Positions 1 to 46,450 of a DNA stretch of 46,450 nt are shown piece by piece. How positions within the stretch are numbered: the first letter of the stretch is position 1; every line of letters starts with the position of its first letter. The translations under genes were made by a program, and so were the position numbers. Origin of the DNA: Flavobacteriaceae bacterium (GTDB taxonomy: Bacteria > Bacteroidota > Bacteroidia > Flavobacteriales > Flavobacteriaceae). The notes below the pieces were generated by a model. The model worked only from the letters and a program-made list of their open reading frames with translations. It did not search any database and had not been told where the DNA came from. The stretch covers positions 1-46,450 of the forward strand of contig JABAZA010000043.1 in assembly GCA_018608725.1 (NCBI GenBank), written 5' to 3'.

Positions 1-2
1 TA

Positions 3-1259
3 ATTACTTTTCTATTGATATTTCTGAGTTTTAGCTGTAAAAAAGACGAAGAAATAACACCCACTGAACCTGAGGTTGTATTATCTGATAATATCCTAGT
101 TTACGATTCCGAAAAAATCCATAACAATTTAAGCTTACTTGTAAAAAATGCAAGTTTAACATCTCTTTTAGTAGATAAAATGGGTAACACAATTTTTGAG
201 TGGAATTTTGACACAAAACTTGGCAATGACTTTGAACTGATGCCCGATGGGAAAAGCATTGGAATGTTTAAAAGAACGGACCCTGTCATTAGTTTTGGTG
301 GATACGGAGGCATCGTTAAAATTTTTGACGAAAATGGAACTGAGTCCTGGAATTACGATTATACCAATGGTGATGACATCGCTCATCATGATGTTGAAAT
401 GTTACCAAATGGAAATGTAATTTTTTTAGTCTGGGAAGAAATTGATGCTGCTGAAGTACAAGCTGCAGGAGTAGATTTTAACTCAAATGTTTATACTGAA
501 ACATTAATCGAAGTGAATCCCAGCACAAATCAAGTGGTATGGGAGTGGCACAGCTGGGATCATATAATTCAAAATCATGACCCTAATGCAGCTCATTATG
601 GTTCAATCGCAAACAACCCACAGCGCATAAATATTAATTATAACATAAATTCTAACGGAGATTTTATGCATGCCAACGGCATAAGTTACGACACAGCCAA
701 AGATGTTATATATATAAGTGTTAATTATTTTAGTGAAGTATGGGTCGTGGACCACAGTACAACAATAAGTGAAGCAAGTAGTAGCTTGGGTGGAAATTAC
801 AATAAAGGTGGCGATTTATTGTACCGTTTTGGAAATCCAAGTGCCTATAATAATTCTGCTGGAACAAGAACATTTTACAACAATCACTTTCCTAATTTAT
901 TGAAAAATGGTGTTCCTGGAGCTGGCAATATGTTAGTTTATAGTAATCTTGGACCAGATGGTTTAGAACAATCTTCAGTTTATGAAATGATGCTTCCAGA
1001 ACCTTTTTCATTACTACCTAATATTAACAATGAACCAACAATTGTTTGGAGTTTTACTGACGAAGACTTATTCTTTAGCAAAATTTCAGGAGCGGACAGG
1101 TTGCTTAACGGGAATACACTAATTTGTGAAGGTGACTTTGGAATGTGGGAAGTTACTACTGATGGGGAAGTTGTTTGGAAATATGAAAGTGATGTGCGAG
1201 TTTGGAGAGCTTATGGCCATGAACTGGGAAGTAGCGAACTCGAGTACATTATTGATTAA
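3..1259 (+). CDS. Arylsulfotransferase (ASST)-like lipoprotein, 5' end outside window
   Basis: This is a predicted cell-envelope lipoprotein of the arylsulfotransferase-like family. The reading frame is open to the left edge and encodes a hydrophobic stretch ending in LSFSC, a lipobox, followed by KKDEE, so the true start lies just upstream; the TTG at 15 is only the first possible start inside the window. The mature part has features of the ASST beta-propeller family: HDVEMLPNGN, VVWEWHSWDH, MHANGISYD, EVWVVDHST, LLYRFGNP and NNHFPNLL. Such enzymes transfer sulfate between phenolic compounds without PAPS, but many Bacteroidota members have no tested activity. The acidic residues after the cysteine suit surface export. 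It converges on the prenyl synthase with only 4 nt between the stops. Family assignment is fairly sure; the substrate is unknown. Confidence 0.75.
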   Translation: MTFLLIFLSFSCKKDEEITPTEPEVVLSDNILVYDSEKIHNNLSLLVKNASLTSLLVDKMGNTIFEWNFDTKLGNDFELMPDGKSIGMFKRTDPVISFGGYGGIVKIFDENGTESWNYDYTNGDDIAHHDVEMLPNGNVIFLVWEEIDAAEVQAAGVDFNSNVYTETLIEVNPSTNQVVWEWHSWDHIIQNHDPNAAHYGSIANNPQRININYNINSNGDFMHANGISYDTAKDVIYISVNYFSEVWVVDHSTTISEASSSLGGNYNKGGDLLYRFGNPSAYNNSAGTRTFYNNHFPNLLKNGVPGAGNMLVYSNLGPDGLEQSSVYEMMLPEPFSLLPNINNEPTIVWSFTDEDLFFSKISGADRLLNGNTLICEGDFGMWEVTTDGEVVWKYESDVRVWRAYGHELGSSELEYIID

Positions 1260-1263
1260 CTAT

Positions 1264-2262
1264 CTACTTATTTCGTTCGATTACATAATTCACCATCAAA
1301 ATCAATGATTTTTTATAGGCTGATTCTGGAAAAGGTTCCAGCAATTGTAACGCCTGTTCTTGAAAAGCTTTCATCTGAGAAACGGCATAGTCCAAGCCGC
1401 CATTAGTTTTTACAAAAGCAATCACTTCCTTGACCCGTTTGGAATCTTTGTTGTGATTTTTAATGGAGTTGATTAACCAACTTTTTTCTTTTTTAGAACA
1501 CTGATTCAACACGTAAATGAGCGGAAGCGTCATTTTCTGTTCTTTGATATCAATCCCCGTGGGCTTTCCAATTTGTTGGGTGCCATAATCAAACAAATCA
1601 TCTTTAATTTGAAACGCCATACCTATAAGCTCTCCAAATTGTCGCATCGTTTCCACCTCTTCAGATAATGGTTTCACAGAAGCGGCTCCCAAACTGCAAC
1701 AAGCAGCGATAAGTGTAGCGGTTTTTTGACGGATAATTTCGTAATATACAGCTTCCGTAATGTCTAGGTTTCTGGCCTTTTCTATTTGAAGTAACTCCCC
1801 TTCGCTCATTTCACGAACGGCTACTGAGATGATTTTTAAAAGATCAAAATCGTTATTATCAATACACAACAAAAGCCCTTTTGACAATAAAAAATCACCG
1901 ACTAAAACAGCAATTTTATTTTTCCAAAGCGCATTTATAGAGAAAAACCCACGACGTCGATCGCTTTCATCCACCACATCGTCATGAACCAAAGTCGCAG
2001 TATGGATCAACTCAAGGACAGATGCACCTCTGTAAGTGCGTTCGCTCACCTGTCCGTTGGAAATCACTTTGGCAGTCAGAAACACAAACATCGGACGCAT
2101 TTGTTTTCCTTTCCGGTTGACGATATAATGTGTAATACGGTTCAGAAGTGCCACCCGACTGGACATGGATAATCGAAATTTCTTTTCGAAAAGTTCCATC
2201 TCATAAGTGATTGGTTTTTTTATGGTTTCAATTTTCTTCAAACAGTCCGTATTGAAATCCAA
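1264..2262 (-). CDS. Polyprenyl diphosphate synthase (trans-isoprenyl chain elongation)
   Basis: This enzyme condenses isopentenyl diphosphate onto an allylic diphosphate to make the long side chain of menaquinone or a related lipid. Visible motifs are GKQMRP (substrate binding, near residue 52), the first aspartate-rich motif HDDVVDESDRRRG (residues 93-105) and the second, QIKDDLFDYG. Length (332 aa) is normal for octaprenyl/solanesyl synthases. The start is unsettled: 2262 is TTG, no ATG exists upstream in frame before a stop, and a second TTG at 2241 would give 325 aa with an N-terminus (KKIETIKKPI) closer to family members. The first in-frame ATG, at residue 22, would cut into conserved sequence. 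It is encoded alone, convergent with the ASST-like gene and divergent from the T9SS protein. Confidence 0.88.
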   Translation of the reverse strand: MDFNTDCLKKIETIKKPITYEMELFEKKFRLSMSSRVALLNRITHYIVNRKGKQMRPMFVFLTAKVISNGQVSERTYRGASVLELIHTATLVHDDVVDESDRRRGFFSINALWKNKIAVLVGDFLLSKGLLLCIDNNDFDLLKIISVAVREMSEGELLQIEKARNLDITEAVYYEIIRQKTATLIAACCSLGAASVKPLSEEVETMRQFGELIGMAFQIKDDLFDYGTQQIGKPTGIDIKEQKMTLPLIYVLNQCSKKEKSWLINSIKNHNKDSKRVKEVIAFVKTNGGLDYAVSQMKAFQEQALQLLEPFPESAYKKSLILMVNYVIERNK

Positions 2263-2347
2263 AATTAAACATATAAAACCTATTATTTCTTACAAATACG
2301 TTAAATAATTGAAGCCGTCATGTTCTGAATATTGAATCCTTAAAATT

Positions 2348-2399
2348 GTTTTATGAAAACTAATTTATTGAGATATATTCCCTTTTAATTTCATAAAAC
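2348..2399. repeat. Perfect 11-bp inverted repeat in divergent intergenic region
   Basis: GTTTTATGAAA at 2348-2358 is repeated exactly in reverse complement at 2389-2399, with 30 nt between the arms. It sits in the 225-bp gap between the divergent prenyl synthase and T9SS genes. The spacing is long for a terminator and there is no T-run. It could be an operator bound at both arms, or chance in AT-rich DNA. Nothing else recognisable was seen in this gap. Confidence 0.35.
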
Positions 2400-2487
2400 T
2401 CTCAAAATGATACAGTAACGGTTTGTTCTATTTGTGTTATTTAAAAATTTTGTTTAATTTTACATTTAAACCAATAAACAAAATATT

Positions 2488-3684
2488 ATGAAAAAAATTA
2501 CTTTTTTAGCCATTTTAATGGTCTCTTTTCTAACAAATGCTCAAGTGATATTTAGTGAAGATTTTGAAGGCTCCGCCTTAACTTTACCAGCAGGTTGGGG
2601 TAATGAAAACCTTGCACCATTAGGAGATGCCGCTGAAGTGTGGACTATTGAAAGCTCTGGAGAAGCTTATTATGTTACTGGAGGAGAAACAGCAATGTAT
2701 GATAGTGCAGGAATGTTTGGCAACTATGCTATTTTTAATAGTGATGCATACGGACAGGGAAACGCTGAAGATGTTGCACTCACATCGCCTGCATTTGATT
2801 GTTCTGGTCTAAGTACCGTGATATTATCTTTTAATGAGTGGTTTACTGGGGGCTATGGAGGCTCAGCATACGTTGAAATTTCAGCGGATGGAGGATCAAC
2901 CTGGACAGCAGTTCAAACCTATGACACTACTGTCACTGGACTTGAATATGGTGAGCGAATTATTGATATTACGACTCTTGTTGGAACATCTTCTACTGCT
3001 CATGTAAGATTTAGATATGCTGGAGACTGGTCTTATTACTATGCTGTTGACAACATTGTTGTTCAACAACCTCAGGGCAATGCTCCAGACGTATGTACCA
3101 ACATGGCGCCTATTGACCAAGCAACAGACGTTGAAATTTCAGTATCAAATGCTGGTTCAAAAATGATTATGTTTTCTTGGGATGCAGCCACTACAGGTGA
3201 TCCTGCAACATCTTATAACTGGGTGTTTGGAGAAACAGCTGAAACTGTAACTCAAGTAGTTGCAGGTGTTGATGGCACTGTTGAAGGCATGGGTGGTATT
3301 ACATGGGGTAATACAGTAGAAACAGGCTGGCAAGCAAACACGACTTACTATTGGAAAGTTCAGAGTGTAAATATTGCAGGAACTACAGATTCACCAATCT
3401 TTAGTTTCACAACAGCTGCATCTGATCCGTTAGGAATAGAAGAGCTTACAATTAACACACTGAGTGTATCTCCAAACCCTGTCAAGGATATGATCACTAT
3501 TAACAGCCCTGTAGGGTTTGACAGTGTTGAAGTGTTTAACCAATTAGGTCAATTAGTGTTAAAATCTAATGCAGAATTATTAAACAATAATAGATTAGAT
3601 CTTAGTGCTTTAAACCCTGGTATGTATATGTTACAAATCAAGGCTGAAAACAAAAGTAAAACCGTAAAAATTATTAAAGAATAA
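2488..3684 (+). CDS. Secreted protein with cleaved-adhesin (choice-of-anchor J) domain and T9SS type A sorting domain
   Basis: This is an exported, probably surface-attached or released protein. A Sec signal peptide (MKKITFLAILMVSFLTNA, cleaved before Q) leads into a jelly-roll 'cleaved adhesin' domain starting FSEDFEGSALTLPAGW and running to about residue 200. A fibronectin-like segment follows (about 200-310, with NTTYYWKVQSVN and SPIFSFTTA). The last ~75 residues are a type A sorting domain: LSVSPNPVKDMITI, VEVFNQLGQLVL, LDLSALNPGMYMLQI, ending KTVKIIKE. Type IX secretion recognises and usually removes this tail. Monocistronic, with a strong terminator 18 nt after the stop. The binding target is unknown. 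Confidence 0.85.
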   Translation: MKKITFLAILMVSFLTNAQVIFSEDFEGSALTLPAGWGNENLAPLGDAAEVWTIESSGEAYYVTGGETAMYDSAGMFGNYAIFNSDAYGQGNAEDVALTSPAFDCSGLSTVILSFNEWFTGGYGGSAYVEISADGGSTWTAVQTYDTTVTGLEYGERIIDITTLVGTSSTAHVRFRYAGDWSYYYAVDNIVVQQPQGNAPDVCTNMAPIDQATDVEISVSNAGSKMIMFSWDAATTGDPATSYNWVFGETAETVTQVVAGVDGTVEGMGGITWGNTVETGWQANTTYYWKVQSVNIAGTTDSPIFSFTTAASDPLGIEELTINTLSVSPNPVKDMITINSPVGFDSVEVFNQLGQLVLKSNAELLNNNRLDLSALNPGMYMLQIKAENKSKTVKIIKE

Positions 3685-3701
3685 GGTTTACGAACTATAC
3701 T

Positions 3702-3737
3702 AAAAAGCCTGTGATGTTAACATCACAGGCTTTTTTT
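3702..3737. terminator. Strong bidirectional rho-independent terminator
   Basis: A perfect hairpin: arm 3702-3716, a TTAA loop at 3717-3720, arm 3721-3735. A-run and T-run flank it on the two sides, so it works in either direction. It ends the T9SS gene transcript (+) and, from the other strand, the sulfate-to-methionine operon just after metF. Confidence 0.93.
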
Positions 3738-3760
3738 ATTATAAAACTCAAAGTGTACTA

Positions 3761-4714
3761 TTAAAACAACTGCGAAGCAATAGCTTTGATGTTATCACTT
3801 TTTCCCATGGAATAATAGTGCAATACTGGCACCCCAAAGTCCAGTAATTCTTTGGATTGCTGAATGGCCCATTCGACCCCCACTTGTCGTATTTGAGCAT
3901 TTGAGCTACAGCCATTAACTTCTTTGATGAGTGCCTCTGGTAAGTCTATTTTAAAAACTTGAGGTAATAACTGCAAATGCTTTTGAATAGCTAAGGGTTT
4001 GATTCCAGGGATAATCGGAATGGTAATCCCCATTTCACGAGCCATCGTTACAAATTTAAAATAGCGTTGATTGTCAAAAAACATTTGAGTAACCACATAA
4101 TCGGCTCCGGCATCTACTTTTTCTTTTAACCGCAACAAATCCGAATGTAAAGACGGTGATTCAATGTGTTTTTCGGGATAGCCCGCAACACCAATACAAA
4201 AATCGGGCTTGTTATCTACCTCCACAACTTCGTGTAAATAGGTTCCTTGATTTAATTTATGGATCTGTTGTACCAAGTCTGTTGCATAATGGTGCCCGCC
4301 TTTAGTGGGTTCAAAATATTTTTGATGGGGCATGGCATCCCCACGAAGTGCCATTACATTGTTGATCCCTAGATAATGACAATCGACCAATAAGTATTCT
4401 GTTTCTTCTTTGGTAAACCCTCCACAAAGCACATGCGGAATGGTATCTACCTCGTATTTGTGTTTGATCGCCGCACAAATCCCCAAAGTTCCTGGACGCA
4501 TTCGAGTGATTTTTCGATCAAACAGTCCTTTTTTCTCAATATAGATGTACTCCTCTCTTGAAGTGGTGACATCAATAAAGGGCGGGTTAAATTCTATCAA
4601 GGGATCAATATTGTCATACAACTCCTGAATGTTTTTTCCTTTTTTAGGTGGAATTATTTCAAAAGAAAACAAGGTCTTTCCGTTGGCATTTTTTAAGTGT
4701 TCTGTAACTTTCAT
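3761..4714 (-). CDS. metF: Methylenetetrahydrofolate reductase
   Basis: MetF reduces 5,10-methylene-THF to 5-methyl-THF with FAD, supplying the methyl group for MetH. The N-terminus FSFEIIPPKKGKN is the family's (beta/alpha)8-barrel start with the catalytic Glu; further family features are FIDVTTSREEY, GGFTKEETEYLL, LALRGD-type sequence (VMALRGDAMP) and the FAD-region DAGADYVVTQMFFD. Length 317 aa fits the bacterial form. It is the last gene of the operon, 10 nt after metH part 2 and about 24 nt before the bidirectional terminator, so methyl-donor synthesis is transcribed with methyl transfer. Confidence 0.95.
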   Translation of the reverse strand: MKVTEHLKNANGKTLFSFEIIPPKKGKNIQELYDNIDPLIEFNPPFIDVTTSREEYIYIEKKGLFDRKITRMRPGTLGICAAIKHKYEVDTIPHVLCGGFTKEETEYLLVDCHYLGINNVMALRGDAMPHQKYFEPTKGGHHYATDLVQQIHKLNQGTYLHEVVEVDNKPDFCIGVAGYPEKHIESPSLHSDLLRLKEKVDAGADYVVTQMFFDNQRYFKFVTMAREMGITIPIIPGIKPLAIQKHLQLLPQVFKIDLPEALIKEVNGCSSNAQIRQVGVEWAIQQSKELLDFGVPVLHYYSMGKSDNIKAIASQLF

Positions 4715-4724
4715 AATGTGCTCT

Positions 4725-7403
4725 TTAGTTTGTTAAATTTGGATTTAACCATTTTCGCGCGTCTTCTATACTAATTTCTCTTCGTTTTGAATAATCGATT
4801 AATTGATCTTCGGTAATTTTTCCCAGCCCAAAATACTTGGCTTCAGGATTTCCAAAATAATACCCACTCACACTGGCGGCAGGCCACATGGCCAAGCTTT
4901 CGGTCAGCTCCACTCCTATTTGTTTTTTAACCTCTAAAAGTTTCCAAATGGTTTGTTTCTCCAAATGATCTGGACAAGCAGGATAGCCCGGTGCCGGACG
5001 AATGCCTTTATAACTTTCTTTGATTAACTCGGTATTAGATAAATCTTCATCAGCGGCATACCCCCAGTGATTCACACGCACTTCCTTGTGTAAATATTCT
5101 GCGAAGGCTTCTGCCAATCGGTCTGCTAATGCTTTAATCATGATGGCGTTGTAATCGTCATTATTGGCTTCAAAATCATCGGCTAGTGCTTTGGTTCCAA
5201 AGCCTGTACTCACACAAAAACAACCCATATAATCAGTTTTTCCACAGGATTTCGGAGCGATGAAATCGGACAGTGCGATATTGGGAACTTCTGCCCGTTT
5301 TTTGAGTTGTTGACGCAGGGTTAAAAATGTTTGGAGTGTGTTTCCACTTTCATCATAAATCTCGATATCATCTTCATTGATGGTATTGGCTGGAAACAAT
5401 CCAAAAATAGCTTTGGCACTCAGTAATTTCTCTGAAAAAATGCGTTGTAACAGTTCTTGTGCATCTCTAAACAATTCGGTGGCTTGTGTTCCTACGATTT
5501 CATCTTCTAAAATATTGGGATATTTTCCATGCAAATCCCAACTTCTAAAAAAGGGACTCCAATCGATAAATTCTTCCAATGTTGTGATGTCAAAATCTCG
5601 GATCACTTGAATCCCTAATTTTTTAGGTTTCACTATTTTGGTTTGATCCCACTTAATTATATATTTTTTTGCACGCGCCTCCTCAATAGAAATGTATTCT
5701 TTTTGTTTGGTTCTGCTCAAAAAATTTGCTCTAAATAAATCGTAGGATGCTCTCAATTCACTGAGATGTTGCTCGTTGTCTTTTTTGAGTAAATCGCCTA
5801 CTACAGTCACGGCTCTAGAGGCATCGTTCACATGAATGACTGTATTGCTATAATGCGGTGCAATCTTCACAGCTGCATGGGCTTTTGAGGTTGTAGCGCC
5901 GCCAATCATTAAAGGAATCGTAAGATTTGTTTTTTCCATTTCTTTAGACACATAGACCATCTCATCCAAAGAAGGAGTTATGAGTCCACTGAGTCCAATA
6001 ATATCAACTTTTTCTTTGATGGCGGTTTCAATAATTTTTTCGGGAGGAACCATCACCCCCAAATCTACAATCTCATAGTTATTACAACCGAGAACAACGC
6101 TCACAATATTTTTACCAATATCATGCACATCTCCTTTCACGGTGGCCATTAATATTTTACCAGCATATTCGACTTTTCCATCTTTTTCGGCCTCAATAAA
6201 GGGTTGTAAATACGCCACCGCACGCTTCATTACACGGGCTGATTTGACCACCTGTGGCAAAAACATTTTACCACTTCCAAACAGATCGCCGACCACATTC
6301 ATACCAATCATTAGATGACCCTCAATGACCTCAATAGGCTTTTGGGCCAGTTGCCGTGCTTCTTCTACATCTTCGACAATAAACGTATCAATTCCTTTGA
6401 CCAAACCGTGGGTGATCCGTTCTTGCAAAGAGTTGTTTCGCCATTCCAAAACAGCGACCTCAACATTGTTTTTTTGGCCTTTTAAGGTTTCTGCCAAATC
6501 CAAAAGACGTTCGGTTGCATCGTCCTTTCGGTCAAACAAAACATCTTCCACACATTCCAATAGATCTTTAGGGATTTCATCGTAAATCTCTAACAGTGTC
6601 GGATTAACGATTCCTATATTCATGCCATTTTTAATCGCGTGAAACAGAAACGCTGAGTTGATGGCTTCTCTGACAATGTTATTGCCTCGAAATGAAAATG
6701 AGACATTACTGACTCCGCCAGAAACATTGGCATAAGGTAAATTCGTTCGTATCCATTTGGTGGCCTGAAAAAAGTCTAAAGCATTTTTTCGGTGTTCGTC
6801 CATTCCTGTGGCCACAGGAAATATATTGGGATCAAAAATGATGTCTTGTGGTGCAAATTTCACAGTCTCTACCAAAATATCATAGGAGCGTTTACAAATA
6901 TCTATTCGGCGTTGGTAGGTATCGGCTTGTCCAATTTCATCAAAAGCCATTACAATTACGGCAGCTCCATAGCGTTTGATTAATTTGGCTTGACGAATAA
7001 ATTCGTGTTCGCCTTCTTTAAGACTGATTGAGTTGACCACACATTTTCCTTGTACGACTTTAAGTCCAGCTTCAATGATTTCCCATTTAGAACTGTCAAT
7101 CATAATGGGTACTCTTGAAATATCGGGTTCAGAAGCGATGAGATTCAAAAAAGTGGTCATTGCATGAACACCGTCCAACATGCCCTCGTCCATATTGACG
7201 TCAATGATTTGAGCACCGCCTTCCACTTGATCTCTAGCAACAGAAAGAGCTTCTTCAAATTTTTCTTCTTTGATTAACCGTAAAAATTTTCTTGACCCTG
7301 TTACATTGGTACGTTCGCCAACGTTTACAAAATTGGATTCTGGAGTCACCACCAAGGGTTCAAGTCCAGAAAGGGTTAGGTATTTTTGACAGTCACTCTC
7401 CAT
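4725..7403 (-). CDS. metH: Methionine synthase, C-terminal part (folate, cobalamin and activation domains)
   Basis: The second half of split B12-dependent methionine synthase. Domains in order: methyl-THF (pterin) binding, beginning [16 protein letters not shown] and [17 protein letters not shown]; cobalamin cap and B12-binding Rossmann domain with the DxHxxG cobalt-ligand motif ([12 protein letters not shown]), SGLITPS and GGATTSK; and the C-terminal SAM-dependent activation domain ([34 protein letters not shown]). At 892 aa it carries everything in E. coli MetH except the homocysteine domain, which is the upstream ORF. Its ATG overlaps the previous stop by one base (TAATG), so translation is probably coupled and the two polypeptides act as one enzyme. 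Confidence 0.96.
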
Positions 7404-8404
7404 TATCGTTGGTCTTTGTGTTGGCGGGGATTGTAATTTTTGGACACTTCAAATATTGAATTGATATGAGCAGGAGTGGTTCCACAGCACCCTCCAATAA
7501 TATTAATTAAATTGTCTTTAAAATAGGCTTCAATAAAGGCGGTCATTTGTTTTGGAGTTTCGTCATATTCACCAAAAGCATTTGGCAACCCTGCATTGGG
7601 ATGTGCCGAAGTATGAAATGTTGTTTCATTAGAAAGTCGTTGTAAATACGGTCGGAGTTGATCCGCTCCCAAAGCACAATTAAACCCAACACTCAATAGT
7701 GGGATGTGCGAAATTGAGGTTAAAAACGCTTCTACGGTTTGCCCTGAAAGCGTACGCCCAGAGGCATCGGTAATGGTTCCTGAAACCATGATTGGAATAT
7801 CAATTGCGCGTTCTTCTTTTACTTCTTCAATCGCAAACAAGGCTGCCTTGGCATTTAAAGTATCGAATATCGTTTCTACTAAAAGTAAATCGACTCCACC
7901 ATCTATTAATGCTTCGACTTGAAGTTTATACGCAATGCGTAATTCATCAAACGTAATGGCACGGTATTCAGGTTTATTGACGTCAGGCGATAAACTCGCT
8001 GTTTTGTTTGTTGGACCAATACTTCCCGCAACAAACCGAGGCTTGTGAGGTTCAGCTATTGTAAATTGATCTGCAACACCTTTGGCAATTTTGGCAGATT
8101 CATAATTCAGTTCATACACTAAGTTTTCCATGTCATAATCTGCCATGGCAATAGAGGTGCCCGAAAAGGTATTTGTTTCAACGATATCAGCACCGGCTTC
8201 AAAATATTTGTGATGAATTTCGGCAATAGCTTCTGGCTGCGTCAAACTCAACAAATCATTATTTCCTTTTAAGGGTGTAGGATAATCTTTAAAACGTTCG
8301 CCTCTATAATCTTCTTCAGAAAAATTATAATCTTGAAGCATGGTTCCCATAGCACCATCTAAAATTAAGATTCGTTTTTGTAATTCGTTATAAATGTTTG
8401 ACAT
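7403..8404 (-). CDS. metH: Methionine synthase, N-terminal part (homocysteine S-methyltransferase domain)
   Basis: Zinc-dependent homocysteine-binding barrel of methionine synthase, encoded as a separate 333-aa protein. It begins with [11 protein letters not shown], typical of MetH/homocysteine methyltransferases. The three zinc-ligand cysteines are visible as VGFNCALGA and [10 protein letters not shown]. It lacks any folate- or cobalamin-binding domain; those are in the next ORF, which begins within its stop codon. The split is not a frameshift artefact visible here, because both reading frames start and end cleanly at the domain boundary. Cobalamin dependence implies that the cell makes or imports B12. 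Confidence 0.94.
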
Positions 8405-8428
8405 CCTAAATTGAGTATTTCTAATTGG

Positions 8429-9478
8429 TTATACTAATGCTTTTACAACGGCTTTTGGCGCTTCTTTTCGACTGCCATCGAATCCATCAATTCCACTTAC
8501 GGTAGTATATTTTAAGACATAGCGTTTGCCAGGGTTGATGATTTTATAGGCGGCTTGACACATAAGAGTTGCTTCATGAAATCCACATAGAATTAGTTTT
8601 AATTTTCCTGGATAGGTGTTGACGTCTCCAATCGCAAAAATGCCTGGTATGTTTGTTTGATAGTCAAGTGTATCGACTTTAATGGCATTTTTTTCGATTT
8701 CTAACCCCCAATTAGCAATGGGACCTAATTTTGGAGACAGTCCAAATAGCGGGATAAAACAATCGGTTTCAATTAAGGTTTCTTCACCATTTTTGGTAAC
8801 CACCACATGCTCTATTTTATCTTCTCCACCAATTTTGGTTACAACCGCTGGGGTGATTAAATTTATTTTTCCTTGCGCTGTAAGTTCTTGTACTTTTTCT
8901 AAAGAATCCAAAGCTCCTCTAAATTCATTACGGCGGTGAATCAAAGTTACCTCTTTGGCAACGTCGGTTAAGAAGATACTCCAATCCAAGGCTGAATCGC
9001 CTCCTCCAGAAATCACCACACGCTTGTCACGATATACTTCAGGGTCTTTAATGAAATAATTAAGCCCTTTATTTTCATAAAAATCACGGTTGTCCAACTC
9101 TGGTTTTCTAGGTTCAAAAGAGCCTAAACCTCCTGCAATAGCAATAATTGGTGCGGCATGTTTGGTGCCTTTATTAGTGGTGACTATAAAACTCCCATCT
9201 TCAAGTTTTTCAATCGTATCCGCGCGCTCGCCGAGTGTAAAACCAGGCTCAAATTGCTTGCCTTGTTCCAGTAAATTTTCGGTGAGATCTCCTGCTAATA
9301 TTTCAGGAAACCCTGGAATATCATAAATGGGTTTTTTGGGATAAAGTTCTGAACACTGTCCACCGGCTTGTGGAAGTGCGTCTATAATGTGACATCTCAT
9401 TTTAAGTAATCCAGCTTCAAAAACGGTAAAAAGTCCTGTAGGTCCAGCACCAATTATTAAAATATCTGTTTGAATCAT
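8429..9478 (-). CDS. Thioredoxin-reductase-like ferredoxin--NADP(+) reductase
   Basis: Flavoprotein of the TrxR-like FNR group (type 2, like YumC). The N-terminal FAD motif is ILIIGAGPTGLF with the family signature PQAGGQCSELYPKKPIYDIPGF. A second Rossmann motif, VVISGGGDSALDW, binds NAD(P)H, and the C-terminal FAD motif is IFAIGDVNTYPGKLKL. The CxxC disulfide of true thioredoxin reductase is absent, which supports ferredoxin or flavodoxin as partner. Its position between sirohaem synthesis and metH suggests that it reduces ferredoxin for sulfite reductase and/or supplies electrons for reductive reactivation of MetH; that role is inference. 349 aa, normal length. Confidence 0.87.
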   Translation of the reverse strand: MIQTDILIIGAGPTGLFTVFEAGLLKMRCHIIDALPQAGGQCSELYPKKPIYDIPGFPEILAGDLTENLLEQGKQFEPGFTLGERADTIEKLEDGSFIVTTNKGTKHAAPIIAIAGGLGSFEPRKPELDNRDFYENKGLNYFIKDPEVYRDKRVVISGGGDSALDWSIFLTDVAKEVTLIHRRNEFRGALDSLEKVQELTAQGKINLITPAVVTKIGGEDKIEHVVVTKNGEETLIETDCFIPLFGLSPKLGPIANWGLEIEKNAIKVDTLDYQTNIPGIFAIGDVNTYPGKLKLILCGFHEATLMCQAAYKIINPGKRYVLKYTTVSGIDGFDGSRKEAPKAVVKALV

Positions 9479-9484
9479 TCTCTA

Positions 9485-10066
9485 TTATTTTTTACTAATT
9501 AATCCTTTTGTAAATTCATTAAGCGTTTGAACTTTTTGTTCAAAATCGCCTTTAATTGTTTTTCTAAATTCGTTTAAATTTTGAACTAAATCGTCCACGT
9601 TTTCTGGGACAACATCTTCAAAAAATTGACGCAATCTTTTTGCTGTTGTAGGCGATTGTCCATTGGTTGAAATGGCAATTTTTACATGCCCTTTAGTGAC
9701 AATTCCCCCCATATAAAAATCACAATAGGGTGGATTATCTGCAACATTGACTAGAATATGTTGGGCTTTGCAATCGTTATAAACTTCCACATTAACGTCT
9801 GGAACATCGGTTGTTGCTATTACCAGATGTTTTCCTTTAAGAAATGAATTATTATAGGAGTCATAAATTAACTCAACATCAAAAGGTTTGGCTAAAGCAA
9901 GTGTCCCTTCTCTAAACATTGGAGAGACGATCGTTACTTTTGCATCTGGGCTCGATTTTAACAAAAAATGTAATTTTTCTTCTGCCACATTTCCACCTCC
10001 AACAATAAGCACATGAAGTGCCTTTGCTTTCAGAAATATTGGGTATAGGTTGTTTCTAGATTCCAT
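9485..10066 (-). CDS. Precorrin-2 dehydrogenase / sirohydrochlorin ferrochelatase (Met8/CysG N-domain type)
   Basis: Makes sirohaem from precorrin-2: NAD-dependent oxidation to sirohydrochlorin, and probably iron insertion as in yeast Met8 and the N-terminal half of E. coli CysG. The 193-aa protein has the NAD motif VLIVGGGNVAEEK, the IVSPMF strand end, VNVADNPPYCDFYMGGIV and the conserved ISTNGQSPTTAKRLRQFFE. It has no methyltransferase half, which is the separate cobA gene directly upstream with a one-base stop/start overlap (TAATG). The product is the prosthetic group of the sulfite reductase two genes upstream. Confidence 0.9.
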   Translation of the reverse strand: MESRNNLYPIFLKAKALHVLIVGGGNVAEEKLHFLLKSSPDAKVTIVSPMFREGTLALAKPFDVELIYDSYNNSFLKGKHLVIATTDVPDVNVEVYNDCKAQHILVNVADNPPYCDFYMGGIVTKGHVKIAISTNGQSPTTAKRLRQFFEDVVPENVDDLVQNLNEFRKTIKGDFEQKVQTLNEFTKGLISKK

Positions 10067-10869
10067 TAGTTCTGAGATAAAGAGTAGGTTTGAACTTCTT
10101 TTGAGAGAGAAGCTAGTTGAACTCGGTTAGAAACGACTTCTCCAATCACAATGATTGCTGGAGAGCTTAATTGTTTTTCAGCTACAACGGACTCGATTGT
10201 TTGAATTGTTCCAAAGCCTGATTTTTCACGATCTGTCGTTCCATTCTGTATGATGGCAACGGGGGTGGCTTCTTTTCCTGCTTGAGAAAAGACGTTTACA
10301 ATTTGACTTAACTTTCCCATCCCCATTAATATAACAATGGTCGCAGTTGATTGTGCTGCGATCCGAATGTCGGAGGAAAGTTGGTGGGTTTTGGTAGTGC
10401 CTGTGATGACCCAAAAACTTTCAGAAACGTGGCGCATTGTTAAGGGGATTCCTTGACTGGCGGGCACTGCCAATGCAGAGGATATACCTGGTACTACTTC
10501 CGTTTGCAAGTTATGTTGTTGTGCAAATTCAATTTCTTCTGAACCCCGTCCAAACACAAAAGAGTCACCTCCCTTAAGTCGCACCACATGCCCATGACGC
10601 TGTGCTTTGGCAACGATCAAATCGTTGATTTGTTCTTGTTGATAGGAATAGCAACCCCGACGTTTTCCCACAAAAATCTTCTCAGAAATAGACGAGGCGT
10701 ATTTCAAAAGCTCACTGTTTACGAGTGCGTCGTATAAAATAACATTGGCGGTACTGATGGATTTGATGGCTTTCAAAGTGATCAATTCTGGATCGCCAGG
10801 TCCTGCCCCTACAACCGTCAATTTTGGGCGTCGAGACACCCGTTCGATAGATTTAAGTGTCCAGATCAT
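10066..10869 (-). CDS. cobA: Uroporphyrinogen-III C-methyltransferase
   Basis: SAM-dependent methyltransferase (SUMT) converting uroporphyrinogen III to precorrin-2, the branch point to sirohaem. Family motifs: VVGAGPGDPELITLKA at residues ~19-34, VILYDALV, FVGKRRG, VRLKGGDSFVFGRG, VVPGISSALAVPASQGIPLTMR and VILMGMGKL. Length 267 aa is typical of stand-alone SUMT. The start overlaps the end of the sulfite reductase gene by 17 nt; a start at the TTG four codons in would shorten this but no better start is evident. It is coupled to the next gene (TAATG). It consumes SAM, the ligand of the operon's riboswitch. Confidence 0.93.
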   Translation of the reverse strand: MIWTLKSIERVSRRPKLTVVGAGPGDPELITLKAIKSISTANVILYDALVNSELLKYASSISEKIFVGKRRGCYSYQQEQINDLIVAKAQRHGHVVRLKGGDSFVFGRGSEEIEFAQQHNLQTEVVPGISSALAVPASQGIPLTMRHVSESFWVITGTTKTHQLSSDIRIAAQSTATIVILMGMGKLSQIVNVFSQAGKEATPVAIIQNGTTDREKSGFGTIQTIESVVAEKQLSSPAIIVIGEVVSNRVQLASLSKEVQTYSLSQN

Positions 10870-12940
10870 TTTTTCTAAATTCTTTTACGGTCGTTAAAAA
10901 TGCGTTTGCTGTATTAATGTAATTCTTAGCAAATGACTCGGTAGGTTCATTTTTATTGATTTGATAAATAAGCTCTGCAAACGTAGATCCTAACGAGATT
11001 AGATTTGTGGAAACAAATACCTCATCAAATTGACTGATAATTGAGGCTTGTGTATTTGTTGAATGGCTTTTTGATAATAAAAGTGCTTTCGCAGAATTTA
11101 CCATGGAACTGTACGCAAAATAGATGGCGTTGTTGTAGGCTTTTGATTCAAAATCGGCACGAGCATTGGAGATTTTTTCTTCACTTTCTAAAAAAAGTGT
11201 AGAAATTAAATCGATGACAACTCCTGCACATTCGCCAACTCCAATGGCTTTTTGATAGGGCTGCTTTGCCCCCCAATCGATATAATCTTCCGTCTTTAAA
11301 TTTGTACTCTCTGAAAGCGGCTTCAATAGGTTGTAAAAATATTTTTCGCCCTGAATGGCATAATAGTCATAAAATGTTTTTTGATCCGAGTTCAGTTGAT
11401 AGTCATCAAGGATCAATCGCAAGGCTTCTGGTCCTCGTTTGCTAGGAATTTTGATCACTTTATCTGCAAATCGACCGATTCCATTTCCTGAATTTCCACC
11501 GCCTAATAAGACTTGAAGTGCGGGAGCAACGAACTTATCTTTGGTTTTTATTGACATCCCTTGAAACCCAATATTGGCCATGTTGTGCTGTCCACAAGCA
11601 TTCATACATCCACTAATTTTAATCACTAAATCTTTATTGTTTAGATATGTAGGATATTCTGTTTTAATGACTGTTTCTAGTTCTCGTGCAATTCCTGTAC
11701 TGCTTGAAATCCCTAAATTACAGGTGTCTGTCCCAGGACATGCTGTGATGTCAACGGCTTTATTGTACCCTACTTCAGTAAATCCAAGTTTTTCTAATTC
11801 GGTATAAACAACGGGGATTAAATCTTCTCTGACAAAGGGAATGACTATGTTTTGACGTAAGGTCAAACGCAATTCACCTGCCGCATAGGTTTCGACCAAA
11901 TCTGCCAATGCTCTTGCTTTGTCGGTATAAAAATCGCCGAGTAATACTTTAATTCCAATGGCTTTATAGCCAGTTTGTTTTTGTGAGATTACGTTGGTTG
12001 ATTTCCATAATTCAAAAGTCTTTTTATCTTTAATATCAACTGTTGGAGCTTCAATTTTTACGGGTTTAGATATTGGAAAGTTTTCATGATTTACGGGAAC
12101 ACTTTGTTGCTCAATAGCTTTTTGTTCTGTTTCTATGAGTGCTTTAAATGCTTCCAAACCAATCGATTTTAGAAGAAATTTCATGCGGGCTTTTGAGCGG
12201 CTTTTACGTTCGCCATGACGGTCAAAAACTCGTAGAACCCCTTCCATTAAAGGAATGATTTTATCGGATGGCAAAAAGTTATAAAGGGTATCCGCATGAC
12301 GTGGCTGAGATCCCAATCCGCCACCAATCATCACTTTAAACCCTCTCACGTTATTTTCGATTTTTGCAATAAAGCCCAAATCATGAATATAAGACAGGCC
12401 CGTGTCTGAATCGGAAGATGAAAAAGAGACTTTGAATTTTCGACCCATTTCTTGACAAATTGGATTTCTCAAAAAGAATTTAAAAAGTGCATCGGCATAA
12501 GGCGACACATCAAAAGGTTCATCAACATCAAAACCCGCTGTTTCGGAAGCGGTGACATTTCTAACGGTATTTCCGCAAGCTTCTCTTAAGGTGACCTCAT
12601 CGCGTTCTAATTCTGCCCACAGTTCAGGGGTACGGTTCAAATCGACATAATGAATTTGAAGGTCTTGACGGGTTGTAATATGAAGACGTCCACGAGAATA
12701 TTCGTCGGAGACTTCCGAGATACGACGCAATTGATGACTCGATAGTTTCCCATACGGAATTTTTATGCGAATCATTTGAACGCCTTGTTGGCGTTGTCCA
12801 TAGACGCCTCTCGCAAGACGTAGGCTTCTGAATTTTTCTTCATCAATTTTTCCATCTTTAAATTGCTCAATTTTTTGAGCCAATTCAATGATATCTTTTT
12901 CGACAATTGGGTTTTCTATTTCAGTTCTAAAACTTTGCAT
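10853..12940 (-). CDS. Ferredoxin-type sirohaem sulfite reductase with C-terminal HEPN domain
   Basis: Assimilatory six-electron reduction of sulfite to sulfide on a coupled sirohaem and [4Fe-4S] centre. The nitrite/sulfite reductase core occupies about residues 1-570, with two ferredoxin-like half-domains (YSRGRLHITTRQDLQIHY; GELRLTLRQNIVIPF). Cluster ligands are C401-x5-C407 (TACPGTDTCNLG) and C445-x3-C449 (GCMNACGQH). The sequence alone does not separate sulfite from nitrite reductase, but the cysHDN, sirohaem and met neighbours favour sulfite. Residues ~576-695 form an extra all-helical tail resembling a HEPN domain (AYNNAIYFAYSSMVNSAKALL). It lacks the RxxxxH signature of HEPN nucleases, so a binding or structural role is more likely. 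The core call is firm; the HEPN assignment is from pattern only. Confidence 0.9.
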   Translation of the reverse strand: MQSFRTEIENPIVEKDIIELAQKIEQFKDGKIDEEKFRSLRLARGVYGQRQQGVQMIRIKIPYGKLSSHQLRRISEVSDEYSRGRLHITTRQDLQIHYVDLNRTPELWAELERDEVTLREACGNTVRNVTASETAGFDVDEPFDVSPYADALFKFFLRNPICQEMGRKFKVSFSSSDSDTGLSYIHDLGFIAKIENNVRGFKVMIGGGLGSQPRHADTLYNFLPSDKIIPLMEGVLRVFDRHGERKSRSKARMKFLLKSIGLEAFKALIETEQKAIEQQSVPVNHENFPISKPVKIEAPTVDIKDKKTFELWKSTNVISQKQTGYKAIGIKVLLGDFYTDKARALADLVETYAAGELRLTLRQNIVIPFVREDLIPVVYTELEKLGFTEVGYNKAVDITACPGTDTCNLGISSSTGIARELETVIKTEYPTYLNNKDLVIKISGCMNACGQHNMANIGFQGMSIKTKDKFVAPALQVLLGGGNSGNGIGRFADKVIKIPSKRGPEALRLILDDYQLNSDQKTFYDYYAIQGEKYFYNLLKPLSESTNLKTEDYIDWGAKQPYQKAIGVGECAGVVIDLISTLFLESEEKISNARADFESKAYNNAIYFAYSSMVNSAKALLLSKSHSTNTQASIISQFDEVFVSTNLISLGSTFAELIYQINKNEPTESFAKNYINTANAFLTTVKEFRKNDLDT

Positions 12941-12949
12941 TATTTTTTC

Positions 12950-14197
12950 TTATTGAATGAATCCTGCACCAGCAGTGGTATTTGTTTGGGGGTCAATGAT
13001 GATAAAAGATCCATTGGTTCTATGATTTTTAAAGGCATCATAGAAAATAGGCTTGTTGAGTTTAAAAGAGACAAGTGCGATATCGTTTAAATCTAACTGC
13101 TCAACGTCTTCAGTAACTCCTGAAAAATCTGTTTTAATGGTATGGTGAATACGATCTACTTTTGCCAACACTTTATTGACTCCGTGTTGAATGACATATT
13201 TGTTGCCTACATTTAAAGTTTCCTGATCCATCCATGCTATTTTTGCGGTGAATTGTTTGTCAACCACTGGAGGGTTATCGGGTTTTGTAATCATATCGCC
13301 TCTACTGATGTTTATATCATCTTCTAAAGTGATTGTAACAGAGGATCTTCTTGAAGCTGTTTGTACTTCTTGATCGTAAAAGTAGATGGATTGGATTTTG
13401 GTTTTAATTTTAGAAGGCAGTGCCAAAACTGTATCGCCAATACTGAGTTCTCCGCCGTACACTTTTCCTGCATAGCCTCTAAAGTCATGAAATTCTTCTG
13501 TTTTTGGACGGATGACAGACTGTACTGGAAACCTTGGCGTTCCTACATTATAAATGTCTTTAAAGTCTAGGGCTTCTAAGTGTTCCAGAAGCGTTTCGCC
13601 TTTGTACCAATTCATTGTTTCTGAGTTATGAACGATGTTATCGCCTTTTAATGCACTCACTGGAATGAACGTAATGCGTTGATCTTGATAATCGCGCTCT
13701 TTTAATAATTGCTCAAAATCTGATTTTATGGTGTTATACGTATCTTCAGAAAAATTCACTAAATCCATTTTATTAATTGCGACAATAATTTCCTTTACAC
13801 GCAATAAATTATTGATAAAAAAGTGGCGTTTGGTTTGCTCAATCACTCCTTTTCTGGCGTCTATAAGAATGATGGCTGCTTGAGATGTGGATGCACCCGT
13901 AATCATGTTTCTTGTGTATTCTACATGCCCTGGGGTATCCGCTATAATATAACTTTTATTAGTGGTTGAAAAATAGATGTGAGCCACATCGATTGTTATG
14001 CCTTGTTCTCTTTCGGCCACAAGACCGTCAGTGGCAAGGGAAAAATCTAAGTAGTCATATCCTTTTTGTTTACTTGTTTTTTCGATGGCTTCAATTTTAT
14101 CACTTGTCAGCGATTTTGTGTCATAGAGCAATCTTCCTATAAGCGTACTTTTACCGTCATCGACACTTCCTGCTGTTGCTATTTTTAGAACTTCCAT
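12950..14197 (-). CDS. cysN: Sulfate adenylyltransferase subunit 1 (regulatory GTPase)
   Basis: GTPase subunit of ATP sulfurylase; GTP hydrolysis drives formation of APS from sulfate and ATP by CysD. Motifs of an EF-Tu-like G domain are all present: TAGSVDDGKSTLIGRLLYD (P-loop), EREQGITIDVAH (switch I), DTPGHVEYTRNM (G3), NKMDLV (G4) and SALKGDN (G5), followed by two beta-barrel domains. At 415 aa it ends after the CysN part: the APS-kinase domain (CysC) that is fused to CysN in many bacteria is missing. It lies 60 nt after cysD, the largest gap within the operon, and 9 nt before the sulfite reductase gene. Confidence 0.95.
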   Translation of the reverse strand: MEVLKIATAGSVDDGKSTLIGRLLYDTKSLTSDKIEAIEKTSKQKGYDYLDFSLATDGLVAEREQGITIDVAHIYFSTTNKSYIIADTPGHVEYTRNMITGASTSQAAIILIDARKGVIEQTKRHFFINNLLRVKEIIVAINKMDLVNFSEDTYNTIKSDFEQLLKERDYQDQRITFIPVSALKGDNIVHNSETMNWYKGETLLEHLEALDFKDIYNVGTPRFPVQSVIRPKTEEFHDFRGYAGKVYGGELSIGDTVLALPSKIKTKIQSIYFYDQEVQTASRRSSVTITLEDDINISRGDMITKPDNPPVVDKQFTAKIAWMDQETLNVGNKYVIQHGVNKVLAKVDRIHHTIKTDFSGVTEDVEQLDLNDIALVSFKLNKPIFYDAFKNHRTNGSFIIIDPQTNTTAGAGFIQ

Positions 14198-14257
14198 ATA
14201 CTTTTTATAAACTCTTAATGGGTATAATTTTTTGGTTACTTATTTTTTGATATGCGG

Positions 14258-15160
14258 TTAAAAATAACCTTGTTGTTTTCGTTTTTCCATGGCTGCTTCA
14301 GAGCGTTTGTCATCAATTCTGGCGCCCCGTTCTGAGATACTAGAGTCTCTAATTTCTTGAACTACTGATGAAATATCGCTTGCAGAGGATAGCACAGCCG
14401 CTGTACAACTCATGTCTCCCACGGTTCTGAATCGGATGAGGCGTTCTTCAACAACTTCATCTTCATCTCTAAAAACAATGGCATCGTCATTGGTCCAAAT
14501 CATGCCGTCTCTTATAAATGTTTTCCGAAGGTGTGCAAAGTAGATGGATGGAATTTCGATTTTTTCGCGTTCAATATAGGACCAAACGTCGAGTTCTGTC
14601 CAATTTGAGATTGGAAAGACCCGTACATTTTGACCTAATTCGATTTGCCCATTGAGCATATCAAACAGTTCTGGGCGTTGATTTTTTTCGTCCCATTGTC
14701 CAAAATCATCTCGAATAGAAAAAACGCGTTCTTTCGCTCTGGCTTTTTCTTCATCGCGTCTGGCACCTCCAATACACGCATCAAATTTAAATTCTTCAAT
14801 CGCATCTAGCAAAGTGGTGGTTTGCAAAACATTCCGACTGGAATAGCGTCCCGATTCTTCTTTTACTTTGCCTTGATCGATAGCATCTTGTACATTTCTT
14901 ACAATCAATTCCAACCCTAATTCTTCAGTTAATCGATCTCTGAATTCAATGGTTTCTGGGAAGTTGTGACCTGTATCAATATGAAGCAAAGGAAAGGGGA
15001 TTTTAGACGGATAAAATGCTTTTTGAGCTAATCTTACTAAGGTGATGGAATCTTTTCCTCCAGAAAATAATAACACAGGATTTTCAAACTGTGCAACCAC
15101 TTCCCTAAAGATATAGATGGCTTCATTTTCGAGCGGATTAATATGGGATGTATCTTTCAT
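14258..15160 (-). CDS. cysD: Sulfate adenylyltransferase subunit 2
   Basis: Catalytic subunit of ATP sulfurylase, forming adenosine 5'-phosphosulfate with CysN. The PP-loop is LLFSGGKDSITLVRLA near the N-terminus, followed by the family sequence LLHIDTGHNFPET, ACIGGARRDEEKARAKERVFSIRD, VFPISNWTELDVW and the C-terminal KRKQQGYF. I chose the ATG at 15160 (MKDTSHINPLENEAI, 300 aa). The frame can be extended to a GTG at 15187, but that would overlap the end of cysH and adds nine residues not expected in the family. The region before the ATG is A-rich without a Shine-Dalgarno sequence. Confidence 0.95.
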   Translation of the reverse strand: MKDTSHINPLENEAIYIFREVVAQFENPVLLFSGGKDSITLVRLAQKAFYPSKIPFPLLHIDTGHNFPETIEFRDRLTEELGLELIVRNVQDAIDQGKVKEESGRYSSRNVLQTTTLLDAIEEFKFDACIGGARRDEEKARAKERVFSIRDDFGQWDEKNQRPELFDMLNGQIELGQNVRVFPISNWTELDVWSYIEREKIEIPSIYFAHLRKTFIRDGMIWTNDDAIVFRDEDEVVEERLIRFRTVGDMSCTAAVLSSASDISSVVQEIRDSSISERGARIDDKRSEAAMEKRKQQGYF

Positions 15161-15170
15161 TTTATTGTTT

Positions 15171-15779
15171 TTAATTATGTAAACCACATTCTCTATTATC
15201 TAATTGTTTGGTTGGATCAAAGTAATTGAACTCATTTGGCAAGTCATGATTTTTTAGGTATTGGTCCAATTCTTTATCGGAAAAGTGATAAAATGGACTG
15301 ACTTTTAATATGCCATCGGCACTGCGAGATACGACTCCTATGCTGTTCCTAAAAGCTGTTTGTCCTTTTCTAAGATTGGTAAACCACACATCGGGTTTGT
15401 GTGCTGCCATTGCGCGTTTAAAAGGTTCTAGTTTTACTTGTTCCGTAAATAATTGATGTTTTGGATCTTCTACTTGTGGGATTCCCAACACCACATCGCG
15501 ATGTGCTGCTGTTTGTTTTGGAATATATAACTGAATGTTTAAGTTTAATGCATCCGTTAATTCTTCGGCGTGCTTATAGGTACTAGATGTATTGTAGCCC
15601 GTATCGCACCAAATGACTTTTATTGAGGGACTTCGCTGTGTAACGAGGTGTAAAATCGCTGACTCATAGGGTCTAAAATTTGTGGTTACTACCGGTGATT
15701 GCGCATTGTTAAGTGCCCATTCTACAATCTCAGTAGGTGTTTTGGTAGCGAGTTCTTTATTTATTTTTTCTATATCCAT
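15171..15779 (-). CDS. cysH: Adenylylsulfate/phosphoadenylylsulfate reductase, cluster-free type
   Basis: Thioredoxin-dependent reduction of activated sulfate to sulfite. The catalytic cysteine is C198 in the conserved C-terminal ECGLH. Other family features are KVIWCDTGYNTSSTYKHAEEL, VWFTNLRKGQTAFR and ILKVSPFYHFSDKEL. Only two cysteines exist in the protein (C58 and C198). The paired cysteines that bind [4Fe-4S] in typical bacterial APS reductases are absent: that region reads FTEQVKLEPFKRAMA (residues 111-125). By that rule it would be a PAPS reductase, yet no APS kinase is encoded nearby, so the substrate is uncertain. 202 aa is short for the family, and the PP-loop (TTNFRPYES) is degenerate. 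Confidence 0.88.
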   Translation of the reverse strand: MDIEKINKELATKTPTEIVEWALNNAQSPVVTTNFRPYESAILHLVTQRSPSIKVIWCDTGYNTSSTYKHAEELTDALNLNIQLYIPKQTAAHRDVVLGIPQVEDPKHQLFTEQVKLEPFKRAMAAHKPDVWFTNLRKGQTAFRNSIGVVSRSADGILKVSPFYHFSDKELDQYLKNHDLPNEFNYFDPTKQLDNRECGLHN

Positions 15780-15785
15780 AATCTA

Positions 15786-16046
15786 TTATTGACGTCCCCA
15801 TTTTATTTTAGCCCAAGCTCTTTCGTGAAAGAAATAAAGCAGCATTTTGGTGACTAATTCTATAAATCCTATGGAGAATGCTAGGCTTAATGCTCCTGTA
15901 ATTGCCCAAGAAATTAGGATGGTATCAAGCGTTCCTATGATTCTCCAACTTATGGTTTTTAGGAGGCTTCTTTTTACATTATCTGCAACTCCTTGAGATT
16001 GGTTTTTTAGAGTTGATTTGGGTCTGAAAATTTTATTTAAAATCAC
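15786..16046 (-). CDS. DUF2061 small membrane protein in the sulfate operon
   Basis: An 86-aa protein with a basic N-terminus (RPKSTLKNQSQG) and two hydrophobic segments, roughly residues 33-54 (ISWRIIGTLDTILISW onward) and 57-73. The DUF2061 pattern is clear: KRSLLKTISWRIIGTLDT and KMLLYFFHERAWAKIKWG. The function is not established. It is 6 nt upstream of cysH and 39 nt after metZ, so it is transcribed with sulfate activation; a membrane role tied to sulfate or sulfite movement is conceivable, but that is inference. The start must be GTG at 16046 or a rarer codon, because no ATG precedes the domain before an in-frame stop at 16062-16064. Confidence 0.85.
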   Translation of the reverse strand: MILNKIFRPKSTLKNQSQGVADNVKRSLLKTISWRIIGTLDTILISWAITGALSLAFSIGFIELVTKMLLYFFHERAWAKIKWGRQ

Positions 16047-16085
16047 TTTGTACTGTTTTATCTATTTACTAATCAGTGGCACTGA

Positions 16086-17252
16086 TTAACCTAATGCTTG
16101 ATTTAAATCGTTTATAATATCCTTGTGATGTTCCAGTCCTACAGAAACCCTAATGAGTCCGTTTGTAATACTTGCTTCCAATCGATCCTCTTCAGACAAT
16201 TTACTGTGTGTTGTTGAGGACGGATGCGTAACAATTGTTCTAGAATCTCCTAAGTTAGCCGAGAGCGAACAGAGTTTGATTTTATTCAAAAAGGTTTGTC
16301 CTGCTCTTATGCCTCCTTTAATTTCAAAGGAAACAACATTGCCTCCTTTTCGCATCTGTTTTTTAGCAATTTCATACTGTGGATGCGATTTTAAAAATGG
16401 GTATTTTACAACACTCACTTTGGGGTGTTTTTCTAAAAATTTAGCCACTTTTAATGCATTCTTACAATGGCGATCGACACGGACTCCTAAAGTCTCTAAG
16501 CTCTTCGAAAGTACCCACGCATTAAAAGGAGAGAGTGCCGGTCCTGTATTTCGTGAAAACAAATAAATTTGATGTATCAATTCGGCATTTCCTACGGTAA
16601 CACCTCCTAAAACCCTTCCTTGGCCGTCCATTAATTTAGTGGCGGAATGGATGACCAAATCTGCACCGAATTTGATAGGGTTTTGTAGGTAAGGCGATGC
16701 AAAGCAGTTATCGACTATAAGTATTAAATTGTGTTTTTTAGCGATGTTGCCTAAAGCTTCTAAATCCAAAATATCGACTGCAGGATTTGTAGGACTTTCG
16801 GCATAAATAACTTTCGTATTGGGTTGAATCAGACTTTCGAGAGTCTCTAACTGATCTACTTTAAAATAAGAGGTTTCAATATTCCATTTTGGAAAAAATT
16901 TGGTAAACAATGCATGTGTAGAACCAAAAACAGATTGGCAAGACACAATATGATCTCCTGAATTTAATAAAGCGGCAAAGGTTGAAAACACAGCTGCCAT
17001 TCCAGAAGCAAAGGCAAACCCTGCTTCGGCACCTTCCATCGTCACAACTTTATCAATAAACTCTGTGGTGTTTGGGTTTGAAAACCGACTGTACAGGTTT
17101 TGATCGTTTTCTTCAGCAAAGGATGCGCGCATATGTTCTGCATCCTCAAAAACAAAACTGGATGTTAAAAACAAAGGAGATGAATGTTCGCCGTAGGGGG
17201 TGCGACTTAGCTGTTGGCGTATGGCATTAGTTTCAAATTTTTTGTGACTCAT
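16086..17252 (-). CDS. metZ: PLP-dependent sulfhydrylase, O-succinylhomoserine sulfhydrylase type
   Basis: Cys/Met-metabolism PLP enzyme making homocysteine from an activated homoserine and sulfide. The PLP lysine is in HSATKLMDGQGRVLGG, a sequence typical of MetZ. Other motifs are SRFSNPNT, GAEAGFAFASGMAA, YAESPTNP, LIVDNCFASPYLQNP and THPSSTTHSKLSEEDR. 388 aa, the MetZ length. Since the operon encodes MetX next to it, the real acceptor may be O-acetylhomoserine, and it may overlap in function with the metY product two genes upstream; alternatively it could be a cystathionine gamma-synthase. Confidence 0.9.
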   Translation of the reverse strand: MSHKKFETNAIRQQLSRTPYGEHSSPLFLTSSFVFEDAEHMRASFAEENDQNLYSRFSNPNTTEFIDKVVTMEGAEAGFAFASGMAAVFSTFAALLNSGDHIVSCQSVFGSTHALFTKFFPKWNIETSYFKVDQLETLESLIQPNTKVIYAESPTNPAVDILDLEALGNIAKKHNLILIVDNCFASPYLQNPIKFGADLVIHSATKLMDGQGRVLGGVTVGNAELIHQIYLFSRNTGPALSPFNAWVLSKSLETLGVRVDRHCKNALKVAKFLEKHPKVSVVKYPFLKSHPQYEIAKKQMRKGGNVVSFEIKGGIRAGQTFLNKIKLCSLSANLGDSRTIVTHPSSTTHSKLSEEDRLEASITNGLIRVSVGLEHHKDIINDLNQALG

Positions 17253-17290
17253 TTGTATTTGTAATAAATTTGGGATTGATTAAGAAATCC

Positions 17291-18271
17291 TCAAAACACT
17301 TCTTGAGGTTTAAAAATAGTTTCTAATATGGCTTCAAGTTGATCGTATTCAATTAAAAAGGCATCATGACCATGAATCGATTGAATTTCTGATATTGAAA
17401 CCGTGTCTTTGTGGGGCTTTAAATCTACATAGGTATCCCAATTTTCCTTGGCTTTAAAAAACAAATCAGAGTTGATCGTCACAATATGAATCTTAGATTT
17501 TATTTTTGACGCGACTTCAACAAAATCGTTACTTCCTTGAGTGATATCAATTGTTTTTAAAACTTGATTCATCATTTTATAAGCAGCCAATTGAAACCGA
17601 TTGTTGAGTACATTTCCGTGGTAATTTAACCAACTTTCGACAGCAAATACATTTTCTTCTTTTTGTAAGATGCGATCAAATTTTGCCTTAAAAGATTCTG
17701 GAGTTCGGTAGAGCGACATGGCGTGCATGCGTGCATCTATCAAAGGCTGTGAGGAATTATTTAATATTTGTTCTTGTATGTAGCAATTGGCGATTAACCA
17801 ATCGGTAGATTTCCAATCGGATGCAATAGGAATAAGATGTTCTATTAATGTTGGTTTGAGCGCTGCGAGTTCCCACGCCAATCCGCCTCCTACAGAACCT
17901 CCTATGACTGCAAAAAGTTGAGTGATTTTTAGATGGTCTAAAGCCTTCGCAAAAATTTCAGCGATATCACGTGCAGTAAAATCTTTATAATTTTCTACCA
18001 GATTATTTGAAACTTGATCGTGTCCATTGCCTGGAATATTAAAGGCTAAAACCGTAAATACATTGGTATCTATAACTTTATTTGGACCCACAATTGGATT
18101 CCACCATCCGCCTTCTCCCGTAACATTAGAGTTGCCCGTAAGTGCATGATTGATCATCACAATAGGCGCCTCATGTAAGGGCTTCCCAAATTGCTGGTAA
18201 GACAGCACTATCTCAGTTGTCTTACCAGATTTGGTTATATAATTAAGGCTTATGTTTTGTAGCGCACTCAT
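17291..18271 (-). CDS. metX: Homoserine O-acyltransferase (alpha/beta-hydrolase MetX type)
   Basis: Activates homoserine, usually with acetyl-CoA, for sulfhydrylation. An alpha/beta-hydrolase fold is shown by MINHALTGNSNV (oxyanion strand), GGWWNPIVGPNKVIDT, FNIPGNGHDQVSNN, the nucleophile elbow VIGGSVGGGLAWELA, the catalytic Asp region near ITINSDLFF and the late histidine in SIHGHDAFLIEYD. At 326 aa it is shorter than E. coli-unrelated MetX enzymes of ~370-380 aa, as is common in Flavobacteriia. It lies 17 nt after metY and 38 nt before metZ. Whether the acyl donor is acetyl-CoA or succinyl-CoA cannot be told reliably from sequence. Confidence 0.88.
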   Translation of the reverse strand: MSALQNISLNYITKSGKTTEIVLSYQQFGKPLHEAPIVMINHALTGNSNVTGEGGWWNPIVGPNKVIDTNVFTVLAFNIPGNGHDQVSNNLVENYKDFTARDIAEIFAKALDHLKITQLFAVIGGSVGGGLAWELAALKPTLIEHLIPIASDWKSTDWLIANCYIQEQILNNSSQPLIDARMHAMSLYRTPESFKAKFDRILQKEENVFAVESWLNYHGNVLNNRFQLAAYKMMNQVLKTIDITQGSNDFVEVASKIKSKIHIVTINSDLFFKAKENWDTYVDLKPHKDTVSISEIQSIHGHDAFLIEYDQLEAILETIFKPQEVF

Positions 18272-18288
18272 TGGGGTCTCTTAAAAAA

Positions 18289-19578
18289 TTATGCTAAAAC
18301 AGTTTTAACAGCTTTAAACGCTTCTGTCAAATCTGATTTTAAATCCTCGACATCTTCAAGACCAACCGATAAACGAATCAAATCTTTTGTTACACCTGTT
18401 GTTTCTTGTGCAGCATCGTTCAATTGTTGATGCGTTGTACTTGCAGGGTGAATAATTAGCGATTTTGTATCTCCTATGTTTGCCAATAATGAGAATAAAT
18501 TGGTAGTATCTGCAATGGTTTTAGCAGCTTCAAAACCTCCTTTGACACCAAAAGTTACAATACCACTTTGACCGTTTGGCAAATATTTATCCGCAAGTGC
18601 CTTATAAGGGCTTGACTCCAATCCTGGGTAATTTACCCATTCTACATCTTCTTGTTTTTGTAACCATTGCGCAAGTTCTAATGCGTTTTGACTGTGCTTT
18701 TTAATTCTGATTTCTAACGTTTCTAAGCCTTGTATAATTTGAAATGCATTAAACGGACTTAAAGCGGCACCATAATCTCTTAATCCTTCAATTCTTACTT
18801 TAGCAATAAAGGATGCTGCACCAATCACCTCGTTATAAACAAGACCATGATACCCTGGAGAAGGCTCTGTAAATTCTGGGAATTTTCCACTTCCCCAATC
18901 AAAGGTTCCAGCATCGATAATCGCACCACCCAAAGCTGTTCCATTTCCATTGATATACTTAGTCAAGGATTGAATTACAATATTTGCACCATGAGCAATT
19001 GGATTTAATAAATAAGGAGTGGCTACTGTATTATCTACAATTAAAGGAACTTTGTAGGCTTTTGCTTCTTTAGAAATTGCTTCAATATCAAGGACATCCA
19101 GTTTTGGATTTCCAAGAGATTCAATAAAAAAGGCTCTTGTGTTTTCTTGTGCAGCTGTTTTAAAATTTTCTGGATTTGAAGGATCTACAAAGGTGGTTGT
19201 AATCCCATGTCTTGGTAGCGTGACGCTTAACAGGTTATAAGTCCCACCGTATAAACTGCTGGATGCCACAATATGGTCGCCTGCTTTAAGCAAGGTCAAA
19301 AGACTGGTTGCAATGGCTGCGGTTCCTGAAGCGGTAACCACTGCTGCGATACCACCTTCTAAGGCTGCCAAACGCTGTTCTAAAACATCGTTTGTAGGAT
19401 TATTTATACGTGTATAAATATTTCCTGGCTCCGCAAGTGCAAATAAATTTGCTGCATGGTCTGAATTGTTAAATACATAGGCTGTAGATTGATAAATAGG
19501 AACGGCTCTTGTGCCTCCATTTTCTGACACATTGTGTCCGGCGTGCAACGCTTGAGTTGCGAATTTTTGAGTACTCAT
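18289..19578 (-). CDS. metY: O-acetylhomoserine sulfhydrylase
   Basis: PLP enzyme that forms homocysteine directly from O-acetylhomoserine and sulfide. Motifs: ATQALHAGHNVSENGGTRAVPIYQSTAYVF, of which ALHAGH and PIYQSTAY are diagnostic, YTRINNPTNDVLE, FFIESLGNPKLDVLDIE, LIVDNTVATPYL, the PLP lysine in SLTKYINGNGTALGG, and HPASTTHQQL near the C-terminus. 429 aa, normal for this group and longer than the MetZ paralogue downstream. It is the first gene of the sulfate-to-methionine operon and lies behind a long leader carrying a SAM-I riboswitch, so it is the gene most directly controlled by SAM. Confidence 0.94.
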   Translation of the reverse strand: MSTQKFATQALHAGHNVSENGGTRAVPIYQSTAYVFNNSDHAANLFALAEPGNIYTRINNPTNDVLEQRLAALEGGIAAVVTASGTAAIATSLLTLLKAGDHIVASSSLYGGTYNLLSVTLPRHGITTTFVDPSNPENFKTAAQENTRAFFIESLGNPKLDVLDIEAISKEAKAYKVPLIVDNTVATPYLLNPIAHGANIVIQSLTKYINGNGTALGGAIIDAGTFDWGSGKFPEFTEPSPGYHGLVYNEVIGAASFIAKVRIEGLRDYGAALSPFNAFQIIQGLETLEIRIKKHSQNALELAQWLQKQEDVEWVNYPGLESSPYKALADKYLPNGQSGIVTFGVKGGFEAAKTIADTTNLFSLLANIGDTKSLIIHPASTTHQQLNDAAQETTGVTKDLIRLSVGLEDVEDLKSDLTEAFKAVKTVLA

Positions 19579-19735
19579 TTTTCTAGTTGTTTTGAGTTAA
19601 TACATTAATTAAACCAAAAGTCAAATGCACTTTTTTAAAAAGTGTACTTATTAGAAAAATGTTATAAAGAAATCATAATTACAGAATAGTAATTACGTTT
19701 AGTTATCTATCTGATTTTCGATAAATGAATCAAAA
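19579..19735 (-). other. Expression platform / leader between riboswitch and metY
   Basis: This 157-nt leader has no ORF. Three pairings are visible on the minus strand: TTGATTTT with AAAATCAG next to the aptamer, overlapping P1; a 7-bp stem TAATTAC/GTAATTA (19656-19675); and a 7-bp stem CACTTTT/AAAAGTG (19628-19644). The last is followed only by CATTTGACTTTT, not a good U-run. No Shine-Dalgarno sequence precedes the metY ATG. The rest of the 322-bp gap 19579-19900 holds the aptamer and the promoter. Confidence 0.55.
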
Positions 19736-19820
19736 ATCAAGTAGAATTTAGCACCTACTTTATGAATATAAAGGGTTGCTAAGGCTTCAGCGGGTCTAGT
19801 CCCTCCACCTTTCTTGATAA
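19736..19820 (-). promoter_or_regulatory. SAM-I (S-box) riboswitch aptamer
   Basis: On the minus strand this region matches the S-box core: AAGAAAGGTGGAGGGACT, then GACCCGCTGAAGCC, TTAGCAACCC and, after a variable P3 hairpin, AGGTGCTAAATTC. P1 is formed by ATCAAG (19818-19813) and CTTGAT (19741-19736). S-boxes bind S-adenosylmethionine and shut down methionine genes. The P1 3' strand can pair instead with a downstream AAAATCAG, giving a competing stem, as expected for a switch. I see no clear U-tailed terminator, so the output could be weak termination or control of translation of metY. Confidence 0.93.
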
Positions 19821-19851
19821 CATCTCAGTAAGCTATTGAACTTTGTTGGTG

Positions 19852-19884
19852 CAAATATTCAATAATAAAATTATAATAACCAAA
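19852..19884 (-). promoter_or_regulatory. Bacteroidota-type promoter of the SAM-riboswitch operon
   Basis: Minus strand: TTTG (19884-19881), 21 nt, then AATATTTG (19859-19852), one mismatch from the TAnnTTTG -7 consensus. Transcription would begin near 19846, about 26 nt before the aptamer. The same 21-nt spacing is seen at the HU and rng promoters in this window. Confidence 0.6.
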
Positions 19885-19900
19885 TTATTTTCGGTTAAAA

Positions 19901-21451
19901 TTAATTATTTTTATTTAAAGATAAAAATTTTCGTCTAATAACGGATTCTACCGATTTATTTTCTATTCTACTTTCTAGCCATGATAAAATATCCAAGTAC
20001 AAAAAGGCACGTCTTTCATAAGGATCGTCTTCTAATGCTTTAAGTTTGGCATGTAACTCTTTAAATGCAGCTTTAATTTCTTGCGGATAGATGTCTCCTA
20101 ATTGTTTTAAAAACTTAATCATTTCCTTTTGCACCAAATACAAATCTTCCATTTTAATCAAGAATTTGTAGGTACTTTTAATCAACGACTCCAAATTGTA
20201 ATCCAAACCAGCTTCGTAATGTGCAACTAAATTTAAAATTCGTGAAAAACACAAAAGGTCTTCACGCATTTGAAGAGATTTATTACTGATAATTTTATCT
20301 AAAAAATCAATACATTTTTGATGTTCACCAATCCCAAAGTACAAACTCGCAATTTTATAATAAAACACCATCACATGGTGTTCATCAATACGTGTTTTGT
20401 GTTTTTCAATTCCCTCTAGAATCTCAGGAATTAATGGCAGACCCTCTTTAAAAGTGCCTTCCATAAAATGGGCATTAAATTTATTGGACCCCACATACAA
20501 AAACGTAAGGCTCTGTACATTATCGTCTTTAGGAAACCCCTCTTCTTTAGTGATCTCTACGAGTCTTGTAAGAGTTTCTTTAAACTTTTGATGGTTTTTT
20601 ATAAAAAATAAAGCTTCTAATAAATTTTGATATCCATTCAGAAAAAAGACAGGGTTTAACTTAATCATTCCCGGGTGTTCATGGAAAAGATTTACCCATT
20701 TTTTAGAGTATTTATAACAACCTAAGAAATCTTGAATTAAAAAACTGTACCATAAATAGGACTTGTAGAGCCATAATTTCTCTCTAAAACCAAGTTCAGA
20801 AATTTTATACTCTGGCAACCGATCGTTAAAATATTTAGTAATTTTTTCATGTTCTGAAGCTTGTTTTACAAAACCCGTTTTCAAAAACTCACCATACAAT
20901 TGAAGAGATAAATTCGACAGTTGACTTGCTAATAAGTTTTGCTGACTTAGCTCTTGAGCTTGAACCGTTAATTCATCGGCTCTGTTACTAATACTTCGAG
21001 TGATGTACTGACCTTCAATTACTTTTTCCAACTCAATAATCTCATAAGCTATATTTTTTTCTTCATTTGCAACCGCTAAAGATTTGGCTTTGTCCAATAT
21101 TTTTAAACTTTGGGTGTAAAGACCTTTATGATATAAAATAGTTGCAAAATCTAATTGTTCTCGAATCTGAATTCTAATATTTTGATGGGATGGATTTAAT
21201 CGCAAACTAATCAATATCTGCTTATACAAATGGGCTTTAAGATTTGATAACTGCTCTTTTTTAACAAACCCGTGTTTCAAAATCGCCGCTTCATCATATA
21301 TCTTTAGTTTTTGCAAAACCGTAAAGAGCAATAAAAATTTGGAATCTTCATTAACGCCAATTCGACCCACATAAAGTTTAAATTGTCTTTTTTCAGATTT
21401 GGACAACGACTTTATCAGCACAAATAAATTATCTTTTTGCTCTTTAGTCAT
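19901..21451 (-). CDS. Conserved helical-repeat protein of unknown function
   Basis: A 516-aa cytoplasmic protein (no signal peptide or membrane segment) that I cannot assign to a named family. It is rich in Leu, Lys and Glu and looks all-helical, with TPR-like helical pairs, for example ATILYHKGLYTQSLKILDKAKSLA (about residues 103-126), VMVFYYKIASLYFGIGEHQKCIDFLDKI and the segment around LFFIKNHQKFKETL. The N-terminus MTKEQKDNLFVLIKSLSKSEKRQFKLYV resembles a recurring start of uncharacterised Flavobacteriia proteins. It sits alone between the met operon promoter and leuA. A scaffold or protein-protein interaction role is likely; the partner is unknown. Confidence 0.7.
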   Translation of the reverse strand: MTKEQKDNLFVLIKSLSKSEKRQFKLYVGRIGVNEDSKFLLLFTVLQKLKIYDEAAILKHGFVKKEQLSNLKAHLYKQILISLRLNPSHQNIRIQIREQLDFATILYHKGLYTQSLKILDKAKSLAVANEEKNIAYEIIELEKVIEGQYITRSISNRADELTVQAQELSQQNLLASQLSNLSLQLYGEFLKTGFVKQASEHEKITKYFNDRLPEYKISELGFREKLWLYKSYLWYSFLIQDFLGCYKYSKKWVNLFHEHPGMIKLNPVFFLNGYQNLLEALFFIKNHQKFKETLTRLVEITKEEGFPKDDNVQSLTFLYVGSNKFNAHFMEGTFKEGLPLIPEILEGIEKHKTRIDEHHVMVFYYKIASLYFGIGEHQKCIDFLDKIISNKSLQMREDLLCFSRILNLVAHYEAGLDYNLESLIKSTYKFLIKMEDLYLVQKEMIKFLKQLGDIYPQEIKAAFKELHAKLKALEDDPYERRAFLYLDILSWLESRIENKSVESVIRRKFLSLNKNN

Positions 21452-21600
21452 AGTATAAATATTGACATATAATGTTGTATATTAGCCCCTTAATTAGCAT
21501 AAGGCAGAGTTATACATCGTAAAAAGAATGTGATAAACGCCTCATTTGAAAGAACCAAAATATAAATTCGTATTACAATACAAAAATATATTCTTAAGAA

Positions 21601-22761
21601 ATGTCTAACACACAAATCCAAATCTTTGACACAACGCTTCGCGATGGCGAGCAAGTTCCTGGTTGTAAGCTCAATACAGCGCAAAAAATAATTATTGCAA
21701 AACAGCTTGATTTATTAGGTGTTGACATTATTGAGGCAGGGTTTCCTGTATCAAGCCCCGGAGACTTTAAATCCGTTGAGGAAATTTCAAAAATCGTGAC
21801 AAATGCCTCTGTATGTGGATTAACAAGGTCGGTAGAAAACGATATTAAAGTTGCTGCTGAAGCACTTAAATATGCCAAAAAACCCAGAATCCATACAGGG
21901 ATTGGAACTTCCGATTCTCATATTATTCATAAATTTAAATCCAATAAAGATGCCATTATTGAACGCGCAGTAAGAGCCGTTTCATATGCGAAATCTTTTG
22001 TAGAAGATGTTGAGTTTTATGCTGAAGATGCTGGACGGACGGATAATGACTATTTAGCACGAGTTTGTGAAGCGGTCATCAAAGCGGGTGCCACAGTATT
22101 GAATATTCCCGATACTACAGGCTACTGTTTACCACAAGAATACGGAGCTAAAATTAAGTACCTAAAAGAAAATGTGAAAGGAATTGATAAGGCCGTCATC
22201 TCTTGCCATTGTCACAATGATTTAGGACTCGCTACTGCGAATTCTATTGAAGGAATCGTAAATGGTGCCAGACAAATAGAATGCACGATAAACGGAATTG
22301 GAGAGCGTGCTGGAAATACCGCTTTGGAAGAAGTCGTCATGATTTTGAAACAGCATCCTTATTTGAATTTAGACACAAATATTAACACGACAATGTTATA
22401 TGGCATCAGCCAATTAGTCTCTGAAAGTATGGGAATTTATACCCAACCAAACAAAGCGATCGTAGGTGCCAATGCTTTTGCACACAGCTCAGGAATTCAT
22501 CAAGATGGAGTGATTAAAAATCGTGAGACTTATGAAATTATCGATCCTAAAGATGTTGGAGTTACAGAATCTGCCATTGTGCTTACGGCTAGAAGTGGTC
22601 GTGCAGCTTTAGCTTACAGAGCTAAAAATGTTGGAGTAGAACTTACAAAACTTGAACTCGATATTGTTTATGCAGAATTCTTAAAGTTTGCAGATACTAA
22701 AAAAGAAGTTTTAGATACCGATATTCATCAAATTATAGAAACTAGTAAGATTTACAAATAA
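21601..22761 (+). CDS. leuA: 2-Isopropylmalate synthase, short form without regulatory domain
   Basis: First committed step of leucine synthesis: acetyl-CoA plus 2-oxoisovalerate gives 2-isopropylmalate. The TIM-barrel motifs [17 protein letters not shown] and the metal-binding [11 protein letters not shown] are present, with [12 protein letters not shown] and the subdomain [20 protein letters not shown]. It ends at 386 aa, after subdomain II, so the ~130-residue C-terminal allosteric domain that senses leucine in E. coli-type LeuA is missing. A homocitrate or citramalate synthase is possible on similarity alone, but leuC, leuD and leuB follow directly. The start ATG is preceded by an A-rich stretch without a Shine-Dalgarno sequence. 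Confidence 0.93.
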
Positions 22762-22778
22762 ATCGAATCCTTTTCATT

Positions 22779-24161
22779 ATGAAAAAAACCTTATTTGATA
22801 AAGTTTGGGACGCCCATGTCGTTGATTCAATTCAAGACGGACCTCAAATTTTATACATTGACAAACACTTAATACACGAAGTGACCAGTCCACAAGCATT
22901 TAATGAATTGGCTGATAGAAAGATTCCTGTATTTCGACCCAACCAGATTGTTGCCACAGCCGATCACAATACTCCAACATTAGACCAACACTTGCCTGTG
23001 AGAGACGAATTATCGAGAAAACAACTTGCTCAACTCTCCGAAAACTGCAAAAAAAACAATATTACGCTGTATGAATTAGGACATAAATACAATGGGATAG
23101 TTCATGTCATGGCACCAGAATTAGGCATCACTCAACCAGGGATGACCATGGTTTGTGGTGACAGTCACACCTCTACACACGGGGCGTTTGGAACCATCGC
23201 TTTTGGAATTGGAACCAGTCAGGTAGCTCAAGTATTTGCAAGTCAATGTCTGTTGTTAACAAAGCCAAAAAGCTTGCGTGTTACCGTCAATGGAACACTC
23301 AAAAATGGAGTGCTTCCAAAAGATGTCATCCTCTATATCATTTCTAAATTGGGCACCAATTCTGGAACTGGTTATTTTTGTGAATACGCTGGAGATGTCT
23401 TTGAAAACATGAGCATGGAAGGCCGAATGACTGTCTGTAATATGAGCATTGAAATGGGGGCCAGAGGTGGAATGATTGCGCCAGACGCCACCACTTTTGA
23501 GTATGTTAAAGACCGTGAATTTGCTCCTAAAAAGGACGCTTTTGATGCCAAAGTAGCCTATTGGAAAACACTTCCAACAGATGAAGGTGCAGTTTTTGAT
23601 AAAGAATATTATTTTGATGCTGAGGATATTGAACCGATGGTCACTTACGGGACAAACCCAGGAATGGGAATTAAAATTTCGGAAACAATTCCTGTTGATA
23701 ACGATCCATCTTTTAAGAAGTCTTTAGACTATATGAATTTTGAAGCTGGGAAATCCTTGATTGACACCCCCATAAATTTTGTATTTATTGGAAGTTGTAC
23801 AAACTCAAGAATTGAAGACTTTAGAGTGGCAGCCGATTATGTGAAAGGAAAACGAAAAGCAGACAATGTAACAGCGTGGTTGGTTCCTGGGAGTAAACAA
23901 GTCGAAACTCAAATTATAAACGAAGGATTAAAAGACATTTTCAATGCTGCTGGTTTTGAGTTAAGACAACCCGGATGTTCCGCTTGTTTGGCAATGAATG
24001 ACGATAAGATTCCACAAAATGAATATTGCGTTTCTACTTCAAACCGAAACTTTGAAGGCCGTCAAGGCCCAGGTTCAAGAACCATATTAGCAAGTCCTTT
24101 AGTAGCTGCTGCAACCGCTATTGAAGGAAAAATTATTGACATCACAAAACAATTAAATTAA
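22779..24161 (+). CDS. leuC: 3-Isopropylmalate dehydratase large subunit
   Basis: Aconitase-family subunit carrying the [4Fe-4S] cluster that isomerises 2- to 3-isopropylmalate together with LeuD. Cluster cysteines are in FIGSCTNSR and [12 protein letters not shown]. Other motifs are [41 protein letters not shown] and [14 protein letters not shown]. 460 aa, the usual length. It begins 17 nt after leuA and its stop overlaps the leuD start by one base (TAATG), fitting equal production of the two subunits. Its cluster is presumably supplied by the SUF operon further downstream. Confidence 0.96.
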
Positions 24162-24751
24162 TGGAAAAATTTACCACACACACAACTCAAGCAGTTCCAT
24201 TAAACATTGCAAATGTAGATACCGATCAAATCATACCAGCACGGTTTTTAAAAGCGACTGACAAAAAAGGATTTGGAGACAATGTTTTTAGAGATTGGCG
24301 TTTTGATAAATCGGGAAATCTAAATACAGAGTTTACGCTAAACAACCCTATTTATTCTGGAAGTATTTTAATTGCAGGCGATAATTTTGGTTGTGGATCC
24401 AGTCGTGAACATGCCGCATGGGCGCTTGTTGGATATGGATTTAAAGTCATTGTTTCTAGTTTTTTTGCAGACATTTTTAAAGGAAATGCCTTGAACAATG
24501 GATTGCTTCCTGTTCAGGTTTCTGAATCGTTTTTAAGTGCCCTATTTGCTGCCATTGAAACCGATGCAAACACCCAATTTGAAGTCAATTTAGAAACACA
24601 AACCATCAGCATCAAAGGAACGGATCTCAAAGAATCTTTTGAGATTGATCCTTACAAAAAAACATGTATGATTAATGGCTACGATGACATTGATTATTTA
24701 TTAAGTAAAAAAGAACTTATCGAAGCATTTGAGCTTCAAAAAACGGATTGA
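24161..24751 (+). CDS. leuD: 3-Isopropylmalate dehydratase small subunit
   Basis: Swivelling domain subunit of isopropylmalate isomerase. Visible family motifs: [14 protein letters not shown] near the N-terminus, [21 protein letters not shown] (substrate-binding SSREHA loop) and [19 protein letters not shown]. 196 aa, typical. The start is fixed by the one-base overlap with the leuC stop, and leuB begins directly after its stop codon, so it is embedded in the leuACDB operon. Confidence 0.96.
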
Positions 24752-24752
24752 T

Positions 24753-25871
24753 ATGAACTTAAAAATCGCTGTATTATCAGGAGATGGCATTGGACCCGAA
24801 GTCACGGAACAAGCTGTAAAAGTATTAGAAGCAATTGCGGTCAATTTTGATCACAATTTTAAATTTACCCCTGCACCCGTAGGTGCAACCGCTATTGATC
24901 AAGTTGGAGACCCACTTCCAGAAAGCACACTCGACATTTGTAAAGCTAATGACACTATTTTATTTGGTGCCATTGGCCACCCAAAGTACGACAACGACCC
25001 CTCGGCAAAAGTACGTCCAGAACAAGGACTTCTAAAGCTTCGTAAAGAACTGGGCTTGTATGCAAATGTTAGGCCCGTTAAAGCCTACGACACCTTACTA
25101 AACAAATCGCCTTTAAAGAAAGATCGGATTCAAGGAACTGATATCAGTATTTACCGAGAATTAACAGGAGGTATTTATTTCGGAGAAAAGAAACTCAGTG
25201 CCGATGGCAATACCGCTTCGGATTTGTGTGAGTACTCACGCCACGAAATTGAGCGCATTGCTCGTTTGGCTTTTGTTGCGGCAAAATCTAGACGCCAAAA
25301 AGTGACCTTGATTGACAAAGCAAACGTCTTAGAAACCTCGCGTCTATGGCGAAAAGTAGTGGGTGAAATTGCGAAAGACTACCCAGAAATTGAACTCGAT
25401 TTCTTATTTGTTGACAATGCAGCCATGCAAATGATTTTAAACCCCACACAGTTTGATGTGATCTTGACCGAAAACTTGTTTGGAGACGTCATTAGCGATG
25501 AAGCAAGTGTTATTGGCGGTTCTATAGGACTGTTGGCATCTGCATCTGTTGGTGACAAACATTCGATGTTTGAGCCCATTCATGGCTCCTATCCACAAGC
25601 CGAGGGTAAAGGAATTGCAAATCCAATTGCATCCATCTTATCTGCAGCAATGTTACTGGATCATTTTGAGCTTTTCAAAGAAGCTGAATTGATACGAACA
25701 GCCGTTGAGAAATCATTACAACTCAACATTACAACACCCGATTTGAATACTAAATTTGATAATATCACAACCTCTAAAGTTGGTGATTTTATTGAAGACT
25801 ATATTAACAACCCAGACGATTCCAATCTGAATTTTACAAATATGCATTTGGGACAGTCCACGATTATCTAA
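24753..25871 (+). CDS. leuB: 3-Isopropylmalate dehydrogenase
   Basis: NAD-dependent oxidative decarboxylation of 3-isopropylmalate to 2-oxoisocaproate. The protein begins MNLKIAVLSGDGIGPEV and has the isocitrate/isopropylmalate dehydrogenase features RPEQGLLKLRKELGLYANVRPVK, RELTGGIYFGEK, DKANVLETSRLWR and LFGDVISDEASVIGGSIGLL. I placed the start at the ATG at 24753 (372 aa), immediately after leuD; an in-frame TTG at 24729 would overlap leuD and add eight unconserved residues. Last gene of the leu operon, ending before a strong terminator. Confidence 0.95.
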   Translation: MNLKIAVLSGDGIGPEVTEQAVKVLEAIAVNFDHNFKFTPAPVGATAIDQVGDPLPESTLDICKANDTILFGAIGHPKYDNDPSAKVRPEQGLLKLRKELGLYANVRPVKAYDTLLNKSPLKKDRIQGTDISIYRELTGGIYFGEKKLSADGNTASDLCEYSRHEIERIARLAFVAAKSRRQKVTLIDKANVLETSRLWRKVVGEIAKDYPEIELDFLFVDNAAMQMILNPTQFDVILTENLFGDVISDEASVIGGSIGLLASASVGDKHSMFEPIHGSYPQAEGKGIANPIASILSAAMLLDHFELFKEAELIRTAVEKSLQLNITTPDLNTKFDNITTSKVGDFIEDYINNPDDSNLNFTNMHLGQSTII

Positions 25872-25892
25872 GTTAATTTTTAAAAAAACTCC

Positions 25893-25925
25893 AAAAAAAA
25901 AGCCCCGCTAAGCGGGGCTTTTTTT
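25893..25925. terminator. Bidirectional rho-independent terminator between leuB and rng
   Basis: GC-rich hairpin AGCCCCGC (25901-25908), loop TAA, GCGGGGCT (25912-25919), with eight A before and seven T after. It serves both convergent genes; the stop codon of rng (25924-25926) lies in the T-run itself. Confidence 0.95.
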
Positions 25926-27471
25926 ACAGTTTAATGGTTTTGCCATTTTCGTTTTTAAAACGAAACTCCAGATATGTGTAAGCATCTCTAGGCATAATTT
26001 TAACCCATTTTTTATGTTCAAAATACCATTTTGTACGTATGGATGGGAAGCCTTTTGTAATAAAGGCTGCTATAAAAGGGTGTGTGTTTAAAGTCACTTT
26101 TTTATAGCCTTTTTTCATAATTTGATCCAGCTGATGATTAATTTTATCAATCAAAACAATTGGTGCTTCTACTTCAGCGCCATTAGAACCATTAGGATTT
26201 GCTTCCTTGGTTTTAATGTTCATTTCTGGTCGAACACGTTGTCTTGTGATTTGAATTAACCCAAACTTGCTTGGAGGTAATATTTTGTGTTTGGCTCTAT
26301 CGTCTTTCATCTCATTTCTAAGATGATCAAAGAGTTTTTTGCGATTCTCTGCTTTGTTCATATCAATAAAATCCACCACAATAATACCACCCATATCACG
26401 CAATCTAAATTGGCGTGCGAGTTCGGTTGCAGCGAGAATATTAACTTCTAAAGCCGTTGCTTCTTGATTTCTTTCTTTACTTGAACGATTTCCGCTATTG
26501 ACATCTACCACATGTAAGGCTTCTGTGTGCTCTATAATTAAATAGGCTCCACGCGCCATTGACACGGTTTTTCCAAATGATGTTTTAATTTGTCTTTCGA
26601 TCCCAAATTTTTCAAAAATGGGTGTTTTTGGATTGTGGTATTTCACAATCGCCTCTTTGTGAGGCGCAATTTCATGAACATAATCTTTAATTTGATTATA
26701 AAGCAAATCGTCATCCACCGTAATACCTGTAAAGGTATCATTGAAAATATCTCTAAGAATAGAGGACGCTTTATTCATTTCGCCGAGTACTTTACTTGGC
26801 GTATGGGCGCGTGGAATTGCTTTACAAATAGATTCCCATTTTTTATATAAGTCTTGAAGGTCTTTATCGAGTTCGGCCACTTTTTTATCTGTAGCAACGG
26901 TTCTGATAATGACCCCAAATCCTTTGGGAGTAATGCTTCTTACTAAACGCTTTAGACGTTCTTTTTCGGATCTGCTTTCAATTTTTTGAGAAATTGAGAT
27001 ACGGTCTGAGAAAGGAACGAGTACCAAATAGCGGCCAGCAAGTGAAATTTCGGAACTGATTCTAGGTCCCTTTGTGGAGATTGGTTCTTTTACAATTTGA
27101 ACCAAAATAGATTGATTTGATTTTATAACAGAATCAATACTACCATCTTTTTTAATGTCTTCTTCAAAAGTAAAGTTTTTTAAAGAGTAATCTTTTAGTT
27201 TACCTGTGCTTACACGTTTCATGAATTTCATAAGTGTTGGAAGCTTAGGCCCTAAATCATGGTAATGCAAAAATGCATCTTTATGATACCCTACATTAAC
27301 AAATGCAGCGTTGAGACCCGGAACAGACTTTCTTACTTTGGCTAAAAACACATCGCCAACAGAAAATTTGCTGTTATCTTCGTCATTTTGAAATTCAATT
27401 AGTTTTCCATCTTTTAATAAGGCAAAATCAACATTGTCTGAATTTGATCGAATTATTAATTCTTTATTCAT
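25924..27471 (-). CDS. rng: Ribonuclease E/G family endoribonuclease
   Basis: Single-strand-specific endoribonuclease for RNA maturation and decay. An S1 RNA-binding domain is near the N-terminus (VGDVFLAKVRKSVPGLNAAFVNVG). The catalytic DNase I-like domain carries the metal-binding aspartates in LHVVDVNSGNRS and GGIIVVDFIDM, and a family block TRQRVRPEM. No long C-terminal degradosome scaffold is present, so it is RNase G-like (515 aa from the ATG at 27471). An upstream GTG at 27495 would add eight residues but MNKELIIRS is the usual N-terminus. The promoter at 27551-27582 implies an 5' leader of about 75 nt. Confidence 0.93.
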   Translation of the reverse strand: MNKELIIRSNSDNVDFALLKDGKLIEFQNDEDNSKFSVGDVFLAKVRKSVPGLNAAFVNVGYHKDAFLHYHDLGPKLPTLMKFMKRVSTGKLKDYSLKNFTFEEDIKKDGSIDSVIKSNQSILVQIVKEPISTKGPRISSEISLAGRYLVLVPFSDRISISQKIESRSEKERLKRLVRSITPKGFGVIIRTVATDKKVAELDKDLQDLYKKWESICKAIPRAHTPSKVLGEMNKASSILRDIFNDTFTGITVDDDLLYNQIKDYVHEIAPHKEAIVKYHNPKTPIFEKFGIERQIKTSFGKTVSMARGAYLIIEHTEALHVVDVNSGNRSSKERNQEATALEVNILAATELARQFRLRDMGGIIVVDFIDMNKAENRKKLFDHLRNEMKDDRAKHKILPPSKFGLIQITRQRVRPEMNIKTKEANPNGSNGAEVEAPIVLIDKINHQLDQIMKKGYKKVTLNTHPFIAAFITKGFPSIRTKWYFEHKKWVKIMPRDAYTYLEFRFKNENGKTIKL

Positions 27472-27550
27472 GGGTGTTAATTTTAATCTATACACGAATG
27501 TACAGATGGATTATAAAATATTTTTCTTGATTCACTCTCGCAGATAACTG

Positions 27551-27582
27551 CAAAAGTATAATCCATTAGGTGTTTTAAACAA
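27551..27582 (-). promoter_or_regulatory. Promoter of rng (-33/-7 Bacteroidota type)
   Basis: Minus strand: TTG (27582-27580), 21 nt, TACTTTTG (27558-27551), an exact TAnnTTTG match. The -33 element lies inside the palindrome at 27569-27603. Confidence 0.65.
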
Positions 27583-27603
27583 TAATAAAGCTGTTTAAAC
27601 ACC
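27569..27603. repeat. Hairpin-forming palindrome overlapping the rng promoter
   Basis: GGTGTTTTAAACA and TGTTTAAACACC form a 12-bp stem with one bulged T and a 10-nt loop. It overlaps the -33 region of the rng promoter and could be an operator. As a terminator it lacks a run of T on either side. Confidence 0.5.
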
Positions 27604-27713
27604 AAGGTTTGACAGGATTTAATCCAGTAAATTCATGTATTCAGCAAGGTGTGACTGAATTTTGGCATGAATTTGATATCAAAGAACGTTCTGATAATAA
27701 ATTGAAAAAGTAG
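27579..27713 (+). pseudogene. Open 44-codon stretch without a start codon, possible gene remnant
   Basis: Between a TAA at 27576-27578 and a TAG at 27711-27713 this frame stays open and reads like ordinary protein (for example SCIQQGVTEFWHEFDIKERS), but it has no ATG, GTG or TTG near its beginning that would give a sensible start. It ends inside the terminator stem. I cannot name a family. It may be the decayed 3' end of a gene, or chance. Apart from this, the palindrome and the promoter, I see nothing in 27472-27704. Confidence 0.25.
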
Positions 27714-27728
27714 CTGTGCTACTTTTTT
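27705..27728. terminator. Bidirectional hairpin terminator after the COX24-like gene
   Basis: Perfect 10-bp stem AAAAAGTAGC / GCTACTTTTT around a TGT loop. On the minus strand it follows the stop codon of the 29-aa gene by only a few bases and ends in a run of T, so it terminates the HU / COX24-like transcript before rng. Confidence 0.85.
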
Positions 27729-27731
27729 AAT

Positions 27732-27821
27732 TTATTTCTTCTTGTGACGGTTAGCGCGACGTCTTTTTTTACGCTTATGCGTTGCTACCTTATGTCTTTT
27801 ACGTTTTTTACCACTTGGCAT
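27732..27821 (-). CDS. 29-residue basic peptide, AURKAIP1/COX24 (mS38-like) domain
   Basis: This complete mini-gene runs from ATG to TAA and encodes 29 residues, starting MPSGKKRKRHKVATHKRKKR and ending RRRANRHKKK. About two thirds of the residues are Lys, Arg or His. The composition and the KRKRHK...HKRKKR spacing resemble the C-terminal domain of mitochondrial AURKAIP1/COX24, now counted as small-subunit ribosomal protein mS38; short Bacteroidota proteins of this kind carry the same domain name. An rRNA-binding role is therefore likely but inferred. It lies 32 nt downstream of HU and is followed at once by a terminator, so it is a designed transcript end rather than a chance ORF. Confidence 0.8.
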   Translation of the reverse strand: MPSGKKRKRHKVATHKRKKRRRANRHKKK

Positions 27822-27853
27822 AAATGTGATTTTTAAATTAGTTTATAAATAAT

Positions 27854-28144
27854 TTAGCTTACTTTAACCTTCGATTTTACTCCCTGAACAAATACTTTTG
27901 AAGGTTTAAACGCTGGAATATTATGTGCCGGTATTTTGATGGAGGTATTCTTAGAAATATTTCTTCCAATTTTTTCAGCTCTAGTTTTGATGATAAAACT
28001 TCCAAATCCTCTTAAATAAACATTTTCTCCAGTCTCTAACGATCCTTTAACTTCGCTCATAAAAGATTCAACAGTTGCTAATACATCTCCTTTTTCAATT
28101 CCTAAATCGTTGGAAATTTTAGCTACAATTTCAGCTTTAGTCAT
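27854..28144 (-). CDS. HU/IHF-family DNA-binding protein
   Basis: A 96-aa nucleoid protein that bends DNA as a dimer. Family features: MTKAEIVAKISNDLGIEKGDVLATVESFM helices (not quoted further), GENVYLRGFGSFIIKTRAEK, the DNA-binding beta-arm beginning GRNISKNTSIKIPAHN, and PAFKPSKVF near the C-terminus, where HU/IHF proteins have F-K-P-(S/G)-K. Which of HU or IHF it replaces cannot be told. A good promoter lies 41-73 nt upstream. The COX24-like peptide follows 32 nt after its stop and probably shares the transcript. Confidence 0.93.
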   Translation of the reverse strand: MTKAEIVAKISNDLGIEKGDVLATVESFMSEVKGSLETGENVYLRGFGSFIIKTRAEKIGRNISKNTSIKIPAHNIPAFKPSKVFVQGVKSKVKVS

Positions 28145-28184
28145 TTTATTTCTTATTTAAATTAATGTTTTTTTAATAGGCTTG

Positions 28185-28217
28185 CAAATATATGTATTTT
28201 ATATTCAATATTTCAAA
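28185..28217 (-). promoter_or_regulatory. Promoter of the HU gene
   Basis: Minus strand: TTTG (28217-28214), 21 nt, TATATTTG (28192-28185), both elements matching the Bacteroidota consensus. Expected start of transcription near 28179, giving a leader of ~35 nt. Confidence 0.7.
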
Positions 28218-28251
28218 CCTAAAGAATTAAAATTAAATATATTAAAAAGAT

Positions 28252-28259
28252 TATTTTTG
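28252..28259 (+). promoter_or_regulatory. -7 element of the mutY promoter
   Basis: TATTTTTG, an exact TAnnTTTG match 19 nt before the mutY ATG. No convincing TTG is seen at the -33 position. Confidence 0.5.
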
Positions 28260-28278
28260 TGGCTCAACCAATTTTAAA

Positions 28279-29319
28279 ATGAATTTCACCTCAACATTAA
28301 CAAGCTGGTATTCAGCAAACAAAAGGAACTTACCTTGGCGTACTTCCAAGATTCCTTATAATGTATGGTTGTCAGAGGTGATTTTACAGCAAACACAAAT
28401 TAAACAAGGTCAACCTTATTATGAAGCTTTTTTGGCTAATTACCCCTCTGTACAAGCACTTGCCAAGGCTTCTGAAACAGAAATTTTAAATTTGTGGCAA
28501 GGACTTGGCTATTACTCGCGCGCTCGAAATTTACATTTCACTGCTAAATACATCTCAGAAACTTTAAATGGAGAGTTTCCAAAAAATTATAAATCGCTAC
28601 TTACCCTTAAAGGGGTTGGTGACTATACGGCCAGCGCAATCGCTTCTATTTGTTATGAAGAAGCTGTTGCTGTTGTCGATGGAAATGTCTATCGTGTTTT
28701 GGCTCGGCATTTTGGAATTGACACACCTATTAATAGCACAGAAGGAATTAAACAGTTTAAAACATTAGCTAAATCGTTATTGCCCCTTTCTAATTTTGGG
28801 GATTACAACCAAGCTATCATGGAGTTTGGATCGCAGCAATGCAAACCTCAATCGCCTAACTGCAAGGAATGTCCATTAATAACATCATGCAATGCCTATG
28901 CGACTGGGTCTGTCAAAATATTACCTGTTAAACTCAAAAAAACAAAAGTCACTAAAAAGTATTTTAATTTTTTAGTAATTGATTCGGACGACCAAAAGAC
29001 CTATCTAGAACGACGTACAGAAAAAGGAATATGGCAACAACTGTATCAATTTCCCCTAATTGAAACACCTTCCTCGATGTCTGAAAAAGAGTTTTTAGCT
29101 CATCTTGATGGGTCAGATAAAATTAATATACATTATGAAAAAGCCCTGCTTTTTAACACTTCGGATATTATTCACAAACTGTCGCACCAAGAGTTACATG
29201 TGAAGTTTTGGATTCTACGGACAAAAAACAGTCCTGAAAATGCTGTGAAATGGTCAGATATTACAAGCTACCCAGTCCCCGCTGTTATAGAACGGTTTAT
29301 AAATAATTTTCAAATTTAG
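28279..29319 (+). CDS. mutY: A/G-specific adenine DNA glycosylase
   Basis: Removes adenine mispaired with 8-oxoguanine, limiting oxidative mutation. The catalytic glutamate is in WLSEVILQQTQ, the helix-hairpin-helix is LLTLKGVGDYTASAIAS, and the catalytic aspartate is in VAVVDGNVYRVLAR. The [4Fe-4S] loop has the pattern C-x6-C-x2-C-x5-C (QCKPQSPNCKECPLITSC). The C-terminal third is the NUDIX-like domain that recognises 8-oxoG. 346 aa, normal. It heads a run of genes with ssb, gldE and gldD, an order I recall from gliding Flavobacteriia. Confidence 0.96.
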   Translation: MNFTSTLTSWYSANKRNLPWRTSKIPYNVWLSEVILQQTQIKQGQPYYEAFLANYPSVQALAKASETEILNLWQGLGYYSRARNLHFTAKYISETLNGEFPKNYKSLLTLKGVGDYTASAIASICYEEAVAVVDGNVYRVLARHFGIDTPINSTEGIKQFKTLAKSLLPLSNFGDYNQAIMEFGSQQCKPQSPNCKECPLITSCNAYATGSVKILPVKLKKTKVTKKYFNFLVIDSDDQKTYLERRTEKGIWQQLYQFPLIETPSSMSEKEFLAHLDGSDKINIHYEKALLFNTSDIIHKLSHQELHVKFWILRTKNSPENAVKWSDITSYPVPAVIERFINNFQI

Positions 29320-29357
29320 GCCTGTGATTTTACATTTTTTAGATATCTTTATGTTAT

Positions 29358-29365
29358 TATTTTTG
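29358..29365 (+). promoter_or_regulatory. -7 element upstream of ssb
   Basis: TATTTTTG, exact TAnnTTTG match, 32 nt before the ssb ATG in the 78-bp mutY-ssb gap. It suggests that ssb also has its own promoter. No clear -33 element. Confidence 0.45.
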
Positions 29366-29397
29366 TTTCAAATTTATTCATTCAAAAATCAACTATT

Positions 29398-29826
29398 ATG
29401 TCAGGAACTTTAAATAAAGTAATGCTCATTGGTCATCTTGGTGATGCTGTAAAAATGCATTATTTTGATGATAAAAACTGTATAGGACGTTTTCCATTGG
29501 CTACTAATGAAAGCTATACTAACAAACAAACGAATGAAAAGGTCACGAATACGGAATGGCACAACATTGTAGTTCGAAATAAAGCCGCTGAGATTTGTGA
29601 GAAATACCTCAACAAAGGGGATAAAGTATATATTGAAGGCCGTTTAAAAACCAGGAAATGGCAGGATGACAAAGGAAATGATCGGTATTCGACCGAAATT
29701 CAATGTGTTGATTTTACGTTTTTAACACCCAAAAATGACACTTTAGCACCTGAAAACCAAGCACCGCAAGTCACAGTTGCCAAGGCGACTGAAAACAACG
29801 AAGAACCAAACGATTTACCATTTTAA
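29398..29826 (+). CDS. ssb: Single-stranded DNA-binding protein
   Basis: OB-fold protein that coats single-stranded DNA in replication and repair. N-terminal MSGTLNKVMLIGHLGDAVKMHY, then FPLATNESY, EWHNIVVRNKAAEICEKYLNKGDKVYIEGRL (family positions, quoted only in part elsewhere) and KWQDDKGNDRYSTEI form the fold, up to about residue 110. A short flexible tail follows and ends in the acidic tip EEPNDLPF, the conserved docking peptide for other replication proteins. 142 aa is at the short end for SSB because of the short linker. Start is unambiguous. Confidence 0.95.
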   Translation: MSGTLNKVMLIGHLGDAVKMHYFDDKNCIGRFPLATNESYTNKQTNEKVTNTEWHNIVVRNKAAEICEKYLNKGDKVYIEGRLKTRKWQDDKGNDRYSTEIQCVDFTFLTPKNDTLAPENQAPQVTVAKATENNEEPNDLPF

Positions 29827-29849
29827 TTCGTTTACAAAACACACTATAA

Positions 29850-31172
29850 TTGGATCCTGAACCCCCTAGTTTTATATCTCTTTTAGACAGCACTTTGACT
29901 ACTGGCATCGTTGGATTGCTTGTGCTTTTAATCTGTTCTGCACTAATATCCGGAGCTGAAGTGGCTATTTTTTCACTGACTCAAAAAGATTTGGATGAAG
30001 CAAAAGACAGCAAATCAAAATCATTTGAGATTATTATTGAGCTTTTGAAACAACCAAAAAAATTATTAGCAACAATATTGGTCGCAAATAACTTTATAAA
30101 TATAGCCATCGTTATATTATTTGCTTCTCTAAGCGAAACGTTATTTAGAGGGGTGTATTCAGAACTCAACTTGGGCTTTTTTAAAATTGACTTCATATTT
30201 TTTATCGAGGTGATCCTGATTACATTCTTAATTTTACTGATTGGAGAAATTTTACCAAAAGTATATGCTAACAGAAATAACTTGAAATTTTCAAAGTTTA
30301 TGGCGTATCCTTTGAAGTTCTTGGATGTTGTGATATCGCCTATTAGCCTTCCAATGCAAAAGGTAACTTTAGGGATTCATAAAAAATTAGGAAAACAAAA
30401 ATCCAACCTTAATGTTGATTATCTGTCGCAAGCACTTGAACTTGCTAGTGAAGATGACACAACGCAAGAGGAACAAAAAATATTACAAGGAATTGTATCG
30501 TTTGGAAATACTGACACAAAACAAGTTATGCGTCCACGCATTGATATATTTGCATTAGATCAGTCGGTTGAATTTAAAACAATTATTACGGAAATTGTAA
30601 AACATGGATACTCTCGTATTCCTGTTTATAACGAGACTATTGATTCGGTGGTTGGGATATTATATGTTAAGGACTTATTACCGCATCTACATAAAAAGCA
30701 ATTTGATTGGACGACCTTATTAAGAGCACCCTTTTTTGTGCCTGAAAACAAAAAACTAGATGATTTAATGGTAGAGTTTCAGGAGAAAAAAATTCATTTA
30801 GCTATTGTAGTCGATGAGTATGGCGGAACTTCTGGAGTGGTATCTCTGGAAGATGTCATTGAAGAAATTGTTGGTGACATAAGCGATGAGTTTGACGACG
30901 ATGATTTGATTTATTCAAAGCTCGATAGTCATAATTATGTTTTTGAAGGCAAAACAACGCTTAAAGATTTTTATAGAATTATCAAATTAGAGGATGAGTC
31001 TATTTTTGAAAATGAAAAAGGAGAAGCAGAAACCCTCGCAGGATTTGTGCTTGAGATTTCGAAAAGTTTTCCAAAAGTAAACAGTATAATTACTTTTAAA
31101 ACGTATCAATTTACTATTGAAGCAATCAATAATAAACGCATCAAACAACTCAAAGTAACGCTTAAAAAATAA
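29850..31172 (+). CDS. gldE: Gliding motility-associated membrane protein GldE (CNNM/CBS/CorC domains)
   Basis: Inner-membrane protein of the HlyC/CorC-like family associated with gliding. An N-terminal CNNM-type membrane domain (about residues 1-190) has hydrophobic segments around residues 15-35, 65-90, 100-125 and 145-165, and SGAEVAIFSLTQ. Two CBS domains follow (MRPRIDIFALD; VDEYGGTSGVVSLEDVIEEIVGDI), then a C-terminal transporter-associated domain. Identification rests on this architecture plus direct coupling to gldD (TAATG overlap). The start is TTG at 29850 (MDPEPPS); no ATG is available nearby. Its precise role, possibly ion-linked, is unsettled. Confidence 0.9.
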   Translation: MDPEPPSFISLLDSTLTTGIVGLLVLLICSALISGAEVAIFSLTQKDLDEAKDSKSKSFEIIIELLKQPKKLLATILVANNFINIAIVILFASLSETLFRGVYSELNLGFFKIDFIFFIEVILITFLILLIGEILPKVYANRNNLKFSKFMAYPLKFLDVVISPISLPMQKVTLGIHKKLGKQKSNLNVDYLSQALELASEDDTTQEEQKILQGIVSFGNTDTKQVMRPRIDIFALDQSVEFKTIITEIVKHGYSRIPVYNETIDSVVGILYVKDLLPHLHKKQFDWTTLLRAPFFVPENKKLDDLMVEFQEKKIHLAIVVDEYGGTSGVVSLEDVIEEIVGDISDEFDDDDLIYSKLDSHNYVFEGKTTLKDFYRIIKLEDESIFENEKGEAETLAGFVLEISKSFPKVNSIITFKTYQFTIEAINNKRIKQLKVTLKK

Positions 31173-31732
31173 TGAAACCTTGCGCTTTTATTTTATGTGT
31201 TTTTATATGCTTTTCCTGCGAGGAAATTCATGTGCCAAAACCAAAAGCATTTTTGAGTTTGGATTACCCAAAAGCAACCTACCTTAAAAGTGAACTGGAA
31301 GTCCCCTTTGAGTTTGAAAAAAACAAACTCGCACAACTAAATGTTTCTAAAAAAAACAATATGCTCGAAGGGATTATTCTTCGCTATCCAACATTAAAAG
31401 CCTCTGTTTTTATCAATTATAAAAAAGTAGATAACAACCTCGAAAAATACATTTCAGACGCAAGGGAAATGACTAAAAAACACCTTCAAGTAGCAGATGA
31501 AATATCAGAACGGATGTATGAAAACAAACAACAAAATTTGTACGGTATGTTTTATGACCTTAAAGGAAATGTAGCATCCCAGTCCCAGTTTTATGTGACT
31601 GACAATACAAGACATTTTATATCAGGGGCACTTTATTTTGAGACCAAACCCAACTACGATTCTATCTTACCAGCCATCAATTACATTCAAAAAGATCTGA
31701 TGCATTTTATTGAAAGTTTACGCTGGAAATAA
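31172..31732 (+). CDS. gldD: Gliding motility lipoprotein GldD
   Basis: Small lipoprotein needed for gliding and type IX secretion in Flavobacterium johnsoniae. The signal peptide ends in a lipobox with C16 (FICFSC), followed by EEIHVPKPKAFLSLDYPKA, a characteristic GldD start. The rest includes GMFYDLKGNVASQSQFYVTD and RHFISGALYFETKPNYDS. 186 aa, typical. It is translationally coupled to gldE and ends 3 nt before the convergent thiL stop. Its presence agrees with the T9SS cargo protein at 2488-3684. Confidence 0.93.
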   Translation: MKPCAFILCVFICFSCEEIHVPKPKAFLSLDYPKATYLKSELEVPFEFEKNKLAQLNVSKKNNMLEGIILRYPTLKASVFINYKKVDNNLEKYISDAREMTKKHLQVADEISERMYENKQQNLYGMFYDLKGNVASQSQFYVTDNTRHFISGALYFETKPNYDSILPAINYIQKDLMHFIESLRWK

Positions 31733-31735
31733 CCT

Positions 31736-32794
31736 CTATACTTCCGAATCTGAACTTAAAGAATTCCAGCCTTGAGCTGTTAACGGAATTTTAGTTTCGG
31801 CACGTGTTACTAAATTCACCCCTACACTTGGTTCGGTCATATAACCAATCACCGTTAAATTTGGGTTGGCTTTAATTTTAGGAAAATCTTGTTGAGAAAT
31901 AGTCATCAGTAATTCATAATCTTCCCCCCCGTTCAGGGCGATGGTAGTGCTGTCTATATTAAATTCCTCACAAGTTGAAATCACCTGCGGGTCTAATGGA
32001 ATTTTATCTTCATATAAATCACACCCAACATCACTTTGTTTACATAAATGAAGAATCTCTGAAGACAAGCCATCACTAATATCAATCATCGATGTTGGTA
32101 CAACCTCCAAATCTTTCAAAAGCTTTACAATATCCTTTCGAGCTTCGGGCTTCAATTGACGTTCAATGATATAGGTGTACCCATCCAAGTCTGGTTGATT
32201 GTTAGGATTTACTTTAAAAACTTCTTTTTCACGTTCTAAAACTTGAAGTCCTAAATAGGCACCACCAAGATCGCCACTGACAACCAATAAATCATTTGGT
32301 TGTGCACCACTTCGTTTAACAACAGTATCCGAATCTACGGTTCCAAGAGCAGTTACAGAAATCATTAATCCAGTTGTAGAAGAGGTTGTATCACCACCAA
32401 CCACGTCAACCCCATAAATCTTAGCGGCTTTGTATATACCTTCGTATAATGCCTCCAAAGCTTCCAATGAAAATCGATTGGAAACAGCCACAGAAACTGT
32501 GATTTGTGTGGCATTTGCATTCATGGCATAGACATCCGAGAGATTCACCATCACAGCTTTATACCCCAAATGTTTTAAGGGCATATAACTCAAATCAAAA
32601 TGAACACCTTCTACCAATAAATCCGTAGTAAGCACAACCGATTTGTTTTTAAAATCTAATATCGCGGCATCATCTCCAATTCCTTTAATCGTGGAACTGT
32701 TTTTATCGGTAAATTGTTTGGTTAAATGCTCTATCAATCCAAACTCTCCTAGACTACTAAGGGGCGTATTTTCTTGGTTTTTATCTTCTATCAT
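31736..32794 (-). CDS. thiL: Thiamine-monophosphate kinase
   Basis: Phosphorylates thiamine monophosphate to thiamine diphosphate with ATP. Motifs: LGEFGLIEHL, IKGIGDDAAIL (ATP/Mg binding), LTTDLLVEGVHFDL, KAVMVNLSDVYAMNA, VGGDTTSS, and DISDGLSSEILHLC in the C-terminal half, with NGGEDYELL near the end. 352 aa, normal for Flavobacteriia. It stands alone between convergent gldD and divergent lipoprotein genes. A -7-like box only 5 nt upstream of the ATG raises the possibility of a leaderless mRNA. Confidence 0.95.
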   Translation of the reverse strand: MIEDKNQENTPLSSLGEFGLIEHLTKQFTDKNSSTIKGIGDDAAILDFKNKSVVLTTDLLVEGVHFDLSYMPLKHLGYKAVMVNLSDVYAMNANATQITVSVAVSNRFSLEALEALYEGIYKAAKIYGVDVVGGDTTSSTTGLMISVTALGTVDSDTVVKRSGAQPNDLLVVSGDLGGAYLGLQVLEREKEVFKVNPNNQPDLDGYTYIIERQLKPEARKDIVKLLKDLEVVPTSMIDISDGLSSEILHLCKQSDVGCDLYEDKIPLDPQVISTCEEFNIDSTTIALNGGEDYELLMTISQQDFPKIKANPNLTVIGYMTEPSVGVNLVTRAETKIPLTAQGWNSLSSDSEV

Positions 32795-32798
32795 ACTG

Positions 32799-32806
32799 CA
32801 AAAATA
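32799..32806 (-). promoter_or_regulatory. -7 element abutting the thiL start codon
   Basis: Minus strand TATTTTTG, an exact TAnnTTTG match whose last base is 4 nt before the thiL ATG. If used, transcription would begin at about the ATG. A TTTTG lies further upstream, but the 25-nt spacing is too long for a good -33 element. Confidence 0.35.
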
Positions 32807-32919
32807 AGACGCTTTTGGTGAATTTCTTACACAAAAGACGCTTAATTCAACTGATTTTTATTTATATATAATTTTTTAACGTAAATTACGCTCCTAGAGC
32901 ATGCCGAAATTTATATATT

Positions 32920-34374
32920 ATGAATACTCATTTTTTACGACTATTCTGCATTTTTATCATAGTTGGAATAGCGACCTCCTGTAACACAGAACCAATTGGA
33001 GCTGTATCTACAGATTCCGATGGAGATGGCATTATAAACACTTATGATAATTGCCCTGATATTGCCAATCCCAATCAAGAAGATTCCGATGGAGATGGTA
33101 TTGGAAATGCTTGTGATTTGATAGATAATACAGATACGGATGGAGACAGCATAATTGACTCAGAAGACAACTGTCCAGAAATGGCAAACTCAGACCAATT
33201 AGATTCCGATGGAGATGGTATTGGTGATGTTTGTGATCCATTGGCACCTTGCATTAATGGAATGGCAGATATATATCCTTGTGATGGCTATGACCTTATG
33301 AGTTATATGTCATTAGAGGATTTGACCCCTACTGGTACAGGAAGTCTTTCTGGAAATGATTCATGGGGTTGGACCGACCCAACAACTAATAAAGAATATG
33401 CCCTCGTAGGGCTCAATTCTCATGCCGCTTTTGTGGACATAAGCAACCCTGTTGCACCTATTCTTTTAGGAGTGCTCCCAACGGCAACCGTAAACAGCTC
33501 GTGGAGAGATATCAAAGTATATCAAAATCATGCCTTTATTGTGAGTGAAGCGAACAGTCACGGCATGCAGGTTTTTGATTTAACTCGCTTAAGATCCGTT
33601 GCTAGTCCACCAGAAATATTTACTGCAGACTTCCACTTTACAGAATTTGGAAGTGCTCATAATATTTTTATCAACGAAACTTCTGGATATGCCTATGTAG
33701 TGGGAACAAATCGTAGCGGCCCTTTTTCTGGGGGTGCCTTATTTATAAACATCCAAAATCCAACTTCGCCTGTATCTGAAGGGGGATTTGCTGCTGGGGG
33801 TTATTCTCACGATGTACAAGTAATTACCTATACAGGACCAGACAACGATCATACTGGAAAGGAAATATTAGTAGGTAGTAACGAAGATGAAGTTGTAATT
33901 GCAGATGTCTCTGACAAAGCAAATCCATTTATTATTTCAACCCTTACATACCCCAATACCTCCTACACGCATCAGGGATGGTTTACGGAAGATTTGAACT
34001 ATTTTATAGTAGGTGACGAACTTGATGAAAGAGATTTTGGAAACAATACTCGAACCTTAGTATTTGACCTTAGGGACTTAGACAACCCTTTATTTGACTT
34101 TGATTACCTTGGTCCTACAACCGCGATCGATCATAACGGCTATCCGAATGGAAATGATTACTTTTTGGCCAACTATCGCGCAGGAGTTCGTGTTCTTGAC
34201 TTGTCTCAAATTGGGAGTGGTTCACTAACGGAAATTGGATTTTTTGATACCTACCCCGAAAATGATAATGCTGCATTTAACGGCGTATGGAATGTCTATC
34301 CATTTTTTACAAGTGGAAACATTGTGATTAGTGATATCGAACGCGGCTTGTTTATCATTCGAAAAAGCGAATAA
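32920..34374 (+). CDS. Lipoprotein with TSP type-3 repeats and LVIVD/choice-of-anchor B propeller
   Basis: Predicted surface lipoprotein. The signal peptide ends with C21 (IATSC). Residues ~30-110 hold calcium-binding thrombospondin type-3 repeats (DSDGDGIINTYDNCPD; DSDGDGIGNACD; DSEDNCPE; DSDGDGIGDVCD). The rest (about 120-484) matches the choice-of-anchor B / LVIVD pattern: YALVGLNSHAAFVDISNPVAP, HAFIVSEANSHGMQVFDLTRL, AYVVGTNRSG, ALFINIQNPTSP, SHDVQVITYTGPD, VVIADVSDKANP and HQGWFTEDLNYFIVGDELDE. Such repeats form a beta-propeller. The function of the family is unknown. It begins an apparent four-gene block (next gene after 7 nt) with MbnP- and MbnH-like proteins, so a shared surface role is likely. 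Confidence 0.85.
   Translation: MNTHFLRLFCIFIIVGIATSCNTEPIGAVSTDSDGDGIINTYDNCPDIANPNQEDSDGDGIGNACDLIDNTDTDGDSIIDSEDNCPEMANSDQLDSDGDGIGDVCDPLAPCINGMADIYPCDGYDLMSYMSLEDLTPTGTGSLSGNDSWGWTDPTTNKEYALVGLNSHAAFVDISNPVAPILLGVLPTATVNSSWRDIKVYQNHAFIVSEANSHGMQVFDLTRLRSVASPPEIFTADFHFTEFGSAHNIFINETSGYAYVVGTNRSGPFSGGALFINIQNPTSPVSEGGFAAGGYSHDVQVITYTGPDNDHTGKEILVGSNEDEVVIADVSDKANPFIISTLTYPNTSYTHQGWFTEDLNYFIVGDELDERDFGNNTRTLVFDLRDLDNPLFDFDYLGPTTAIDHNGYPNGNDYFLANYRAGVRVLDLSQIGSGSLTEIGFFDTYPENDNAAFNGVWNVYPFFTSGNIVISDIERGLFIIRKSE
33081..33224 (+). repeat. Exact direct DNA repeat within the TSP3 region
   Basis: Positions 33081-33104 and 33201-33224 are identical over 24 bases, a 120-bp (40-codon) period, and a partial third copy is at 33012-33029. 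They encode DSDGDGIG. The identity at DNA level suggests recent duplication or recombination between calcium-binding repeats. Confidence 0.8.
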
Positions 34375-34381
34375 TTTTTTT

Positions 34382-35725
34382 ATGCATAAATTATTTTTAC
34401 ACCAACTATTAGGAGTGTTTTTTGTAGCTTTATTTTTTATAAACTGTTCAGAAGACAATGACAACTCTATCCCTAATGGGCAAGAAAAAGAAATCGATTT
34501 TATAACAACCTTAGGAGGTTCAAAAAATGAAAGCGCACAAGCTGTTGTGAATACAACGGACGGTGGATATGCTATTTTAGGGCATGCCCAAAGTATGGAC
34601 GGAGATGTCCTAAATAAATCAAACGAATCTTACGATTATTGGTTACTGAAATTTGACGCAACCAATCAATTGCAGTGGCAAAAAACATATGGAGGAAGTG
34701 ACGACGATCGAGGAGTTGATTTAATTCAAACTTCAGATAATGGGTATGCTGTAATTGGAAAAAGCAAAAGCAATGATCTTGAAGTCTCTGAAAACGCAGG
34801 ATTTGATGATTTTTGGGTTTCAAAACTGGACAGTAGTGGCACCATTATTTGGGAATATTCTTTTGGATTTGCAGGAAGTGACACCCCCTATTCGATCATC
34901 CAAACCAATGATGACGGGTACTTATTATCGGGCGTTTTAGATGTCTCTGCTTCAAATGGACAAGGAGACCGAAATTCAATTTTGAGTCGGCATGCTGGTG
35001 GCGATTATTGGGTGATTAAGTTAAACGCGAGTGGAGTCAAACAATGGAGCAACTACTATGGTGGTAGCTTTACAGACACGGCATATGACGCCATTCAAAC
35101 AGAAGATGATGGCTATATTATTATTGGCTCTTCAGATAGTGATGATGTGGATATCACAAACAATCTTGGAAGTTACGATTTTTGGATCCTTAAAATTTCA
35201 GCAACGGGAACCTTGGTTTGGGAAAAATCCTTTGGGGGTAGTGAAATTGATGAAGCCCATGCAATCAGTCAAGCAACAGATGGAAACTATTTGATTGTTG
35301 GAGATACAAGAAGCAATGATTTGGAGATCTCTCAAAACAATGGTGCAGCAGATTTATGGATTGTAAAGATAACTCCTGAAGGCACTTTACTCTGGGAAAA
35401 AACCTTAGGTGGTAGTAGTTTTGATGTCGGAAGATCCATTTCCAAAACACAAGATAATGGGTTTTTAGTTTCTGGAAGTTCACGAAGTTCCGATGGTAAT
35501 CTTACTTCTAACAAAGGACAGAATGACGCCTGGGTCGTAAAAATAAATAGCAGTGGCAACTTAGAATGGCAAAAAACCATTGGGGGTAGTGAAGTTGATT
35601 TTTTTTATGATGCGGTTGAACTCAATGACCAAACAATTATTGCTGTTGGAGATTCCAACAGCTCAAATGAAGATATTTATGAAAACAACGGGTTTTCAGA
35701 CCTGTTAATACTTAAATTAAAATGA
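34382..35725 (+). CDS. Lipoprotein with seven propeller-type repeats
   Basis: Predicted lipoprotein: signal peptide with lipobox C22 (FFINC) followed by SEDNDN, an acidic stretch suited to surface export. The mature protein consists of seven repeats of about 55-65 residues, each with the pattern GGS..D.....I.T.DGGY.I.G.S.S....D........D.W..KLD..G...W.K. Repeat openings read GGSKNESA, GGSDDDRG, GFAGSDTP, GGSFTDTA, GGSEIDEA, GGSSFDVG and GGSEVDFF. Seven such units suggest a complete seven-bladed beta-propeller. I chose the ATG at 34382 (447 aa), 7 nt after the previous gene; an in-frame start at 34331 would place 17 residues before the signal peptide. Its stop overlaps the MbnP gene (ATGA). Ligand unknown. 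Confidence 0.82.
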   Translation: MHKLFLHQLLGVFFVALFFINCSEDNDNSIPNGQEKEIDFITTLGGSKNESAQAVVNTTDGGYAILGHAQSMDGDVLNKSNESYDYWLLKFDATNQLQWQKTYGGSDDDRGVDLIQTSDNGYAVIGKSKSNDLEVSENAGFDDFWVSKLDSSGTIIWEYSFGFAGSDTPYSIIQTNDDGYLLSGVLDVSASNGQGDRNSILSRHAGGDYWVIKLNASGVKQWSNYYGGSFTDTAYDAIQTEDDGYIIIGSSDSDDVDITNNLGSYDFWILKISATGTLVWEKSFGGSEIDEAHAISQATDGNYLIVGDTRSNDLEISQNNGAADLWIVKITPEGTLLWEKTLGGSSFDVGRSISKTQDNGFLVSGSSRSSDGNLTSNKGQNDAWVVKINSSGNLEWQKTIGGSEVDFFYDAVELNDQTIIAVGDSNSSNEDIYENNGFSDLLILKLK

Positions 35726-36492
35726 AACAATTTCATGCTTTATTAGCCTTCAGCTTAGTGATTATATTTGGATGTAATACCGATTCTGATGACAGTGTTG
35801 CTTCCGTAAATATTACGATGGCATTTTCTCACTATTGGGAGGGTACGCCCGTAACGAATTCCGATTTTAACATGCTCATTTTTACAAATGACAAAGGGAA
35901 TGTTTTGAGTATTGAACGCTTGCGCTATTTAATTTCAGACATTGAATTCACAAAAACAAATGGAGAAACTATTTTGTTAGAAGGGTATAATTTGGTGGAT
36001 GTTACCAATCAAACAAACCTGTCTTTCACGCCAGACCAAAAAATTTTAACAGGCACTTACAGCAATGTTTCTTTTGTATTTGGCTTTGTCAATGAAAAAA
36101 ATACTGATGGCGCATACAACGATCTTAATACGGCTTCTTGGAATGTACCTTCAATGCTAGGAGGCGGTTATCACTACATGCAATTAGATGGAAAATTTTT
36201 AAACTCCAATAATGAATCTCAAGGATATAATTACCATGCCATCCGAGCGGCTGACAACCCTGGACCCAATCCAACGTTTCCTCAAGATACCTTTTTTAGA
36301 GTGAACTTAGGAGCGATTACGATTGGAGCTGATGAAGAAATTAGCGTTGCGATGCATATTGAAGAATGGTTTAAAACCCCTTACTCTTGGGATCTTAATG
36401 TGTATAATCAAATGCTAATGCCGAATTCTGAGGCTCAAATTTTGATGTATCAAAATGGACAAAATGTATTTTCTCAAGAAAGAATTAACTAA
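35722..36492 (+). CDS. mbnP: MbnP-like copper-binding lipoprotein
   Basis: Member of the MbnP family, periplasmic or surface proteins first found in methanobactin operons, where MbnP binds Cu(I) at a site that includes a kynurenine made from tryptophan. Here the signal peptide ends with lipobox C18 (IIFGC). The family start is VNITMAFSHYWEGTPV, then FTNDKGNVLSIERLRYLISDIEF, VFGFVNEKN, SWNVPSMLGGGYHYMQLDGKF and VAMHIEEWFKTPYSWD. Candidate tryptophans for oxidation are W39, W140, W216 and W223; nearby histidines are H37, H151, H172 and H212. 256 aa. The gene overlaps the previous one by 4 nt and precedes the MbnH-like gene by 4 nt. No methanobactin genes are in the window. Family call good; copper binding inferred. 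Confidence 0.85.
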   Translation: MKQFHALLAFSLVIIFGCNTDSDDSVASVNITMAFSHYWEGTPVTNSDFNMLIFTNDKGNVLSIERLRYLISDIEFTKTNGETILLEGYNLVDVTNQTNLSFTPDQKILTGTYSNVSFVFGFVNEKNTDGAYNDLNTASWNVPSMLGGGYHYMQLDGKFLNSNNESQGYNYHAIRAADNPGPNPTFPQDTFFRVNLGAITIGADEEISVAMHIEEWFKTPYSWDLNVYNQMLMPNSEAQILMYQNGQNVFSQERIN

Positions 36493-36496
36493 ATAG

Positions 36497-37573
36497 ATGA
36501 CACTTAGAATATCTTATTTTTTGGCAATTATGGTTTCACTAGGTCTCGCTTCCTGTAACAAAGAATCTGCAGAGTCTTATATAAACAGCCCTACGCCAAG
36601 TCCACTACAAATTCCTCAATTATTTCAAGACCTCATCCTAGACCCAGTCATTCCTTCAAACAATCCCCAAACAGAAGAAGGCATCTCATTAGGAAAAAAA
36701 CTGTTTTTTGACCCTATTTTATCCGCTAATAACACTCAAGCCTGTGCTAGCTGTCACAAAACTCCAAATGCATTTACAGATGACACTCGCTTTAGTGACG
36801 GAATTGACGGCTTGTTTGGAAATCGAAACTCAATGCCTCTTTTTAACCTAGCATGGAATTATGACAACACATTTTTTTGGGATGGACGCGATTTTGGACT
36901 TGAAAATCAAGTGTTTGAACCTATAACCAACCCTATAGAAATGCACACCACTTGGGAAGCTGTGACTGAAAAACTCCAACAGCATCCAGAATACCCAGAA
37001 CTTTTTAATGCGGCATTTGGAACACAGACTATTGATTCCGTACTGGTTTCTAAGGCCATCGCTCAGTTTGAAAGAACCCTTATTTCGGCAAATTCAAAAT
37101 TTGACAAATTCCTCTTAGGCACCGCTACATTAACTCCAGAAGAAACAAATGGTTTTAATATTTTTATGGACGAATCAAAAGGCGATTGTTTCCATTGTCA
37201 TGGGAGTGACAACAATCCGCTTTGGACTGATAATAAATTTCACAATAACGGCTTAGACACTACGTTTTCTGATCTTGGATTAGGGAATGTAACCGGGGAT
37301 CCCGCTGACAACGGGAAATTCAAAACGCCTTCTTTAAGAAACCTTGTCTTCACAGCCCCTTATATGCATGATGGGCGATTTGAAACAATTGAAGACGTTA
37401 TCAATCATTACAGCGAAGGCTTACAAAATTCTGAAACTATTGATCCCTTAATGAAAAAAGTGGATCAAGGAGGCGTACAGCTCAGCTCTCAAGAAAAAGC
37501 CGATCTTAAGGCCTTTCTTTTAAGTTTATCAGACTCCGATTTTATAAATAATCCGGACTTTTCTGACCCATAA
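36497..37573 (+). CDS. mbnH: MbnH-like dihaem protein (cytochrome c peroxidase / MauG superfamily), lipoprotein
   Basis: Exported dihaem c-type enzyme. A signal peptide ends with C20 (LGLASC), so it is probably a lipoprotein. Haem attachment motifs are C83-A-S-C86-H87 and C231-F-H-C234-H235. Other superfamily features: LGKKLFFDPILSANNTQACASCH region, FSDGIDG, NRNSMPLFNLAWN (W120), FFWDGR (W128), NPIEM, and FKTPSLRNLVFTAPYMHDGRF near the C-terminus. In Methylosinus trichosporium OB3b the MbnH enzyme oxidises a tryptophan of MbnP to kynurenine; being immediately downstream of an MbnP-like gene favours that role over hydrogen peroxide detoxification. 358 aa. A plain cytochrome c peroxidase remains possible. 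Confidence 0.86.
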   Translation: MTLRISYFLAIMVSLGLASCNKESAESYINSPTPSPLQIPQLFQDLILDPVIPSNNPQTEEGISLGKKLFFDPILSANNTQACASCHKTPNAFTDDTRFSDGIDGLFGNRNSMPLFNLAWNYDNTFFWDGRDFGLENQVFEPITNPIEMHTTWEAVTEKLQQHPEYPELFNAAFGTQTIDSVLVSKAIAQFERTLISANSKFDKFLLGTATLTPEETNGFNIFMDESKGDCFHCHGSDNNPLWTDNKFHNNGLDTTFSDLGLGNVTGDPADNGKFKTPSLRNLVFTAPYMHDGRFETIEDVINHYSEGLQNSETIDPLMKKVDQGGVQLSSQEKADLKAFLLSLSDSDFINNPDFSDP

Positions 37574-37638
37574 GCAAATCCTATAAACCTATCTATTAAT
37601 ATAATGTTAGGATGTATGGAAATCCCCTATGTATGTTG

Positions 37639-37646
37639 TATATTTG
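37639..37646 (+). promoter_or_regulatory. -7 element of the suf operon promoter
   Basis: TATATTTG, an exact TAnnTTTG match, 32 nt before the chosen sufA ATG. No clear TTG at -33. It lies inside the reading frame that an upstream ATG at 37604 would open, which argues for the downstream start. Confidence 0.5.
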
Positions 37647-37678
37647 TGGACTATTTAGAAAGTATCTATATAAGCGTT

Positions 37679-38008
37679 ATGATAAAAGTATCTGAAACAG
37701 CAAAAAGTAAAGTCGTGCAATTAATGCATGATGATGGATTTGATCCCGCCAATGACTTTGTCAGAGTGGGCGTTAAAAGCGGAGGATGCTCAGGGCTATC
37801 TTATGACTTAAAATTTGATAAATCTCAGGGTGAAGGCGATAAATTATTTGAAGACAACGGCGTAAAAATTGTGGTTGACACGAAGAGTTTTTTATATCTT
37901 ATTGGAACAACACTAGAGTATTCTGGTGGTCTAAACGGAGCCGGATTTGTGTTTAATAACCCCAATGCAAATCGTACTTGTGGGTGTGGAGAATCTTTTT
38001 CTTTATAA
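37679..38008 (+). CDS. sufA: HesB/IscA-type Fe-S carrier (SufA-like)
   Basis: A-type carrier that receives Fe-S clusters from the SufBCD scaffold and passes them to target proteins. The three conserved cysteines are visible: GGCSGL and, near the C-terminus, CGCG (RTCGCGESF). The central block DTKSFLYLIGTTLEYSGGLNGAGFVFNNPNA is typical. I chose the ATG at 37679 (109 aa, standard length) rather than the one at 37604, which would add 25 hydrophobic residues not found in the family. First gene of the suf operon; sufB follows after 18 nt. Confidence 0.92.
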   Translation: MIKVSETAKSKVVQLMHDDGFDPANDFVRVGVKSGGCSGLSYDLKFDKSQGEGDKLFEDNGVKIVVDTKSFLYLIGTTLEYSGGLNGAGFVFNNPNANRTCGCGESFSL

Positions 38009-38026
38009 TATAATTTTATTAGTGGT

Positions 38027-39475
38027 ATGAGTAAGTACACCGAAGATGATTTAAGAGAAGAGTTAAAAACCAAAGAATATGAATATGGTTTTTATACCGA
38101 TATAGATTCCGAAACATTCCCTATTGGCTTGGATGAATCTATTGTAAGAGCCATCTCAAAAAAGAAAGAGGAACCAGAATGGATGACTGAATGGAGATTG
38201 GAAGCTTTTAAAGTTTGGAAATCCATGGAAGAGCCAGACTGGGCAAATGTAAACTATCAAAAACCCGATTTTCAAGCGATTGCTTATTACTCTGCTCCAG
38301 CATCTGTAGATCCAAACAAAACCCTAGACGATGTCGATCCAGACTTATTGGCGATGTATAAAAAATTAGGGATTTCGATTGATGAACAGAAAAAAATGAA
38401 TAACATCGCTATGGACATAGTCGTTGATTCTGTATCCGTTGCGACCACTTTTAAAGAGACGCTTGGTGAAAAAGGCATCATTTTTATGAGTATTTCTGAA
38501 GCCATCAAAGAACATCCTGAACTCGTTAAAAAATATATAGGAACCGTGGTTCCCAGAACCGACAATTATTATGCTGCCCTAAACAGTGCTGTGTTTAGTG
38601 ATGGTAGTTTTTGCTACATTCCCAAAGGAGTAAAGTGTCCAATGGAACTCTCCACCTATTTCAGAATTAATCAAGGGGGAACAGGCCAATTCGAACGTAC
38701 CCTTTTAATTGCAGATGAAGGAAGTTATGTTAGCTACCTTGAAGGCTGTACGGCTCCAAGTAGAGACGAAAATCAATTGCATGCCGCCGTTGTAGAACTG
38801 ATTGCTATGGATGCTGCTGAAATTAAATACTCTACCGTTCAAAACTGGTATCCTGGTGATTCTAAAGGAGTTGGAGGTGTATATAATTTTGTCACAAAAA
38901 GAGGAATCTGTGAAAAAGATGCCAAAATTTCTTGGACACAAGTAGAAACTGGAAGTGCAGTTACATGGAAATATCCTTCTTGTGTATTGAAAGGGGATAA
39001 TTCTGTAGGTGAGTTTTATTCCATTGCTGTAACCAATAACTTTCAGCAAGCAGATACTGGTACCAAAATGATTCATTTAGGAAAAAATACCAAATCAACG
39101 ATCATTAGTAAAGGGATTTCCGCAGGCAACTCTCAAAATAGTTACAGAGGACTTGTTCAAATAAGTTCGAGGGCAGAAAATGCTCGAAACTTTTCTCAAT
39201 GTGACAGTCTATTAATGGGTAACGCGTGTGGTGCACACACATTTCCCTATATAGAAGCCAAAAATAAATCAGCTCAAATTGAGCACGAAGCAACCACAAG
39301 TAAAATTGGAGAAGATCAAATATTTTACTGTAATCAGAGAGGAATTGATACTGAAAAAGCAATAGCATTAATTGTGAATGGATTTAGTAAAGAAGTCCTT
39401 AACAAACTCCCTATGGAATTTGCTGTGGAAGCTCAAAAATTATTAGAAATAAGCCTCGAAGGCTCTGTAGGATAA
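38027..39475 (+). CDS. sufB: Fe-S cluster assembly scaffold SufB
   Basis: Central scaffold subunit of the SufBC2D complex, where new Fe-S clusters are built. Typical regions: [71 protein letters not shown] (family positions), [23 protein letters not shown] and [25 protein letters not shown]. 482 aa, the normal length. It is second in the operon; instead of sufC, the next gene is a small lipoprotein, 11 nt downstream. Confidence 0.96.
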
Positions 39476-39486
39476 AAATTTATACT

Positions 39487-39861
39487 ATGAGAAAAATTAT
39501 ACTATTGGTTTTTGCAATGACCGTTTTAGGATGTAAAAACAATTCGAAAAACAACAATGAAACGACTGATAATACTGAAATCATTTCAGGAAATTATATC
39601 TTTTTTGACGATGCTGCCGTCTTACAAAATGATGTCGAAATTTATGGAGTCATTTTAAATGATGTAGTAAAAGAATTAAATAAAAAAGCAGCCCTCCTTA
39701 AAACCAGCGAAACGGACATGGTAAGTTTGGAAGTAAAAGGAATTGTATCTACAAAAGACGACCCTAAAATATTATGGGAAAAGAAACTAGAAATTATTGA
39801 AATCATCAACGTTTCTGCAGCAAAAGAAACAGAGAATATATTAAAATTAGGCACAGAATAA
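39487..39861 (+). CDS. Small lipoprotein of unknown function inside the suf operon
   Basis: A 124-aa lipoprotein precursor with signal peptide MRKIILLVFAMTVLGC (lipobox C16), a low-complexity Asn/Lys linker and a compact domain with a predicted beta-strand/helix pattern (NYIFFDDAAVLQND, IYGVILNDVVKELNKKAALL, MVSLEVKGIVSTKDDP, WEKKLEIIEIINVSAA). I recognise no family. It is 11 nt after sufB and 2 nt before sufC, so it is co-transcribed with the cytosolic Fe-S machinery although it is exported. It might sense or protect envelope redox state, but nothing in the sequence proves this. Confidence 0.75.
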   Translation: MRKIILLVFAMTVLGCKNNSKNNNETTDNTEIISGNYIFFDDAAVLQNDVEIYGVILNDVVKELNKKAALLKTSETDMVSLEVKGIVSTKDDPKILWEKKLEIIEIINVSAAKETENILKLGTE

Positions 39862-39863
39862 CT

Positions 39864-40616
39864 ATGTTAAAAATAACCGATTTACATGCAAACATTGACG
39901 GCAAGTCAATTCTTAAAGGCATCAATCTAGAGATAAAACCAGGAGAGGTTCACGCAATTATGGGGCCTAATGGTTCAGGAAAAAGCACCTTAGCTTCTGT
40001 GGTCGCTGGAAAAGAAGAATACGAAGTTGAAAAAGGAGAAATTACTTTTGAAGGTCAAGATATCGACGAACTTTCTGTCGAAGAACGCGCCCACAAAGGT
40101 ATCTTCTTATCCTTTCAATACCCAGTTGAAATCCCGGGTGTGACGGTCACTAACTTCATGAAAACATCTTTAAACGAAATGCGTAAAGCAAAAGGTTTAG
40201 AAGATATGCCGGCAAAAGAAATGCTTCAAATGATTCGTGAAAAATCTGAACTCTTAGAAATCGATCGAAAATTTTTATCACGCTTCTTAAACCAAGGATT
40301 TTCTGGTGGTGAAAAAAAACGGAATGAAATTTTTCAGATGGCCATGTTAAATCCAAAATTAGCAATTCTAGATGAAACCGATTCGGGGCTGGATATTGAT
40401 GCTCTTCGAATTGTAGCAAATGGTGTCAATAAATTAAAAACAAAAGACAATGCCGTCGTTGTGATTACGCATTACCAACGCCTCTTAGATTATATCGTAC
40501 CCGATTTTGTTCATGTCCTTCACAATGGGAAAATTGTAAAGTCTGGAACCAAAGAACTTGCATTTGAGTTGGAGGAAAAAGGGTATGACTGGATCAAACA
40601 AGAAGCTGAAAATTAA
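39864..40616 (+). CDS. sufC: Fe-S cluster assembly ATPase SufC
   Basis: ABC-type ATPase of the SufBC2D scaffold, cytosolic. Walker A is IMGPNGSGKSTLASVVAG, the signature is FSGGEKKRNEIFQM and Walker B is PKLAILDETDSGLD, with the switch histidine in VVVITHYQRLLDYI. 250 aa, normal. It begins 2 nt after the inserted lipoprotein gene and is followed by sufD after 17 nt. Confidence 0.97.
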   Translation: MLKITDLHANIDGKSILKGINLEIKPGEVHAIMGPNGSGKSTLASVVAGKEEYEVEKGEITFEGQDIDELSVEERAHKGIFLSFQYPVEIPGVTVTNFMKTSLNEMRKAKGLEDMPAKEMLQMIREKSELLEIDRKFLSRFLNQGFSGGEKKRNEIFQMAMLNPKLAILDETDSGLDIDALRIVANGVNKLKTKDNAVVVITHYQRLLDYIVPDFVHVLHNGKIVKSGTKELAFELEEKGYDWIKQEAEN

Positions 40617-40633
40617 AAGAACGCAATGCCTTT

Positions 40634-41950
40634 ATGGAACTTAAAGAAAAATTAGTATCCTCTTTTATTGCTTTTGAAAATCAAATCTCATTAGACAATA
40701 CTTTTGTGCACGATATGCGGACAGAAGCCATCAAACGCTTTGAATCTGAAGGCTTTCCTGCTAAGAAAGATGAGGCTTGGAAATATACCTCCTTAGGGAA
40801 GGTGTTGAAGCAAGATTTTAGTGTGTTTGCAAAAACAGAATTTGCTGTTGAATATAAAGATGTTCAACCCTATTTTATACATGACATTGACAGTTATAAA
40901 ATTGTATTTGTCGATGGTAAATATGCATCTCATCTCTCAGAAACCACACACGATGGAATTGATATTTGCTTAATGTCAGCCGCTTTAAGCAAACCTAAAT
41001 ACCAAGTTGTAATTGAAAACTATTTTAATACAATAGCTGAAAAAGACAGCTTGACATCCTTGAATACTGCATTTTCAAATGAAGGTGCTTACATTCATAT
41101 TACCAAAAATAAACTGGTTGAAAAACCAATTCAAATCATCCATTTTTCTACAGGGAGTGAAGCGGCACTTTTGCTTCAACCCAGAAATTTAATTGTAGTT
41201 GATGAAAATGCTCATGTTCAGATTATAGAACGGCACCAAAGCCTTACAGACAATCCAAGTTTGACCAACAGTGTCACCGAGATTTTTGCTGCCAAACGTG
41301 GAATTGTTGACTACTATAAAGTTCAGAATGACAAAGAAAATGCATCTCTAATCGACAGCACTTATATAAATCAAGAAAGAGAAAGTCATGTATCCGTACA
41401 CACCTTCAGTTTTGGAGGTAAATTGACTCGAAATAATTTGAACTTTTATCAAAATGGTGAATATATTGACTCCACGTTAAACGGGGTCACCATTATTGGA
41501 AACAAACAACATGTTGACCATAATACCTTGGTACATCATATTGAACCTAATTGTGAGAGTCATCAAGATTATAAAGGTATTTTTGGAGATAGCTCTATTG
41601 GAGTTTTTAACGGGAAGGTACTCGTTCATAAAGAAGCTCAAAAAACAAATGCATTCCAAGCTAATAATAATTTGCTTGTAAGCGACAAAGCAAGTATCAA
41701 TACCAAGCCACAGTTAGAAATTTTTGCAGATGATGTGAAATGCTCTCACGGATGTACCATCGGGCAATTAGATGAAAATGCGTTGTTTTATTTACGTGCT
41801 AGAGGAATTCCTGAAAAAGAAGCCAAGGCACTTTTGATGTATGCTTTTGCGAATAACGTTTTAGAAAGTGTGAAAATTCCACAACTCAAAAACAGAATAA
41901 ATGCTTTAATTGCCAATAAGTTAGGCGTTAATATAGGATTTGACTTATAA
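40634..41950 (+). CDS. sufD: Fe-S cluster assembly protein SufD
   Basis: SufB paralogue completing the SufBC2D scaffold. N-terminal helical region, with FPAKKDEAWKYTSLGKVLKQDF typical of SufD, then a beta-helix core (LIVVDENAHVQIIERHQSL; NGVTIIGNKQHVDHNTLVHH) and a conserved C-terminal block KCSHGCTIGQLDENALFYLRARGI. 438 aa. Its stop overlaps the sufS ATG by one base (TAATG). Confidence 0.95.
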   Translation: MELKEKLVSSFIAFENQISLDNTFVHDMRTEAIKRFESEGFPAKKDEAWKYTSLGKVLKQDFSVFAKTEFAVEYKDVQPYFIHDIDSYKIVFVDGKYASHLSETTHDGIDICLMSAALSKPKYQVVIENYFNTIAEKDSLTSLNTAFSNEGAYIHITKNKLVEKPIQIIHFSTGSEAALLLQPRNLIVVDENAHVQIIERHQSLTDNPSLTNSVTEIFAAKRGIVDYYKVQNDKENASLIDSTYINQERESHVSVHTFSFGGKLTRNNLNFYQNGEYIDSTLNGVTIIGNKQHVDHNTLVHHIEPNCESHQDYKGIFGDSSIGVFNGKVLVHKEAQKTNAFQANNNLLVSDKASINTKPQLEIFADDVKCSHGCTIGQLDENALFYLRARGIPEKEAKALLMYAFANNVLESVKIPQLKNRINALIANKLGVNIGFDL

Positions 41951-43188
41951 TGAAAGATCTAAATTCAAATACCCCTTTTGATGTTGAAAAAGTCCGAAAA
42001 GATTTTCCAATACTCTCTAGAACCGTTAATGGAAAGCCTTTAATTTATCTTGACAATGCTGCAACATCACAAACCCCGCAACAGGTCATTGATGTTATTG
42101 TAGATTATTATTCTAATTACAATGCCAATATTCATAGGGGGGTTCATACTTTAAGTCAGGAAGCTACGGACAAGTATGAAGAGGCTCGCCACACCATTCA
42201 GAAACATTTTAATGCGGCGCATGCACATGAAATTATTTTTACTTCGGGAACAACGCACAGTATTAATTTAGTGGCCAATGGCTTTGCGAGTTTTCTAAAC
42301 GAAAATGACACCGTTTTAGTTTCAGCACTTGAGCATCATAGTAATATAGTCCCTTGGCAAATGCTTTGCGAAAAAACCAAGGCAACCTTAAAAGTAATTC
42401 CGATGACCTCTGAAGGTGTCTTGGACATGACGGCTTATGAGAACTTGTTACTTTTAAATCCAAAATTGGTCTTTGTCAACCATATTTCCAACGCTTTAGG
42501 AACGATTAATCCTATTGAAGATATGATTCAAAAAGCACATTTGGCAGGAGCAGCCGTGTTGGTGGACGGCGCACAAGCGTGTCCACATATCAAACCAGAT
42601 GTACAAGCTTTGGATGTCGATTTTTATGTGACTTCTGGTCATAAAATGTGTGGTCCAACAGGAGTTGGAATGCTCTATGCAAAAGAGTCTTGGTTGCATA
42701 AATTACCTCCGTATCAAGGGGGTGGCGAAATGATTTCTGATGTAACCTTTGAAAAAACAACCTATGCAGGTCTGCCTCATAAATTTGAAGCGGGGACTCC
42801 GAACATTTGTGGAGGAATTGCTTTTGGAGCTGCAATTGACTATATGAATTCGATTGGTTTTGAGGCGATTGCAGCTTACGAACACGAACTTTTGGAGTAT
42901 GCTACTAAAGCGTTAAACGCCATCGAAGGCATGCAAATTTATGGTCCAAAAACAAATAAAACATCGGTAATCTCTTTCAATATTGAAGGGGTTCATGCAT
43001 ACGACCTTGGTACCATTGTTGATAAACTTGGGATTGCCATTCGAACGGGACAACACTGTGCACAACCCATCATGGATTTCTTTAAAATTTCTGGAACTGC
43101 AAGAGCCTCGTTTTGTTTTTACAATACCAAAGAAGAAATAGACACTTTTGTGGAGGGTGTTAAAAAAGCAACCATGATGTTGCGTTAA
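41950..43188 (+). CDS. sufS: Cysteine desulfurase SufS
   Basis: PLP enzyme that takes sulfur from cysteine as a persulfide and passes it to SufE. Motifs: PLIYLDNAATSQTP, ANIHRGVHTLSQEAT, VLVSALEHHSNIVPW, the PLP lysine in VTSGHKMCGPTGVG and the catalytic cysteine in IRTGQHCAQP. 412 aa, group II desulfurase. Coupled to sufD. It is followed 36 nt later by an unrelated lipoprotein gene, then sufE. Confidence 0.96.
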   Translation: MKDLNSNTPFDVEKVRKDFPILSRTVNGKPLIYLDNAATSQTPQQVIDVIVDYYSNYNANIHRGVHTLSQEATDKYEEARHTIQKHFNAAHAHEIIFTSGTTHSINLVANGFASFLNENDTVLVSALEHHSNIVPWQMLCEKTKATLKVIPMTSEGVLDMTAYENLLLLNPKLVFVNHISNALGTINPIEDMIQKAHLAGAAVLVDGAQACPHIKPDVQALDVDFYVTSGHKMCGPTGVGMLYAKESWLHKLPPYQGGGEMISDVTFEKTTYAGLPHKFEAGTPNICGGIAFGAAIDYMNSIGFEAIAAYEHELLEYATKALNAIEGMQIYGPKTNKTSVISFNIEGVHAYDLGTIVDKLGIAIRTGQHCAQPIMDFFKISGTARASFCFYNTKEEIDTFVEGVKKATMMLR

Positions 43189-43224
43189 TTTAGATTTTAG
43201 TATATTTAAAAAATATCAAAATCC

Positions 43225-43674
43225 ATGAAACTATTTCTCGCCTGTTTTTCATTAATCACTCTTGCTACAAACTGTAATTCAAAAAAAACAGCTCTAAACA
43301 ACGAAAACACTTCACAGCAAACTGATGTTACTATTTCTTACAGTGCACAGACCCGCGGATTTTTTCAAGAATTCATATTAACACAAAACAGCCTCACAGA
43401 ATATAAAGATTACGAAAAGCTAAACGCCATTTCAAAAGATTTAGACGCAAAAGAATGGAATGAGTGCATACGATTATTATCAGAAATTAATGTAGCAACT
43501 TTGCCAAATTTAAAATCTCCAACAAATTTCAGGCAGTACGATGGTGCTCCATTCGCTCAATTAAGCGTCATCCAAAAAGGGGATACGATTCAATCGAGTC
43601 ATTTTGATCATAAATATCCTCCTGCGGAAATAAAGCCATTGGTAGAATATATATTATCTCTACAAGAAAATTAA
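43225..43674 (+). CDS. Small lipoprotein of unknown function between sufS and sufE
   Basis: A 149-aa lipoprotein precursor: signal peptide with lipobox C17 (LATNC), a polar linker, then a small domain with SAQTRGFFQEFILTQNSLTEYKDY, ISKDLDAKEWNECIRLL, LPNLKSPTNFRQYDGAPFAQL and DHKYPPAEIKPLVEYIL. I do not recognise a named family with certainty; the pattern of a strand-rich domain ending in a helix that closes with VEYIL is seen in other short Flavobacteriia lipoproteins. It may be co-transcribed with sufS (36-nt gap). It is the second lipoprotein gene inside the suf locus. Confidence 0.72.
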   Translation: MKLFLACFSLITLATNCNSKKTALNNENTSQQTDVTISYSAQTRGFFQEFILTQNSLTEYKDYEKLNAISKDLDAKEWNECIRLLSEINVATLPNLKSPTNFRQYDGAPFAQLSVIQKGDTIQSSHFDHKYPPAEIKPLVEYILSLQEN

Positions 43675-43693
43675 AATTCCAATTTAAGAATTG

Positions 43694-43701
43694 TATTTTT
43701 G
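43694..43701 (+). promoter_or_regulatory. Possible internal promoter (-7 element) before sufE
   Basis: TATTTTTG, an exact TAnnTTTG match in the 120-bp gap before sufE, 93 nt ahead of its ATG. No -33 TTG is seen. It could let sufE, sufT and DUF2480 be expressed separately from sufABCDS. No other feature is visible in 43675-43794. Confidence 0.35.
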
Positions 43702-43794
43702 CATTATGAAACATCCATAACCAAAACTTGATACCCAAGAAAATGATTAAATGGATGTACCATGTGACCTTTGAAAAACAATAACTATAAACAC

Positions 43795-44220
43795 ATGAAT
43801 ATTGAAACGATACAAGCAGATTTGATAGATGAGTTTTCCATGTTTGATGATTGGATGGATCGTTATGAACACATGATTGATTTAGGGAAATCACTCCCAT
43901 TGATCAATCCCAAATTCAAAACAGAAGACAACATCATAAAAGGATGTCAGAGTAAAGTATGGCTACATGCAGATCTTGAAAATGAAAAAGTTGTGTTTTC
44001 AGCTGATAGTGATGCCATTATTACCAAAGGAATCGTTGCAATTTTAATACGCGTATTTTCGAACCAAAGTCCCAATACCATATTAAATACAAACACTGAT
44101 TTTATAGATGAAATTGGACTTAAAGAACACTTATCTCCTACCCGAGCTAACGGATTGGTGAGCATGGTTAAAAAAATAAAAATGTATGCACTTGCATACC
44201 AAACACAAATAGAATTATGA
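43795..44220 (+). CDS. sufE: Sulfur acceptor SufE
   Basis: Accepts persulfide sulfur from SufS and delivers it to SufB. The acceptor cysteine is in IIKGCQSKVWLHA; other conserved parts are FSMFDDWMDRYEHMIDLGKSLP and SPTRANGLVSMVKKI. I used the ATG at 43795 (141 aa); an in-frame TTG at 43771 would add eight residues (MKNNNYKH) with no family support. It overlaps sufT by 4 nt (ATGA). Confidence 0.94.
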   Translation: MNIETIQADLIDEFSMFDDWMDRYEHMIDLGKSLPLINPKFKTEDNIIKGCQSKVWLHADLENEKVVFSADSDAIITKGIVAILIRVFSNQSPNTILNTNTDFIDEIGLKEHLSPTRANGLVSMVKKIKMYALAYQTQIEL

Positions 44221-44543
44221 GTACCGAAAAAATTGATGTAAATGCTTTAGGAGAAAAAATAGTTCGTGTCATAAAAACCATTTTTGATCCAGAAATTCCA
44301 GTAGATATTTATGAGTTAGGACTGATTTACGATGTATTCGTCAACGAAGATTATGAAGTAAAAGTTTTAATGACTTTGACCACACCTAATTGTCCTGTTG
44401 CTGAAACACTCCCTTTAGAAGTAGAAGAAAAAATTAAATCGTTAGATGAAGTAAAAGATGCGGAAGTCGAAATTACATTTGACCCGCCATGGACTCAAGA
44501 GTTAATGAGCGAAGAAGCAAAACTAGAACTTGGAATGTTGTAA
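44217..44543 (+). CDS. sufT: SufT-like Fe-S maturation protein (DUF59/MIP18 family)
   Basis: MIP18/DUF59 domain protein helping to mature Fe-S proteins. The family core is present: IFDPEIPVDIYELGLIYDV, VKVLMTLTTPNCPVAETLP with the conserved cysteine, and VEITFDPPWTQELMSEEAK. 108 aa, a single domain. It begins within the last codons of sufE (ATGA overlap). An accessory role in cluster transfer is known for SufT in other bacteria; the specific targets here are unknown. Confidence 0.92.
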   Translation: MSTEKIDVNALGEKIVRVIKTIFDPEIPVDIYELGLIYDVFVNEDYEVKVLMTLTTPNCPVAETLPLEVEEKIKSLDEVKDAEVEITFDPPWTQELMSEEAKLELGML

Positions 44544-44545
44544 TT

Positions 44546-45052
44546 ATGGCGACTGGTGAAATTGTAAATCGTGTTGCCAACAGTGCTCTTGTCACAATTG
44601 ATTTAGAGGATTATTATCCTAAGGGTGCACGCATTTGTTTTGATATCAAGGACTGGCTTTATGAAGGTTTAGTTCTTCGGGAAAAAGAATTCAGAACGCT
44701 TGTAAACACCCATGATTGGGCCGTCTATAAGGATCAATTTATAGCTTTGCATTGTACCTCTGATGCCATCATCCCTGGCTGGGCTTTTATGCTAATAAGA
44801 CTGCAACTTTCTGGCATTGCCAAACAAGTTGTAGTAGGAGATTTAGAAGCTCTAGAAACAACTTTATATCAAACAATTATTTCTGACCTAGACCTTCATT
44901 TCTGCGAAAACAAACCCGTTATTATTAAAGGCTGTTCAAACAAACCTGTGCCGCAAAATGCCTATCTTTTTTTGATCGATAAATTACAACCCATTGCAAA
45001 GTCAATTATGTATGGAGAGGCCTGCTCGTCTGTGCCTTTGTTTAAAAAATAA
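44546..45052 (+). CDS. DUF2480 family protein
   Basis: A 168-aa cytoplasmic protein of the DUF2480 family, which is found in Bacteroidota. Recognisable parts: NRVANSALVTIDLEDYYPKG, DIKDWLYEGLVLREKEFR, DWAVYKDQFIALHCTSDAIIPGWAFMLI and a C-terminal KPVPQNAYLFLIDKLQPIAKSIMYGEACSSVPL. Four cysteines, including HCTSDAI and KGCSNK, might bind metal or a cluster, which would suit its place at the end of the suf operon, but this is inference. I chose the ATG 2 nt after sufT; an earlier ATG at 44489 would lie inside sufT. Confidence 0.88.
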   Translation: MATGEIVNRVANSALVTIDLEDYYPKGARICFDIKDWLYEGLVLREKEFRTLVNTHDWAVYKDQFIALHCTSDAIIPGWAFMLIRLQLSGIAKQVVVGDLEALETTLYQTIISDLDLHFCENKPVIIKGCSNKPVPQNAYLFLIDKLQPIAKSIMYGEACSSVPLFKK

Positions 45053-45095
45053 TTAAGGATCCTTTACTCACATTTTTTGTTTTAGTGCAATTTTA

Positions 45096-45103
45096 TATAT
45101 TTG
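45096..45103 (+). promoter_or_regulatory. -7 element of the DUF3078 gene promoter
   Basis: TATATTTG, exact TAnnTTTG match, 34 nt before the ATG. A TTTG lies 16 nt upstream (45076-45079), a little closer than the 21-nt spacing of other promoters here. Confidence 0.5.
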
Positions 45104-45137
45104 TGCCCAATCATAAACCCCAATACCTCCAAATCCG

Positions 45138-45989
45138 ATGAAAAAGTTTATTTTATTTTTCGCCCTTAGTATTCAATTCCATAACCTGTATGCTCAAGAA
45201 CCCACAACAGAAAATACCGAAAATTCTGTGTGGACTAAAGGCGGTACGTTTACATTTTTATTAAACCAGTCTGCATTTGAAAACTGGGTTGCTGGAGGCG
45301 TTAGCAGTGTTTCTGGAACTATTGGCGTAAATTATGATATTAATTATCTTAAAGGCGATTGGTCTTGGGATAACAAAATCATCGCTTCTTTTGGAATTAC
45401 AAAAATTAAAGACCAAGATATTCAAAAATCAGATGACCGTTTGGAGTGGAACTCTGTAATAGGTAAAAAAGCTCAGGGCTATTGGTATTACTCCGCATTC
45501 CTCAATTTTAAAACACAATTTACAGATGATTTAGATAGTGATACAGAAGGACCTACTAAATTTTTATCGCCTGGATACTTGCAATTTGGGCCTGGTTTGC
45601 TCTGGAAAAAAAGCGACAATCTGAAAGTTAATATCGCCCCTGCCACCACAAAATTAATAGTTGTTGACAAAGCCCTCACCTTGCCAAATGCTGCTTATTT
45701 TGGTGTGGATGAAGGAAAAAGCAGTCGTTTGGAGTTTGGTGTATCTGTAGGGGCCTATTATAAATTTGATTTGATGAAAAATATATCCATGGAAAACACT
45801 TTGAATTTGTATTCAAATTACTTAGAAGATCCACAAAATGTTGATCTGGATTATACCATGAATTTAGTCATGAGCATCAATAAATACATTTCAACCACGC
45901 TAGCATATCAAACAATTTATGATGACAATGCATTTGAAGGTTTACAAACGCGACAAGTATTTGGACTGGGAATAAATTATAATTTCTAA
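45138..45989 (+). CDS. DUF3078 outer-membrane beta-barrel protein
   Basis: Predicted outer-membrane protein. A Sec signal peptide (MKKFILFFALSIQFHNLYA, cleaved before Q) is followed by alternating strands typical of a beta-barrel: WTKGGTFTFLLNQSAFENWVAGG, GTIGVNYDINYLKGDWSWDNKIIASFG, LEFGVSVGAYYKFDLMKNISMENTLNLYS (each a family region) and a final strand ending in Phe (FGLGINYNF), the usual C-terminal signal for barrel assembly. 283 aa. DUF3078 is common in Bacteroidota and has no established function. It has its own promoter and appears monocistronic. Confidence 0.87.
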   Translation: MKKFILFFALSIQFHNLYAQEPTTENTENSVWTKGGTFTFLLNQSAFENWVAGGVSSVSGTIGVNYDINYLKGDWSWDNKIIASFGITKIKDQDIQKSDDRLEWNSVIGKKAQGYWYYSAFLNFKTQFTDDLDSDTEGPTKFLSPGYLQFGPGLLWKKSDNLKVNIAPATTKLIVVDKALTLPNAAYFGVDEGKSSRLEFGVSVGAYYKFDLMKNISMENTLNLYSNYLEDPQNVDLDYTMNLVMSINKYISTTLAYQTIYDDNAFEGLQTRQVFGLGINYNF

Positions 45990-46045
45990 GGAAAATAACT
46001 TCTGGGAGGGCTTGTCAAGGAAAAACTACTTCGGATCACTTTTTC

Positions 46046-46450
46046 TTAGTTTACAGGCTCGTCATAATCGGGATATAAAAATCGATTGTATGGAAAGCGT
46101 TTTACATGAATTTCGCGAACCGTATCATATACACGTTTTCTAAAATCTTCTAAATTCTCTTTATTGAGTGCAGAAATAAACAATGAATTTTTACCAATTT
46201 TTGACATCCAAGTGGACTTCCATTCTTCTAAGGAATAATGAGCTTCTGTACGAACCGCAACCAAATCTGTATCATCAAAAGGTGCTGCTTCATAAGCATC
46301 AATCTTATTAAAAACCATAAGTGTTGGTTTATCTAAGGCATTAATTTCTCCTAAAATGAGGTTCACAGACGCTATATGTTCTTCAAAGTTTGGATGCGAA
46401 ATATCTACTACGTGCAGCAATAAATCGGATTCTCGAACCTCATCCAATGT
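46046..46450 (-). CDS. hflX: Ribosome-associated GTPase HflX, C-terminal part (gene continues past window)
   Basis: C-terminal end of an HflX-type GTPase, which binds 50S ribosomes and can rescue stalled ones. The visible part begins TLDEVRESDLLLHVVDISHPNFEEHI, characteristic of HflX after the G3 motif, contains G4 (MVFNKIDAY) and the G5-like SALNKENL, and ends KRFPYNRFLYPDYDEPVN. The reading frame is open to the right edge, so the N-terminal helical domain, the P-loop and the start lie beyond 46450. About 57 nt separate it from the convergent DUF3078 gene; I saw no clear terminator there. Confidence 0.93.
   Translation of the reverse strand, partial: TLDEVRESDLLLHVVDISHPNFEEHIASVNLILGEINALDKPTLMVFNKIDAYEAAPFDDTDLVAVRTEAHYSLEEWKSTWMSKIGKNSLFISALNKENLEDFRKRVYDTVREIHVKRFPYNRFLYPDYDEPVN

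Follow-up and report, generated by a model that had tools for sequence, protein, structure and literature searches.

The wide distribution of MbnP/MbnH pairs has led to the view that copper sites based on kynurenine are widespread too. In Methylosinus trichosporium OB3b, MbnH reportedly turns a Trp of MbnP into kynurenine and thereby makes a Cu(I) site; the converted residue is the first Trp of a WxW motif, and the ligands of MbnP are His and Met. The window analyzed here, a stretch of 46,450 nucleotides from a member of the Flavobacteriaceae, encodes an MbnP/MbnH-like pair downstream of two propeller proteins, raising the question of what the pair does at this locus and what part the propellers play.

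The ORF list of the window contains four + strand reading frames with intergenic gaps of 7, −4 and 4 nt, and each of the proteins starts with a signal peptide and a lipobox Cys that can be read directly (ending, from P1 to P4, ...IATSC, ...FFINC, ...IIFGC and ...GLASC). The first-pass annotation had described four lipoprotein genes with these gaps, and both the coordinates and the lipoboxes agree with it. For P2 we take the ATG at 34382 as the start, the first start in the ORF list being a GTG at 34331.

31736..32794, − strand: thiL, the fixed left neighbor of the slot (neighbor survey)
32920..34374, + strand: P1, a lipoprotein with a TSP3 linker and a choice_anch_B (LVIVD-type) propeller (TSP_3, TIGR04312)
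34382..35725, + strand: P2, a lipoprotein with a seven-bladed propeller resembling the C-terminal domain of CylK (predicted model, CylK 7ron)
35722..36492, + strand: P3, an MbnP-fold lipoprotein of a clade with an eroded WxW motif (PF20243, 7l6g)
36497..37573, + strand: P4, an MbnH-like di-heme lipoprotein, partner of P3 (CCP_MauG, 6e1c)
36743..36757, + strand: the first heme motif of P4, CASCH, with Cys and His columns common to MbnH
37679..38008, + strand: sufA, the fixed right neighbor of the slot (neighbor survey); sufB is next at 38027

An acidic pair soon after the lipobox Cys in 94 of the 106 window-type MbnPs with a lipobox found makes the proposed surface location plausible. Scanning the locus for promoters and terminators gave counts close to those of shuffled sequence, and clustering the neighbors of the module and reading them by eye brought no recognizable regulator, chaperone or transporter of copper to light.

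P1 matches the full profile of the choice-of-anchor B family (TIGR04312, choice_anch_B) at 540 bits against a cut-off of 100, a family for which we know of no function; this member differs in being tied to mbnPH. Of its earlier description as a TSP3/LVIVD propeller, the first half holds (TSP_3, 62 bits, cut-off 25), while the Pfam LVIVD score (PF08309, 18.5 bits) lies under the cut-off of 20.2 and choice_anch_B takes its place. Some choice_anch_B copies beside P2 are longer, with a C-terminal end that by eye resembles a T9SS sorting domain. P2 has the seven repeats previously read from its sequence, and its predicted structure (pLDDT 83) contains 28 strands arranged as seven blades of four. 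The model superposes on the Friedel-Crafts alkylating enzyme CylK (7ron) with a Z score of 49.5 and an rmsd of 2.0 over 376 aligned residues, and the two also match by sequence (E 4e-31). The likeness is to the C-terminal seven-bladed propeller of CylK, residues 38–447 of P2 aligning with 249–651; P2 differs in being a lipoprotein and in lacking the N-terminal domain, with only a signal peptide and a short linker ahead of its propeller.

The assignment of P3 as MbnP-like is borne out by a PF20243 match of 91.1 bits (gathering cut-off 27) and by its modeled fold, which matches the MbnP structure 7l6g with a Z score of 16.8 (215 residues, rmsd 3.4; next entry, Z 7.1). Among the Foldseek and VIA matches of P3 nothing else stood out; in a PDB sequence search P3 alone or its clade gave no match, and a canonical MbnP profile retrieved 7l6g. 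P4 matches CCP_MauG at 195 bits and has two CxxCH motifs, both conserved in its type. Its best solved relative is 6e1c ('Di-heme enzyme'), which we take to be M. trichosporium MbnH and which scores above any solved peroxidase. Equivalents of OB3b MbnH Trp107 and His249 are present in 105 and 107 of 107 window-type P4 rows, as opposed to 16 and 2 of 45 rows of other flavobacterial-type MbnH, upholding the view of P4 as an MbnH-like di-heme lipoprotein.

The window's pair thus resembles the OB3b system (7l6g, 6e1c; TIGR04052/TIGR04039) in having an MbnP-fold protein adjoining a MauG-like di-heme enzyme, with the heme motifs and both of these residues in common. It differs in an MbnP that lacks WxW and has a new invariant His151, in its lipoprotein anchors and two propeller partners, and in its suf and thiL neighbors. 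According to two papers (PMC3912023, PMC3621798), the methanotroph proteins MopE/SACCP and CorA/CorB likewise combine a surface copper protein with a di-heme cytochrome encoded beside it, as the window pairs a predicted surface protein gene with a di-heme gene. The CorA site is Kyn62-x-His64 plus His114, whereas the window's MbnP has only H37-x-W39; the W-x-H strand that MopE/CorA combine with a second His has no match, x-H following none of P3 Trp 39, 140, 216 and 223.

The association with propellers is recurrent. Among 80 P3 relatives in species genomes, P4 is downstream in all 80, P2 upstream in 79 and P1 upstream in 78, far above chance, the misses (L079 and L059) being contig ends. In 199 genomes of the Flavobacteriaceae, sampled at close to one per genus, we found 112 MbnP matches. 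For at least 68 of them a choice_anch_B gene lies no more than 3.5 kb upstream on the same strand (at least 57 of the 61 scoring under 112 bits, at least 11 of the remaining 51), the outcome on which the first-pass annotation had staked its proposal. All 115 classified mbnPH loci keep the order P2-MbnP-MbnH on one strand, with P1 upstream in 112 and the sequence ending there in the other three (L001, L032 and L059). As a rule the cluster is flanked by thiL and suf, with thiL directly upstream in 71 of 73 loci that have an upstream ORF and sufA found in 77 of 80, so most of these co-occurrence counts amount to one inheritance. Within this slot lie genes for between one and five choice_anch_B propellers and for a single P2 of the CylK type, after which a large group of genera has an mbnP-mbnH pair. 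The slot holds either of two distinct mbnPH lineages, or propellers alone. Propellers without mbnPH were found in 33 of the 35 genomes that, among the matches listed, have choice_anch_B but no MbnP, and outside the Flavobacteriaceae MbnPH was found without propellers. One genome carries the four-gene set on a stretch that contains neither thiL nor suf, its thiL-sufA slot holding P1 alone (L173, L236). At ten non-slot MbnPH loci that we read, a small CxGKC protein is present in eight and a CDxCGC protein in seven; the one tested neighbor at such loci gave a sub-threshold TonB plug match. Open-licence PMC papers yielded no link between propellers and MbnP (matches combining MbnP with propeller or flavobacteri were unrelated by title or abstract start) and no papers on choice-of-anchor B or metallo-mystery pair. 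Judged from gene order and sequence, the locus is a known kind of system, the MbnP/MbnH pair, in a new form that marine flavobacteria carry mostly at one fixed chromosomal place and paired with two propellers.

Phylogenies separate the two mbnPH lineages. In the MbnH tree the window's type forms one clade (support 100) and seven WxW-type slot loci another (97), nested among non-slot flavobacterial MbnH, and the MbnP tree agrees (97 and 99). These seven loci share the window's layout and carry a canonical WxW MbnP. Loci without mbnPH are distinguished by P2, which in 38 of 38 has an invariant H-D-H and a further His, the H-D-H being present in 0 of 115 loci with mbnPH.

34877..34885, + strand: S166-D167-T168 of P2, the site of H-D-H in loci without mbnPH (P2 alignment)

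The H-D-H-type P2s form one branch (support 97) of a tree that needs one change and whose midpoint root gives no direction to it, which rules out treating the 153 loci as independent cases. Lying on one branch, the exclusion counts as a single event and might reflect historical accident; the mutual exclusion of H-D-H and mbnPH is suggestive, not proven. Where MbnP and MbnH are absent, P2 likely carries its own cluster of metal-binding residues. When P1 and P2 from loci that have mbnPH were compared with those from loci lacking it, at columns of Trp, His, Met, Cys and Tyr, no Trp column proved to be gained with mbnPH, and His showed the reverse pattern, being gained in loci without it. This speaks against a propeller Trp as MbnH substrate, and against the earlier idea of propellers as substrates.

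In MbnP, an alignment of 108 rows of the window's type singles out the following positions.

35836..35838, + strand: Trp39 of the H-x-W motif (Trp in 105 of 108 clade rows)
36139..36147, + strand: W140-N141-V142, the degenerate WxW, W140 aligning with the first Trp of WNWP members
36172..36174, + strand: His151 (108 of 108 clade rows)
36235..36237, + strand: His172 (108 of 108 clade rows), in the column of canonical MbnP's invariant His

M153 and H37 are near-invariant, and the window's type has no counterpart of the Met in the GM(F/Y)W motif of canonical MbnP. WxW is kept in 5 of the 108 rows, deep members with a full WNWP. Its second Trp is lost in the other 103 and its first is Phe in 54, by about six changes on the MbnP tree, while MbnH is retained in all 108. 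The five WNWP members favor W140 as the counterpart of the first Trp, a pairing that depends on a loop with four extra residues in the window's type; they disfavor V142, under which that Trp would be wholly lost.

We tentatively favor a surface metal module, probably for Cu(I), with its site in MbnP or alternatively in a propeller. The lipoproteins would be exposed at the cell surface. There P2, together with P1, would form a constant docking or receptor part, and the exchangeable part would be a site for metal, with Cu(I) the likeliest candidate. In the window's type the site would lie in MbnP, at the invariant H151 and H172 and the near-invariant M153 and H37, and MbnH, using peroxide, would assist it. 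In loci without mbnPH it would lie in P2, at the H-D-H together with two more His and, in most cases, a Met, which are predicted on loops and which the repeat topology would place on one face, where they may cluster. Of the earlier proposal of a copper or redox module, the propeller co-occurrence and the identities of MbnP and MbnH are supported; its kynurenine chemistry is not supported as stated, and its propeller substrates are disfavored.

More doubtful is a scheme in which a single receptor at the surface has two metal sites that can replace each other, the His/Met site of P2 having been lost once mbnP-mbnH joined the operon (apparently as two lineages over time) and MbnP having taken over the metal. 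The kynurenine Trp would then have eroded in parallel toward an all-His/Met site; with no WxW substrate left, MbnH would have to act differently.

We consider it unlikely that MbnH builds the Cu(I) site by oxidizing the MbnP Trp to kynurenine, with the propellers docking the pair. The fold of P3, the Trp107 and His249 equivalents of P4, W140 itself, the five WNWP members and the seven WxW loci of the same layout all fit such chemistry, but both Trp positions have decayed in a clade that never lost MbnH, and with Phe for W140 in half of its members kynurenine cannot be required there. The chemistry as first stated meets WNV rather than WxW in the window's MbnP, and kynurenine formation at W140 in this organism is possible. 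That P3 gives no match up to E 0.1 to the NCBIfam MbnP_like_WxW model (TIGR04052, cut-off 140 bits) is a weak point against it, since the WxW-bearing flavobacterial MbnPs L179 and L172 also miss that cut-off (36.6 and 47.9 bits) and the model is narrow.

We likewise give little credence to a plain surface peroxidase, P4 removing H2O2 with MbnP as electron donor or scaffold and no Trp modified. Retention of MbnH where the MbnP Trp is lost would suit it, as would the 264.5 bits of P4 for MbnH (TIGR04039), under the curated cut-off of 362.85, though three other MbnH-like proteins also fall short (L172, 226; L179, 269; L161, 256 bits); the strict pairing with an MbnP-fold protein, the conserved MbnP His and the greater closeness of P4 to 6e1c than to any solved peroxidase argue against it. 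Quite improbable is modification of another Trp, in a propeller or at W39 (H-x-W), W216 or W223 of MbnP. W216 and W223 are kept in 107 and 108 of the 108 rows, nearly matched by W39, and H-x-W is present in two tandem MbnPs without Trp at the WxW place (L152 and L155), but W39 is Phe in three rows, conserved Trp is often structural, and the propellers gained no Trp column. Mere synteny, unrelated genes co-inherited at one locus, would explain the fixed slot but is very unlikely given two mbnPH lineages within it, the four-gene set elsewhere, the 4-nt overlap and the short gaps.

The locus provides a natural series from WxW through WNV to FNV, all of it with the di-heme enzyme, and on this series one can test directly whether the modification is needed. 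Two propeller families without known function are now tied, by sequence, to a likely metal system, and the H-D-H of P2 is a residue-level prediction of a candidate metal site that could be decided on one purified protein.

The first-pass annotation had proposed four tightly packed lipoprotein genes encoding, in order, a TSP3/LVIVD propeller (P1), a seven-repeat propeller (P2), an MbnP-like protein (P3) and an MbnH-like di-haem protein (P4), and the open reading frames bear out this layout:

32920-37573, + strand: four-gene module P1-P2-P3-P4, with intergenic gaps of 7, -4 and 4 nt

All four proteins begin with a signal peptide and lipobox. P1 combines TSP3 with a choice_anch_B propeller (TIGR04312, 540 bits against a cut-off of 100), and the predicted model of P2 (pLDDT 83) contains 28 strands, giving a seven-bladed propeller. 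In structure, P2 comes closest by far to the CylK C-terminal propeller (Z 49.5, rmsd 2.0, 376 residues), ahead of the first non-CylK entry at Z 32.5, and a sequence profile also recovers CylK (E 4e-31). P3 exceeds the Pfam MbnP cut-off (91 versus 27 bits). Its predicted structure (pLDDT 87) aligns with the crystal structure of MbnP, 7l6g, at Z 16.8, with the runner-up at Z 7.1. The best solved relative of the di-haem protein P4 is 6e1c, although its 264.5 bits fall under the curated MbnH cut-off of 362.85; three other tested MbnH-like proteins are likewise under.

A species-genome scan with P3 as query returned 83 relatives, 80 of which were kept. P4 homologues lie downstream in 80/80 loci, and P2 and P1 lie upstream in 79 and 78, the exceptions being L079 and L059, where the contig ends. 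Because this sample is conditioned on P3, we added a second one of 199 Flavobacteriaceae genomes, sampled at close to one per genus, in which MbnP occurs in 100 genomes (112 matches) and choice_anch_B in 115. Counted among the 150 propeller matches listed, and hence as lower bounds, at least 68 of the 112 MbnP matches are preceded, in the same orientation and at no more than 3.5 kb, by a choice_anch_B gene: at least 57 of 61 below 112 bits and at least 11 of 51 at or above. Propeller genes thus do recur beside the mbnP-mbnH pair (mbnPH), as had been predicted. Across a phylum sample of 247 genomes, MbnP occurs in 67 and choice_anch_B in 93; since the two coincide, among the matches listed, only in the window's own genome, G088 and G103, the link looks family-specific. 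All 30 canonical MbnP loci drawn automatically from this sample have a P4-like gene, and none has P1 or P2 within the roughly 1.5 kb of flank inspected. Titles and abstract openings in the open-licence literature searched do not mention the link.

The neighbours of the module are fixed: thiL, on the opposite strand, directly precedes the module in 71 of the 73 loci where any ORF lies upstream, and sufA is present in 77 of the 80 loci and sufB in 78. A TATATTTG box at 37639-37646, 32 nt 5' of sufA, resembles the Bacteroidota -7 promoter element, which makes separate transcription of suf and the module probable. We sorted the P2-bearing loci among those 80 and another 110 stretches (L142-L251, in batches of 10, 20, 40 and 40), the latter chosen non-randomly from tables.

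States among loci with P2
State a, 108 rows: P1-P2-MbnP of the window's type-MbnH
State b, 7 rows: P1-P2-canonical WxW MbnP-MbnH
State c, 38 rows: P1-P2, without mbnPH

The a rows include the window itself (L001), an identical record (L002) and a few further repeats, and comprise 104 distinct MbnP sequences. Within reach of the stretches, the thiL-suf position holds for most of these loci. One b locus, L173, has no thiL or suf in its stretch, and the thiL-sufA slot of its genome (L236) holds P1 alone; in another, L178, MbnH is encoded about 4 kb past MbnP. Of the genomes that lack MbnP but have a listed choice_anch_B match, all 35 were fetched: 33 contain P2 (one, L222, with no thiL or suf nearby) and two, G053 and G319, P1 only. 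The five remaining c rows come from G234 and from four genomes that carry MbnP at another location. As both P1 and P2 persist without mbnPH, they must have some role of their own.

P1 is single in 38/38 c rows and present in 1-3 copies in b rows and 1-5 in a rows, the last range leaving out three stretches cut on that side (L001, L032 and L059). More than one copy is seen only alongside mbnPH (17/108 a, 4/7 b, 0/38 c; window 32920-34374; L186, L187), and TSP3-like repeats turned up just in the window's type (56/137 P1 genes versus 0/50 in other states). Near P2 in L173, L185, L186 and L187, some choice_anch_B copies of 638-826 aa end in an apparent T9SS sorting domain, so that anchor type looks to vary inside one cluster.

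The mbnPH pairs of states a and b belong to two lineages. In a quick tree of 92 MbnH-like proteins (SH-aLRT only; 21 of 107 a rows), a rows form one clade (support 100) and the seven b rows a separate one (97), nested within non-slot flavobacterial MbnH; the MbnP tree concurs (a 97, b 99; 24 of 108 a rows). Two distinct mbnPH pairs have therefore entered, or replaced each other at, the position that follows P2. Elsewhere in the collection, two MbnH-like genes lie close together in L148, L154, L159, L163, L166, L169 and L170, with two MbnPs besides in L166 and L169.

In 16 aligned canonical Bacteroidota MbnPs, one Met, both WxW Trp and one His are invariant; the NCBIfam model is named MbnP_like_WxW, and the 2021 MbnP paper reportedly placed kynurenine formation at the first WxW Trp, and His and Met close to the copper. 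A WxW pattern is matched by 64 of 69 MbnPs outside the window's clade in this set. Inside it, WNWP is retained in 5/108 (L179, L180, L183, L191, L251), the second Trp is Val in the remaining 103, and the first position is split evenly between Trp (54) and Phe (54), with 2 changes at the second position and 6 at the first on a tree of 107 rows. H151, H172 and W223 are invariant (108/108 each), and W216 (107), M153 (105), W39 (105) and H37 (99, with 6 Gln) nearly so. MbnH follows in 108/108, and P4 of this type keeps the equivalents of Methylosinus trichosporium OB3b MbnH Trp107 in 105/107 rows and His249 in 107/107, against 16 and 2 of 45 other flavobacterial-type MbnHs. The MbnH-like enzyme thus appears whole even as the motif on which it normally acts is eroding. 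The proposed Trp-to-kynurenine conversion is weakened: the window's MbnP reads W140-N-V142, and kynurenine may still form at W140 in this organism, but the motif itself is largely gone from the clade.

Tandem MbnP pairs occur in two same-class genomes (L152 4552-5328 and 5382-6119; L155 7295-8020 and 8068-8826), one copy having a Y-W-x-x-W stretch and the other no Trp at the WxW place and an H-x-W near the N-terminus like the window's MbnP. In G219 (L161 6389-8591), an MbnP reading GMLWPAMMGYHYM, intermediate between the canonical and window types, joins the window's clade (98) on a long branch; an MbnH-like gene comes after it.

Comparing Trp, His, Met, Cys and Tyr columns of P2 between states, we found an H-D-H invariant in state c (38/38) and absent from a (0/108) and b (0/7), in agreement with a string search. 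State c also has a His in GFHDN (38/38; 10/108 in a, 1/7 in b) and a Met in GYAMS (27/38), and a fourth His (HGVGEF/HAGGDY) is common to all three states, except in one gapped row. By the repeat layout, these residues map to the loop that joins strands one and two of blade 3 and to the ends of the long loops leading into the final strands of blades 2 and 3; the strand list suggests that they should lie on one face of the propeller. A P2 tree of 85 of the 153 rows (every b and c row plus 40 of the 108 a rows), built with the trait columns removed, parts c from a and b by a single branch (97), so the pattern reflects one evolutionary event; rooting, by midpoint only, places c outermost.

These His/Met residue sets and the kinship to MbnP, which binds Cu(I), point to a metal. 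CorA binds Cu(I) (PMC3912023) and MopE binds copper (PMC3423442), and by analogy with all three copper would be the likeliest; against it, PMC3621798 states that as of 2013 no data linked close MbnP homologues to copper. At ten non-slot flavobacterial MbnPH loci, a small CxGKC protein occurs in 8 and a CDxCGC protein in 7, and a TonB plug match below threshold was seen for one neighbour; these would fit metal traffic, short of proof. The loci are L204-L211, L188 and L189 (for example, L205 5550-5900 and 7856-8821); the CDxCGC protein is about 300-350 aa long, and Pfam gave no family for the four CxGKC/CDxCGC proteins tested (both of L205, L188, L209).

The genomic facts of the module are firm and its mechanism, with the P2 pattern counting as one evolutionary event, is not. 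That one slot holds two mbnPH lineages is the strongest argument for an association that is functional as well as inherited, and the simplest account would be a surface module with its metal site in either MbnP or P2, depending on the species.
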